From Campylobacteraceae bacterium (GTDB lineage Bacteria > Campylobacterota > Campylobacteria > Campylobacterales > Sulfurovaceae), in the NCBI GenBank assembly GCA_027081405.1, contig JALWKO010000041.1, forward strand, positions 1 to 48,335: a DNA stretch of 48,335 nucleotides, in the 5' to 3' direction. The position numbers and the translations under genes are program-made. Positions 1 through 48,335 of this stretch are shown piece by piece; within the stretch, counting starts at the first letter, position 1, and each line of letters begins with the position of its first letter. The notes under the pieces are model-generated. The model searched no databases, was not told the DNA's origin, and worked only from the letters and a program-made list of their open reading frames with translations.

Positions 1-1
1 C

Positions 2-1606
2 TCCCTGGAGTATCTCGTGGTCGAGAGCGAGGCCGACGCGCTGATCCTCGAAAACTCCCTAATCAAACAACTCAAACCCAAATACAACATCCTCCTGCGC
101 GACCACAAAACCTACCCCTACCTCTACCTGGACGAGGCGGCCCCCTACCCCCGATTCGAACTGACCCGCAAAGTGGTCCAAGGAAAAAAGATCCGCTACT
201 ACGGCCCGTTTCCCAGCGGGGCCCGCGCCCTCCTCGACGCACTCTATTTCCTCTTTCCGCTGGTGCAGAAAGCCGGCTGCCTCCGGGGCAAAAAGGCCTG
301 CCTCTTTCACCAGATCGGCCGCTGCCCCGCCCCCTGCGAGGGGAAAATCACCCCCGAGGAGTACCGAAAGACCGTCGAAGCGGCCAAAGAAGCGATCCGC
401 AACCTCCCGCTGATCCTCGACAAACTCCAGGAGCGGATGGTGCAGCTGGCCGAACAGGAGCGCTTCGAGGAGGCGGCCAAGGTGCGGGATCAGATCGAGG
501 CGATCCGGGGGCTGGAGATCCGCTCCGAGATCGATCTGGCCCGGAAGGAGGATTACGACATTTTCGCGATCGATCCGGGGAGCGAACGGGGAGTGGTGGT
601 GCGGCTTTTCATCCGCGGCGGCAAGGTGGCGGCCTCCAGCTACAGCTACTTTCGCCACACCGAACTCTACGATCCGGACGAAGCCTATCGCCAGGCGCTG
701 CTCGATTTCTACCGGGAGGAGATCCCCGGCACCGCCGCAACGATCCTGCTGGCCCACGACCTGGAGCACAAAGAGGAGCTCGCCGAGCTCCTGAGCCGCC
801 GCCTGCACAAACGGATCGCCATCCTCCACCCCCGTCGGGGCCCCAAGGCCCAGCTTGTTCGGCTGGCCCTGAGCAACGCCGCCGAACTGCTGCGACGCCA
901 GAAACGAAGCGGCGAGCAAGAGCCGGTCGAAAAGCGGGTGGCGGCTCTGCTGGAGCTGGAGCGCAGCCCCTGGCGGGTGGAGGTTTTCGACAATTCCCAC
1001 CTCATGGGAGAAGCCCCTGTCGGCGCCATGGTGGTCTACGACGAGGGGGAATGGGACAAAAACGCCTACCGGCGCTACGAGCTGCACGCCCGGGACGAAT
1101 ACCGCCAGATGACCGAAATGCTCCAGCGGCGCATCGGCGATTTCGACAAGGCACCGCCCCCCGATCTCTGGCTCATCGACGGTGGAGAGACCCTCCGGCG
1201 GCTGGCCGAAGATCTGCTGCGCCAGGCGGGGGTCAATCTCCCCGTCGCCGCCATCGCCAAAGAGAAACTCGACGCCAAAGCCCACCGGGCCAAAGGGGCC
1301 GCGAAAGACATCCTCCACGGCCCGGCGGGGGAGTTCCGGCTGGAGAGCTCCGATCCCCGACTCCAATGGGCCCAGCGGCTCCGGGATGAAGCCCACCGCT
1401 TCGCCCTGGCCTACCACCGGCAAAAAAAACGGCGACGCGATTCGCGGGCCAAACTCCTGGAACAGAAAGGGATCGGCCCCGCCACCCTCAAAAAGCTCCT
1501 CGATTATTTCGGAACGTTCGAAGCGATCGAACAGGCCGACTACGACGAGATCCGCCGTGTCGCGGGGAAACGGGCGGCCGATGCGATTTCAACCGATACT
1601 CAATGA
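2..1606 (+). CDS. uvrC: UvrABC excinuclease subunit C, 5'-truncated by the window edge
   Basis: UvrC makes the two incisions flanking a DNA lesion in nucleotide excision repair, after UvrA and UvrB have loaded. The reading frame is already open at base 2, so roughly 70 N-terminal residues (most of the GIY-YIG nuclease) lie outside. Visible in order: the end of the GIY-YIG region, a cysteine cluster C-x6-C-x7-C-x3-C near visible residues 93-112 (the site of the 4Fe-4S cluster reported for UvrC), a UVR helix that binds UvrB at about 144-170, an RNase H-like nuclease domain with the motif VFDNSH, and a C-terminal helix-hairpin-helix DNA-binding segment. The frame closes with TGA at 1604-1606. 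The next gene is 171 bases downstream and has its own promoter. Confidence 0.97.
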   Translation, partial: SLEYLVVESEADALILENSLIKQLKPKYNILLRDHKTYPYLYLDEAAPYPRFELTRKVVQGKKIRYYGPFPSGARALLDALYFLFPLVQKAGCLRGKKACLFHQIGRCPAPCEGKITPEEYRKTVEAAKEAIRNLPLILDKLQERMVQLAEQERFEEAAKVRDQIEAIRGLEIRSEIDLARKEDYDIFAIDPGSERGVVVRLFIRGGKVAASSYSYFRHTELYDPDEAYRQALLDFYREEIPGTAATILLAHDLEHKEELAELLSRRLHKRIAILHPRRGPKAQLVRLALSNAAELLRRQKRSGEQEPVEKRVAALLELERSPWRVEVFDNSHLMGEAPVGAMVVYDEGEWDKNAYRRYELHARDEYRQMTEMLQRRIGDFDKAPPPDLWLIDGGETLRRLAEDLLRQAGVNLPVAAIAKEKLDAKAHRAKGAAKDILHGPAGEFRLESSDPRLQWAQRLRDEAHRFALAYHRQKKRRRDSRAKLLEQKGIGPATLKKLLDYFGTFEAIEQADYDEIRRVAGKRAADAISTDTQ

Positions 1607-1630
1607 AATTGTCCGATATTTTGGGTATTT

Positions 1631-1662
1631 TTGAAAGATTTTAAAGAGAAATATTATATGAT
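1631..1662 (+). promoter_or_regulatory. putative sigma70 promoter of the phosphorelay operon
   Basis: TTGAAA at 1631-1636 is followed by AT-rich DNA with overlapping -10 candidates (TATATG at 1655-1660, TATGAT at 1657-1662). It sits just after uvrC and about 115 bases before the HPt gene, leaving a long leader. The exact -10 cannot be decided by eye. Confidence 0.4.
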
Positions 1663-1677
1663 ATGATGTTACGCAAA

Positions 1678-1731
1678 CGGTACGTTCACTATTGGTTGAA
1701 CCCGTACCGGAACCTTTTGCTATCCAAAAGG
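1678..1731 (+). promoter_or_regulatory. structured 5' leader: two adjacent hairpins before the HPt gene
   Basis: Hairpin 1 pairs CGGTAC (1678-1683) with GTACCG (1704-1709) and continues as GTTCA (1684-1688) with TGAAC (1697-1701), giving 11 pairs with a 2-base bulge. Hairpin 2 pairs CCTTTTG (1713-1719) with CAAAAGG (1725-1731) around a 5-base loop. No T-run follows, so a simple terminator is unlikely. It matches no riboswitch class I can name. The ribosome binding site (GGGGAGG, about 1760) lies downstream. Confidence 0.45.
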
Positions 1732-1777
1732 GGTTGCATGTCCCAAATCAGATCCGTGTAGGGGAGGAAATAATTCG

Positions 1778-3553
1778 ATGATCGTCATTCTCAATCAAAA
1801 CGGCACCATTATCGCCGCCGATCGTGAAGCCCTGGAGCATTTTGGCGTCGATTCTCTCGATTCACTACTCAAAAAACAGTTCGAAGGTGCGTTGCATATC
1901 GAACCCAATGGGAACGCGGCATCCATCCGACTCGACGGGATCGAGGTACAGCTCGCGGCAAATGTCGGACCGATCGACTCGATCGTCGGTCCCTTGACTG
2001 CTGTACGCTTGGATATAAACACCGAGGAAAAAGCATCGGAGGCCGAAACCGTACCGCTCTCTACAGAGCAAAGTACCGAAAAGGCAGTGACGCAAGAACC
2101 CACTTCCGATGAAGAGCTTCACCTTTCCGAAGAGACTCTTGCCCCGGAACAAACCGAACCGATCGTTCCACTGACGGACACTTCTCTTTCCGAACAATCC
2201 CAGACATCCCATTCTCCCGTTGAAGAAAATGTTGGAGAAGAGGCACTTTCGATCGACGAGGAAGAATTGATCGGTCTCATCGAAGAGAGCGATTCCAAAA
2301 CTCCGGCCCCTTCGGAAGCCGCCGCGGGGGTGCCTGAAGAAGAGACCCTCCCCATCCTCGAACCGGAAGGAACGGAACCTGCAAGCAACGAAGAGGTCGA
2401 TTTGGACACCCTGCTCCAATCGGTAGAACCCGATGAAGAGACGGAAAACACTCTATCGCTGCATGAAGAAAAAGATGAAACACCGGAGAAAAAGGTCGAT
2501 GCCAACAAACCCGGCGAAGAAGACCAATCGATCGAAACGGACGAGTTGCTGAGTCTGCTGGAAGAGGAGCACGAATCCGAAGCACTCAATATCCCGAATC
2601 TTCAAGAAATCTCTTCTCCAAAAAGTTCCGCCATCCCGTCAGAGGGAAGCTTAGATTTGCATGGGGAGAAACATGAGACGATCGATTGGAAAGCGGTATT
2701 GGACAATTTTCAGCTCGATCCCGCATACAATGCGCAAAAGATCGGCATTTCGGTAGAAGAATACAGCGACTTGCTTCGGGAATTCATCGACGAAAGCAAA
2801 CGGATCCGCAAGCAAGTCCTCGAAGAAGATCGAGACGACAAAGAACTCCTTCCCGTTTTCAAAGACGCCACGACCCTCCTCCAACTCCAGCCCCTCCCCG
2901 ACTTTTTCGATGCGATCACCCATATGGAACCGGCGGAACGCTACCGACTCCTCAATCGTTTCGAGACGGTTCTGGATCGAATCGGAAAGGAGATCGAATC
3001 CCCTTCCACACCGATCCGACCGGTTCAAAGCTCCACTGTGAAGGAGTCGGGAACTTCCGAACATATAATTCCCGACGAAACGTCGGTTCAAGAAGAAAAC
3101 AAACCTTCTGCACAAGCGCCTGAAAGTCTGACTCCGGCTGAATCCGCAGAAAGTGTCGAAACACCTGCCAAAGCTCCCGAAACGACAAAAGGGGCGATCC
3201 CCGATCTGGTCAAAGGGACACCCTCCATTCCCATCGAATTCAGTGTCAAAGTGGCTGCAGAAGAACTCAATCTTCCCGAAGATCTCGTATTGGAATTCAT
3301 CCACGATTTCGCCCTGCAAGGGCACGAATACCTTCCCGTTCTGGTCGAAGCATATGAAAACGGAGACCTCGAAAAGCTTCAAAAAACCGCCCACATGCTC
3401 AAAGGAGCGGCGAGCAACCTGCGCCTCGAACCGATGGTGGAAAACCTTTACGAGTTGCAATTTGATAACGACATCTCACGGGCACCGGAGCGGATCAAGA
3501 AGTTTTACGGTCAGCTCCAGAGCCTCGATCACTATCTCGAACAAATCAACTAA
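1778..3553 (+). CDS. HPt-domain phosphotransfer protein with PAS-like N-terminus and long acidic linker
   Basis: 591 residues. The C-terminal ~100 residues form a histidine phosphotransfer (HPt) domain with motif AHMLKGAASNL; the phospho-accepting His is residue 539. The first ~85 residues look PAS-like (NQNGTIIAADREALEHFGVD). Between about 90 and 290 lies a very acidic Glu/Ser/Thr/Pro-rich stretch that should be disordered, then a helical region (about 305-395) and a second low-complexity linker. The start is supported by GGGGAGG about 9 bases upstream. It is the first gene of an operon with a hybrid kinase (18 bases downstream) and a single-domain receiver, so it probably carries phosphate between them. 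The HPt assignment is firm; PAS and partners are inferred. Confidence 0.85.
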   Translation: MIVILNQNGTIIAADREALEHFGVDSLDSLLKKQFEGALHIEPNGNAASIRLDGIEVQLAANVGPIDSIVGPLTAVRLDINTEEKASEAETVPLSTEQSTEKAVTQEPTSDEELHLSEETLAPEQTEPIVPLTDTSLSEQSQTSHSPVEENVGEEALSIDEEELIGLIEESDSKTPAPSEAAAGVPEEETLPILEPEGTEPASNEEVDLDTLLQSVEPDEETENTLSLHEEKDETPEKKVDANKPGEEDQSIETDELLSLLEEEHESEALNIPNLQEISSPKSSAIPSEGSLDLHGEKHETIDWKAVLDNFQLDPAYNAQKIGISVEEYSDLLREFIDESKRIRKQVLEEDRDDKELLPVFKDATTLLQLQPLPDFFDAITHMEPAERYRLLNRFETVLDRIGKEIESPSTPIRPVQSSTVKESGTSEHIIPDETSVQEENKPSAQAPESLTPAESAESVETPAKAPETTKGAIPDLVKGTPSIPIEFSVKVAAEELNLPEDLVLEFIHDFALQGHEYLPVLVEAYENGDLEKLQKTAHMLKGAASNLRLEPMVENLYELQFDNDISRAPERIKKFYGQLQSLDHYLEQIN

Positions 3554-3571
3554 GGGAAAAGGAATACACTG

Positions 3572-6500
3572 ATGAAGTTATTGACCCGGCTGAAAATCAT
3601 TTCGATCATTCCGTCGCTCCTCCTGTTGGGAGTGGCCCTCTTCCTATTGTACGATTCACTGAGCGGGATGGCAAAAACCCAGGGCTTCCAAACCGCCCTG
3701 CAAAACAATGCCTTCATCGACAAGGCACTGCTTGAGATCGGGAAAGAGCGGGGGTTGAGCGCGCTCTATCTGGCATCCGGAAAAGAGAGCTATGCACAAC
3801 TACTTGTCAAACAACGTCGTCAGACCGATGAGGCGGTCCGTCAGCTCAAAACGCAATTGCAGTCTCAAACGAGTGGTTGGCTGCATCTTTTTTCCGGTAA
3901 CGAACTCGACGCGAAAAGCTACAAAACCATGATCGACACCTTCGATCGGCTAAACGACTATCGGGTAGCGGTCGATGCGAAAAAGAAGCCGTTTGAAACC
4001 CTGATTCTCGAAGGCTACACCCGCGGTATTACTCGAACGCTTCTAAAAAATCTCCGTCAGCCCGAGCATTTCGTCATCAGTAGCGACATCAGTGATCTTG
4101 CCCACTTGATGGAACGAATCTATATCAGCCAGGAATACACCGGACTAACCCGAGACTATATCGCTTATTATCTCGAAAAAAAGATTCCCCTCAAAGATCG
4201 CGATATCGTCCGATGGAACGATTTCCACGCCAAATCGATGCAATTCGATCCCGATTTGATTTTCGATCCCCGTCTTACCCGACTGACACAATCGGTCTTT
4301 GCCAATACCCATATGTCCGCCCTTCTGAAGAACATGGGACGTGATTATCGTCTGATCGTACGCGATGCCTCAAACGGAAACTATACGCTCGATCCGATCG
4401 ATTGGTTCGCTCTAATGACCAAACGGATCCTGGTCTACGCCCAGTTGGAGCGAAATTTCCATTCAGTCGCTTCGGATCTGATCCAAAGCTATTTGACACA
4501 AAAATATCTCAATATCGGTCTTTCCCTGGCCCTCGTGCTGCTGGCGCTTCTCGTGCTTTATCTGGGATACCGCTCCGCACATGACGTCACAACCAATATC
4601 CGCCAGCTGGAATTCACCCTCAAACGGACGGCGGAAGACTTCGAGGACGCCGGCGACGAATACGAATCGATCATGGAAAATCTCAAATCGGTCAACTTCG
4701 AAACGACCGAGGGGATCAACGAAGCCTATCATATCCTCCAGGAGCTGGTCGAACAGGCACGAAACGACCGAAAAAAGGCGGTCGAACAAAGCGAAGCTAA
4801 GTCCCTCTTCCTTGCCAACATGTCCCACGAGATCCGCACCCCCATGAACGGGATCATCGGATTTACCGAACTACTCAAAAACACGCAGCTCACGCCCGAA
4901 CAGCAAGAATACACCAACATCATCGACAAAAGTTCCCAAAACCTCCTGGGGATCATCAACAACCTCCTAGATCTGGCAAAAATCGAAAGCCAAAACGTCG
5001 AGGTCGAAAACGTTATTTTCGACACTCATCAAGAATTCGACGATACGATCGACAGTTTCGGCGTAAGCGCCGCCGAAAAAGGTCTGGAGCTCAACTACTA
5101 CATCGATCCGGAGATCGCCCCCAAACTCAAAGGGGATCCGACAAAGATCAAAGAGATCCTCACCAACTTGCTTGGCAATGCAGTCAAATTCACCGACAAA
5201 GGCGGTGAAATCGACGTCGAAATCGCCAAAGGGAGCAAAACCAAAACAGGCAAAACACTCCTGGTCGTTACAGTCCGCGATACGGGCATCGGAATGAATC
5301 AAGATCAGATCGAGCGGATTTTCCAACCGTTTGCTCAGGCCGATGCGAGCATCACCCGCAAATACGGCGGCACCGGTCTGGGTCTGACGATCACCAAAGA
5401 GTACATCGAGCTCCTCGGTGGAGAGTTGCAAGTCAAAAGCGAACCCTCCAAAGGAACCGAATTCCGTTTCACGCTTCCGGTCGAAGAGGTCCCCGTCGAA
5501 GCCCAGGATTATCGTGGACGTTTCAAAAAACTCCGCCTATGCCGCGTCGTCGACGGACATACCAGCCGTTTCTACGATTATCTCAAACGTTACGCCGACT
5601 ATTTCGGCATCGAAATGGAAGACATTCCAAGCGGTGCGAAACTCCTCCAGGAGATCAACGCAGGGCAATGTTCCCATGCGTTGATCGATCTGGATGCCTT
5701 CGACGAAAACCAAGTCCGGCAAATCGAAAACATCGATCCGGACAAACTCATCGTGTTCACCCACGTCACCCGCCGGGGAGAACTGGATGATCTGAGCCTC
5801 CCCAAAGAGATGATCGTCACCAAACCGGTGACCTGGAAGAAACTCGTCACCCTCTTCTCCACACTCGCCAAATTCGAGAAATCCGAGCAAAGCCCTACGG
5901 AACCGACGATCAAAACCGTCTATACCGGTAAAGTCCTGGTCACGGAAGATAACGTCATCAACCAAAAACTGGTCAAAAACATCCTCGAAGGGTTCGGTCT
6001 CGAGGTCGATATCGCCAACAACGGTCTCGAAGCACTCGAAAAGCGGAAGAAAAACGACTATGATCTGATTTTTATGGACATTCAAATGCCCGTCATGGAC
6101 GGTGTGGAAGCGACCCATCAAATCCTCGATTATGAAAAAAAGTATCCCGACGCCGGACATATCCCCATCGTAGCCCTCACCGCCAACGCGCTCAAAGGGG
6201 ATCGGGAACGTTTCCTCAATGAAGGGATGGACGAGTACGTCTCCAAGCCGATTGAAATTTCCGAACTTGTCTATATCCTCAACAAATTCCTCAAAGACAA
6301 GCAGCACATCGAAGTGAGCAATCCGGTCGTGCAAAAGAAAAACGACGAACACACTGAAGATGTAAGCACCGCAGCTCAGGTCGAAGGAAAAGGCCAAGAA
6401 ACGACAGAAACAACAGAATCCGATACGATCGAACCGATCGCTCCGCTCGAATCGGCTCCCATCGTCATCGCCAAAAACCTCCCTTTCACACGGAAAATCC

Positions 6501-6787
6501 TTGCCAAGATTTTGGATAACCTGAAACTCCCCTATTCGACGGTCGAAAACCCCGATGCGCTCTTGCGTCTGCTGGAGGCCCACTCACCAAAAGTCATTCT
6601 CGCGGACGAGGGGATGATCACCCCCGATGTCAAAAAAGTCCTTGACGAAAAGCACATCGATGTGATATTTACCAACAAACCCGAAACCAACCGTTTCACA
6701 GCCGATCACTATCATCTCTTTGAAGGCAAATTAGCCAAAGAAGACTTCGAACACTATATCCATCAATTCGTAAAGGGGAATGAATGA
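3572..6787 (+). CDS. NIT-domain hybrid sensor histidine kinase with three receiver-like modules
   Basis: 1071 residues, inner membrane. A transmembrane helix (about 8-28) is followed by a periplasmic NIT-type all-helical sensor domain (motif [13 protein letters not shown] at 58-70; NIT domains were defined in nitrate/nitrite sensors, though the ligand varies), then a second helix (about 313-333), a dimerisation domain with phospho-His 419 ([10 protein letters not shown]), and a HATPase domain ([15 protein letters not shown]). A degenerate receiver-like module covers about 648-768, a canonical receiver with Asp836 ([11 protein letters not shown]) about 786-906, and another degenerate module about 950-1070 lacks the acidic pocket. 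It sits 18 bases after the HPt gene and overlaps the next gene by ATGA. Confidence 0.9.
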
Positions 6788-7158
6788 GTTTGAAAGTACT
6801 GGTCGTTGACGACGATTTCATCAACCGCAAACTGATCCAAGCGCTTCTCAAACGCCATTCGGATATGATCGGAGAGGTCATCGAAGCCGACAACGGCTCT
6901 GAAGCGCTCAACGCGCTCAAACTCCATCCGGATATCGATCTGATTCTGCTTGATATCCTCATGCCGGTGCTCGACGGAAAAGAGTTCCTCAAAATCTTCC
7001 GTTCCGAACCCGAAAACAGCCGGATCCCCGTGATCGTCCTCTCCACCGACGACACCCAAAAAAGCACGGTCCTCAACCTTGGAGCCGACGACTTCATCCT
7101 CAAACCGATCAACGAAGACCAACTCATGGACCGGATCCGCTACTGGTCCCAAAGCTAA
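6784..7158 (+). CDS. single-domain CheY-like response regulator
   Basis: 124 residues, a lone receiver domain: acidic pocket VVDDD at 8-11, phospho-acceptor Asp57 ([11 protein letters not shown]), conserved Thr/Ser after strand 4 (VLSTDD) and Lys in LKPI. There is no output domain, so it acts by protein contact or as an intermediate. Its ATG overlaps the stop of the hybrid kinase (ATGA), which indicates translational coupling and a shared phosphorelay: kinase, receiver of the hybrid, HPt protein, and this protein as the likely terminal receiver. The target is unknown; no chemotaxis or motility gene is adjacent. Confidence 0.9.
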
Positions 7159-7232
7159 GCCCCTCCCCCGGGCACTCCCCTTTTCTATCCTAAAAAATTT
7201 CACCACTTTTCATACTGAATCCGAATAGTAAA

Positions 7233-7281
7233 TATGCCGATGACGATTCGATTCGGCAATGCAAAGCCGTCGGGGTTACCA
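7233..7281 (+). other. GEMM-like sequence fragment between convergent genes
   Basis: Between two convergent operons the plus strand carries a hairpin (GCCGA at 7237-7241 with TCGGC at about 7253-7257), then GCAAAGCC at 7261-7268 and GGGGTTACC at 7272-7280. These two strings are signatures of the c-di-GMP-I aptamer, but the P3 arm that should separate them is missing and no gene follows on this strand. It may be a decayed riboswitch or a coincidence. Confidence 0.2.
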
Positions 7282-7300
7282 TGATCTCACTCGATCCGCT

Positions 7301-7981
7301 TCATTGCGGTTCGATGTAATACCCCTCACCCGCTCGGTTTCGGATCAGTTCCCTGCCGGCTTTGCCGCGCAGGCGGCGAATAAAAACCCGTACGGCGTCG
7401 TCGGTAGGCTCCTCGTCGGGCCATAGAAGCGATTTGATCGCGGGGGTATCCAGAAAATTCCCCGGCTCCTCCAACAGAGTTTCGATGAAACGCACTTCCC
7501 GAGCGTTCAGGGGAATAGGTTCTCCATCCCTGGTGAGACGGCGGTGGTAACGGTCGTAGCGATACCCGTGACGGAGGGAGACCACCTGCCTGGCCGCCAG
7601 ACGGACCGCCAGGGTCGCCAGATACTCCAACAGCTCCTCCGGGTCGAACGGCTTGATGAAATATTTGCTCACCCCCGCGTCGATGGCGCTGAGGAGTTTT
7701 TCCTTGTCACTGTAAGCGCTCAGGACGATCAACGGAGTTTCGGGGGAGCGTTCGTGGATGCGCCTCCCCATCTCCAGACCGTCCATTTGGGGCATGGTGA
7801 TGTCGGTGATGACCAGATCGGGGGCGTAACGGCGAAACGCTTCGAGCCCTTCCACTCCGTCGACGGCCAGACGGAACTCTCCGAAATGTCGCCCGATCGC
7901 CCGCTCCATCATCTCGGCGAGGCTCCGTTCGTCTTCGACGAAAAGGACCTTGAGCCGCTTCAACGCCTGGGTTCGGGTCAC
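7301..7981 (-). CDS. OmpR-family response regulator
   Basis: 226 residues. An N-terminal receiver has an acidic pair (VEDE), phospho-acceptor Asp60 (VITDITMPQMDG), and Lys in FIKPFD. A C-terminal winged-helix DNA-binding domain of the OmpR/PhoB type spans about 135-226 (LNAREVRFIETLLEEPG, then VRVFIRRLRGKAG, ending in GEGYYIEP). The start is GTG at 7981, overlapping the TGA of the upstream kinase gene (GTGA), with AAAGG six bases before it. It is almost certainly the partner of that PAS kinase; target genes are not evident. Confidence 0.93.
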   Translation of the reverse strand: MTRTQALKRLKVLFVEDERSLAEMMERAIGRHFGEFRLAVDGVEGLEAFRRYAPDLVITDITMPQMDGLEMGRRIHERSPETPLIVLSAYSDKEKLLSAIDAGVSKYFIKPFDPEELLEYLATLAVRLAARQVVSLRHGYRYDRYHRRLTRDGEPIPLNAREVRFIETLLEEPGNFLDTPAIKSLLWPDEEPTDDAVRVFIRRLRGKAGRELIRNRAGEGYYIEPQ

Positions 7982-9222
7982 GAGGCACCTTTCTCACTAC
8001 TCGTTGACGCACCCGCCGTCTCGGCAAGCGGAATCTTGAGGATAAAGAGAGCCCCCTTGAGGCTGTTGACCGCCTCCAGAGAACCGTGAAAGCTTTTTTC
8101 CACGATCATCCGGGACATGAACAGCCCCAAGCCGGTGCCGTGTGAACTGTGCTTGGTGGTAAAATAGGGCTCGAAGATCCGCTCCAACGCCTCTTCGGGG
8201 ATCCCCCCGGCACTGTCTTCCACGACGATGACCGCGTTGTCTTCGTCCCGACTGACATGGATCCGAAGCCATCGGTCCCCTTCGGGCCCTTTTTCGAAGG
8301 CGTCCCGGGCGTTCTGGAAAAGATTGACGAAAACCTGGGTCAGTTCGTTTGGTATGCCGGAGACCGGCAGCTCCACCTCTCCCTCGATCCGCACTTCGAT
8401 AGCCGACTTTTCCAGCGCCTTGCGGATCAGAGCCAGGGCATCCCGGAGGCTCTCGTCGATCGGGAAGGTGATGCTGCTGCGGTTGGGCTTGAAAAATTCC
8501 ATGAAACTCTCGAGCGTCTCGGACATGCTCCGGATGATCCCGCGACTCTGGCGATACAGCGATTCGATCTCTCCGACGTCGTTGCGCCGACAGGCCTCTT
8601 TGAGGCTGTAAAGGGAAAGATTGAGTTCGGTCAGCGGCTGGCGCCACTGGTGGGCGATATTGGCCATCATCTGCCCCAGGCTGGCAAATCGGGACTGCCA
8701 GAGCAGCATCTGCTGTTTCTCTTCGTTTTTGGCGATTTCACGACGGACCCGCTCCTCGAGATTCCGGTTGAGCTCCTGCAGCTGACGGGTCTGTTCGCGG
8801 ACCCGCTCCTCAAGGCCCCGGTTGAGCTGTTCCAGCTCCCGCTCTTTTTTTTCCAGCTCCATGCGGAGTTCCATCTCCCGGGTGACGTCGTAGCGGATGG
8901 CGACGAATTCCTCGATCTCGCCCCGTTCGTCGAGGATCGGGATGACGGTGGTATTGACGTAGAATGTGCTGCCGTCTTTGGCCCGGTTCTTGACTGTGGC
9001 CTTGTAGGTCTTTTTGGCCAGGATGGTCTCCCAGAGACAGCGGAAGGTTTCGGCCGAGACGTCAGGATGGCGGACGATGTTGTGGTTTTTGCCGATGAGC
9101 TCTTCCCGGCTGTAACCGGAAATCTTGCAGAATTCGTCGTTGACGAAGGTGATGATCCCGTTGATGTCGGTTCGGGAAACAATGTTGGAACTTTCGATCG
9201 CTTCGACGTATTGCTGCAGCAT
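7978..9222 (-). CDS. PAS-domain soluble sensor histidine kinase
   Basis: 414 residues, no transmembrane helix. A PAS domain of the Aer-like type (about 10-115; FCKISGYSREELIGKNHNIVR) is followed by a long coiled coil (about 115-172), a dimerisation helix with His191 in the motif IAHQWRQPL typical of HWRQ-type kinases, and a HATPase domain (NLFQNARDAF, GTGLGLFMSR). PAS domains of this type often bind FAD or haem, so a redox or oxygen cue is plausible but not shown. The ATG at 9222 has no Shine-Dalgarno; GATAAT lies seven bases before it, so the transcript may be leaderless. It overlaps the regulator gene by 4 bases. Confidence 0.92.
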   Translation of the reverse strand: MLQQYVEAIESSNIVSRTDINGIITFVNDEFCKISGYSREELIGKNHNIVRHPDVSAETFRCLWETILAKKTYKATVKNRAKDGSTFYVNTTVIPILDERGEIEEFVAIRYDVTREMELRMELEKKERELEQLNRGLEERVREQTRQLQELNRNLEERVRREIAKNEEKQQMLLWQSRFASLGQMMANIAHQWRQPLTELNLSLYSLKEACRRNDVGEIESLYRQSRGIIRSMSETLESFMEFFKPNRSSITFPIDESLRDALALIRKALEKSAIEVRIEGEVELPVSGIPNELTQVFVNLFQNARDAFEKGPEGDRWLRIHVSRDEDNAVIVVEDSAGGIPEEALERIFEPYFTTKHSSHGTGLGLFMSRMIVEKSFHGSLEAVNSLKGALFILKIPLAETAGASTSSEKGAS

Positions 9223-9308
9223 AGGGGTATTATCCCCAAATTCGCATTAGGAACGAAAGTACCGCGGATCGCACGTCCCCGCTCCCGTCTTGGTTACGCG
9301 ACGGTACC

Positions 9309-11726
9309 TCAGATCAACGCGTGGGAGAGGACGTCCTCGATCCGGTCGACGGGAATGATGGCGACGTGTTCTTTGACCTCGTCGGGGATGTCTTCCAGAT
9401 CCCGCTCGTAGTTTTTGCGGGGGATGAGGGCCTTTTTGACCCCTGCCTTGTAGGCGGCGATGAGCTTCTCCTTGAGCCCGCCGATGGGAAGGACCTTTCC
9501 GGTGAGGGTGAGTTCTCCGGTCATGGCGAGCTTGTTGTCGACTTTACGTTCGCTGTAGATCGACGCGATCGCCGTAGCCATCGTAATCCCCGCGCTCGGA
9601 CCGTCTTTGGGGGTGGCCCCCTCAGGGACGTGTAGATGCAGATCGAACCGTTTGTAGACCTCGCTGGGATCGGGATGGACCCCTTTGTCCTTCTCCGTCG
9701 CGGTGCGTGGAATCACCTTGGAGGGGATTTTGAGTTTTTGCTTATCGATGAGGATCTTGACCACGCTGTGGGCGATCCGGGCCGATTCTTTCATCACGTC
9801 CCCGAGGCTTCCGGTGAGCTGGAGCATCCCTTTGCCCCGGATCTTGATCGCTTCGACGGTGAGGACATCTCCCCCCACCGCGGTCCAGGCCAGGCCGTTG
9901 ACGACCCCCACCTGGGGCTCTTCTTCGATCACCGAAAACTCGAAGACCTTTTTCCCGGCGAATTCGGGAAGGTTTTTGACCGTCACCCGTACATGGCCGA
10001 TCTCGGGATTTTCCAGGATCATCCGGGCCGCCTTGCGCATCAGCGCCGCGATCTTGCGCCGGAGGTTCCGCACCCCGGGCTCCCGGGTGTATTCGTCGAT
10101 CAAAAGCCGCAGTGCCCGCTTGGAGATGCTGAATTCGTCGCTGCGCAGGGCATGCTTCTTGAGCTCCTGGGGGATCAGATAGCGCCGGGCGATCTCGAAC
10201 TTCTCGTCGGGGGTGTAGCTGTTGACCACGATGATCTCCATTCGGTCCCGCAGGGGTGCGGGGATGTACCCCAGATCGTTGGCGGTGGCGATGAAGATCG
10301 TCTTGCTTAGATCGATGTGGAAATTGAGATAGTAGTCCCGGTAGTGGGTATTTTGCTCCGGATCGAGGATCTCCAGCAGCGCGGCGGTGGGGTCCCCCCG
10401 GTGGGTCCGCCCCACCTTGTCGATCTCATCCAGGACCATCACCGGATCCATCGCCTTGGCTTCAATGAGCCCCTGCACGATCCGTCCGGGCATGGCACCC
10501 ACGTAGGTGCGCCGGTGTCCCCGCAGCTCGTTGACGTCCTCGAGACCCCCCAGGGCGATCCGCACGAGGGGGCGCCCCAGCGCCTTGGCGATCGAGTTGG
10601 CCAGCGAGGTTTTCCCCACCCCCGGAGGGCCGGCGAAGCAGAGGATCACCCCTTTGTTCTCACTCTCCTTTTTGCCGCGGAGCTCGGCCAGCTCCCGGAC
10701 CGAGAAATACTCCACGATCCGCTCTTTGGGCTTTTCGAGGGAGTAATGGTCCTTGTCCAGCTCCTCGGCCACCTTTTTCACGTCCAGATTCCCTTTGGAA
10801 TATTCTCCGAAGGGAATCTCGAAGACCCAATCCAGATAGTTCTGCAGCACGATCGCGTCGGCACTGTCGGGGTGCATCCGCGACAGACGGTCGATCTGCT
10901 TGGAGATCTCCTTGTAGCCGTCTTCGCTGAGAAACTCCTTGATCTCTTCGAGGCGCTCCCGGTAGGTTTCGATCTCCTCGTCTCGCTGGTTATCGACCCC
11001 GAGCTCTTGCTGGATCTCCTTGAGCTGTTCTTTGAGGAAATATTCCTTGTTGGTCTGCTCGATCTTGCTGTGGACCTTGCTGGTGATCTCCCGCTGCACT
11101 TTGAGCGCCTCGATCTGGCCTGAAATGAGGTTGATGAGCCCCATGAGCCGATCTTCGATGCTGCTTTCGGTATAGAGTTCGTAGGCTTTTTCTTTTTTGA
11201 GCGGGAGCATCGAGGAGACCAGATCGGCGATCCGGTGGGGTTCGTCGTTCTCCTCGATCGTTTTGACCAGATCGGCGGGGATCGAACTGTTGAGTTGGCT
11301 TAGCTGCCGGATCTTCTCCCGCAGCATATTGAGCAGCGCTTGCACTTTGAGTTCGTTGTAACTGTCGTTTTCGACGATCTCCACCAGCGCTTCGAGGGGT
11401 TCGTTCCCCTCTTTTTGGACCGCACGTCCCTTGGCGAGCCCTTGAAAAAGGATTTTGACCCGGCCGTCGGGCATGTGGACCTTGCGCATGATGCTCCCCA
11501 CGACTCCGGTTTCGTAGATCGCATCGAAGCTCCTCTCCCCTTCATGGCCCGGTTTGGTGGTCGCCACGAAGAGGAGTGAATTGTTCTCCAACGCCTTGGT
11601 CGCCGCGTCGATGTCGGCCTGGGAGGTGAGGAAAATCGGGCTGATCATGAAGGGGTAGAAAAAGACCTCGTCCTCCACCACCACCGGCAAGACGGCGGGA
11701 AACTGTTCGTAATCACTCAATTGCAT
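9309..11726 (-). CDS. lon: ATP-dependent protease Lon
   Basis: 805 residues, normal length for Lon, a cytoplasmic ATP-dependent serine protease that removes misfolded and regulatory proteins. An N-terminal substrate-binding LON domain (about 1-200) is followed by a coiled coil, an AAA+ module with Walker A GPPGVGKTS and a Walker B ending in DEID, and a C-terminal protease domain with the Ser711/Lys754 dyad (KDGPSAG; GGLKEKL); the 43-residue spacing equals that of E. coli Lon. The ATG is supported by AAAGGA six bases upstream. A strong sigma70 promoter precedes it, with two palindromic elements nearby. Confidence 0.98.
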   Translation of the reverse strand: MQLSDYEQFPAVLPVVVEDEVFFYPFMISPIFLTSQADIDAATKALENNSLLFVATTKPGHEGERSFDAIYETGVVGSIMRKVHMPDGRVKILFQGLAKGRAVQKEGNEPLEALVEIVENDSYNELKVQALLNMLREKIRQLSQLNSSIPADLVKTIEENDEPHRIADLVSSMLPLKKEKAYELYTESSIEDRLMGLINLISGQIEALKVQREITSKVHSKIEQTNKEYFLKEQLKEIQQELGVDNQRDEEIETYRERLEEIKEFLSEDGYKEISKQIDRLSRMHPDSADAIVLQNYLDWVFEIPFGEYSKGNLDVKKVAEELDKDHYSLEKPKERIVEYFSVRELAELRGKKESENKGVILCFAGPPGVGKTSLANSIAKALGRPLVRIALGGLEDVNELRGHRRTYVGAMPGRIVQGLIEAKAMDPVMVLDEIDKVGRTHRGDPTAALLEILDPEQNTHYRDYYLNFHIDLSKTIFIATANDLGYIPAPLRDRMEIIVVNSYTPDEKFEIARRYLIPQELKKHALRSDEFSISKRALRLLIDEYTREPGVRNLRRKIAALMRKAARMILENPEIGHVRVTVKNLPEFAGKKVFEFSVIEEEPQVGVVNGLAWTAVGGDVLTVEAIKIRGKGMLQLTGSLGDVMKESARIAHSVVKILIDKQKLKIPSKVIPRTATEKDKGVHPDPSEVYKRFDLHLHVPEGATPKDGPSAGITMATAIASIYSERKVDNKLAMTGELTLTGKVLPIGGLKEKLIAAYKAGVKKALIPRKNYERDLEDIPDEVKEHVAIIPVDRIEDVLSHALI

Positions 11727-11822
11727 CGTCGTTCCTTTGGATACCCGAACGGCCCGTTTTTCGGCGCTTCTTCCGAACCACCGGAGGACGAAACGCCCGG
11801 GATGAAAATTTCTTCATGTTTT

Positions 11823-11839
11823 CTTAAATTTCACTTAAG
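11823..11839 (-). promoter_or_regulatory. CosR/HsrA-like box (CTTAAG-N5-TTTAAG) at the lon promoter
   Basis: On the minus strand this reads CTTAAG-TGAAA-TTTAAG, one mismatch from the TTTAAG-N5-TTTAAG consensus I recall for the Helicobacter HsrA (HP1043) regulator. It is also an inverted repeat (TTCTTAA/TTAAGAA). It lies directly downstream of the lon -10 box, a position expected to block transcription. A homologue of that regulator is encoded at 31818-32489. Confidence 0.45.
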
Positions 11840-11868
11840 AATATACCCTTTTTCGGTTAATCTGTCAA
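11840..11868 (-). promoter_or_regulatory. sigma70 promoter of lon
   Basis: On the minus strand TTGACA (11863-11868) and TATATT (11840-11845) are separated by exactly 17 bases. This is one of the best promoters in the window. The transcript should begin near 11833 and leave a leader of about 105 bases. Confidence 0.8.
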
Positions 11869-11873
11869 CCGGA

Positions 11874-11892
11874 ACGGGTCAAATTGACCCGT
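11874..11892. repeat. 19-bp near-perfect palindrome upstream of the lon promoter
   Basis: ACGGGTCAA and TTGACCCGT are perfect 9-base arms around one central base. The centre is about 50 bases upstream of the predicted lon start site and 16 bases past the end of bamD. It could be a regulator binding site, or a hairpin ending bamD transcripts, although no T-run follows on either strand. Confidence 0.5.
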
Positions 11893-11907
11893 ATAGTATC
11901 AAGATTC

Positions 11908-12564
11908 CTAATGGAAAGGATTGAGGGTCGAGAGGAAGCCGGAGGGGGATTCGATCGCTTGGGTTTTGTAGGGGATATCGGCGTTTTTCTTGCGATAGAT
12001 CTCGGCCCCTTTGGATTTGCCCTCCTTTTCGTAGAGCCGGGCGATCCGGTCGTTGAGCAGATAGTTCCCCATCTCGAGACGGACGATCATGTCCCTGACG
12101 ATCGGCGCGTAACGGCTCGATCCGTAGGCGCGATAGAACGATCGGACCAGCGCCAGGGTATCCTCCACGAGTTTCTGATCCCGATCGATGTCCCGGATCC
12201 CCAGGTATCGGGCTTTTAGCCGGAGAAAGCGGGCGTATTCCCCATACGGGCCGCCTCCGCGGATTTTGAGAAACTCCTCCAGATAGTAATCGGCCAGTAG
12301 ATACTCCTCCTCGGCCATATGAGCCTGGGCCAGCATCAGCATCGTCATGGGCAGAAGCGAACTCCCCTCATAGGCCTCGCGCATGGAGAGATACTCTTTG
12401 TCAGCCCGTTCCAGATCGCCGGAGGCGACCGAACGGAGGATCGTATCGTACCATCCCCCCGCACTCTTGGGCGCGGGAAGCGCCTTGTCCCCTCCGTCTC
12501 CCGCACAACCGCCCAGTACCATCACCGCCGCCGCGGCAAGGGCATACCGTTTCCATCGACCCAT
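11908..12564 (-). CDS. bamD: outer-membrane assembly lipoprotein BamD
   Basis: 218 residues. A lipoprotein signal (MGRWKRYALAAAAVMVLGGCAG) has its lipobox Cys at residue 22, so the protein is anchored at the outer membrane facing the periplasm. The rest is helical TPR-like repeats (about 40-180, e.g. MTMLMLAQAHMAEEEYLLADYYLEEFL), as in BamD/YfiO, the partner of BamA in folding beta-barrel proteins; BamA is encoded at 26547. The start at 12564 has GAGGTGG upstream; an upstream in-frame codon would add an implausible 27 residues before the signal. A TGC-TATCAT extended -10 lies at about 12592-12599. It is followed by lon on the same strand, separated by lon's own promoter. Confidence 0.88.
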   Translation of the reverse strand: MGRWKRYALAAAAVMVLGGCAGDGGDKALPAPKSAGGWYDTILRSVASGDLERADKEYLSMREAYEGSSLLPMTMLMLAQAHMAEEEYLLADYYLEEFLKIRGGGPYGEYARFLRLKARYLGIRDIDRDQKLVEDTLALVRSFYRAYGSSRYAPIVRDMIVRLEMGNYLLNDRIARLYEKEGKSKGAEIYRKKNADIPYKTQAIESPSGFLSTLNPFH

Positions 12565-12636
12565 CGATCCACCTCGTAGACAATTTGGCCTATGATAGCA
12601 AAAATCGGGAAACGATCGTCGATGCGACCGCCGAAT

Positions 12637-12847
12637 GAGTCGCAAGAAGTGTCGCCTTCGGCGACGTTATTGGTCTCTAGTAACTAGTCGCTAGTCACTA
12701 GTCATTAGTCATGGGCACGCGTTGCGTAGCAACGCATCGAAATTTCTCATTTCTAGTTTCTCATTTCTCATTCAAACCGCGCCCACCGCGCGCCCAAAAA
12801 TTCTTCACTCTTCACTCTTCACTCTTCACTCTTCCCTCTTCACTCAT
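12637..12847. repeat. intergenic mosaic of 7-bp tandem repeats, locus 1
   Basis: Fills most of the 311-bp gap between bamD and metE. In plus-strand order: GTCGCAAG; a 6-bp hairpin with TTC loop at 12651-12665; about seven heptamers of the type CACTAGT (about 12668-12717); a 7-bp hairpin GCGTTGC-GTA-GCAACGC (about 12719-12735); heptamers of type CATTTCT (about 12740-12770); a GC-rich block CAAACCGCGCC; and heptamers of type CTTCACT up to about 12845. The same module order recurs at 34550-34775 with different unit sequences. No gene is visible in it. Confidence 0.75.
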
Positions 12848-12870
12848 TTCGCGCCACCACGCGGCGCGAA
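12848..12870 (-). terminator. hairpin after metE, possible terminator
   Basis: TTCGCGCC (12848-12855) and GGCGCGAA (12863-12870) form a perfect 8-bp stem with a 7-base loop, five bases after the metE stop. No T-run follows, so it may act as a 3' stabiliser or belong to the adjacent repeat mosaic. Confidence 0.4.
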
Positions 12871-12875
12871 CAGCT

Positions 12876-15152
12876 TCACCCCTCCTCCCGGACGATCCGG
12901 GCCGCTTCGACCATGTGGCGCAGGCTCGGTTCGACCTCTTCCCATTTGCGGGTTTTGAGGCCGCAGTCGGGGTTGATCCAGAGCTGCTCTTTGGGGAGGA
13001 CCTCCAGGAGGCTTCGGATCTGGGCGACGATCTCTTCGGTACTCGGGATACGGGGAGAGTGGATATCGTAGACCCCCGGCCCAACCTCACGACTGTAACC
13101 CACCTTGGCGAAGACTTTGAGGAGTTCATTGCCGCTGCGGGCCGTCTCGATCGAGATCACGTCCGCGTCCATCGCTTCGATCGTGGCGATGATATCGTTG
13201 AAGTCGCTGTAGCACATGTGGGTGTGGATCTGGGTCTGTGCCCAGGCGGGGGCGACGGCGATTTTGAAATCCCGCACTGCCCAGGCCTCGTATGCCGGAA
13301 TCTCGCTTTTACGCAGCGGATACCCCTCTTTGAAGGCCGCTTCGTCCACCTGGATGATCCGGATCCCCGCGTTTTGCAGATCGTCCACCTCGTCGGCGAT
13401 CGCCACGGCGATCTGACGGGAGACGTCGCTGCGGGGGATATCGTCCCGGACGAACGACCAGTTGAGGATCGTCACCGGTCCGGTGAGCATCCCTTTCATC
13501 GGTTTGTCGGTGCGGCTCTGGGCGTAGGTGATCCACCGGACCGTCATCGGCTCGGGGCGGGAGACATCGCCGTAGATGATCGGAGGTTTGACGCAGCGGC
13601 TACCGTAGCTTTGCACCCAGCCGTTGAGGGTGAAAGCAAACCCTTTGAGCTGCTCCCCGAAATACTCCACCATGTCGTTGCGCTCGGGCTCCCCATGCAC
13701 CAGCACGTCCAGTCCACACGCCTCCTGGCAGGCGACGCAGCGGTCGATATAGTCTCGGATGAAGGCTTCGTACTCCTCCCGGGAGATCTCGCCTCGGCGG
13801 TATTCCCGGCGGATACGCCGAAGTTCCGGGGTCTGGGGGAACGATCCGATGGTAGTGGTGGGAAGCACCCCGTATCCGATCGTTTCGTGCTGGATCCCGA
13901 TCCGCTCTTCAAAAGGGGTGTCCCGCTCGGTACGGGTGAGATTGTCCAGACGCTCGGTCACCGCGGGATCGTGGATTTTCGTCGAGCTCCGTCTCGAGGC
14001 GGCCGCCCGGCGGTTGGCCTCCAGTGCGTGCGCCTGCGCCGGGCTCAGGGCATCCTCCCCTTCGTGGAAGATTCTCGAAACGAGGCTGATCTCCTGCAGT
14101 TTCTCTTCGGCGAAGCTGAGCCACTCCCGGATCTCGGGATCGAGGGCCGTTTCGTGGCTCAAACTGTACGGAACGTGCAGAAGCGAACACGAGCTCCCCA
14201 CCGCGATCCGGTCTTTGGGGACCACGGCGGCGATCTCCTCCAGGCTCCCCAGGACCCGGTCGATGTCGCTGCGCCAGACGTTTCGCCCGTCGATCACCCC
14301 GGCCCAGAGAACCTTGCCGCTAGCGGCTATCGTCTCGAGGCTTTCGCGGTTTTTCGGGCCGTGGACGAAATCGAGCGCCACCCCCCAAATCGAGGTGTTG
14401 ACGAGGATCCGGGTCGCTTCGGTGGAATGTTCGAAGTAGCTGGCCACCACCAGCCGCAGCGAAGGAGCGGCGGCGGCGAGGCGCTCGTATGTAGGGCGTA
14501 GGAGGCTCAATACCGCCGGATCGGGATCGAGGACCAGGTAGGGCTCGTCGATCTGGACGACGATCCCTTCGGCTTCGGCTTCGATCTTCGCCAACAGCTC
14601 CTCGTAGATCCCGCACAAGCGACCCGTCAATTCAAAAGGATCCCCCCGATCGATCCGCTTGGAGAGCCCCAGGAAGGTGATCGGCCCGATGAGATTGACC
14701 TTGGGATCGATCCCCGCCTCCCGGGCGTAGCGCAGCTCCGCCAGCACCTTCGACGCGTCGAGGGCGAAAGGCTCGTCGGCCCGGAGTTCGGGGACGATGT
14801 AGTGGTAGTTGGTGTTGAACCATTTGGTCATCTCCATCGCCACCGCGTCGCCGCTGCCGCGAGCCATGGCGAAATAGCGCTCCGTCCCTTCCATCGTGCG
14901 GAAACGCTCGGGGATCGCCCCCACCATGACGGCAGTATCGAGCATGAGATCGTAGTAGCTGAAATCGTTGCACGCTATCGCTTCGATCCCCGCTTCCCGC
15001 TGCAGCGCCCAGTGGCGGCGGCGAAGCGTCCGGGCCGTCTCCTCCAGATTTTCCAGCGGCTGCGTGCCGCTCCAGTAGGCTTCCAGGGCCTTTTTGAGCT
15101 CCCGATTCTCCCCGATTCGGGGGAATCCCAAAACGTAGTTTTTGATCTGCAT
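12876..15152 (-). CDS. metE: cobalamin-independent methionine synthase MetE
   Basis: 758 residues, the usual MetE length. It transfers a methyl group from 5-methyltetrahydropteroyl-triglutamate to homocysteine without vitamin B12. It has two homologous barrels; the C-terminal one carries the zinc ligands His-x-Cys in IHTHMCYSDF and a later Cys in NPDCGLKTRKW, together with VHGEPERNDMVEYFGE in the substrate site. The start is the ATG at 15152 (MQIKNYVLGFPRIG), with AAGGATG upstream; the longer in-frame extension does not resemble MetE. It appears monocistronic, and no B12 riboswitch is visible in front of it. Confidence 0.98.
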   Translation of the reverse strand: MQIKNYVLGFPRIGENRELKKALEAYWSGTQPLENLEETARTLRRRHWALQREAGIEAIACNDFSYYDLMLDTAVMVGAIPERFRTMEGTERYFAMARGSGDAVAMEMTKWFNTNYHYIVPELRADEPFALDASKVLAELRYAREAGIDPKVNLIGPITFLGLSKRIDRGDPFELTGRLCGIYEELLAKIEAEAEGIVVQIDEPYLVLDPDPAVLSLLRPTYERLAAAAPSLRLVVASYFEHSTEATRILVNTSIWGVALDFVHGPKNRESLETIAASGKVLWAGVIDGRNVWRSDIDRVLGSLEEIAAVVPKDRIAVGSSCSLLHVPYSLSHETALDPEIREWLSFAEEKLQEISLVSRIFHEGEDALSPAQAHALEANRRAAASRRSSTKIHDPAVTERLDNLTRTERDTPFEERIGIQHETIGYGVLPTTTIGSFPQTPELRRIRREYRRGEISREEYEAFIRDYIDRCVACQEACGLDVLVHGEPERNDMVEYFGEQLKGFAFTLNGWVQSYGSRCVKPPIIYGDVSRPEPMTVRWITYAQSRTDKPMKGMLTGPVTILNWSFVRDDIPRSDVSRQIAVAIADEVDDLQNAGIRIIQVDEAAFKEGYPLRKSEIPAYEAWAVRDFKIAVAPAWAQTQIHTHMCYSDFNDIIATIEAMDADVISIETARSGNELLKVFAKVGYSREVGPGVYDIHSPRIPSTEEIVAQIRSLLEVLPKEQLWINPDCGLKTRKWEEVEPSLRHMVEAARIVREEG

Positions 15153-15254
15153 TTCGCATCCTTTTTTCTCTGCACAACTTCCACATCGGTCACGACACAC
15201 GAGTGGCGTACCTCGTCGACCGAACCGCGAAAAGGACAATCGTATGAACCGGAT

Positions 15255-15584
15255 TCAGAAGGATACGGGGGGATGGACGCCGGTTCGGCGGAACGCGAAA
15301 TAGGTGGTGTAAAACGGGCAGCGGGGGATGTAGGTATTGAGCCGCAGCGTCAGGCGGGTGCGCTGCTGGAAGATCCGGTTGCAATGACAGGGGCGGGGAC
15401 GGAGAAAGACCGAAAGGGGCGATTCCTCCGGTGGGGGCTCTTCGGAGCGCTCCCGATCACGGGGGCTTTTCCTGCGACGGGGCTCAAAGCGGCTCGTGCG
15501 GCGCGCTTCACGCACGGCAGCCGCGTAGGCGGTAATGGCCGCGAGGGAAAAATAACGCTTGCCAAAACCCCGAGGTGAACGCAC
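15255..15584 (-). CDS. small Arg-rich hypothetical protein
   Basis: 109 residues, not recognised. The best start is GTG at 15584 because AAGGAG (plus-strand 15590-15595) sits five bases before it. The N-terminus (RSPRGFGKRYFSLAAITAYAAAV) looks like an ordered segment; a middle part (about 33-60) is an Arg/Glu/Pro-rich charged linker; the C-terminus has a Cys-x-Cys and the segment YIPRCPFYTTYFAFRRTG. It lies 56 bases after the last minor pilin gene on the same strand and may be the end of the pilus operon. Without homologues it could still be a chance frame. Confidence 0.45.
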   Translation of the reverse strand: MRSPRGFGKRYFSLAAITAYAAAVREARRTSRFEPRRRKSPRDRERSEEPPPEESPLSVFLRPRPCHCNRIFQQRTRLTLRLNTYIPRCPFYTTYFAFRRTGVHPPVSF

Positions 15585-15640
15585 CGACACTCCTTGTTTC
15601 AAACTACCCGAACGATAGCACAGACTCGCTGAACATCCCG

Positions 15641-16303
15641 TCAGGATCCCGATTGCCCATCAATGTAGGCATAGCCGGTCTCTTTGGTGATGATGATGCT
15701 AAACGGCGCGATCGAGCCGTCGGAAAACTGAAAGGTGAAATTGCAATCTTGCGATACCACCGCCCCCGCATTATCGGCACTGGTAGAGGTGGGAAACGAA
15801 GAATTGTACGGGCGACCGTAGTGATCGAATCCGAGATAGTTGTTTGAACAACCCCCGCTTGCCGTCACTGAACTGATACCGTATTTTTTGCCGAGAAAAA
15901 CCGAAGGGCTCAGATCGTTTCGGTTGTGGCTGCCGGCACAGTTGGAGCCGTCCTTTGCCCAGAAACGTTTGCCGTTGGCCGGATCGATGGCGCTTTCGTT
16001 GAAATCGACCCGGGCATTGGAACTGCTCTCCATATTGTCATCCGTCCCGATGGCGTAAAACGGCCCCCCTTCACACGTTCCGAAATAGATCCTCCAAAAA
16101 CGCTGCTGCCACTTGCTGTCATCGAATTGATGTCGATCGTCAGTCAGCGCAAGGTGCTGGGTATAGCGGATCGCCGAGAGGACATTATCCGCCGCTTCTT
16201 GCCGGAGATCCCGATCGAGACGAGGGAGGGCCAGTACGGCGATGATCCCCACTACCGTGATGACCAGGACAAGTTCGAGCATCGTAAACGCGTTTCGCTT
16301 CAT
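15641..16303 (-). CDS. type IV prepilin-like protein, GspH/MshC type
   Basis: 220 residues. A class III prepilin leader (MKRNA) is followed by mature FTMLELVLVITVVGIIAVL: Phe1, Glu5 and a hydrophobic helix, the signature processed by prepilin peptidase. The globular part has paired cysteines. The start is one of two adjacent ATGs after AGGACGG; 16303 gives the better spacing. It is the fourth pilin-like gene of the cluster, nine bases after the previous stop. By neighbourhood it corresponds to MshC-like minor pilins; exact orthology is inferred. Confidence 0.85.
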   Translation of the reverse strand: MKRNAFTMLELVLVITVVGIIAVLALPRLDRDLRQEAADNVLSAIRYTQHLALTDDRHQFDDSKWQQRFWRIYFGTCEGGPFYAIGTDDNMESSSNARVDFNESAIDPANGKRFWAKDGSNCAGSHNRNDLSPSVFLGKKYGISSVTASGGCSNNYLGFDHYGRPYNSSFPTSTSADNAGAVVSQDCNFTFQFSDGSIAPFSIIITKETGYAYIDGQSGS

Positions 16304-16311
16304 CATCCGTC

Positions 16312-16785
16312 CTAAATTTTTTGGATGGTTCGCCGATGGATGGTTCTCCACGGCCCGCCGAGATCGTCCGGATCTTTGTAATCCACATAGACATCGACCA
16401 AGATACTCAGGGGAGATTCCGCCGTTTGGACCGATGAGGACAAAATCCTCACACTATTACACTGTGTAAGGTCGACATCCGGCGTCGCAATATAGGAGAT
16501 ATGAACGCGTACTCGGTATCCATTGCCGGTATTGGGAGTCCCGATCGTGGCGCCGATGTCTTGCAGACAGGCGGTCGAACGGTTGTTACCCGTAACCGCC
16601 AAGATCGCATATTGGGTGTAGCTTTTGGCATACAGTTTCGCCTGTTCGGCTTGGAACTGGGCCGTCGTCGCTTTGACCGTTTTGCCACTGAAGCTGAAAA
16701 CATAGGCGGCCAATGCGGAGATCGCCACCAGTACCGCGATCGCCACCAGTATCGAAAATCCCCCTCGCATTTTTCCGTATCGCAT
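16312..16785 (-). CDS. pilin-like protein lacking Glu5, MshP/PilX-type
   Basis: 157 residues. A short leader (MRYGKMRGG) precedes FSILVAIAVLVAISALAAYVF, a pilin-like N-terminal helix. Mature position 5 is Val, not Glu, as also happens in tip pseudopilins such as GspK. Two cysteines follow (TACLQD, TQCNS), typical for a small disulphide-held head. Its ATG shares a base with the stop of the upstream gene (TGATG) and AAGGTGG precedes it. Position between the MshO-like and MshC-like genes supports an MshP-type minor pilin. Confidence 0.8.
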   Translation of the reverse strand: MRYGKMRGGFSILVAIAVLVAISALAAYVFSFSGKTVKATTAQFQAEQAKLYAKSYTQYAILAVTGNNRSTACLQDIGATIGTPNTGNGYRVRVHISYIATPDVDLTQCNSVRILSSSVQTAESPLSILVDVYVDYKDPDDLGGPWRTIHRRTIQKI

Positions 16786-17642
16786 CAATAGACCACCTTC
16801 TCTTTGCAGGAGATGACGAAATCGTTGGACCCGTTGCCGTAGCGTTCCTTTTTGCAGAGCTTGATCCGGATCGATCCTTCCGCTTCCGCCCGATAGCGGA
16901 AATTGGAGACATTTCTAAGCAGCAGAGTTTTCATTGCACTAGTCTGTATTTGCCCATACCTTGGAGAAAACATATAGTACAAATACAAATCTCCATTTTC
17001 GACCGATAGAGCGTATGAACTCCATGCGAGCCAATAACGTTCTGTGACGGTTTTGGGACCGGAAATATCAAATGACAAATGGGAACTGTCTACTAGATTG
17101 ACAGGGTGTCCGATCGGATGCCCTTGTGAATCGTACACCCCGGCAAAATAGACATATGCACTGTTCAAGTTAGTGAAGTTGTTGCTCAGGTTTTTGATCA
17201 CCTGATCGGCGAGCAGGAGATTCGATCCCGGAGTGGCAATCGTCGTTTTGGAACATGCGTTCACGTCGGCAAAGCCGCTCCATCCGGGCCGGCGATCGGT
17301 CGATCGATTGAAATCGATAAAACTGTCGTAATCCCTCCCCACCCATTGCAAGAAAGGATAATCGACACCCGAAATACTCGTCACATCTACAGCTGTTGTG
17401 CTCATTGCACTTGGACGTGCGATGATCGTTCCGGGAATCGCATTTCGTAGCCGATTGGCGATCTGTTCGAGAGCGAGTTCGGTTTTGATGTCGGCGCGGT
17501 ACTGGGCCCGTTGGATGATGTACCCCTCATAGACTTTCGTGATAATGTCCGATCCCAGCGACGCGACGACGCCCAATACGACGATCACGAAGATCAGCTC
17601 GAGCAAGGTAAATCCACTGCGATTCACATTTTCCCTTTTCAT
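16785..17642 (-). CDS. minor pilin, MshO/PilW/GspJ-type
   Basis: 285 residues. Leader MKRENVNRSG, then FTLLELIFVIVVLGVVASLG with Glu5, a typical type IV pilin N-terminus. The C-terminal domain of about 250 residues fits the larger GspJ/PilW class of minor pilins, which join the tip complex. The ATG at 17642 lies five bases after the preceding stop; a TTG overlapping that stop is a weaker alternative. It overlaps the next gene at TGATG. Confidence 0.85.
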   Translation of the reverse strand: MKRENVNRSGFTLLELIFVIVVLGVVASLGSDIITKVYEGYIIQRAQYRADIKTELALEQIANRLRNAIPGTIIARPSAMSTTAVDVTSISGVDYPFLQWVGRDYDSFIDFNRSTDRRPGWSGFADVNACSKTTIATPGSNLLLADQVIKNLSNNFTNLNSAYVYFAGVYDSQGHPIGHPVNLVDSSHLSFDISGPKTVTERYWLAWSSYALSVENGDLYLYYMFSPRYGQIQTSAMKTLLLRNVSNFRYRAEAEGSIRIKLCKKERYGNGSNDFVISCKEKVVY

Positions 17643-17647
17643 CTTTT

Positions 17648-18346
17648 TCAATAATAAGTCCGATGGGCGTATTCATAGCTCCCCACATTGCATCCAAACG
17701 CACGCAATACGATCGTTTTTTGCAATTCCGGCGAAGAGCTGGAGCTGGTGAGGGTCACCGCGATCTCTTTGATATTGGACGTGCCCGTACCCAGTGCGCT
17801 CGTAGGGAGATTGTAATTGAACGACTGTTGAGCGTAATTGGCGCTATCGGAGACATACTGGATCGAGGTGGCCATCTGTACCGTCGTTTTCTCTAGATAA
17901 TCGACCCCGCCGCTTCCGCTGGAGTCGTACACAAGCGTCTGGGTCTGGCCGTTGAAATCGTCCAGATCGTTCGGAGAGCTTTCTCCCGCCTCAAGACCCA
18001 GGCTCGACGAAGCGTTTTTGTCACCTCCGCTGTAGAAGCGAAATACGCGCGATGCACCGGGAGGCACGCCGATGCGTCGTCCGTTGCCCTGATCGTCCAA
18101 TTCCAAATCCCCGTTGGTCACGTGCAAAACCGGCTGATCGCTTTCGTTGCTATCGTTCTCGTCCCAGGGATAGGTCAAGATCATATTGACATAGCTGGCC
18201 GCTTCGTTGATCGCTTCTTGCTGGATCCCCACTTGGGTGCTTTTGGATGTGGTCGCCAGCAACTGCGGCGCCGCCAACAGGGCGATCCCGATAATGACAA
18301 TGGCGAAGATCAGTTCGATCATCGCGATGGCTCGACGCATTTTCAT
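17648..18346 (-). CDS. minor pilin, MshD/PilV/GspI-type
   Basis: 232 residues. Leader MKMRRA, then IAMIELIFAIVIIGIALLAAP with Glu5. The rest is a polar, Ser/Gly-rich head. The ATG at 18346 overlaps the stop of the mshQ-like gene (TGATG) and is preceded by GGTGGAG, so translation is probably coupled to it. Taken with the three following pilin genes, this is an MSHA-like set of minor pilins. Confidence 0.83.
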   Translation of the reverse strand: MKMRRAIAMIELIFAIVIIGIALLAAPQLLATTSKSTQVGIQQEAINEAASYVNMILTYPWDENDSNESDQPVLHVTNGDLELDDQGNGRRIGVPPGASRVFRFYSGGDKNASSSLGLEAGESSPNDLDDFNGQTQTLVYDSSGSGGVDYLEKTTVQMATSIQYVSDSANYAQQSFNYNLPTSALGTGTSNIKEIAVTLTSSSSSPELQKTIVLRAFGCNVGSYEYAHRTYY

Positions 18347-21300
18347 CACCACTCCACCTGCCGCGATTTGCCGCGATAGACTCCGCCGCCGACGACGTTG
18401 CCGGTTTGACCCGACCCGCTCCAGCTACCGACGTTGATGAAACGGACCCGGTAGAAGGGGCTGGGTTCTTGCTCCCGATCGGGGTTGTAGATCAGCCACG
18501 GATCGGTGCCGGTGAGGTTGATGTCCACGATCAGCGGACGGGTGGCACTCACCGCCGTGACCGTCACGCCGTTGGCGACGCCGCCCGTAAAGGAAACCGA
18601 CGTAGGATCCGACGGAGATACCGAGCCGTTGGTGTCGACCGATTCGAGCGTGACATTTCCATCTGAGTGCGATCCTGCTGCTTGATGGACGGTATTGAGA
18701 TACCATCGGAACGCGTCGGTCGGTCTCCAATACAACGTATTGATGACGGTCGGATCGTCCGAATAGATCTCGATCGATACAGGCGTAGAGACGCTGCTTG
18801 CCGTGATGTTGTCATAGAACGTTTTAGCGCTGCGGACGCGTCCGTAGACGAAGGTTGCGTTGTGATCCGATCCGGCGGAATCGTTCATATCGCTCGTGAT
18901 CGTGTTGCTGACATTGACGTCGGTCACTTCGAAACGGAAGGGGCGTACGGGATTTGACATATTTCGATCGAAGTTGATCCAAATCCGCATGCTCGCGCTA
19001 CCGTTGTTGTCGGTATCGAAAATGACTCTGGAAATGCTCCGTGCCGTCTGTGAGCCGTTGATATCGACCGAAGCGCCCAAAGGCGCGTAGCCGCGGTATC
19101 CCCCGCCGTTAGGATAGTCAAACCCGTATAGAATGTTTCGGATCGTTCCTCCGGGATTGCTCCCATTGGCCTCCGTGCCGTTGACCGTATAGGCGAGTGT
19201 GAGATTGATATCACTGGCATAGCACGCAGCGTTGAAATTTTTCGTCGTGACGTTTTGTTCGTTCACCGCTGTGATATTCAAATCCAACTGCGCCGTCATA
19301 TTCGTATCGAGCTTCGGTGTGGAGCTGTTTTGCTTCGCCATATAGGTGAAGTTGATATCGGAATTGCTCTCGTGCCAATCGTGCAATGCGACATCCCGCA
19401 AAACGAAATGATCGGGATTAAACGCGATCGTCGTACTGTTCGCCTCGATCTCCCGCCCGATCCCGTTATTTGGCGTGTTGGCATCGGAATTGCTGTAATT
19501 GGTATCGTTTTGATCGATCGCGGCAAATTCGGAACCGGGCTTCTCCGTTATCGTGATGTTGAGCTCCCCGACTTCGTTGTAGTTCAACGTCAAATTGGCT
19601 TCTCCATCGGCAAAAACTCCACCCGATACAAGCGAAAGATTCATCGTATCGGGGGCACAGTTGGGTTTGGTATCGTTATACTCCAAAGAGGGAGAAGTTC
19701 CTCGTATCGTGATGGGCTCATTGTATCCTCGCGTACGGTTCCCCTCCCCATCTTTGGCGACAATGGTGAGGTTGAATTCCCTTCCCGCGATCACCGCTCC
19801 GGAGATAGACGAAGCGCTGATCTCGAAACGATCGGGACGGATCGCGAAACGATCGGTACTCAGTTCTTCACGCCATCCGATTCCGGCTTGTGACTTGGGA
19901 AGGATCATAAGACCTGCATCGGTACAGTTTCCTTCACAACTGGTAGGGGGATAGAAGAAGTATTGTCCCCCTTCGTACTTTCCGCAGAAGCGGAATACGA
20001 CGGCCGCGTTGCGCATCGCGTAGCGGGTTTTGAACCATGGTTTGATCGGTAATTGCGTCGCGTTGGCATCGAAGGTCCTCCATCCCACATCGGGCACGTA
20101 CGAATAGTTGCTGTCTGTACTGTTGATATCCGTGACCGAAGCGAGACGATAACACACCTGCGTCACTTCCGGCATCCGTTTGATCTTTGTCCGATTCTCA
20201 TCCAGCGGAGCGATACTGAGATTGAAGTCCTTCGCCGCGATTTTTGTCGAAATGTTTAGATCGTTTACATTTGGGAGATTGTTCGTATTCCTGAACGTAT
20301 CCCATGCATCCAAATTCCCGGCATTCTCGGCACCGGGATGTACCCCGTAGACCGCGCAATTCCCCCGCACGCGGATCCAGGAAATTTCGTGGTTGTTACA
20401 CCCCCCACCGGTACTTCCCGTGATCGCGTAGCGGACGAAATCAGGCGTGGAGCCTTGGTTGAGCGACGGATCTTTGGCGTCGAAGCGGTTGATGATCACC
20501 TGGTAATCGGAGGGATCCCCGGTAGTGCTCCGCTCCAACGTGATGTAGAGGTGGTCCGGATCCCGGGCATCGACAGTCATTTTGTACCGTCCAGAGAAAT
20601 AATCATCCGGCGCAGGATCGCTCAAATGTGCGGCGATCGGCGGAGAGATGGTCTCCGTCCCTGCCAGATATTCGTATCCTTCCGTTCCGTTTCCGTCTCC
20701 ACGGATGCTTACGGCATTGACGTAATTGTCGGTGATTCCACCCTCTTTCCCTTCGTTGGGTTTGGCGTAGTTTCCGAACTCATCCAGCCCCAGACCGAGC
20801 CATCCCCCTTCGAATCCGGCTTTGTCGATATCCGCCCAACTGGTATGCACCACCATCTGTGCATATCCCAAAGCCCCTCCGTACGCTCCTGGTGCCGGCG
20901 CGGCCCCTACGTCGGAATTGAAAAGGACGTTGGCGATCCCGTCGGCTCCCCAATCCCCCATCAGATTGTGCCCGTGATGTTCTTTGTAATTGTGCCCATC
21001 TTCACAGCCGCCATAATCATAATAGTCGAACTCGACAATGATCAGATTGTATCGGGTGTCGAATTTGTAATCTTTCGTAATGAGTGTCGACTCGTTATGA
21101 TTCTGATCGGTGATCCGCAGTCGATGATCACCGTTTACGTCGACGATATGCGGGGTGAAGTTTCCTCGGATTGTGCGTACGTGCCATAGATCGTCCAGTT
21201 GGCCGTTTTCGAAATCGTCCTCGAAACAGATCGGCACGTCGTTTTGCGCGAGAATGTGAATCTCGGTGGAATTCTGATCCCCCAGGCAGACCCCGTCAGG

Positions 21301-23628
21301 GGGATTGTCCAGCTGGACCGTGAAGTACTCTTCCAACTCGATGGGACGGTCGTTGTAGATATAGATGGGGATCGAAACGTTGTTCTCTCCCGCCGGGAGG
21401 ATGACGGTACCGTTGTCCACGGGGACGTAGTCCCCATCGGCCGCCTTGGCGGTCCCGTCGACCGTATGGTAATGAAGCGTGATATTGTGATCGAGTCGAC
21501 GGTTGATGACGATCACCGGATAGACCGGTTTGGTCGTGCCGTATTCGTTGATATTTTCCCGTACGTCGTAGCGAGGTTTGGCGAATTGCACGATCGCGCA
21601 GGGACGGCACGGATGAATCACCCCGCGATAGAGGACGCCGTCTTTGACATAGGTACCAAAGAGGGTGGTATCGGAAAAGATCGCTCCGCTGATCGTACTC
21701 CGCGTGAAAATACTGTGATTCTGATCGGAACCGAAATCGGGCATCGGATCGTAGGTGACGGTACTGGGCATCCCAAGCCAGCTAAATCCCATGAAAGGGA
21801 AATCCAGCACCCGATCGTCGGAGCAGTTGCTCTCGTTGTCGTCGACACCGCATTCGTCGATGAAACTTCCATCCACCAAAGATCGGGTCACAAGATTGGT
21901 ACTCACCCCTTGCAACGGCTCTCCACTTTGGTTCTGTAACACGATGGTACGGGTACAATCAAATCCGCCGTTCATGAATCCCATATCCATACACAGCATC
22001 CCGTCAATGATATCGGAACTGTAGCACAGATCGTCCGCTTCCTGGACGATGTTTCGGCACTTTTTCAACGGGCCGTAATACTCCACTCCACCGCTCGTGT
22101 AATGTACGGTCATATTGCCGTCGTACGGAGACGATCCGAACACGCCGGCCTGTACCCCCGCCGTGAGAAGATGACGACCGAAAGGCTCGAACGGACCGAC
22201 GGGGTCGTATTCGATCGTTTTGTTTTCATCATGGATCACACATCCGTTTCCGGTCCGGTCGGTTCCGTCGATCCCGCATGTACCGTCCAACGCTCCGGCA
22301 AAACGGCTATAGTCGACAAGCACCGCACTATCACTGATCGGGTCGTTGGAGAGGTTGCGGATCTTGAGTGCTTGCTGACACCCCACTCCCCCCTCGAAAT
22401 GACCCGTCGAATTGAAACACGACGAAATCGGACCACCGGCTTTGGTGTATTGCTGCGACTCGACGCAAATCACCGGATTGTCCACGTATCGGGGGCCGTT
22501 TTGGACAAAGATCCGCACCGTCGCAGGCTCCGAACAAGCGCCGTTCGAGTCGCAGGCTTGGTATAGAAATGTATCTTCCCCCTCATATCCGGCGTTGGGA
22601 ATATAGGTAAGATTCGTATCCGGACCGCTCAAAGTCCCGTGCGACGGCCCGTTCCCCAAAATAGGATAGCTCTGGATTGGATCCCCGTCCGGATCGTTCG
22701 CGGAGATGGGCACATGCACCGGAGTGTCCACGGGGGTTTGGAGATCGAGGTCGACTGCCGTAGGGGCATCGTTGACCGGATTGATCGTCACGGCGACCGT
22801 CGCGGTATCGGTCCCGCCGTTGCCGTCGCTCACGGTATAGCTGAAGCTGTCGTTTCCGTTGTAATTGCTTGCGGGAGTATAGGTGATCGTCCCGTCGGCG
22901 TTGATCGTTGCGTTTCCGTGAGCGGGATCGCTCACGCTCTCGATACTTAGGCTGTCACCGTCGGGATCGCTGTCGTTGGCCAGCACGTCGATCGTCACCG
23001 GCGTGTCTTCGTCGGTGGTGGCGGTGTCGTTTTGGGCAACCGGGGGGGTACTATCGTCGTTTTTTATCGTAATCGTACTTGTACTGTCCCCGATGGTAAA
23101 ATTTTGTGAAGAACTTGTTCCTCCGTCACTGATAGTAATTTTGAAGGTTTCATCCGGTTCGATTTGTGTATCACCGTTGACAGTCACAGAGATACGTTTG
23201 CTTTTGTCCGCATCATCACAACTATCAGACCATCCCGGCACCGAAAAAGTCACATCCCCGCTAGCACCGACATAGTCGTTATTACTTGTTTTTGCCGTTC
23301 CATCCGCAGTTTCCCAATGGATTTTGATATCGGATGTATCGGGACAATCAGACGCGGTGATCGTCAAGCTAACGGTAGATGTCCCTGAATCCCCTTCATT
23401 TACGGTGATATTAGTTGGAGAAATATTGATGGTAGGGTTGTTGGATACCCCCCCTCCAAAACTCAACGCCGAGAAAAAAAACCAGCCGATCAGTATATTA
23501 ACGTTCATTATCTGAGGAATATGGCGATATTCATAATCCTCTGTTTTCTTCGTATTTCTTGCCATGATAACCTTCCATGGCAAAAGCGAACACGCAACTA
23601 TAATTCTCTTGATATCCGTCACTTTCAT
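18346..23628 (-). CDS. mshQ: giant MshQ-like surface protein: Calx-beta, cadherin-like, lectin and DUF6701-like domains
   Basis: About 1760 residues. Order: an unusually long N-terminus with a hydrophobic signal segment (ILIGWFFFSALSFGGG, about 44-59); a Calx-beta domain (about 60-195); two cadherin/VCBS-like repeats (about 195-380, e.g. VLANDSDPDGDSLSIESV); a Cys-rich stretch; a second Calx-beta (about 705-825); an L-type-lectin-like domain (about 835-1020; GADGIANVLF, GGWLGLGLDEFGNYA); then a long C-terminal part like the domain shared by MSHA biogenesis proteins MshQ. It probably binds surface glycans or Ca2+ and works at the pilus tip. The start at 23628 has AAAGGAG six bases upstream, in the riboswitch; an ATG at 23565 with GGAAGG is an in-frame alternative. 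First gene of the minor pilin operon. Confidence 0.85.
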   Translation of the reverse strand: MKVTDIKRIIVACSLLPWKVIMARNTKKTEDYEYRHIPQIMNVNILIGWFFFSALSFGGGVSNNPTINISPTNITVNEGDSGTSTVSLTITASDCPDTSDIKIHWETADGTAKTSNNDYVGASGDVTFSVPGWSDSCDDADKSKRISVTVNGDTQIEPDETFKITISDGGTSSSQNFTIGDSTSTITIKNDDSTPPVAQNDTATTDEDTPVTIDVLANDSDPDGDSLSIESVSDPAHGNATINADGTITYTPASNYNGNDSFSYTVSDGNGGTDTATVAVTINPVNDAPTAVDLDLQTPVDTPVHVPISANDPDGDPIQSYPILGNGPSHGTLSGPDTNLTYIPNAGYEGEDTFLYQACDSNGACSEPATVRIFVQNGPRYVDNPVICVESQQYTKAGGPISSCFNSTGHFEGGVGCQQALKIRNLSNDPISDSAVLVDYSRFAGALDGTCGIDGTDRTGNGCVIHDENKTIEYDPVGPFEPFGRHLLTAGVQAGVFGSSPYDGNMTVHYTSGGVEYYGPLKKCRNIVQEADDLCYSSDIIDGMLCMDMGFMNGGFDCTRTIVLQNQSGEPLQGVSTNLVTRSLVDGSFIDECGVDDNESNCSDDRVLDFPFMGFSWLGMPSTVTYDPMPDFGSDQNHSIFTRSTISGAIFSDTTLFGTYVKDGVLYRGVIHPCRPCAIVQFAKPRYDVRENINEYGTTKPVYPVIVINRRLDHNITLHYHTVDGTAKAADGDYVPVDNGTVILPAGENNVSIPIYIYNDRPIELEEYFTVQLDNPPDGVCLGDQNSTEIHILAQNDVPICFEDDFENGQLDDLWHVRTIRGNFTPHIVDVNGDHRLRITDQNHNESTLITKDYKFDTRYNLIIVEFDYYDYGGCEDGHNYKEHHGHNLMGDWGADGIANVLFNSDVGAAPAPGAYGGALGYAQMVVHTSWADIDKAGFEGGWLGLGLDEFGNYAKPNEGKEGGITDNYVNAVSIRGDGNGTEGYEYLAGTETISPPIAAHLSDPAPDDYFSGRYKMTVDARDPDHLYITLERSTTGDPSDYQVIINRFDAKDPSLNQGSTPDFVRYAITGSTGGGCNNHEISWIRVRGNCAVYGVHPGAENAGNLDAWDTFRNTNNLPNVNDLNISTKIAAKDFNLSIAPLDENRTKIKRMPEVTQVCYRLASVTDINSTDSNYSYVPDVGWRTFDANATQLPIKPWFKTRYAMRNAAVVFRFCGKYEGGQYFFYPPTSCEGNCTDAGLMILPKSQAGIGWREELSTDRFAIRPDRFEISASSISGAVIAGREFNLTIVAKDGEGNRTRGYNEPITIRGTSPSLEYNDTKPNCAPDTMNLSLVSGGVFADGEANLTLNYNEVGELNITITEKPGSEFAAIDQNDTNYSNSDANTPNNGIGREIEANSTTIAFNPDHFVLRDVALHDWHESNSDINFTYMAKQNSSTPKLDTNMTAQLDLNITAVNEQNVTTKNFNAACYASDINLTLAYTVNGTEANGSNPGGTIRNILYGFDYPNGGGYRGYAPLGASVDINGSQTARSISRVIFDTDNNGSASMRIWINFDRNMSNPVRPFRFEVTDVNVSNTITSDMNDSAGSDHNATFVYGRVRSAKTFYDNITASSVSTPVSIEIYSDDPTVINTLYWRPTDAFRWYLNTVHQAAGSHSDGNVTLESVDTNGSVSPSDPTSVSFTGGVANGVTVTAVSATRPLIVDINLTGTDPWLIYNPDREQEPSPFYRVRFINVGSWSGSGQTGNVVGGGVYRGKSRQVEW

Positions 23629-23634
23629 CATCAT

Positions 23635-23716
23635 CTCCTTTGGCAACCCGGCTGTCTACGTGAGACCCGTGGCTTTCCGTCCCCGCCTCGCGACGGGTTT
23701 GGCTTTTTCCTAAAAG
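23635..23716 (-). promoter_or_regulatory. c-di-GMP-I (GEMM-I) riboswitch controlling the mshQ operon
   Basis: Read on the minus strand, the transcript has GCCAAACC (plus 23696-23703), a P2 stem capped by a GCGA tetraloop, GGGACGGAAAGCC (23671-23683), a P3 arm with GTCT/AGAC, and GGGTTGCC (23642-23649). This is the conserved skeleton of the GEMM-I aptamer. The P2 pair equivalent to G21-C46 of the Vibrio Vc2 RNA is swapped to C-G, a compensatory change. The base equivalent to G20, which separates c-di-GMP from cGAMP specificity, appears to be G. The Shine-Dalgarno AAAGGAG (23635-23641) abuts the aptamer and can pair with CUUUU (23712-23716) as a closing helix, suggesting a translational OFF switch. 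Confidence 0.8.
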
Positions 23717-23744
23717 CACCGTGATCCGGCACCTATGCTTTCCC

Positions 23745-23750
23745 ATTATA
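23745..23750 (-). promoter_or_regulatory. -10 box of the mshQ operon promoter
   Basis: TATAAT on the minus strand, about 30 bases before the 5' edge of the predicted aptamer. That places the transcript start just upstream of the riboswitch. No good -35 hexamer is visible, which is common in Campylobacterota. Confidence 0.6.
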
Positions 23751-23881
23751 TCGTATTTGAACTCCCGAAACGATAAATTCACATACGGCGGTACGATTCG
23801 TATCGGATACTTCATTCATGCCCTTCCGGTGGGGAATACGCCATTCTTTCGCATGTACGAAGGGACCTGCGAGGGGGTTTT

Positions 23882-23890
23882 TGTTATAAT
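23882..23890 (+). promoter_or_regulatory. extended -10 promoter of hpf
   Basis: TG-T-TATAAT (TATAAT at 23885-23890). No clear -35 is seen. The start site should fall near 23897, giving a leader of about 28 bases that includes AAAGGA. Confidence 0.6.
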
Positions 23891-23924
23891 CCACAATATA
23901 GATATTTCCCTAAAGGATTGCTTC

Positions 23925-24473
23925 ATGAACAAACATATCGCCGGACGCCACTTCGAACTCAGCGAACCGATCAAAAACTATATCGAGAGCGCGATCGACA
24001 GCCTGGAAAAATACAATCTCGAGATCATCTCCGTCCACTGTATCGTATCGGGAGACACCAAAAACGGCAAAAAAGGCTACAGCGTCGAGTTCGTCGTCAA
24101 CCTCAAAGACAAAAACACCGTTGTCATCACCCAGCGGGACAAAGACGTCTACGCGGCGATCGACCTGGCCCTCGAGCGGATGAAAAAAAGCCTCCGACGC
24201 TTCTCCGACAAGATCAAGGACAAAAGCGGCAACCTCAGCCTCCGGGAACTCGAAAGCGAGATCGAAGAAGCCGAAGAGCAGCTCGATTTCGTCAACGATA
24301 TCGACGAAGACATCGTTCCGATGGATCTGGAGCTCCACAAGCCTCTCGATTTCGAAGAGGCCCGCGACCTCCTCGCCTCCGACCCCAAACGGCAATTCAT
24401 CGTCTTCAACGACAACGAAGGGCGCATGCGGGTCATGTACAAACGCTCCGACGGGAAATACGGATTGTATTGA
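23925..24473 (+). CDS. hpf: long-form ribosome hibernation promoting factor
   Basis: 182 residues. An N-terminal S30AE domain (about 1-100) binds the decoding region of the 30S subunit. A charged linker leads to a C-terminal domain (about 120-182; FIVFNDNEGRMRVMYKRSDGKYGLY) that dimerises in long HPF and joins two ribosomes into inactive 100S particles in stationary phase or stress. The start ATG has AAAGGA seven bases upstream; a longer open frame to 23721 overlaps the opposing mshQ promoter and is not coding. Monocistronic, with its own promoter. Confidence 0.95.
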   Translation: MNKHIAGRHFELSEPIKNYIESAIDSLEKYNLEIISVHCIVSGDTKNGKKGYSVEFVVNLKDKNTVVITQRDKDVYAAIDLALERMKKSLRRFSDKIKDKSGNLSLRELESEIEEAEEQLDFVNDIDEDIVPMDLELHKPLDFEEARDLLASDPKRQFIVFNDNEGRMRVMYKRSDGKYGLY

Positions 24474-24479
24474 TCCTAC

Positions 24480-24498
24480 CCTTCCGGCGCTCGGAAGG
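24480..24498 (+). terminator. hairpin after hpf
   Basis: CCTTCCG (24480-24486) and CGGAAGG (24492-24498) form a perfect 7-bp stem six bases after the hpf stop, in a convergent gap. It lacks a T-run, so intrinsic termination is uncertain. Confidence 0.4.
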
Positions 24499-24568
24499 AT
24501 CCCCCCTCACTTCGGTATCTACTCTCTCCTATCTTCTCGACTCGATCCGACACGACAAGCCACTTCAT

Positions 24569-25404
24569 CTACTTGCCAGTCGCGGCATTCTTTGTTTCGA
24601 TCGCTTTTTTGTATTCGGCTTTGATCTGTCGGATCAGACGGAAATTCTTGTCGGCTTTGCGAGAAAGAAGATTGGGAATGAAGCGAGTGGGTGCGTTGTA
24701 CATCATCTCATAGAACATAAATCCTTTGCGGACCTTGTCGAGAAGTGCATGTGTACGCGCGTTGTTTAGCGGATTTTTTTCCAGTTCGGCCAGATTGGCG
24801 TGGAAACGATCGATGATCGCCGAAACGTCCGCTTCATAATCGGGCATCTCAACCCCCCATATACGCAGGAGATAGTCGATCGTGATCTTCATCGGTCCAC
24901 GACAGAGTTTTCCCGTCAGCGACAACAGCTCCAATCCTCCTTTTGCCGCGGGTTTGGAACCTTGCAGCAACAAAGGGATCATCCGGGCGAAGTTCTTTTT
25001 CAATTCCAAAGCCCCCTCTTTGCTGGAGAGGCAAGAAGGATTTTTCGACTTTGCGCCCAGATCTCTTGGGCTTTGTCGAAAGCCTAGATCGCTTCGGGAT
25101 GATCCTGCAAACGTTTCTGGAAATAGCTTTTGATCCGAACGAAGCGCCGATCATAGGCGGGAACCGCCCGCTCCAATGCACCGGCCGGGTCGTCGAATGT
25201 GCTCCCCAAACCTTTCATGATATAGGCTTTGGGCATTTGCTGCGATTGGGTCATCTGCAGACAATTGGTATTGAACATGTCCGTCAACGTCGGTTTTTCG
25301 GGCAACGGATCGATCCGCAACGCTGAAGTGGGAGCTTGGGCCGAATGGAGAAAAACCGATAACAGGGTTATTTTCACGATTGTACGGATAATTATGGAAA
25401 ACAT
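24569..25404 (-). pseudogene. broken gene for a secreted, possibly PilJ-like helical protein
   Basis: Two frames belong to one former gene of about 270 codons. The 5' part starts at ATG 25404 with AAGGAG six bases upstream, encodes a signal peptide (cut near HSAQA) and a segment CLQMTQSQQMPKAYIMKG that recalls the QRMLSQ-type motif of PilJ sensor domains, and ends at TAG 25084-25086. Past this stop the same frame continues sensibly (FDKAQEIWAQSRKILLASP), then a frameshift near a G-run at about 25016-25030 moves into the frame that reads LELKKNFARMIPLLL to the stop at 24569. So there is one in-frame stop and one frameshift. A TATAAT at 25440-25445 (minus strand) may still drive it. The family call is tentative. 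Confidence 0.7.
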
Positions 25405-25581
25405 AGTTACTCCTTAATATAATTATTAAAATTTCATTTATTATATCATTTTTTATAATTTCTTGCTTTCAGAAGTCGATGCATCGCAACGCTACTACAA
25501 ACGTCCGTCTTTCTATTTATAGTTTTCTCCCGTCCGTAACGCGACGCCGACACGAAAAAAGGATATCCAGATAGCTTCGAT

Positions 25582-26412
25582 TCAAAGGATCTCATGGAGT
25601 GTATTGGCTCGTTCCATCCAACCGTACAGAGCCTCCCAATCTTCCCGAAGGACGATCTCTTCACAGCGTTCCAACTCCCCTTTGAAACACTCAATCGCCT
25701 CGATGAGATTGGATTTGTTCTGCTTGAAAATATCGGTCCACATCTGGGGCGAGCTTTTGGCGATGCGGCTCATGTCTTTGAATCCGCCTCCCGCCAGAGC
25801 GATGATGGCACGGGGGTTTTCCTGCTTCATCACCGCATTGGCCAGCGCGAAACTCAACGCATGGGGCATGTGGGAGATGAACGCCGCGTGTCGATCGTGT
25901 TCGGCGGCATCCATATAGAAGATTTTCATCCCCATGTCAGAAAAAATCTCCTTGGCCCGTTTGCGCTGAATCTCTCCGCTCTCTTCGATGTTGCACAGGA
26001 CCACCACTTTGCCTCGATAGAGTTCGGCAAATGCGGCCTGAGGACCGAAACGTTCGGTACCGGTCATCGGATGGGCGGCGACGAAGTTGGCACGGATTTC
26101 GGATGGGACGGCCTGGACGATTCGCTCTTTGGTACTTCCCAGATCGACGATCGTCGTCTCGGGTGAGACGAACGTCAAATGGGGCAGAAGGGCGACGATT
26201 CCATCGACAGGAATCGCCAATACGATGAGATCCGCGTCGGCGAAGCTCTCCAGTTCATCAGTAACTTTGTCGACGATACCCAGTTCAAGCGCCTCGATCC
26301 CGTGTTGATCGTTGTGGTCGTATCCGACGATCCGGAGATCATTATAGATCCGACGCAACGCCAGAGCGAACGAGCCTCCCATCAATCCCAGTCCGATGAT
26401 CCCTACTTTCAT
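25582..26412 (-). CDS. tyrA: prephenate dehydrogenase
   Basis: 276 residues. It oxidatively decarboxylates prephenate to 4-hydroxyphenylpyruvate in tyrosine synthesis. The NAD(P)-binding Rossmann motif GLGLMGGSFA is at 7-16, the substrate/catalytic segment AAHPMTGTERFG near 113-124, and HMPHALSFALA near 180-190. It is a stand-alone dehydrogenase without chorismate mutase or ACT domain. The ATG has AAAGGTG upstream. It is divergent from bamA, a pairing I also recall in Campylobacter. Confidence 0.95.
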   Translation of the reverse strand: MKVGIIGLGLMGGSFALALRRIYNDLRIVGYDHNDQHGIEALELGIVDKVTDELESFADADLIVLAIPVDGIVALLPHLTFVSPETTIVDLGSTKERIVQAVPSEIRANFVAAHPMTGTERFGPQAAFAELYRGKVVVLCNIEESGEIQRKRAKEIFSDMGMKIFYMDAAEHDRHAAFISHMPHALSFALANAVMKQENPRAIIALAGGGFKDMSRIAKSSPQMWTDIFKQNKSNLIEAIECFKGELERCEEIVLREDWEALYGWMERANTLHEIL

Positions 26413-26546
26413 CTCGATACACCTTTTTAGTGAGAAATATTAAAAAATACCATGCAAAAGGTTATTTCTCTTTTAATCAAATGAGGGTATTATATCTGTA
26501 ACAACTTTCGAGTTGCACACCGTATCGTTTGAAGAAGGGGATTTCA

Positions 26547-28649
26547 ATGGTCAAAAAGGTCGTAAGTGCCGCCATACTGACGGGAGGATTGAGCGTAGGA
26601 GCCGTAGCGGCATCGCTACCCAAGATCCATGCGCCCATCGCCGATATCGAGATCGACGGGATCGGAAATGCAGACAAGATCCTCGAATTCATCGGATTGA
26701 AAAAGGGCCAACCCTATTCGCCCGCCAAAATCCGACGGGCAAAAGCAAAGCTTCTCAAAGTCCTCGAAGCGCAGGGATACAAAGGGAGTACCGTCAAAGT
26801 CGACGTCAAAAAAGAATCCGACGGCGTCGATGTCACATTCGACGTGGACAAAGGGGAACAAACCAAAATCGAAGCGGTCCGTTTCGTCGGAAACAAGCAA
26901 GTCTCCGATGAGGATCTGGAAAAGACCCTCGTCAACAAAAAAGGCTCCTGGCTGAGCTGGGTCCCCATCATCGGCGACGGCGCGGGCAAAATGGTCCCCG
27001 CCCAACTCCCCCTCGATCAAATGCGCATCCGCGAAGCCTATTTGGAGCGAGGATACCTCGACGCCAAGGTCTCCAAACCCAAAGTGCAAATCGACAAAAA
27101 AACCCACGAGGCGATCATCACCTATACGATCCATGAAGGGAAACCCTACAAAGTCGCTTCGGTCAAGATCCTGGGCAAGGTTCCCGGATTCGATCCCAAA
27201 GCGTTCATCGCCCAAGAACATCTCAAACCGGGAGAAACCTTCGATGTGCGAAAACTGCGCAAGGATCTGCGCGACCTGCATGTCCAAATCGGAGATCTGG
27301 GATACGCCTATGCCCAAATCCGACCCGGATTTCGAAAAGATTCCCGCAAACACACCCTCTCGGTCGCATACCGGATCGATACCGGTAAAAAGGTATACAT
27401 CAACGACGTGATCATCACGGGAAACACCAAAACACTCGATCACGTCATCCGACGCTACGTCCTCCTCTCACCGGGAGACCCTTTCCGCTATACCGATTTG
27501 CAGGAAACAAAAAAAGAGCTGCAACGTACCGGGTTCTTCGACAAAGTGGTCGTCAAGCCGCAACGGGTCAGCGCCACCAAAATGAATCTCGTCATCCAGG
27601 TCGACGAAGCCCAAACCGGGATGATCTCCGGCGGTATCGGATATGGAAGTTATGACGGGTTCATGATCGACGGAAAGGTCTCGGAGAAAAACCTCTTCGG
27701 CACCGGCATCGCCGGATCGTTGTCTCTGGGATACGGACAAAAGTCCCATGACTTCTCCCTCTCGATCACCGATCCGCGCGTTTTTGACAGTCTCTATAGC
27801 GTGTCGTTCGGAGTTTATGACCAACGCAACAAATACAAATACGACAATGCCGACGACAACACTTCCGACTACACCGTCTCCCGTCGGGGAGGTTGGTTTA
27901 CGATCGGACGAAAAATCGGTCTTTATACCCATGTATCGGTAGGGTACAACTATTCAGATGTCGATTATCACGATTATATCCGGCCGGCAGACATCGAGCC
28001 GCGCTATTACGAGTCGTACAAAAAATCCTCCCTCGTCGGATCGATCACGTTCGACAACACCGACGACTATTATGTCCCCCGAGAAGGTATCTACGCCAAA
28101 CTGAGCCTCGAATACGCCGGATTGGGCGGAGATGCCGAATTCTGGAGAGCGGATGGAAAATTCGCCGCGTTTTATGGATTGCAAGACGCGATCGACTACG
28201 ATCTGATTTTGCGCTACAAAATGCATGTAGGCTATATGAACGACGACGGATTCACCCCGATGGCGGAACTCTATACGCTCGGCGGCTCGCGTGACGGCGT
28301 ACGGGGCTTTTCTCCCGGTTCGATCGCACCGCGTTATACCGATTCCAACGGCCACCGATACATTGCAGGCGGAAACGAAATTTTCGTCAACTCCATCGAA
28401 GCGAGTATTCCGATGGATATGGTTACACACGGTATGCGGCTTACCGGATTTGTCGATTACGGGATGATCCGAAACACCATCTATTCGGATCTGGACGACA
28501 AAGGATGGATCAAACGGGCCTCGGTGGGAGCACAGATCGAATGGCGTTCTCCCTTTGGTCCGATCAACCTCGTCTTCGCCACTCCGATCAACAAAAAGAA
28601 AGGAGACGACACCGCCGTCTTCGAGTTCACGATGGGCGGGAAATTCTAA
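26547..28649 (+). CDS. bamA: outer-membrane beta-barrel assembly protein BamA
   Basis: 700 residues. A Sec signal peptide (MVKKVVSAAILTGGLSVGAVAA) is followed by POTRA repeats in the periplasm; four are evident (about 30-90, 95-180, 185-265, 270-345). A 16-strand barrel begins near 355 and contains the conserved GVRGF motif of barrel strand/loop 6, ending in GGKF with the C-terminal Phe expected of outer-membrane proteins. The start ATG at 26547 has AAGGGGA five bases upstream; a TTG 18 bases earlier is less likely. Its partner lipoprotein BamD is at 11908-12564. Confidence 0.97.
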   Translation: MVKKVVSAAILTGGLSVGAVAASLPKIHAPIADIEIDGIGNADKILEFIGLKKGQPYSPAKIRRAKAKLLKVLEAQGYKGSTVKVDVKKESDGVDVTFDVDKGEQTKIEAVRFVGNKQVSDEDLEKTLVNKKGSWLSWVPIIGDGAGKMVPAQLPLDQMRIREAYLERGYLDAKVSKPKVQIDKKTHEAIITYTIHEGKPYKVASVKILGKVPGFDPKAFIAQEHLKPGETFDVRKLRKDLRDLHVQIGDLGYAYAQIRPGFRKDSRKHTLSVAYRIDTGKKVYINDVIITGNTKTLDHVIRRYVLLSPGDPFRYTDLQETKKELQRTGFFDKVVVKPQRVSATKMNLVIQVDEAQTGMISGGIGYGSYDGFMIDGKVSEKNLFGTGIAGSLSLGYGQKSHDFSLSITDPRVFDSLYSVSFGVYDQRNKYKYDNADDNTSDYTVSRRGGWFTIGRKIGLYTHVSVGYNYSDVDYHDYIRPADIEPRYYESYKKSSLVGSITFDNTDDYYVPREGIYAKLSLEYAGLGGDAEFWRADGKFAAFYGLQDAIDYDLILRYKMHVGYMNDDGFTPMAELYTLGGSRDGVRGFSPGSIAPRYTDSNGHRYIAGGNEIFVNSIEASIPMDMVTHGMRLTGFVDYGMIRNTIYSDLDDKGWIKRASVGAQIEWRSPFGPINLVFATPINKKKGDDTAVFEFTMGGKF

Positions 28650-28667
28650 GCGCCCCTTCTCCCCTTG

Positions 28668-28687
28668 CGACGGACAACGCTCCGTCG
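28668..28687. terminator. hairpin between convergent bamA and ppx
   Basis: CGACGGA (28668-28674) and TCCGTCG (28681-28687) form a perfect 7-bp stem in the 59-bp gap between the two stops. No T-run on either side, so the role as a bidirectional terminator is only likely. Confidence 0.4.
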
Positions 28688-28708
28688 GTCAAACGCTCCG
28701 ACGATACC

Positions 28709-30214
28709 TTATTTCTCGTCTGGATCGACGGTGTTTCCGACACTCTCACAACCGTCTATGAGACGAATCGCAAAGCGATCCGGTTTTTCCATCGCATCGA
28801 TCGCTTCATGGGCCAGATAGAGCGGACGATCGCTCCGTATGGTCAAGCCTTCGGCATCGTCCCATTCACATTCGATCGTCGCCTCGGAAGAATTTTCGTA
28901 CAGGATCAACGTCAAGGTATAGATGAAACAAAGCCATTTGAGTGCTTTTTTGGACGGAAGCAGCGATTTGTACTTCTTGTACAGCGGCTTGTAATAGAGT
29001 GTATCGCCTTTGGAGCGGAGCAAAAAGGCGATCAGCACCATCTCTTCGTGGGAGAAGCCATAGTTGAGTTCCTGGGATGCGATATAAAAGGCATGCTGAT
29101 GCTCTTTGTAAATCGTCAGCATCTTCCCGATATTGCACAAATCGAGTGCCTGCAAAAAGCACTTGCGATACGCCACGCCGAATCGGGCTTCGAAAAGCTC
29201 GTACAATCGTGCTCCGACGCGACGCCGATTCCCTTCCGGCAGTGCGAGAAAATCGAAACGATCCTTGATGCTTCGGATACTGGGGTTGATTCCGGGAGGG
29301 AAGCGGTGGCGATCGTTGCGCAGCAAATCGTTGAGGAATACCCCTTCGCGCACCCCCACCCCGCTGGTGATCACCGTTTCGGCACCCAGATGGCGCAAGA
29401 TCTCCAGAAAAATGAGCGCCCCCTCCCGAATCGTATCGGCACGCCCTTTTTTGATCCCCAGTTCGCGTAGTTTTTCCATAGGTGCGTGGATAATTTTTTT
29501 GAAAAAAGGCTTCTCCTCTTCGATTCGATAGGTAAACGCATGGATTTTGTCAAAGGGGTAGTCGTTTTTCATGATGACGGCACGCGAAAGCGCCCGCGCC
29601 GTCCCTCCGATCGCGACCGCCCGTGATTGACGAAACGATTCGGGAATAGGCTGGAGCCTGTCTCGGATATAGCACTTCGCATCCTCGATCGATGCCCCTC
29701 GATCGGTAAAAAGCTCCTTGATCCGAACCGTCCCCAGATTGAGGGATATCGTCTGAAGCACGCGACCGTCGCGCAAAAGCGCCATATCGGCGGAACCGCC
29801 TCCGATATCGATCGTCACTCCGTCGCGGACCGGAAGCAGATTCGCCGCGGCGATCGCACCGAAAAACGCCTCTTTTTCTCCGGAAATGACTTTGATGTCG
29901 ATACCCAGTTTCCGACGAACCAACGAAACAAATTCGCTACGATTGGGTGCGTCTCGTAGCGCCGATGTAGCGACGCAATGAACTTTTCGGACTTTGTATT
30001 CGCGGATGGTATGGGAAAAAGATTGCAACGCCCCAAACGCCCTGCGGATCCCGGCGGGCTGCAATTCACCGCCGCGCTCGTAGGCCCCTTCACCGATACG
30101 AACACGGCTTTTTTGTTGGCAGATGAGATGAAAGCCGTATCGACTGGTGCGCTGATAGATCACCAAGCGGGCCGAGTTGGAGCCGATATCGATGACGGCG
30201 ATCCGTTTTGGCAT
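28709..30214 (-). CDS. Ppx/GppA family exopolyphosphatase / pppGpp phosphatase
   Basis: 501 residues. An actin-like ATPase fold with phosphate-binding loops DIGSNSARLVIY (9-20) and DIGGGSADMALL (about 140-151), and the Ppx/GppA core motif near AIGGTARAL. The C-terminal helical HD-like region (about 320-500) matches the longer family members. It hydrolyses polyphosphate and/or pppGpp, linking phosphate storage to the stringent response; the substrate cannot be told from sequence. It lies five bases after the ferredoxin gene, so both are one operon, and the order ppx - ferredoxin - regulator - folB resembles Campylobacter. Confidence 0.92.
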   Translation of the reverse strand: MPKRIAVIDIGSNSARLVIYQRTSRYGFHLICQQKSRVRIGEGAYERGGELQPAGIRRAFGALQSFSHTIREYKVRKVHCVATSALRDAPNRSEFVSLVRRKLGIDIKVISGEKEAFFGAIAAANLLPVRDGVTIDIGGGSADMALLRDGRVLQTISLNLGTVRIKELFTDRGASIEDAKCYIRDRLQPIPESFRQSRAVAIGGTARALSRAVIMKNDYPFDKIHAFTYRIEEEKPFFKKIIHAPMEKLRELGIKKGRADTIREGALIFLEILRHLGAETVITSGVGVREGVFLNDLLRNDRHRFPPGINPSIRSIKDRFDFLALPEGNRRRVGARLYELFEARFGVAYRKCFLQALDLCNIGKMLTIYKEHQHAFYIASQELNYGFSHEEMVLIAFLLRSKGDTLYYKPLYKKYKSLLPSKKALKWLCFIYTLTLILYENSSEATIECEWDDAEGLTIRSDRPLYLAHEAIDAMEKPDRFAIRLIDGCESVGNTVDPDEK

Positions 30215-30219
30215 CGGGA

Positions 30220-30471
30220 TCAGGACTCTTCTTGGAGCTTTTCAAATTTGAATTTCAGTTCTTCGACACTTTCGACGTTGTCGGGATCGGGAATGATGCA
30301 ATCGACCGGGCAGACGGCGATACATTGGGGTTCATCGAAAAAGCCCACACATTCCGTACATCGGTCGGGATCGATCACATAGATCGGATCGTTCTCTTCG
30401 ATCGCTTCGCTGGGGCACTCCTCCCGGCATGCGTCGCACGCGATGCACTCGTCGGTAATCAACAGAGCCAT
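30220..30471 (-). CDS. 2[4Fe-4S] ferredoxin, YfhL-like
   Basis: 83 residues. Two cysteine motifs: C-x2-C-x2-C-x3-C (CIACDACREEC) near 9-19 and CTEC-x8-C-x3-C (CTECVGFFDEPQCIAVCPVDC) near 39-58, with the insertion between the second and third cysteine typical of the YfhL/Allochromatium ferredoxin group. A soluble low-potential electron carrier. The ATG at 30471 is chosen because GAGG lies six bases upstream; a GTG two codons earlier overlaps that site. It is upstream of ppx in one operon, and its redox partner is unknown. Confidence 0.93.
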   Translation of the reverse strand: MALLITDECIACDACREECPSEAIEENDPIYVIDPDRCTECVGFFDEPQCIAVCPVDCIIPDPDNVESVEELKFKFEKLQEES

Positions 30472-30531
30472 TCTCACCCTCTTCTCAAAATTTTGATTCC
30501 GTGTTATAGCTTAACCTAGCTTATATGAATG

Positions 30532-31839
30532 TTAACCCTCGGAAACTTTCCGGATGGGGATCGAAACCCGGGCGATCGTCCCCAAAGAACCGTCCTTTCG
30601 ACGGTGGATTCGGATCTTTCCCCCCAAGGCATCAACCGCCGTTTTGACCAAAAAAAGCCCCAACCCCGTGCCGGGAGAATCCTTTTGTCGTGCGAATGGG
30701 GCGAATACGTCGATCGATTCGTCAATCCCCGGCCCTTCGTCGAGAACTTCAAAAAGCAATCGATCTCCCTCGCGATCGAGCCGAACCTGCAACACTCCTC
30801 CCTTCGGCGTGTATCGGAGTGCGTTTTGGACCAGGTTTTGAACGATCTGGATCACCAACAGCGGCGGAAGAGAAACAAAAAGAGAATCAATCGCATATTC
30901 GGCTTCGATACGCTTTCCGTCCCGCTCCGCTAGCATCTCGAAATCGGCCATCTTGGAGCGTATGAGCTCGACGATGTCGAAGATCTCCCCACCGTCAAGC
31001 TGCGCCCCTTCCGCCCTTCCGAATTCAAGCATACTTCCGATCATCCGATCCATCCGATCGATCGACTCTTCGTTTTCCCGCAAAGCACCGTGGAGCGTCT
31101 CCATGTCGGAGTTTTTGCGCATCCGCGCCAACTGAGAACGGGTTTTCATCACCGCCAGCGGAGTTTTGAGCTCGTGCGCGATGCCGACAAAGAGCTCTTT
31201 GTGGTATTGTAAGTGCCCCGAAATCCGCTGGATCAGCCGGTTGATCGATTCTCCAAGCGAGCGGAATTCTTCCGGCATCTCATCCAGCCCAATCGCTTCG
31301 AGTCGGCGCTCGTCCATTGTCGTCAATTTACTGGACAGATACGCGATCGGCGACAACAGCATCTGCGAAAGGAAAAACGCGTACAAAACGATGAAACCCA
31401 TCGCAAGTAAATTGACCGTCAATATCGCGCGTAGGACATTATGCAGCATCGCCATTTGCTGACTCACATCCTGCCGTACGACCAAATACCACCCGGAAAT
31501 GTTTAGCGGCTCATACAGCGCCAACAGCGTCCGATCCCCGTCCTCGATCGTTTTGATTTTTTCACGTAGCCAGTCGTTTTTCAAAACAGCCAACGACGCG
31601 ACGATCTTTCGATGGGGGGAGGTGCGTTTACGTTTTTCCAAAATCCGCTGGAGGATATACGGGTCGCGACTCTTGTGGAGCAACTGCATCGCCTCGGCTC
31701 GCAAGGACAAGATCGTCTCTTGACGGATGGAATAACTGATGTACCGATAGAGAATCAACGAAAACAAAAGCAGCAACACCGCCATTCCGACGGTGAGCTT
31801 ATAAAGAAAAATTCGTCTTAGGCTTTTTGGGGGAAGCAA
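30532..31839 (-). CDS. sensor histidine kinase paired with the CosR/HsrA-type regulator
   Basis: 435 residues, inner membrane. Two transmembrane helices (about 13-31 and 138-158) flank a periplasmic sensor of about 105 residues. There follow a HAMP-like linker, a dimerisation domain with His222 (AHELKTPLA), and a HATPase domain (NLVQNALRYT, DEGPGI, GTGLGLFLVK). The likely start is TTG at 31839, inside the end of the regulator gene, with GAGG nine bases upstream; a later Met would cut the first helix. The 22-base overlap implies coupled translation. Campylobacter and Helicobacter lack a kinase here. Confidence 0.9.
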   Translation of the reverse strand: MLPPKSLRRIFLYKLTVGMAVLLLLFSLILYRYISYSIRQETILSLRAEAMQLLHKSRDPYILQRILEKRKRTSPHRKIVASLAVLKNDWLREKIKTIEDGDRTLLALYEPLNISGWYLVVRQDVSQQMAMLHNVLRAILTVNLLAMGFIVLYAFFLSQMLLSPIAYLSSKLTTMDERRLEAIGLDEMPEEFRSLGESINRLIQRISGHLQYHKELFVGIAHELKTPLAVMKTRSQLARMRKNSDMETLHGALRENEESIDRMDRMIGSMLEFGRAEGAQLDGGEIFDIVELIRSKMADFEMLAERDGKRIEAEYAIDSLFVSLPPLLVIQIVQNLVQNALRYTPKGGVLQVRLDREGDRLLFEVLDEGPGIDESIDVFAPFARQKDSPGTGLGLFLVKTAVDALGGKIRIHRRKDGSLGTIARVSIPIRKVSEG

Positions 31840-32489
31840 AAACGGTATCCTCGACGGCGAACGGTCTCGATCGTCGTGATTCCGAGCGGTTTATCCATTT
31901 TTTGTCGGATCTGGTTGATCGCCACTTCGATGACGTTGGGGGTGACCATCTCGGGCTCTTCCCAGATCGCATCGAGAAGCTGCTCTTTGGAGACGATCTG
32001 GTCTTTGTGCATCGCCAGGTGCGTGAGCACCTCAAAGGGTTTCCCTTTGAGTTCGATCGATTCCCCTTTGTAAATGATCTTCTCTTCTTCGGGATTGATG
32101 ATGAGATCTTCGATTTCGATGATGTTGCTCCCGCCGTAGCGGAGTTTGGCTTCGATCCGGAGCTGGAGGATTTCGTAATCAAACGGCTTGCGGATATAAT
32201 CGTCCGCACCTGCCCGAAGCGCGGCGATTTCACTCTCCTTGTCGTCCCGGGCCGATACGACGATCACGGCGGTTTTGGGGCGTTTCTCCTTGATCTCGGG
32301 AATGAGATCGATTCCATCCCCGTCGGGAAGCATCCAATCAAGCAAAACCAGATCGTAGTTGCGGATATCCAGATAATAGCGACCGTCGGCCAGGCTTTCG
32401 GCCACGTCATTTTGGTACCCGAACTCTTTGAGCACTTCGGAGAGCATCCGATTCATCGTCATTTCATCTTCGATGATCAAAATCCGCAT
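31818..32489 (-). CDS. cosR: OmpR-type response regulator, CosR/HsrA (HP1043) homologue with intact receiver
   Basis: 223 residues. The DNA-binding half (about 120-223) is nearly the sequence I recall for Helicobacter HP1043/HsrA, including KGKPFEVLTHLAMHKDQIVS and VIEVAINQIRQKMDKPLG, ending RRRGYRFCFP. In contrast to that orphan regulator, whose receiver lacks the phosphorylation site, this receiver keeps the acidic pair Glu7/Asp8, phospho-acceptor Asp51 (LLDWMLPDGDG), Ser in VVSARDD and Lys in RKPF. In Campylobacter and Helicobacter the homologue is essential and controls oxidative stress and central metabolism. It has its own promoter and a matching box just downstream of the -10. Confidence 0.92.
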   Translation of the reverse strand: MRILIIEDEMTMNRMLSEVLKEFGYQNDVAESLADGRYYLDIRNYDLVLLDWMLPDGDGIDLIPEIKEKRPKTAVIVVSARDDKESEIAALRAGADDYIRKPFDYEILQLRIEAKLRYGGSNIIEIEDLIINPEEEKIIYKGESIELKGKPFEVLTHLAMHKDQIVSKEQLLDAIWEEPEMVTPNVIEVAINQIRQKMDKPLGITTIETVRRRGYRFCFPQKA

Positions 32490-32510
32490 CGCATTCGCCC
32501 CTCTCTTGGG

Positions 32511-32527
32511 TTTAAGTTTCGCTTAAT
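32511..32527 (+). promoter_or_regulatory. CosR/HsrA-like autoregulatory box
   Basis: TTTAAG-TTTCG-CTTAAT on the plus strand. It matches the TTTAAG-N5-TTTAAG pattern in the first half completely and in four of six bases of the second. It overlaps the end of the -10 box of the regulator's own promoter, the expected place for negative autoregulation. Confidence 0.45.
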
Positions 32528-32553
32528 TATAGCAGAATTCGTATCGGGTGCAA
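32526..32553 (-). promoter_or_regulatory. sigma70 promoter of the cosR-like gene
   Basis: On the minus strand TTGCAC (32548-32553), a 16-base spacer, then TATAAT (32526-32531), with TGC before the -10 making it an extended -10 as well. The start is near 32519, about 30 bases before the ATG. It lies within the end of folB and the following gap. Confidence 0.75.
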
Positions 32554-32557
32554 GAGC

Positions 32558-32893
32558 TTAGAGAAAACTTTTTTCACGCGTGACGCCGACAATGCACTCA
32601 CACAATATATCCGGTTTCCAAATCGTGATTTCGATCTTCTCAAGACCTTCGAAGCGCTCTGAGAACGCCTGGATCAAATCTTCCAGCGCATCTTCGATCA
32701 GCCCGTATTTGCCGTTTTGCAACATCGTACGGATCAGATCCACCGCTTCGACATAATCGAGATATTTCCCTTTTGCATAACGGTAGTCGATCAGCGCATC
32801 CACTTCCACGCTCTGAACTTGCGTCCGCTCCTGGGGCAAAATTCCGATCACCGTTTCGAAACGGAGTTTTTCGATCCGTATCTGCATACTCAT
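32558..32893 (-). CDS. folB: dihydroneopterin aldolase
   Basis: 111 residues, a short tunnel-fold enzyme. It splits 7,8-dihydroneopterin to 6-hydroxymethyl-dihydropterin and glycolaldehyde in folate synthesis. Family features: IGILPQERTQVQSVEVDALIDY near the N-terminus (conserved Glu after the Q-rich turn), a Lys in ITIWKP near the C-terminus. The ATG overlaps the plsY stop (ATGA), so the two genes are translationally coupled; a second ATG two codons later is also possible. Confidence 0.88.
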   Translation of the reverse strand: MSMQIRIEKLRFETVIGILPQERTQVQSVEVDALIDYRYAKGKYLDYVEAVDLIRTMLQNGKYGLIEDALEDLIQAFSERFEGLEKIEITIWKPDILCECIVGVTREKSFL

Positions 32894-33507
32894 ACGACCG
32901 GCCGTTCTTCACGAGTCACGAGACGAACGATATTGGGGAGATGTTTGTACAACACCGTCAAAGCGATCACCCACAGCGGAGCGTGCGTACCGATCCCGTC
33001 CAATCCTTTCGGATAGATCCAATACGCCGCGACCATCAGGACGACCAGTGCCGACAACGAAGAGAGCGAAGAGATCCGTATCGTTTTTGCCGCGACGGCC
33101 CAAACACCCAGGGCGATCAACGTCGGAATCGGAAGCAAGACGAGCAGCACTCCAAAGCCCGTGGCGATCCCTTTCCCCCCTTCGAAGCCGAGAAAAATAC
33201 TGAAGCAGTGCCCCCATACGGCCAAAACGGCAATCGTCCACAGCACACCGCTCTCCACCCCCAACGCTTTGGCCACAAGGAGGACGATCGCACCTTTGAG
33301 TGCGTCGAGGACAAGCGTAGCCGCTCCGAGCTTTTTGGCCAGCGACGGATCGCGGGTCTTGAGCACCCGCATGACGTTGGTAGCGCCGATATTGCCGCTT
33401 CCTTCTTCTTTGACATTGACTCCGCCGAAATACTTGGCCAGAAGATAGCCAAACGGGATACTGCCAATGAGATACGCAGCGATATACAAAACGAGATTGA
33501 GATTCAC
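32890..33507 (-). CDS. plsY: glycerol-3-phosphate acyltransferase PlsY
   Basis: 205 residues, inner membrane with about five transmembrane helices. It transfers the acyl group of acyl-phosphate to glycerol-3-phosphate, the first step of phospholipid synthesis. The three PlsY loops are seen: GSIPFGYLLAKYFGGVNV with SGNIGATN, then HCFSIFLGFEGGKGIATG, and a C-terminal HLPNIVRLVTREE. The ATG has AAGGAG eight bases upstream. A TACAAT -10 candidate (33537-33542) lies about 30 bases before it. Confidence 0.95.
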   Translation of the reverse strand: MNLNLVLYIAAYLIGSIPFGYLLAKYFGGVNVKEEGSGNIGATNVMRVLKTRDPSLAKKLGAATLVLDALKGAIVLLVAKALGVESGVLWTIAVLAVWGHCFSIFLGFEGGKGIATGFGVLLVLLPIPTLIALGVWAVAAKTIRISSLSSLSALVVLMVAAYWIYPKGLDGIGTHAPLWVIALTVLYKHLPNIVRLVTREERPVV

Positions 33508-33607
33508 CGATACTCCTTATCGTCCCTTTGTGGCGCATTGTAGCGAATTTCCCTCTCCTTATCACCGCACCATGTAACTCCCTCAATTTTTTAGAGCCAG
33601 ACGTGGT

Positions 33608-33677
33608 GCGATGTGTGCAAAAACATGCGAAGGACTCCCCGTAGGGAATTCGAACACTTTGTTTGTGCACAGATCGC
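33608..33677. repeat. 70-base long inverted repeat in the plsY/phyH divergent gap
   Basis: Arms at 33608-33624 and 33661-33677 pair over 17 bases with only two mismatches (GCGATGTGTGCAAAAAC against GTTTGTGCACAGATCGC). The 36-base interior holds a small TCCC-CGTA-GGGA stem. No gene overlaps it. It could be a structured RNA, a remnant of a small mobile repeat, or a binding site. Confidence 0.55.
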
Positions 33678-33727
33678 CGCGTATCGCTCTGCTTGAAGAA
33701 TCCAACAATTTCGTCCATATGCCGCGG

Positions 33728-33736
33728 TGATATAAT
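33728..33736 (+). promoter_or_regulatory. extended -10 promoter of the PhyH-type gene
   Basis: TG-A-TATAAT with TATAAT at 33731-33736, 27 bases before the ATG; AAAGG lies in the leader. No convincing -35. Confidence 0.55.
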
Positions 33737-33763
33737 GTAGACGAAAATCTCCAAAGGCTATCC

Positions 33764-34522
33764 ATGACTGCACTCGATCCCATCCGTTTTCCAGAATGGA
33801 AACGGCAATTCGACGAAAAGGGCTTTGTCTTGTTGCGAAATGTCGTCGATCCCCGCCGGGTCGCCATGATCCGGGATGCGGCAATGCTCCATCTGAAGTA
33901 CCGGATCCCCCCCTACGAACTCGAATCGGAATATATCGGAGACGAAAGCGAAGCCTACCGCCGGACGATCCGCCGTCTGCGGCAGGCCTACGACCGGGAC
34001 CGGATTTTTCGGGAATGGATGGAGGACCCCTCCCTTACCCCGATGCTCCAGGCTCTGCTGGGAGAACGCCCCGTCCTCGTCCTGGCCCACCACAACTCGA
34101 TCATGACCAAGATGCCCCACTCCAGCACCCCCACCCACTGGCACCGGGATCTGCGGTACTGGCATTACGAAACCGACAATCTGCTGAGCGTCTGGCTGGC
34201 GCTGGGGGAGGAGAACGAACGCAACGGGGTACTGGAGTTCATCCCCGGAAGCCACCGGATGGATCTGAAGCCCGATCGTTTCGACGAACGGCTCTTTTTC
34301 CGGGAAGATCTGGATGCGAACCGAGCCCTGATCCGGCGGCGGGTCCGGCACGACCTGGAGGCGGGGGATCTGATCTTCTTCCACGCGGCTCTGCTCCATC
34401 GCGCCGCGAAAAACACCACCGACCACCCCAAAATCTCGTTCGTCTACACCGTCCGCGGCATCTCCAACAAACCGATCGTCGGAACCCGCTCGGATGCCTT
34501 CGGAGAACGATTGCTCGGATAG
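33764..34522 (+). CDS. PhyH-family Fe(II)/2-oxoglutarate dioxygenase
   Basis: 252 residues, a double-stranded beta-helix hydroxylase of the phytanoyl-CoA dioxygenase family. The metal triad is visible: His127-x-Asp129 in HWHRDL and distal His212 in ALLHRAAKN; the segment VLEFIPGSHRM (about 156-166) is typical for the fold. It should bind Fe(II) and 2-oxoglutarate and hydroxylate an unknown small molecule; members act on phytanoyl-CoA, ectoine and natural products. The ATG has AAAGG seven bases upstream. It stands alone, so the context gives no substrate. Confidence 0.85.
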   Translation: MTALDPIRFPEWKRQFDEKGFVLLRNVVDPRRVAMIRDAAMLHLKYRIPPYELESEYIGDESEAYRRTIRRLRQAYDRDRIFREWMEDPSLTPMLQALLGERPVLVLAHHNSIMTKMPHSSTPTHWHRDLRYWHYETDNLLSVWLALGEENERNGVLEFIPGSHRMDLKPDRFDERLFFREDLDANRALIRRRVRHDLEAGDLIFFHAALLHRAAKNTTDHPKISFVYTVRGISNKPIVGTRSDAFGERLLG

Positions 34523-34549
34523 TACGGACGTTCGGATCTCACGTCGCAA

Positions 34550-34775
34550 GTCGCAAGGAGTGTTTCCTTCGGAAACGTCATTCGTCATTGGTCACTAGTC
34601 ATTGGGCAGGGCTTTCGCCCTGCATTGCAGGACTAAAGTCCCGCCTTCTATTGATCGCATCACGAAGTGACGCCCCGCAATCCAAAATTCAAAATCCAAA
34701 ATCCATCATCAAACCGCGCCGCCACGCGACGCCCCCTCACTCTTCACTCCTCACTCCTCACTCTTTACTCTCCGT
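34550..34775. repeat. intergenic mosaic of 7-bp tandem repeats, locus 2
   Basis: Plus-strand order: GTCGCAA twice (about 34544-34557); hairpin GTTTCC-TTC-GGAAAC at 34562-34576; heptamers CATTCGT/CATTGGT/CACTAGT (about 34579-34606); hairpin GCAGGGC-TTTC-GCCCTGC (about 34606-34623) and GGACT-AAA-GTCC; heptamers of type AAATCCA (about 34678-34706); GC-rich CAAACCGCGCC; heptamers of type CACTCCT to about 34770. Same architecture as 12637-12847. The last heptamers reach into the 3' end of the DUF2231 gene and supply its stop codon. Confidence 0.75.
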
Positions 34776-35595
34776 TTTCGGCAGGGGCGGAAGTGGACTC
34801 CTCCGGAGCGGAAGCGGGCTGGGTTTCATCCATCTTGGGAGCGGCGTTTTCCCCTTCTGGGGGAGGGGCTGCGGGAGCCGTTTCGTTCGCAGTGCTTCCA
34901 CCCTCCGTGGGAGCCGCAGGTTTCTCTCCGGCAGGCTGGATCGCGGCGGGAGATTCGCCGCTGTGGGGTTCCGCCTCTGCGGGTTCGGACACGGCGGAAG
35001 GTGTAGACTTCTTCTCTTCCCCTTTCGACCCGGTCGACTCGGCTGCGCCGGCAGCCTCGGAGACGGAAGTCGCCGACGTGCCGGCTGCAGTCGGCTGCGA
35101 TGGGGCATGGGAAGCGGCAACGTTCACCCCGTAGCGGTAGACCAGCGCTCCGCCTCGTTTGCCCGTCGCCAGCGTCGCCGCGGCGAAAAGGAGCAGCACG
35201 ATGAAGAAAAACACCCGCACTCCCGTCTTGCGCACCAGGACGCTCAGAAGTTTGACCAGCATCAGCACTACCGACGCGTAAAAGAGATAGGTTCCCCACT
35301 GTTTGTGGTCTGCCAGAGCCCCCTTGGCCTCCGTTCCGAGCGTATCAAGCGCCGCTTTGGCGTCGGTGGCTCCGGTCACCACCGTGGCGTAGAGGACCAG
35401 GGTGAGCAGCACCATAAATCCGAAGCTGGTCACCCCCAGGATCCGGCGGCGGACGAAGAGATTGACCAGTTCGAGAAGAAGGATCAGAAACGGCAGTGCC
35501 ACGGCGAAATGGACCACCAGAGGGTGGATCGTCTCGGGGATATGGATCCCCCACGCCGCAGGGGGCAGAGGGATGGGAAGCTCGGGAAGCTGCAT
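34765..35595 (-). CDS. DUF2231-type membrane protein with long acidic Ala/Pro tail
   Basis: 276 residues. The first ~155 form about four transmembrane helices; HPLVVHFAVALP (24-35) with conserved histidines is characteristic of DUF2231, a family often found near haem or redox genes, function unknown. The remaining ~120 residues are Ala/Glu/Pro/Ser-rich and should be disordered. The ORF ends inside the repeat mosaic, so the tail has probably been extended or eroded by it. The ATG is preceded by AAGGATTG. It follows hemJ on the same strand after 57 bases. Confidence 0.75.
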   Translation of the reverse strand: MQLPELPIPLPPAAWGIHIPETIHPLVVHFAVALPFLILLLELVNLFVRRRILGVTSFGFMVLLTLVLYATVVTGATDAKAALDTLGTEAKGALADHKQWGTYLFYASVVLMLVKLLSVLVRKTGVRVFFFIVLLLFAAATLATGKRGGALVYRYGVNVAASHAPSQPTAAGTSATSVSEAAGAAESTGSKGEEKKSTPSAVSEPAEAEPHSGESPAAIQPAGEKPAAPTEGGSTANETAPAAPPPEGENAAPKMDETQPASAPEESTSAPAENGE

Positions 35596-35652
35596 GGCAA
35601 TCCTTTCGGTTGGGTTGACGCTATTATACCAACCGCGGGGAGCGCCAAAGGC

Positions 35653-36087
35653 TCAGAAAGGCTTGACCACGACGAAGATTACGATCCCGATCATCAGGAG
35701 GGTGGGCACTTCGTTGTAGAAGCGATAGAATTTGCCCGGCTTGTAGGCGGGATTGGCCAGAAGCTTGCGTCGATGGTATTCGAGGGAGAAATGGTAGGCG
35801 ATCAACAAAAGCACGAAGAGGATCTTGGCGTGCAGCCACCCGCCGCTGTGAAAGAGCCCCGGATTGAGCCAGAGCATCGCCCCTCCCGAGAGGATCGTCG
35901 CCCACATCGCCGGAGTCCCGATGTATTTGATGAGCTTGTATTCCTGGATTTCCACCACTTTGACAAACCCTTGGTTATCGGCGTTTTCGGCATGGTAGAC
36001 GTAGAGCCGGGGCTGGTAGAACAACATCGCCATCCAGCTGACGAAACTCATCACGTGGAAGGCGAGAATCCAGTTGTAGTATTCCAT
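35653..36087 (-). CDS. hemJ: HemJ-type protoporphyrinogen IX oxidase
   Basis: 144 residues with four transmembrane helices. HemJ oxidises protoporphyrinogen IX to protoporphyrin IX, the penultimate step of haem synthesis in bacteria lacking HemG/HemY. Family features: FHVMSFVSWMAMLFYQPRLYVYH at 9-31 (His10 conserved), LHAKILFVLLLIAYH near 85-99, and FYNEVPTLLMIGIV near the C-terminus. The start at 36087 has AGGAG five bases upstream; the longer frame has no such signal. It follows the nuclease gene by two bases, so they share a transcript. Confidence 0.92.
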   Translation of the reverse strand: MEYYNWILAFHVMSFVSWMAMLFYQPRLYVYHAENADNQGFVKVVEIQEYKLIKYIGTPAMWATILSGGAMLWLNPGLFHSGGWLHAKILFVLLLIAYHFSLEYHRRKLLANPAYKPGKFYRFYNEVPTLLMIGIVIFVVVKPF

Positions 36088-36089
36088 CG

Positions 36090-37688
36090 TCACTCCTGTG
36101 TCGCAAAGTCGTTCCGATCCCAGATCACCAGTTCCCGCCGGTTGCGATAGCGACCGATCTGGGACCGCAGGATACGGATGCGGCTCCCCTCCGGAGGAAT
36201 CCACCGCCGCTTTTTGAAATGGATCGGATAGCGTGTCGCGCCAATGATAAGCTCTTTGCGGTTATAGCGACCTGTAACGCCCCCAACGGTCCACGAAAGG
36301 CTCCCGGGATCGTGGAAGATCTTCGGCGTGAGAGGATGGATGTAGCGTCCCGGATCGTCGGTACCCACTTCCCGGACGATCTGCAGATCGGTGATCTCGG
36401 GCAGCGTTTTGTAGCGTTTGGCTTTGTAGACGTCCACCACGTAGCGATGCCCCTCTCGGAGCCCCGCCGCCGCACCGTAGACGAGGATCGCCGGCCCGTC
36501 GGGCCGCTCCTGCAGCACCGCGTGCCGGCCCCGTTTCCACACCACCGTCGCTTCATGGAGACGGATCGGGGGATGCTGCAGCGGGATCGAGCGGACCAGG
36601 CGGTCGATCCCCATTTCGGGGATCGACGTCCGTTTCGGTCGGGGAGTGGTCGATTGCTTCGTCGACGGAACCATATAACGGAATCGTGCGAAAACCGGCA
36701 GGTGATCGGAATACCCCTCGAGGGTATGGCGGCCGTGTCGGTATCCCCAGCGGCGGATCTCCCCGTGCGCTCCGAAGAGATAGGAGGGGCGGAACACCCC
36801 GAAACTCCCCGGCACGTATTCCCAGTTCTCCCCGTCTGCCAGCGTCGGAGGGATCAAGATCGCGTCGATGGCCTGCTTGTTTCCGTAGAAATTGTGGCTC
36901 CAGCGGCGGGAAGCGGGGAGTTCGAGCCAGAGGTTGGCCAGTACCGGCGCCCCTTTGGGGAAACGGGACAAATCTCCCGGCCGGATGAGTCGCCCGTCGA
37001 CGGCGGTATGGAGGATCTGATTGAGTCCCGTTGCTCCATGGGTATCGTCCAGCCGAGGATCCATATGCAAAAACGCGTCGTAATCGGTGTTGAAATCCCC
37101 CAAGACAATGTATTCGCTCCCCGGATCCAGGGTTCGCAGGCGCCGCTCGAGGGCCTTGGCATAGAGGATCCGCTCGCTCTCGGGACCCGACTGGGACTTC
37201 CAATGGTTGACGAAAATCCGCAGCGGCACCTTCCCCGGAATCACCGCCTCGAGGATGCTGCGATAGCGCCCGGTGCGGCGGATCGGGATATCCCGCATCT
37301 GCCGGAGACGGAATTTCGACAGGATCGCCACATGGACGGGGGTGTCGGGGAAGCGGGTGATGAAGCTGTAAGGGTACGGACAACCCACCCGGCGGAGGGT
37401 CTCCTGCAATTCTTGGAGCGCATGGGCGTTTTCGATCTCCTGCAGCGCCACGACGTCGGCATCGAGATCACACAGGACCCGGGCAATGTGGAAGCGCTTC
37501 ACCTCAAACGCGTGGGCATCCCATCCGTGCCGCCCCGGGACGTATTCGTCGTATTCGTCTCCGTCACGGATCGCGTCGAAGAGATTTTCCACATTCCAGC
37601 TGGCGACGGTAATCTGCTCGGGAACCCCGCCATGGATCCACGAAATTGCAAAGAAAAGGAAACACAGGAAAATTCGCACAAAAGTCAT
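36090..37688 (-). CDS. secreted endonuclease/exonuclease/phosphatase-family protein with OB-like C-terminus
   Basis: 532 residues. An N-terminal signal peptide (about 1-20) is followed by an EEP (DNase I-like) domain (about 25-340) with the metal and catalytic motifs ASWNVENLF, LQEIENA, VNHWKS, GDFNTDYDA and YSDHLPVFARF. The C-terminal ~180 residues (VVWKRGRHAVL to VVDVYKAKRYKTLPEITDLQIV) resemble OB-fold domains of secreted nucleases. It probably degrades extracellular or periplasmic nucleic acid; a phosphodiester/phospholipid substrate cannot be excluded. Two bases upstream of hemJ. The ATG has a weak GGAT about eight bases before it. Confidence 0.85.
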   Translation of the reverse strand: MTFVRIFLCFLFFAISWIHGGVPEQITVASWNVENLFDAIRDGDEYDEYVPGRHGWDAHAFEVKRFHIARVLCDLDADVVALQEIENAHALQELQETLRRVGCPYPYSFITRFPDTPVHVAILSKFRLRQMRDIPIRRTGRYRSILEAVIPGKVPLRIFVNHWKSQSGPESERILYAKALERRLRTLDPGSEYIVLGDFNTDYDAFLHMDPRLDDTHGATGLNQILHTAVDGRLIRPGDLSRFPKGAPVLANLWLELPASRRWSHNFYGNKQAIDAILIPPTLADGENWEYVPGSFGVFRPSYLFGAHGEIRRWGYRHGRHTLEGYSDHLPVFARFRYMVPSTKQSTTPRPKRTSIPEMGIDRLVRSIPLQHPPIRLHEATVVWKRGRHAVLQERPDGPAILVYGAAAGLREGHRYVVDVYKAKRYKTLPEITDLQIVREVGTDDPGRYIHPLTPKIFHDPGSLSWTVGGVTGRYNRKELIIGATRYPIHFKKRRWIPPEGSRIRILRSQIGRYRNRRELVIWDRNDFATQE

Positions 37689-37760
37689 CAGGCGATCCGT
37701 TTTTTTCGCAACTTTAGCACGGATCTTGGTAATGGTCCGAAAAATCGGTCGGATTGACCC

Positions 37761-38144
37761 TCACAGCCCGTAGATCCGGCGAAAAAGGGCCATCCCCGCG
37801 ATCGTCGCAGCCAGACAGAGGATCACGTTGAACGCCACGTTGGCCAGGGCCCGCATGAACGCCCCGTCGTGGAGCATCATAACGGTCTCCAGAGAGAAAG
37901 TGGAGAACGTCGTCAGCGCCCCCAAAAATCCCGTCACCAGAACCGCCTTTTGCACCGGAGAGATCACCTGCTCGAAATAGAGGAACAAAAACCCAATGAT
38001 GAAACTTCCCAACACGTTGACCGTCAGCGTACCGTAGGGGAATGTCGCCCCCAACCACCGCCCCACCAGCGTACTGATCACGAACCGTGCACTCGCACCC
38101 ATCGCACCGCCCAGTGCGACGGCCAGAAGAATTTTGGGCCCCAT
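37761..38144 (-). CDS. crcB: fluoride channel FluC/CrcB
   Basis: 127 residues, four transmembrane helices, the single-domain length of dimeric Fluc channels that export fluoride. Motifs: GGAMGASARFVIS at the start of helix 1, YGTLTVNVLGSFIIGF, and TGFLGALTTFSTFSLET, whose GxxTTFSTF stretch holds the Phe and Na+ site residues. The ATG at 38144 is preferred, with GAGGG upstream; a GTG at 38159 overlapping the DUF190 stop would add five residues. No fluoride riboswitch is visible upstream. Confidence 0.93.
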   Translation of the reverse strand: MGPKILLAVALGGAMGASARFVISTLVGRWLGATFPYGTLTVNVLGSFIIGFLFLYFEQVISPVQKAVLVTGFLGALTTFSTFSLETVMMLHDGAFMRALANVAFNVILCLAATIAGMALFRRIYGL

Positions 38145-38155
38145 CGTCCGAACCC

Positions 38156-38503
38156 TCACTCGAAGGTGGAGGCGCTTTTGTATTTGAGTACCTCCACGTC
38201 GCAGAAAGTCACCAGCCCCTCTCCGATCATCCCGTCGTACTTTTTGAGAAATTCCAATACCTTCTCCTCGTCGTCGATGATCTCCAGAATCACGGGAAGT
38301 TTCTGCGAAAGGCTCCAGATCTCGAAGGTGTGCAGCTGGGTATGGGCCCCAATCCCCGCGGCAGCCTTGTAGAGGGTCGCTCCCGCAAGCCCCTCTTGGC
38401 GCACTTTGTTCATCAGCACCTGCCAGAGGGGTTTGCCTTCGAACGTATCGGAATTGTCCAGATAGATCCGGGCCGCCTTTTTGACCCCGAGATACCGTTT
38501 CAT
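38156..38503 (-). CDS. DUF190 family PII-like protein
   Basis: 115 residues of the DUF190 family, which folds like PII signalling proteins. The order and sequence (YLGVKKAARIYLDN, GLAGATLYKAAAGIG, LPVILEIIDDEEKVLEFL) fit the family. DUF190 genes commonly sit next to crcB/fluC, as here (this gene is directly upstream, its stop near or overlapping the fluC start), so a role in fluoride homeostasis is inferred. The ATG has AGGAG upstream. Confidence 0.88.
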   Translation of the reverse strand: MKRYLGVKKAARIYLDNSDTFEGKPLWQVLMNKVRQEGLAGATLYKAAAGIGAHTQLHTFEIWSLSQKLPVILEIIDDEEKVLEFLKKYDGMIGEGLVTFCDVEVLKYKSASTFE

Positions 38504-38548
38504 CGCTTCTCCTTTCGTCCCGGCCCGCCGGCTGATGTGGAGACTATT

Positions 38549-38926
38549 TTACTCTTCTTTTTCGAAAATCACCAGATCGTAGCGGCTCTTTTTGATCACC
38601 GCCTTGTTGTTGGGAACGACACCGTGGCGGTTGACTTTGCGGAGTTCCTCGCGGAGATACTCGATCTCGTCTTCCATTTTCTCCATCTGCTCCTTGAGAC
38701 GGAGAATCACGTCAACCCCCGCCAGGTTGACCCCCATGTCGCGCGTCAGACGGAGAATCATCTTCATCCGGTCGATGTCCCGCTGGGAGTAGAGCCGCAT
38801 CCGCCCCTGTGTGCGGGCGGGCTGGATGAGCCCGTCGCGCTCGTACTGACGGAGGGTCTGGGGATGGATCTTGAGCATGTTGGCGACCACGCTGATCAGA
38901 TATACCGGTTCGTCGTATCCGTGCAT
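38549..38926 (-). CDS. hspR: MerR-family heat-shock repressor HspR
   Basis: 125 residues. A MerR-type winged helix-turn-helix (YLISVVANMLKIHPQTLRQYERDGLI at about 9-34, then RLYSQRDIDRM) and a coiled-coil dimerisation helix (about 70-100). It lacks the Cys ligands of metal-sensing MerR proteins. HspR represses chaperone operons in Helicobacter, Campylobacter and actinobacteria, and is encoded with cbpA/dnaJ, as here (24 bases downstream of it). The ATG has AAGGAG seven bases upstream. It probably represses its own operon through the inverted repeat at 39892. Confidence 0.93.
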   Translation of the reverse strand: MHGYDEPVYLISVVANMLKIHPQTLRQYERDGLIQPARTQGRMRLYSQRDIDRMKMILRLTRDMGVNLAGVDVILRLKEQMEKMEDEIEYLREELRKVNRHGVVPNNKAVIKKSRYDLVIFEKEE

Positions 38927-38950
38927 CGCTTCTCTCCTTTTTCTCCGATC

Positions 38951-39844
38951 TTATGCGGGGAGTTTCTCCTCGCAGGCTTTGCGCAGATCCTCCGGAAGGC
39001 TCTCCACGTCGGGAAGTACGACGTTGGCCACCAGATAGAGATCCCCTTTGGCCCCGGTGCGGCGATCGGGGAAGCCTTTGCCCTTGAGGCGGAACTTCTG
39101 CCCGTTCTTGGTGTTTTGGGGGACTTTGAGGGTCACCTCTTTCTCCGGGGTGGCCACTTTGATCTTGCCGCCGAACAGAGCGGTTTTGAGAGGAATGTCG
39201 ATCGTTTTGTACAGATCGATCCCTTTGCGTTCGTATTCGCTGGAAGGGGCCACGTCGACCGTGATGAGCAGATCGCCGCGGCGCCCCTGATAGCTTTTGC
39301 CCTTGCCGCGGACCCGGAGGGTTTCGCCCGTTTTGATCCCCGCGGGGATCTTGATGTCGAAACTCTCCCCCTCCGGCGTCGTGATATGGTGTTTGCCGCC
39401 GATCACCGATACGATGAAAGGGACGGTGATCCGCATCCGGATATCCAGATCGGGGGTATGGAATCCCCCGAATCCCCCGTGGCTCCGGGTTCCGCCGAAG
39501 CCGCCGGCTCCACCGAATCCGCCGAATCCGCCGAATCCGCCCCCTTCGCCGAACATCGCCCGCAGAATCTCCTCCAGATCGACGTCGGCCCCCTGGCTTC
39601 GGGCGAAATCGCTGAAATTCTGTCCGCCGAACATCTGATCGCCGAAACGGTCGTACTTGGCCCGTTTCTCCGGATCGCTGAGCACCTCGTACGCGGCGTT
39701 GATCTCTTTGAATTTCTCCTGAGCGTCAGGCTCTTTGTTGATGTCGGGGTGGTATTTGCGCGCCAGTTTCCGATAGGCTTTTTTGATCTCTTCGGGGGTG
39801 GCGTTTTCGCTCACCCCCAGCGTTTCGTACAGACTTTTGGCCAT
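38951..39844 (-). CDS. cbpA: DnaJ-like co-chaperone CbpA
   Basis: 297 residues. J-domain (2-70) with the HPD motif in [11 protein letters not shown] that stimulates DnaK ATPase; a Gly/Phe-rich linker (about 95-125); then two substrate-binding beta domains (about 135-297). The Cys-rich zinc domain of true DnaJ is absent, so this is CbpA. The start at 39844 is the family start; an ORF extension of 13 residues is not supported. First gene of the cbpA-hspR operon, with a strong promoter and an operator-like inverted repeat. Confidence 0.95.
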
Positions 39845-39891
39845 TGTCCCAACTCCTTGGCGAAGAACCGCTCCTCCGCCCAAATTTTACG

Positions 39892-39911
39892 AAAGTATAT
39901 CAAAATACTTT
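39892..39911. promoter_or_regulatory. inverted repeat overlapping the -10 of the cbpA-hspR promoter
   Basis: AAAGTAT-N6-ATACTTT, perfect 7-base arms, covering the -10 box. It is the natural candidate for the HspR operator here, though it differs from the CTTGAGT-N7-ACTCAAG element known from HspR in actinobacteria. Confidence 0.5.
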
Positions 39912-39923
39912 AGTCGATGTCAA
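39894..39923 (-). promoter_or_regulatory. sigma70 promoter of cbpA-hspR
   Basis: On the minus strand TTGACA (39918-39923), an 18-base spacer, then TATACT (39894-39899). The leader to the cbpA ATG is about 45 bases. It lies in the gap after purH. Confidence 0.75.
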
Positions 39924-39945
39924 TCAACCTAACAGAGCGGGCACA

Positions 39946-41478
39946 TCAGTGGAGGAAATGACGCACCCCGGTAAAGTAGAGGGCGATACCGTGCTCGTCG
40001 GCCGCCTGGATCACCTCTTCGTCCCGAATGCTTCCACCCGGTTCGATTACGGCGCTCACGCCGGCGGCCGCGGCGGCGTCGATCGAATCCCGAAACGGGA
40101 AAAACGCCTCGGAGGCCATCGCGGCCCCACGGACGTCCAGCCCCATCTCCTCGGCTTTTTTCAGAGCACAGCGGGCGGCGTCGACCCGGGAGGTCATCCC
40201 CATCCCCACGGCGACCATCGCCGAATTTTTGACGTAGACGACACAGTTGGACTTGGTGAGTCCGGCCACTTTCCAGGCGATCAGAAGATCCTTCATCTCC
40301 TGGGGGGTGGCCGCTTTTTGACTCACCTGCCGGGCGTTTTGCACTTCGTTGTCGCAGATGCAGTCGGCACTCTGATACACGAAGCCCCCTTCGACGTGTT
40401 TGAAATCGTGCCGATCCCCGGCGATGACCAGATGTTCGGTTCGCTGGGAGAAGAGTTTGAGCCGTTTTTTGGAAGCGAATCGCTCCAGCGCTTCGGAGGT
40501 AAAATCGGCAGCGACGATCACCTCAAGGAAGATTTCGTTCATCTTCTCCGCCAGGGCCGCATCGACCGTACCGTTGACGGCCACTACCCCTCCAAACGCA
40601 CTGACCGGATCGCATTTGAGCGCTTCGGTGTAGCTCTCGAGCAGATCCCCTTTGATCGCGAAGCCACAGGGGTTACCGTGTTTGACGATGCAAACCGCGG
40701 GCTCTTCCCCGAAGGCCGCAGCAATCTTGACGGCGGCGTTGATGTCGGTAAGGTTGTTGAAACTCGCCTCCCCTTTGAGGGTATGGAAGTGGCTGGAGAA
40801 GAAATCGCCGAATTCGTAGAGGGCCCCCTGTTGATGGGGGTTCTCTCCGTAGCGGGTATCGAAAACCTTTTTGCCTGTGATGAACTGGTAGCGTCCGAAC
40901 CCTTCGTGGAAGCGCTGGTTCATGTAATTGGCGATCATCGCGTCGTAGGCGGCGGTATGTTCAAAGGCTTTGATCATCAGTTCCCGGCGGAACGCCTCGC
41001 CGTCTTGTCGCTCCCGCAGCGCCTCCAGAACCCGGTCGTAATCTTCCGTATCGGTGACGATGAGCACGTCAACGAAATTCTTGGCCGCCGAGCGGACCAT
41101 CGTGGGGCCGCCGATGTCGATATTTTCGATGATCTCGTCGAAGTCGTCGGTCCGTTCGATCGTCTCCTTGAACGGATAGAGGTTCACGCAGACTAGATCG
41201 ATCCCGGTGATCCCGAGCTTCTCGGCCTCCCGACGGTGGTTTTCGTCTCCCCGTTTGTAGAGGATCCCGCCGTGGACGTAGGGATTGAGGGTCTTGACCC
41301 TCCCTTCGAAACATTCGGGAAAACGGGTGACCTGATCGATCTCGGTCACTTCGATCCCCGCTTCTTCGAGGGTCCGGTAGGTTCCCCCGGTGGAGACGAT
41401 CTCCCAGCCCAGATCCCGAAGGCCCCGGGCGAAATCGACGATTCCCGTTTTGTCGCTGACGCTGAACAGTGCCCGCAT
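39946..41478 (-). CDS. purH: bifunctional AICAR transformylase / IMP cyclohydrolase
   Basis: 510 residues, full length. It performs the last two steps of de novo purine synthesis, formylating AICAR and closing the ring to IMP. The N-terminal IMPCH domain (about 1-195) starts [20 protein letters not shown] and includes [14 protein letters not shown]; the C-terminal transformylase has [10 protein letters not shown] with the catalytic Lys-His pair and [12 protein letters not shown]. The ATG has AAAGGA upstream. A TATAAT (41528-41533, minus strand) lies about 50 bases upstream, and the leader contains a GATTC-GGGA/TCCC-GAATC hairpin. Confidence 0.97.
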
Positions 41479-41610
41479 ATGGTTCCTTTTCGTACAGATT
41501 CCGGGATCGATTCCCGAATCGAATGGGATTATAACTTAACGCCGATTAAGCCGAATGAAGGGGACTTTCACGATCCATGGAGTAAGATAGGCGAAAACGA
41601 AGGAGTCGAC

Positions 41611-42330
41611 ATGATCCTCATTCCCGCCCGGCTCGGATCGAGCCGATTCCCCAGCAAGGTGCTCGCCGACGTGGGAGGGGTCCCGATGGTGATCCGCACC
41701 GCCCAGGCGGTAAGTCCCCTCGATTCGGTGGCAATCGCCACCGATGCGCCGGAGGTGGCCCAGATCGCCGAAGAACACGGATTCCGGGCCGTCCTCACCG
41801 ACCCCGAACACCGCTCGGGGACCGACCGGATCCACGAAGCGGCCGAACACCTCGGCCTCGCCGACGACGAAATCGTCATCAACGTCCAGGCCGACGAACC
41901 GTTCATCGAAGAGGAAGTAGTCGAAGCGGTTCACGATCGGATCAAGGCCCATGCCGCCGATCCCCGGATCCTCGCTTCCAGTGCCTACAAAACGGTCAGT
42001 GCTCCCGAAGCCGACGATCCCAACCTGGTCAAGGTGGTCACCGACCGCAGCGACTGTGCTCTTTATTTCTCGCGGGCCAAAATCCCCTATCCCAGGGATC
42101 ACCGCTTCGACTGCTACAAAGGACATCTAGGGATCTACGGATACACGATGGAGAAACTGCGCCGCTACTGTTCCCTCCCGCCCAGCGATCTGGAGGGGAT
42201 CGAAAAACTCGAACAGCTGCGGATCCTGGCACACGGATTCACGATCGCGATGGTGGAGGTCGAGACCGAAAGTTTCGGGATCGACACCCCCGAAGACCTG
42301 GAGCGTGCCCTCAAACGGCACCTTTTGTAA
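41611..42330 (+). CDS. kdsB: 3-deoxy-manno-octulosonate cytidylyltransferase
   Basis: 239 residues. It couples KDO to CMP for addition to lipid A, so the cell makes a KDO-containing lipopolysaccharide core. Motifs: IPARLGSSRFPSKVL (4-18) that binds CTP, VQADEPFIEE (about 92-101) with the metal-binding Asp, and YFSRAKIPYPRD. The ATG at 41611 has AAGGAG five bases upstream; an in-frame extension further back is antisense to purH. It is divergent from purH and convergent with mshG. Confidence 0.95.
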   Translation: MILIPARLGSSRFPSKVLADVGGVPMVIRTAQAVSPLDSVAIATDAPEVAQIAEEHGFRAVLTDPEHRSGTDRIHEAAEHLGLADDEIVINVQADEPFIEEEVVEAVHDRIKAHAADPRILASSAYKTVSAPEADDPNLVKVVTDRSDCALYFSRAKIPYPRDHRFDCYKGHLGIYGYTMEKLRRYCSLPPSDLEGIEKLEQLRILAHGFTIAMVEVETESFGIDTPEDLERALKRHLL

Positions 42331-42371
42331 GAGTCCCCTCCTCCGCCTCTATCGAAGGGGAGGTTTGGAAA

Positions 42372-43622
42372 TCAGGGTGCGTTTTTGACCGCGTGTCCCA
42401 GATCCCACATCGGAAGGAAAATCCCCAAAGCCATCAGAAGCACCAAGCCTGCGATGAAAAAGAGCATGATCGGCTCGATGTAACTGGAGAGGTTGTCGAT
42501 GATATCCTGGAAGCGCATGTTGTAATAATCACTCACTTTTTTGAGCATTTTATCCAGCTGACCGCTCGCCTCCCCCGCCTTGATCATCTGTAGCAACATA
42601 TTCTCAAACAGCCCAGTCTGCTCGAAGGCCTCGGTGAGACTCATCCCGCGGCTGATATTGGCATTGACTGTCTCGAGCTTTTCCCGAATATAGTCGTTAT
42701 CCACCATCTTGACCGCATTGTCCAGTGCTTCGGAGACGGGAATCCCCGCCCGGACCAGCTCACCGAAAACGAGCGTATAGTTGTACATCGAAGAGAGGAA
42801 AATAACACGATTGATCAGATAAAACCGTGGATGGACCATCAACTTATCCATCATATATTTGAATTTTTTGTTGTTTCGATAGGCGAAGACGATGGCATAG
42901 ATCGTAGCGATCAGACCGATCAACAGATAAAGCCCGTAATGGCTGAAGGCATATTCGATCGAGAGGAGGATCTTCGTCGGCAATGGAAGTTCGGCGTGAA
43001 ACTCTGCAAAGATTGCCCGGAATTTGGGAACGACCATCATGATGAGAATCACAAAAGCGATCGCCATCGCCGTCAAGGTAATCAGGGGGTAGCGGAGCGC
43101 TTTTTTGAACTTTGCTTTGTTGTCCCGGATGTTCTCGAGGATATCGGCCAATTTATGATAGGCCTCGGGGAAATTTCCGGTTTTCTCCCCCAGATCGGTC
43201 ATTGCCATGACAATATGGCCGAAATCGTCCGCATACGGTTTGAGGGACTGGGACATGCTTTTCCCCGCGTTGATGTCGTTGGCCAAATTGTGATAAATCT
43301 CACGTAATTTTCGATTCGCCGTATTGGCGGCGACATCTTCGAGGGTATCGTGGATCGGAATCCCCGCATCGGTCATGACCGCGATTTGGCGGATCGTGGC
43401 GATCTTTTCATCTTCTTTGATCCGACCGGTGGTATGACGACTCAGATCTTTGGCGATTTTTTTGAAGATCTCTTCGACCGGTGCGGCCACTTCCTTGGTC
43501 TGAACCACCACGCTACGGGGGTGTTCTCTGCGCACTTTCGCGACGGCAGCCCGTTTGTTGGGGGCTTCTACGGTGACGTCCGATTTTTTTCCCCGCTCGA
43601 GTATCGTTACTTTGAAATACAT
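42372..43622 (-). CDS. mshG: MSHA/type II secretion platform protein, GspF/MshG family
   Basis: 416 residues, inner membrane. Two GspF cytoplasmic four-helix domains (about 75-185 and 275-385; QIAVMTDAGIPIHDTLEDVA and VFGELVRAGIPVSEALDNAV) with transmembrane helices near 187-208, 238-258 and 390-410. It is the platform around which the MshE ATPase turns to add or extract pilin subunits. A short N-terminal extra domain (about 1-45) precedes. The ATG shares one base with the mshE stop (TAATG); last gene of the cluster. Confidence 0.9.
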   Translation of the reverse strand: MYFKVTILERGKKSDVTVEAPNKRAAVAKVRREHPRSVVVQTKEVAAPVEEIFKKIAKDLSRHTTGRIKEDEKIATIRQIAVMTDAGIPIHDTLEDVAANTANRKLREIYHNLANDINAGKSMSQSLKPYADDFGHIVMAMTDLGEKTGNFPEAYHKLADILENIRDNKAKFKKALRYPLITLTAMAIAFVILIMMVVPKFRAIFAEFHAELPLPTKILLSIEYAFSHYGLYLLIGLIATIYAIVFAYRNNKKFKYMMDKLMVHPRFYLINRVIFLSSMYNYTLVFGELVRAGIPVSEALDNAVKMVDNDYIREKLETVNANISRGMSLTEAFEQTGLFENMLLQMIKAGEASGQLDKMLKKVSDYYNMRFQDIIDNLSSYIEPIMLFFIAGLVLLMALGIFLPMWDLGHAVKNAP

Positions 43623-45367
43623 TACAACCTCGCTACCCTGAAGATTTCCTCGACGGTCGTCACACCGGCGAGGGTTTTTTGGATCCCGTCTTCAAACATC
43701 GTAATGAAGCCTTCTTTGTTCGCCTGCTCAGTCAATTTCTCTTTTGAGGCATTGGCAGCGATCATCCGCGAAAGTTCATCGCTGACGGTGAGTACTTCGG
43801 CGATCATCTCCCGCCCGATGTAGCCTGTTCCGTTGCACTCTTTGCAACCGGCACCTTTGTAGAACGTGGGGTTTTGCACGTCCCCCAGATAGGGTCGGAT
43901 CTCTTCGAGTACGTGTGGATTCAGCGTTTCCGTCGTTTTGCAATAGGGACAGATTTTGCGTACAAGCCGCTGGGCCTGGATCGCCACCAACGCTCCGCTG
44001 ACCAGATAGCTCTCGATCCCCATATCGATGATCCTCGTTACGGCGCTAATGGCATCGTTGGTATGCAAGGTCGAGAGGACCAGGTGACCTGTCAACGCCG
44101 CCTGGATCGCAATCCGCAAGGTTTCCTGGTCCCGGATCTCTCCGATCATGATCTTATCGGGATCCTGACGGAGGATCGATCGAAGCGCCGCGGCAAACGT
44201 CAATCCGGCATGGGGGTTGACCTGCACCTGCTGGATCCCGGGCATCTGGTATTCGACGGGATCTTCGACGGTGATGATTTTGTCTTTGACATCCCTGATG
44301 GCGTTGAGGGCGCCGTAGAGGGTGGTCGTCTTACCGCTTCCCGTCGGTCCGGTGACCAATACGATCCCGTAAGGGGCTTTGATCGCCTTGGTGAACCGGT
44401 CGTAGCAAAACTTGCTCATACCGGCATCTTCGAGCCGAACAAGTACTTTGCTTTTATCCAAAATCCGCAAAACGATCGATTCCCCCAGCAAAGTCGGCAA
44501 TGTCGACACCCGGAAATCGAACTCTTTGTCCGCCACTGTGGTGGTGATCCGACCGTCCTGGGGTTTACGTTTTTCGGCGATGTCAAGTTTTGCCATCAAT
44601 TTGATACGAGACGCAAGGGGATCGAAAATATCCCGATCAAAAATGAAACTTTGCTGAAGCATCCCGTCGATCCGGTCCCGAACGATACAGTTTTTTTCGG
44701 TCGCTTCGATATGGATATCGCTGGCCCGATGGACGATCGAGTTTTTGAAAATCAGATCGATCAATTTTACGACCGCGGGAGATTCCTCTTCTTTGTCTTC
44801 CGCACCGCTTCGTAGGTCCCGGCGAATCTCGTCGACGTATTCTTTGAGACTTTCGTTGATCTCCATTTTTTGGAGGAATTCGACGATTTTTTTGGGATTG
44901 GCCATCGCCACCTGAAGCGGCTTTCTCGGGAAAAGTCTCTGAATCGCATCCTGCGCTCCCATATCCAACGGATCGGCGAAAGCGACCAGTACCGTCAGAT
45001 CGCTCTCCTCGATAGGAAGGGCCTTGTATTTCAACAATTGGTTGTACGGGATACGGCTGAAAAGCTGCATATCGATCTCGACCTCGTCCAGATCGATATA
45101 GCGTACGTGAAGCGCTTCGGCCAAGTAATGCAAGATCGGATCGATAGCGATCCCCTCCCGCTCCACTTCCGGCAGCCGATCGATGGAAAACTTCCCGTCG
45201 CGAATGATTTGGGCGATGAATTTTTGGATCGTCTCTTCATCGACAATCCCTTCAGCGATCATATTGGCGAGCGTAATTTTCAACGGTGGACGCTTCCGTA
45301 CGAGCTTCGCCAATTCTTCTTTTTTGACGACCCCGTCTCGTACCATCTGCTCGATCAATTTGACCAT
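43622..45367 (-). CDS. mshE: pilus assembly ATPase, GspE/PilB/MshE family
   Basis: 581 residues. C-terminal hexameric secretion ATPase with Walker A GPTGSGKTT, an Asp box with acidic residues (ITVEDPVEYQ), Walker B IGEIRDQET, His box HLVLSTLHTNDA and a four-Cys zinc site (CPYC, then GCKEC). It powers pilus extension. The N-terminus holds two helical motifs (VKLIEQMVRDGVVKKEELAK and KITLANMIAEGIVDEETIQK) that recall the c-di-GMP-binding MshEN repeats but lack their Arg-Leu-Gly start, so c-di-GMP binding is doubtful. AAGG lies eight bases before the ATG; 43 bases follow the mshN-like gene. Confidence 0.92.
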   Translation of the reverse strand: MVKLIEQMVRDGVVKKEELAKLVRKRPPLKITLANMIAEGIVDEETIQKFIAQIIRDGKFSIDRLPEVEREGIAIDPILHYLAEALHVRYIDLDEVEIDMQLFSRIPYNQLLKYKALPIEESDLTVLVAFADPLDMGAQDAIQRLFPRKPLQVAMANPKKIVEFLQKMEINESLKEYVDEIRRDLRSGAEDKEEESPAVVKLIDLIFKNSIVHRASDIHIEATEKNCIVRDRIDGMLQQSFIFDRDIFDPLASRIKLMAKLDIAEKRKPQDGRITTTVADKEFDFRVSTLPTLLGESIVLRILDKSKVLVRLEDAGMSKFCYDRFTKAIKAPYGIVLVTGPTGSGKTTTLYGALNAIRDVKDKIITVEDPVEYQMPGIQQVQVNPHAGLTFAAALRSILRQDPDKIMIGEIRDQETLRIAIQAALTGHLVLSTLHTNDAISAVTRIIDMGIESYLVSGALVAIQAQRLVRKICPYCKTTETLNPHVLEEIRPYLGDVQNPTFYKGAGCKECNGTGYIGREMIAEVLTVSDELSRMIAANASKEKLTEQANKEGFITMFEDGIQKTLAGVTTVEEIFRVARL

Positions 45368-45410
45368 AACCCGTACCTTCCCTGAGATAATTATCGATTA
45401 TAGCACAGGC

Positions 45411-46121
45411 TCAATCGACCCGTTTCCCTTTGCGAATCGTGTCAATGAGTCTCTTGATAGTAGCGTCACCCGTTTTGTCGTAATAGGCTTGCAACGCTTT
45501 AAGTGCTTCGACTCGTTTCCCCTCGTGTACCAGAGCTTTGGCGAAGACGATCCAACTTTGCGGACGACTCGGGTCGACCCCATTGGCCTGCATCGCCCAA
45601 TATCGCGCCTTGGCATATTGTCTATGCGTATAGTAATAACGGGCCAGGAAAATCGCATCGGCATAGTCTTTTGAGAGGGGAAAACGTTTTTCCAGATCGT
45701 GAATCACTCTCGGATCGGTTTCGATCGTGGTGCGTCGGGAATGTGAAGCGGGTGATCCGTCGGTGAACGTGATGATCATCCCCTTGTGCTTGTGCGTCGG
45801 TTCCGATTGCGTTGCCGTTGAAACGCTCGACTGCCGCGTAGTTTCGGGAGGAACGGGAGCCAGTGCCGTTGCGGAAGGAGCGGTTTGGGGAGCGTGTGGT
45901 TCGCTATGACGGGGACCTTCCGCCGCATTCTTGCGCTCCGCTGTTTTACCGTTTGCAATGATGCCCTTCGACGCACTGTGCGTTTCGGATGAATGATATA
46001 CCCAGTAACCGACAGGCATGCTCAGGATCGCCAAGCCCAACGCGCCGATCAACGTATAACGGATCCAGCGTTTCCGACGATAGCGTTTCCACCGTTGTTC
46101 GAGTTCTTGAATGTCATACAT
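45411..46121 (-). CDS. MshN-like membrane-anchored TPR protein
   Basis: 236 residues. Cytoplasmic N-terminus, one transmembrane helix (about 22-42), a Pro/Thr/Ser-rich periplasmic linker (about 45-115), then TPR-like helices (about 150-232; AIFLARYYYTHRQYAKARYW, FAKALVHEGKRVEALKALQ). The position between the ATPase/secretin genes and mshE equals mshN of MSHA loci. Its ATG lies eight bases inside the end of the mshM-like gene. The sequence itself is too generic for a firm name. Confidence 0.7.
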   Translation of the reverse strand: MYDIQELEQRWKRYRRKRWIRYTLIGALGLAILSMPVGYWVYHSSETHSASKGIIANGKTAERKNAAEGPRHSEPHAPQTAPSATALAPVPPETTRQSSVSTATQSEPTHKHKGMIITFTDGSPASHSRRTTIETDPRVIHDLEKRFPLSKDYADAIFLARYYYTHRQYAKARYWAMQANGVDPSRPQSWIVFAKALVHEGKRVEALKALQAYYDKTGDATIKRLIDTIRKGKRVD

Positions 46122-46926
46122 CGATCAGCCCCGTTTTGATCGCCGCCATTTCGAGAAATTTCCGTGACAACTTACCGTAATCGATTTTCCCGGCGTCATG
46201 ACGATCGTAATACTCGTAAATTTCAAACAGCGTATACATCAATTTGTTGCACTCACGAAAATTCCCCCCCGTATGCCGGTGGATGAAACGGGCCTCTTTT
46301 TTTCCGACTTTTTGGGCCCAATCGTCTAGTCCTGCATGCAGCAAGCGCTTTTGGACATACGCCTGCAACTCTTCCTCGGTGGCATTCGCCAGGTGGATCG
46401 TCTCCCAGATTCGTGACTGGAAATGTTTTTTGACCACTACGTCCTCATCGGTCGTTTTGTGAAGCGCAATGATGAACTTGATGCTTCCGGTATCGGAGAG
46501 AATCCGTATCTCTTCCAAGATCTCCGTAGGGTACATCTGAGCTTCGTCCAGGAGAATAACGACGTTACGTTCACCTTTGATTTTTCGTCCGAACTCTACA
46601 AAAGTCTCAAAAAGGATGGAACTACCCTCCGGAAACGGAGTGCCCGTGAAAATTTCAAAAAGCCGTTTGTAGAGATCTACACGTGTACGGGCGGGCGTAT
46701 CGAGCAGATAGATTTCGTGTTTGTCTTTGTTCGCTTCATAGAGGCGATTGAGAAGCAACGTTTTTCCGGTGCCGGGTTCCCCATAGAGGAGAACCATTTT
46801 TGTCGACTTCTCCAAGCTGTGATTGAGTGCGGCAAAAGCGCGGCGGCTCCCTTCGAGCTCAATGTATTCCTCGACGTTGACTTCATCGACGAAGGCGCGC
46901 TTCGCCAAAGCAAACTGTCCACTCAT
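46114..46926 (-). CDS. mshM: MshM/ExeA-like AAA+ ATPase
   Basis: 270 residues, AAA+ ATPase of the ExeA/MshM group. Walker A GEPGTGKTL near 52-60, Walker B VVILLDEAQM near 130, sensor segment FIIALHKT, and a C-terminal helical lid. In Aeromonas ExeA and MSHA MshM these help assemble or place the secretin through the cell wall, but the periplasmic peptidoglycan-binding part of ExeA is absent here. The ATG overlaps the mshL stop (ATGA) and the gene ends inside the mshN-like start, so all three are coupled. Confidence 0.87.
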   Translation of the reverse strand: MSGQFALAKRAFVDEVNVEEYIELEGSRRAFAALNHSLEKSTKMVLLYGEPGTGKTLLLNRLYEANKDKHEIYLLDTPARTRVDLYKRLFEIFTGTPFPEGSSILFETFVEFGRKIKGERNVVILLDEAQMYPTEILEEIRILSDTGSIKFIIALHKTTDEDVVVKKHFQSRIWETIHLANATEEELQAYVQKRLLHAGLDDWAQKVGKKEARFIHRHTGGNFRECNKLMYTLFEIYEYYDRHDAGKIDYGKLSRKFLEMAAIKTGLIDV

Positions 46927-48335
46927 CGCAGATGGGTATATCCCAGTTCTTTGAGACTTACGTTTCTGTTCCGAATGATATGAGGGGTGATAATGATGAC
47001 CAGTTCATCGGTTACGTCGGTGGTCTCTTCTCTCTTGAACAGTCCGCCGAGCACCGGCATGCGGCCAAGCAACGGAACCTTGGATACCGTTTTTTGCTTG
47101 GTTCGGGTAATCAAACCGCCGATGACCGCATGATCCCCGTCACGTACTTTGATCACCGATGCGATCTGACGGCGTTGCAGATTCGGCGGGAGACTATTGT
47201 CCCCGTTGGCCACACGCTCTTCGTATGCCTGTCCATCCGCTACGGTACTGATCGAGGGGTTGACTTTGAGGGTCACCATTCCCCTTTCGTCAACCTCCGG
47301 AGTGATATCCAAAAGGATCCCCGCAAAGACCGAATCGATGACGTCTTCTTCCGAAACGGTATTTCCACCGTTATTTGCCGGAGTGGTTTTGCGATATTTG
47401 TACCAGATCTGTTTTCCGGCAGTGATCATCGCCGGCTGGTTATTCAGCGTCATGACCCGGGGACTGGAGAGGATCGTTACGTCTCCTTGCGATTTGAGAA
47501 ATTTCATAAAACCGGTCAGGTCACCCGAAATGCTCATACTGATACCCGAGCTCCGATCGATGAGTCCCCCGCTTTTGTTCCAATTGAAACTGCCGCTGAC
47601 CGGGATGTTCAGATTGTAAATTTTATTCCAATCGACACCGGTCGTTTTTCCGTTGCTAAGCTTCACGTCCAAAATCCGTACGTCGATCAACACTTCGGTT
47701 TTCAACTGATGCGTCAGCGTCGCGATATAACGGCTAACACGCTCAATCTGTCGGGCGGTACCGGTGACAGTGATCATCCCCGCTTCGGGATTGACGATCG
47801 GCTCGAGGGGATTGTATTCCCACTTCTGACCATCCGGGCCGATCCAACCGTCCGCCACTTTCGTGAAGTGGATACTACCGTCTCCGGCGGTATTGAGAAT
47901 TCGATGAATCTCTTGTTTGACCGTAGACCAGAATTTGAATTCCTGATCGGTGGTGATATTGATGCTCGCGGATTTATCTCCGGTATCGCTATTGCTGCCC
48001 GTTTTGGCGATGTCGATCCCCGCTTTGCTGGTACCGCTCCGTTTTCCGGCAACGTAATGCACTTTGAATGTCCGGGTCACCAGATACGAAATTGTCAGTT
48101 TGTTCCCGCGAAGGGTATAGTTGAGATCGTTGTCTTTGAGCACCGTGTCGAGGAAACTCTTGAGCGTCGCATTTTTGAGTTTGACGTAATAGAGTTTCTT
48201 TTTCATACGGTGGCTCGCACCCGAATCTTTGACAACGACCGTCAAGCCGCAGGTCTCGGCCAGGTTGTCGATCGCATCTTTGATCGTCAGTTCATCCGTG
48301 ATGGTCACATTGAACAGTTTCTGATCGCAGCTCTC
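46923..48335 (-). CDS. mshL: MSHA-type outer-membrane secretin MshL, 5'-truncated
   Basis: 471 codons are visible; the frame runs on through the end of the window, so the signal peptide and a short N-terminal segment are missing. It forms the ring through which the pilus crosses the outer membrane. A partial N-terminal STN/N0-like domain (LFNVTITDELTIKDAIDNLAE) is followed by an N1-like domain and the secretin core, with RGMVTLKVNPSISTV, the signature region VIGGLITRTKQKTVSKVPLLG and LVIIITPHIIRN near the end. It opens a five-gene cluster, mshL-mshM-mshN-mshE-mshG; further msh genes are probably outside the window. Confidence 0.92.
   Translation of the reverse strand, partial: ESCDQKLFNVTITDELTIKDAIDNLAETCGLTVVVKDSGASHRMKKKLYYVKLKNATLKSFLDTVLKDNDLNYTLRGNKLTISYLVTRTFKVHYVAGKRSGTSKAGIDIAKTGSNSDTGDKSASINITTDQEFKFWSTVKQEIHRILNTAGDGSIHFTKVADGWIGPDGQKWEYNPLEPIVNPEAGMITVTGTARQIERVSRYIATLTHQLKTEVLIDVRILDVKLSNGKTTGVDWNKIYNLNIPVSGSFNWNKSGGLIDRSSGISMSISGDLTGFMKFLKSQGDVTILSSPRVMTLNNQPAMITAGKQIWYKYRKTTPANNGGNTVSEEDVIDSVFAGILLDITPEVDERGMVTLKVNPSISTVADGQAYEERVANGDNSLPPNLQRRQIASVIKVRDGDHAVIGGLITRTKQKTVSKVPLLGRMPVLGGLFKREETTDVTDELVIIITPHIIRNRNVSLKELGYTHLR

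Follow-up and report, generated by a model that had tools for sequence, protein, structure and literature searches.

A predicted class-I c-di-GMP riboswitch abuts the Shine-Dalgarno sequence of an MshQ-like adhesin gene in a Campylobacteraceae genome

A c-di-GMP-I (GEMM-I) aptamer lies on the minus strand directly in front of a large adhesin gene in the window, by which we mean the whole 48,335-nucleotide stretch of DNA that was analysed; it makes up all of one contig (C41) in a genome of 1.93 Mb that carries four such aptamers. Based on covariance models and conservation across the lineage, this element is a putative class-I c-di-GMP riboswitch of canonical type, and it is distinguished by having no spacer or separate regulatory segment between the aptamer and the Shine-Dalgarno sequence. 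With somewhat better than even confidence, we read it as a canonical class-I switch that turns off translation of the MshQ-like adhesin, and probably of the four minor-pilin genes behind it, when c-di-GMP is bound; ligand binding, the sign of control and a steric mechanism are presumed in this reading. The element is thus a new case of a known switch, of interest chiefly for its compact layout. The features referred to below are the following:

23925..24473, plus strand: divergent ribosome-hibernation gene hpf/raiA (the same neighbour in relatives G005 and G007)
23745..23750, minus strand: candidate -10 element TATAAT (sequence, consensus only)
23714..23734, minus strand: 5' leader hairpin of 8 bp, a rival of the proposed outer helix (ViennaRNA fold)
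23712..23716, minus strand: CUUUU, proposed 5' arm of the outer helix (pairing with the Shine-Dalgarno possible, chance level)
23638..23712, minus strand: c-di-GMP-I (GEMM-I) aptamer (Infernal, RF03167 and RF01051)
23701..23703, minus strand: G20, C21 and C22, the alpha-base Hoogsteen contact and start of P2 (86-aptamer alignment, PMC3764141 numbering)
23682..23697, minus strand: P2 hairpin with GCGA (GNRA) tetraloop at 23691-23688 (Infernal alignment)
23674..23678, minus strand: G45 and G46 (P2 partners of C22 and C21), intercalating A47, A48 and A49 (86-aptamer alignment)
23645..23674, minus strand: P3 hairpin (Infernal alignment)
23642..23643, minus strand: C92 (beta-base pair) and C93, which pairs with G14 at 23709 (Infernal and 86-aptamer alignments)
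23635..23641, minus strand: Shine-Dalgarno AAAGGAG, directly 3' of C93 (sequence, spacing survey)
18346..23628, minus strand: large MshQ-like adhesin, about 1760 aa, with Big_9, cadherin-like and Calx-beta domains
17648..18352, minus strand: minor pilin, N_methyl, weak PilV similarity
16785..17651, minus strand: minor pilin, IV_pilin_GFxxxE
16312..16788, minus strand: GspK-like minor pilin (weak)
15641..16351, minus strand: minor pilin, GspH/FimT-like (weak)

Infernal searches with Rfam models matched the aptamer to RF03167 (c-di-GMP-I-GGC) over its full length (23638-23712, minus strand; 74.8 bits, E 4.9e-16), the top bit score of the clan, and to RF01051 (c-di-GMP-I) at 70.5 bits; both exceed the gathering thresholds of 59 and 35 bits, respectively. 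An earlier note on this DNA had proposed a c-di-GMP-I riboswitch here and named a covariance-model search as the check, and both scores are far above chance. The conserved GEMM-I blocks it described are all present in the right order on the minus strand at 23703-23642 (GCCAAACC, the GCGA tetraloop, GGGACGGAAAGCC and GGGTTGCC), with the GNRA-type loop GCGA capping P2 in the Infernal alignment.

In Vc2 numbering, the base at position 47 stacks between those of the ligand, and cGAMP-type (GEMM-Ib) riboswitches have A at position 20. In this numbering, taken from PMC3764141 (C22-G45, G20, A47 and C92), the window pocket reads G20, C21-G46, C22-G45, A47, C92 and G14-C93. The RF03167 consensus GGGACGCGAA has G at position 47 whereas the window sequence GGGACGGAAA has A47, a mismatch at that column of the Rfam alignment; judging from the consensus, the name GGC presumably denotes G20/G47/C92. 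We searched 80 genomes (the window's own and relatives), obtained matches in 29 and aligned the window aptamer with those of the genomes searched, giving 86 rows in which G20, A47, A48 and A49 are invariant (86/86). The GGC-variant reading was rejected, as A47 in the window and in every aligned lineage aptamer stands against G in the RF03167 consensus. As judged from its bases, the pocket is that of a canonical c-di-GMP-I riboswitch, and the RF03167 label is misleading, carried by overall similarity. G20 rules out a cGAMP-type reading in the window and in all 86 lineage aptamers, in agreement with the earlier observation of a G where cGAMP variants have A; because it is conserved throughout the alignment, c-di-GMP and not cGAMP is the expected ligand, as G20/A47/C92 would together imply.

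The pairs next to the pocket are compensatory: pair 21-46 is CG in 85 rows and UA in one, and pair 22-45 is CG in 74 and UA in 12, so the paired positions covary while the pocket is nearly fixed. A C-G swap in P2 had been reported and is present (C21-G46, compared to G21-C46 in Vc2), but it is not a tuned variant: C21-G46 is the lineage norm (85/86) and is found across phyla in 116 or more stretches from other genomes, mostly Desulfobacterota, Gammaproteobacteria and Campylobacterota, and we rejected it as a specificity or tuning variant. P1 has G14-C93 as its sole clear pair in the window, and roughly 60 of the 86 aligned aptamers have a standard pair at 14-93. Position 92 is C in 81 of the 86 rows and U in five, all of which keep G20 and A47 (L171, G007:C165:940-1014; G025:C66; G025:C20; G034:C1:625907; and G044:C200:9925). 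Such a G20/U92 pocket could reflect a cGAMP preference or a tolerated G-U pair.

The TATAAT that had been noted just upstream of the aptamer is found at 23750-23745 (minus strand), about 33 nt 5' of it, with a predicted transcription start near 23738, although a promoter scan at this site found no -35 match and no complete sigma-70 site. The Shine-Dalgarno AAAGGAG follows C93, the partner of G14 at the top of P1, with no base in between, and the likely adhesin start is predicted to be the third ATG (23628), 6 nt after AGGAG and 14 nt after C93. Of 147 aptamers surveyed mechanically for spacing, 120 had a start that could be called, and for these the median distance from aptamer to start was 92 nt. 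Only three fell at 16 nt or less, and the window alone among them had a Shine-Dalgarno judged convincing, which makes it the tightest convincing aptamer/Shine-Dalgarno spacing of the 120. Since this layout was seen in one genome only among those compared, it has no comparative support.

The gene 3' of the aptamer encodes an adhesin of about 1760 aa and is followed by four pilin-like genes. No match to DUF6701 (PF20419) was obtained in the window adhesin even at E 5, and its ortholog in relative G007 (L171) matches DUF6701 at 2.7e-12; the label MshQ-like is fair because of this ortholog. The proposal of a class-I aptamer ahead of an adhesin/minor-pilin operon is borne out, and its MshQ label is reasonable, with the pilin neighbours and the G007 ortholog in its favour and the window protein itself without a DUF6701 match. 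In the N-terminus of the adhesin (window 23400-23631), a segment of unusual length, conserved in part, precedes a hydrophobic stretch; it is also seen in G007 and is possibly an extended signal peptide.

An aptamer also precedes the orthologous or homologous adhesin in three relatives: G007, G042 and G005, the last a member of the same genus and identical over the tested stretch to JALWNT010000039.1 (Campylobacteraceae MAG). The divergent hpf gene lies beside this locus in G007 and G005. No aptamer over threshold was found at the adhesin-homolog loci of 12 relatives, and thus the link between aptamer and adhesin is not universal. In G005, G007 and G042 the start codon is much farther from the aptamer than in the window, and the leaders hold two mutually exclusive helices, P1 (for example, CUAUG/CAUAG) and an anti-P1 formed by UGUACUC-UAUGAUG with CAUCAUA-CAG-GUACA, which is part of the minimum-energy ligand-free fold of G007 and was drawn by eye in G005 and G042. 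The downstream anti-P1 arm is missing from the window leader. One could picture an aptamer that survives after loss of this arm with no output left, as the longer leaders with P1/anti-P1 arms kept by the three relatives would allow; however, the window aptamer scores best of its genome's four and has intact pocket bases and P2 and P3 pairs, making decay very improbable. Another tentative possibility, to which we give appreciably less than even weight, is a platform-free switch in which the bound aptamer, ending one base before the Shine-Dalgarno, would itself repress; it would descend from a long-leader switch on this adhesin that lost its anti-P1 arm, and its regulatory sign may differ from that of the relatives. 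These adhesin loci, with a long leader or none, offer a natural series on the gain or loss of an expression platform.

The earlier note had placed the Shine-Dalgarno in the closing helix of the aptamer. The pairing is possible, CUUUU (23716-23712) forming a run of five pairs with AAAGG, but it does not rise above chance: 12% of shuffled flanks, and 9 of 85 aptamer flanks, contain runs of at least five pairs, and 54% of shuffles match its duplex energy of -1.9. If transcription begins where predicted, part of CUUUU is taken up by a stronger 8-bp 5' hairpin (23734-23714; ViennaRNA). Given a chance-level run, a typical energy and this competition, the helix is not supported, and we rejected it as a designed element. 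In leaders ending at the start codon, with transcription starting anywhere from 23744 to 23731, predicted openness of the ligand-free Shine-Dalgarno is 0.92-0.97; enforcing the aptamer lowers it to 0.80-0.86, and with the likely transcription start the mean falls only from about 0.95 to about 0.75-0.80. An extended P1, which ligand binding would close so that its outer part covers the Shine-Dalgarno, gains from a start at 23731, where the 5' hairpin is lost and openness drops from about 0.9 to about 0.31 once the aptamer is enforced. Yet the helix would also have to bridge two bulged bases before G14-C93 and is kept in no relative, and we consider this account unlikely.

The translational OFF reading invokes no separate expression platform. 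In the ligand-free state, the stretch from P3 to the start codon would be single-stranded and ribosomes would load on AAAGGAG. Once c-di-GMP is bound, C92 would pair with the ligand and C93 with G14, P2 and P3 would pack rigidly, and the last base of the bound fold would touch the Shine-Dalgarno, so that crowding may exclude the 30S subunit; transient pairing of CUUUU with the Shine-Dalgarno might add to this exclusion to some degree. No intrinsic terminator was found in the window leader, and together with the exposed ligand-free Shine-Dalgarno and a compact bound fold adjoining it, this makes occlusion the simplest account. Since pairing of the Shine-Dalgarno is predicted to change little with the most likely transcription start, the model relies on crowding. 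The earlier suggestion that adhesin translation falls at high c-di-GMP thus keeps what is probably the likelier sign, with crowding fitting better than the CUUUU/AAAGG helix as the means. The opposite sign, with bound ligand releasing the start region from a competing structure so that adhesin rises with c-di-GMP, would suit biofilm logic, has a counterpart in Vc1, which positively regulates an attachment protein, and could draw on the P1/anti-P1 alternative of the relatives, which could give either output. We rate such an ON switch as rather improbable in the window: the Shine-Dalgarno, 0.92-0.97 unpaired, is masked in none of the predicted ligand-free folds, and the leader has no terminator that ligand binding could relieve.

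The four aptamers of this genome precede the MshQ-like adhesin with its minor pilins, PilJ (L009), an SdrD_B protein (L011) and an HU-like gene (L010). The same genome has at least 15 GGDEF domains (15 matches over the Pfam cut-off), and no PilZ was detected in it or in the other searched members of its family, some of which carry up to 13 c-di-GMP-I aptamers. Across relatives, genes 3' of aptamers encode PilJ, outer-membrane efflux (OEP), PAS, histidine kinase, lipoproteins and large surface proteins. In a Campylobacterales family without detected PilZ, c-di-GMP riboswitches may recurrently control adhesins, PilJ, outer-membrane efflux and surface proteins. The HU-linked aptamer (L010 8600-9000, G000:C90) recurs in the same genus (L159, L163, L172 and probably L167); its leader, about 155 nt or longer, is closely alike in L159, L163 and L172 and divergent in the window's own genome. 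The HU assignment was confirmed on the G001 homolog, and the HU-like gene lies at some distance from the aptamer. Past the SdrD-linked aptamer (L011 7882-8030, G000:C57), a 7-bp GCAUACU/AGUAUGC hairpin is possible around the Shine-Dalgarno and start codon, and this switch may be an ON switch.

We found no paper linking a c-di-GMP riboswitch with Campylobacterota. The window shares with Vc2 of Vibrio cholerae (RF01051) the fold, G20, A47, C92, C22-G45 and a GNRA tetraloop, and differs from it in C21-G46, a very short P1 and a Shine-Dalgarno at the base after C93; Cd1 likewise lacks P1 (PMC9262584). The Geobacter cGAMP GEMM-Ib riboswitch has the same fold with A20 in place of G20, and position 21 of its structure seems to be C as well, going by the contact numbering quoted in PMC7288161. 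A c-di-GMP switch on a pilus adhesin had been called striking, but adhesins and pili under the control of c-di-GMP riboswitches have been described before (PMC6200980, PMC4744006). In Clostridioides difficile, as in the window, c-di-GMP riboswitches precede adhesin or type IV pilus genes, with class-I switches OFF and class-II switches on pilA1 and adhesins ON (PMC6200980); the pilA1 switch acts by transcription read-through, whereas the window layout points to translation. Vc1, also of class I, activates gbpA, which encodes a surface-attachment protein, from a leader of about 225 nt (PMC4744006), and hence the sign cannot be read from the class. Vc1-gbpA and the window both have a class-I aptamer before an attachment protein, with the likely start in the window only 14 nt after C93.
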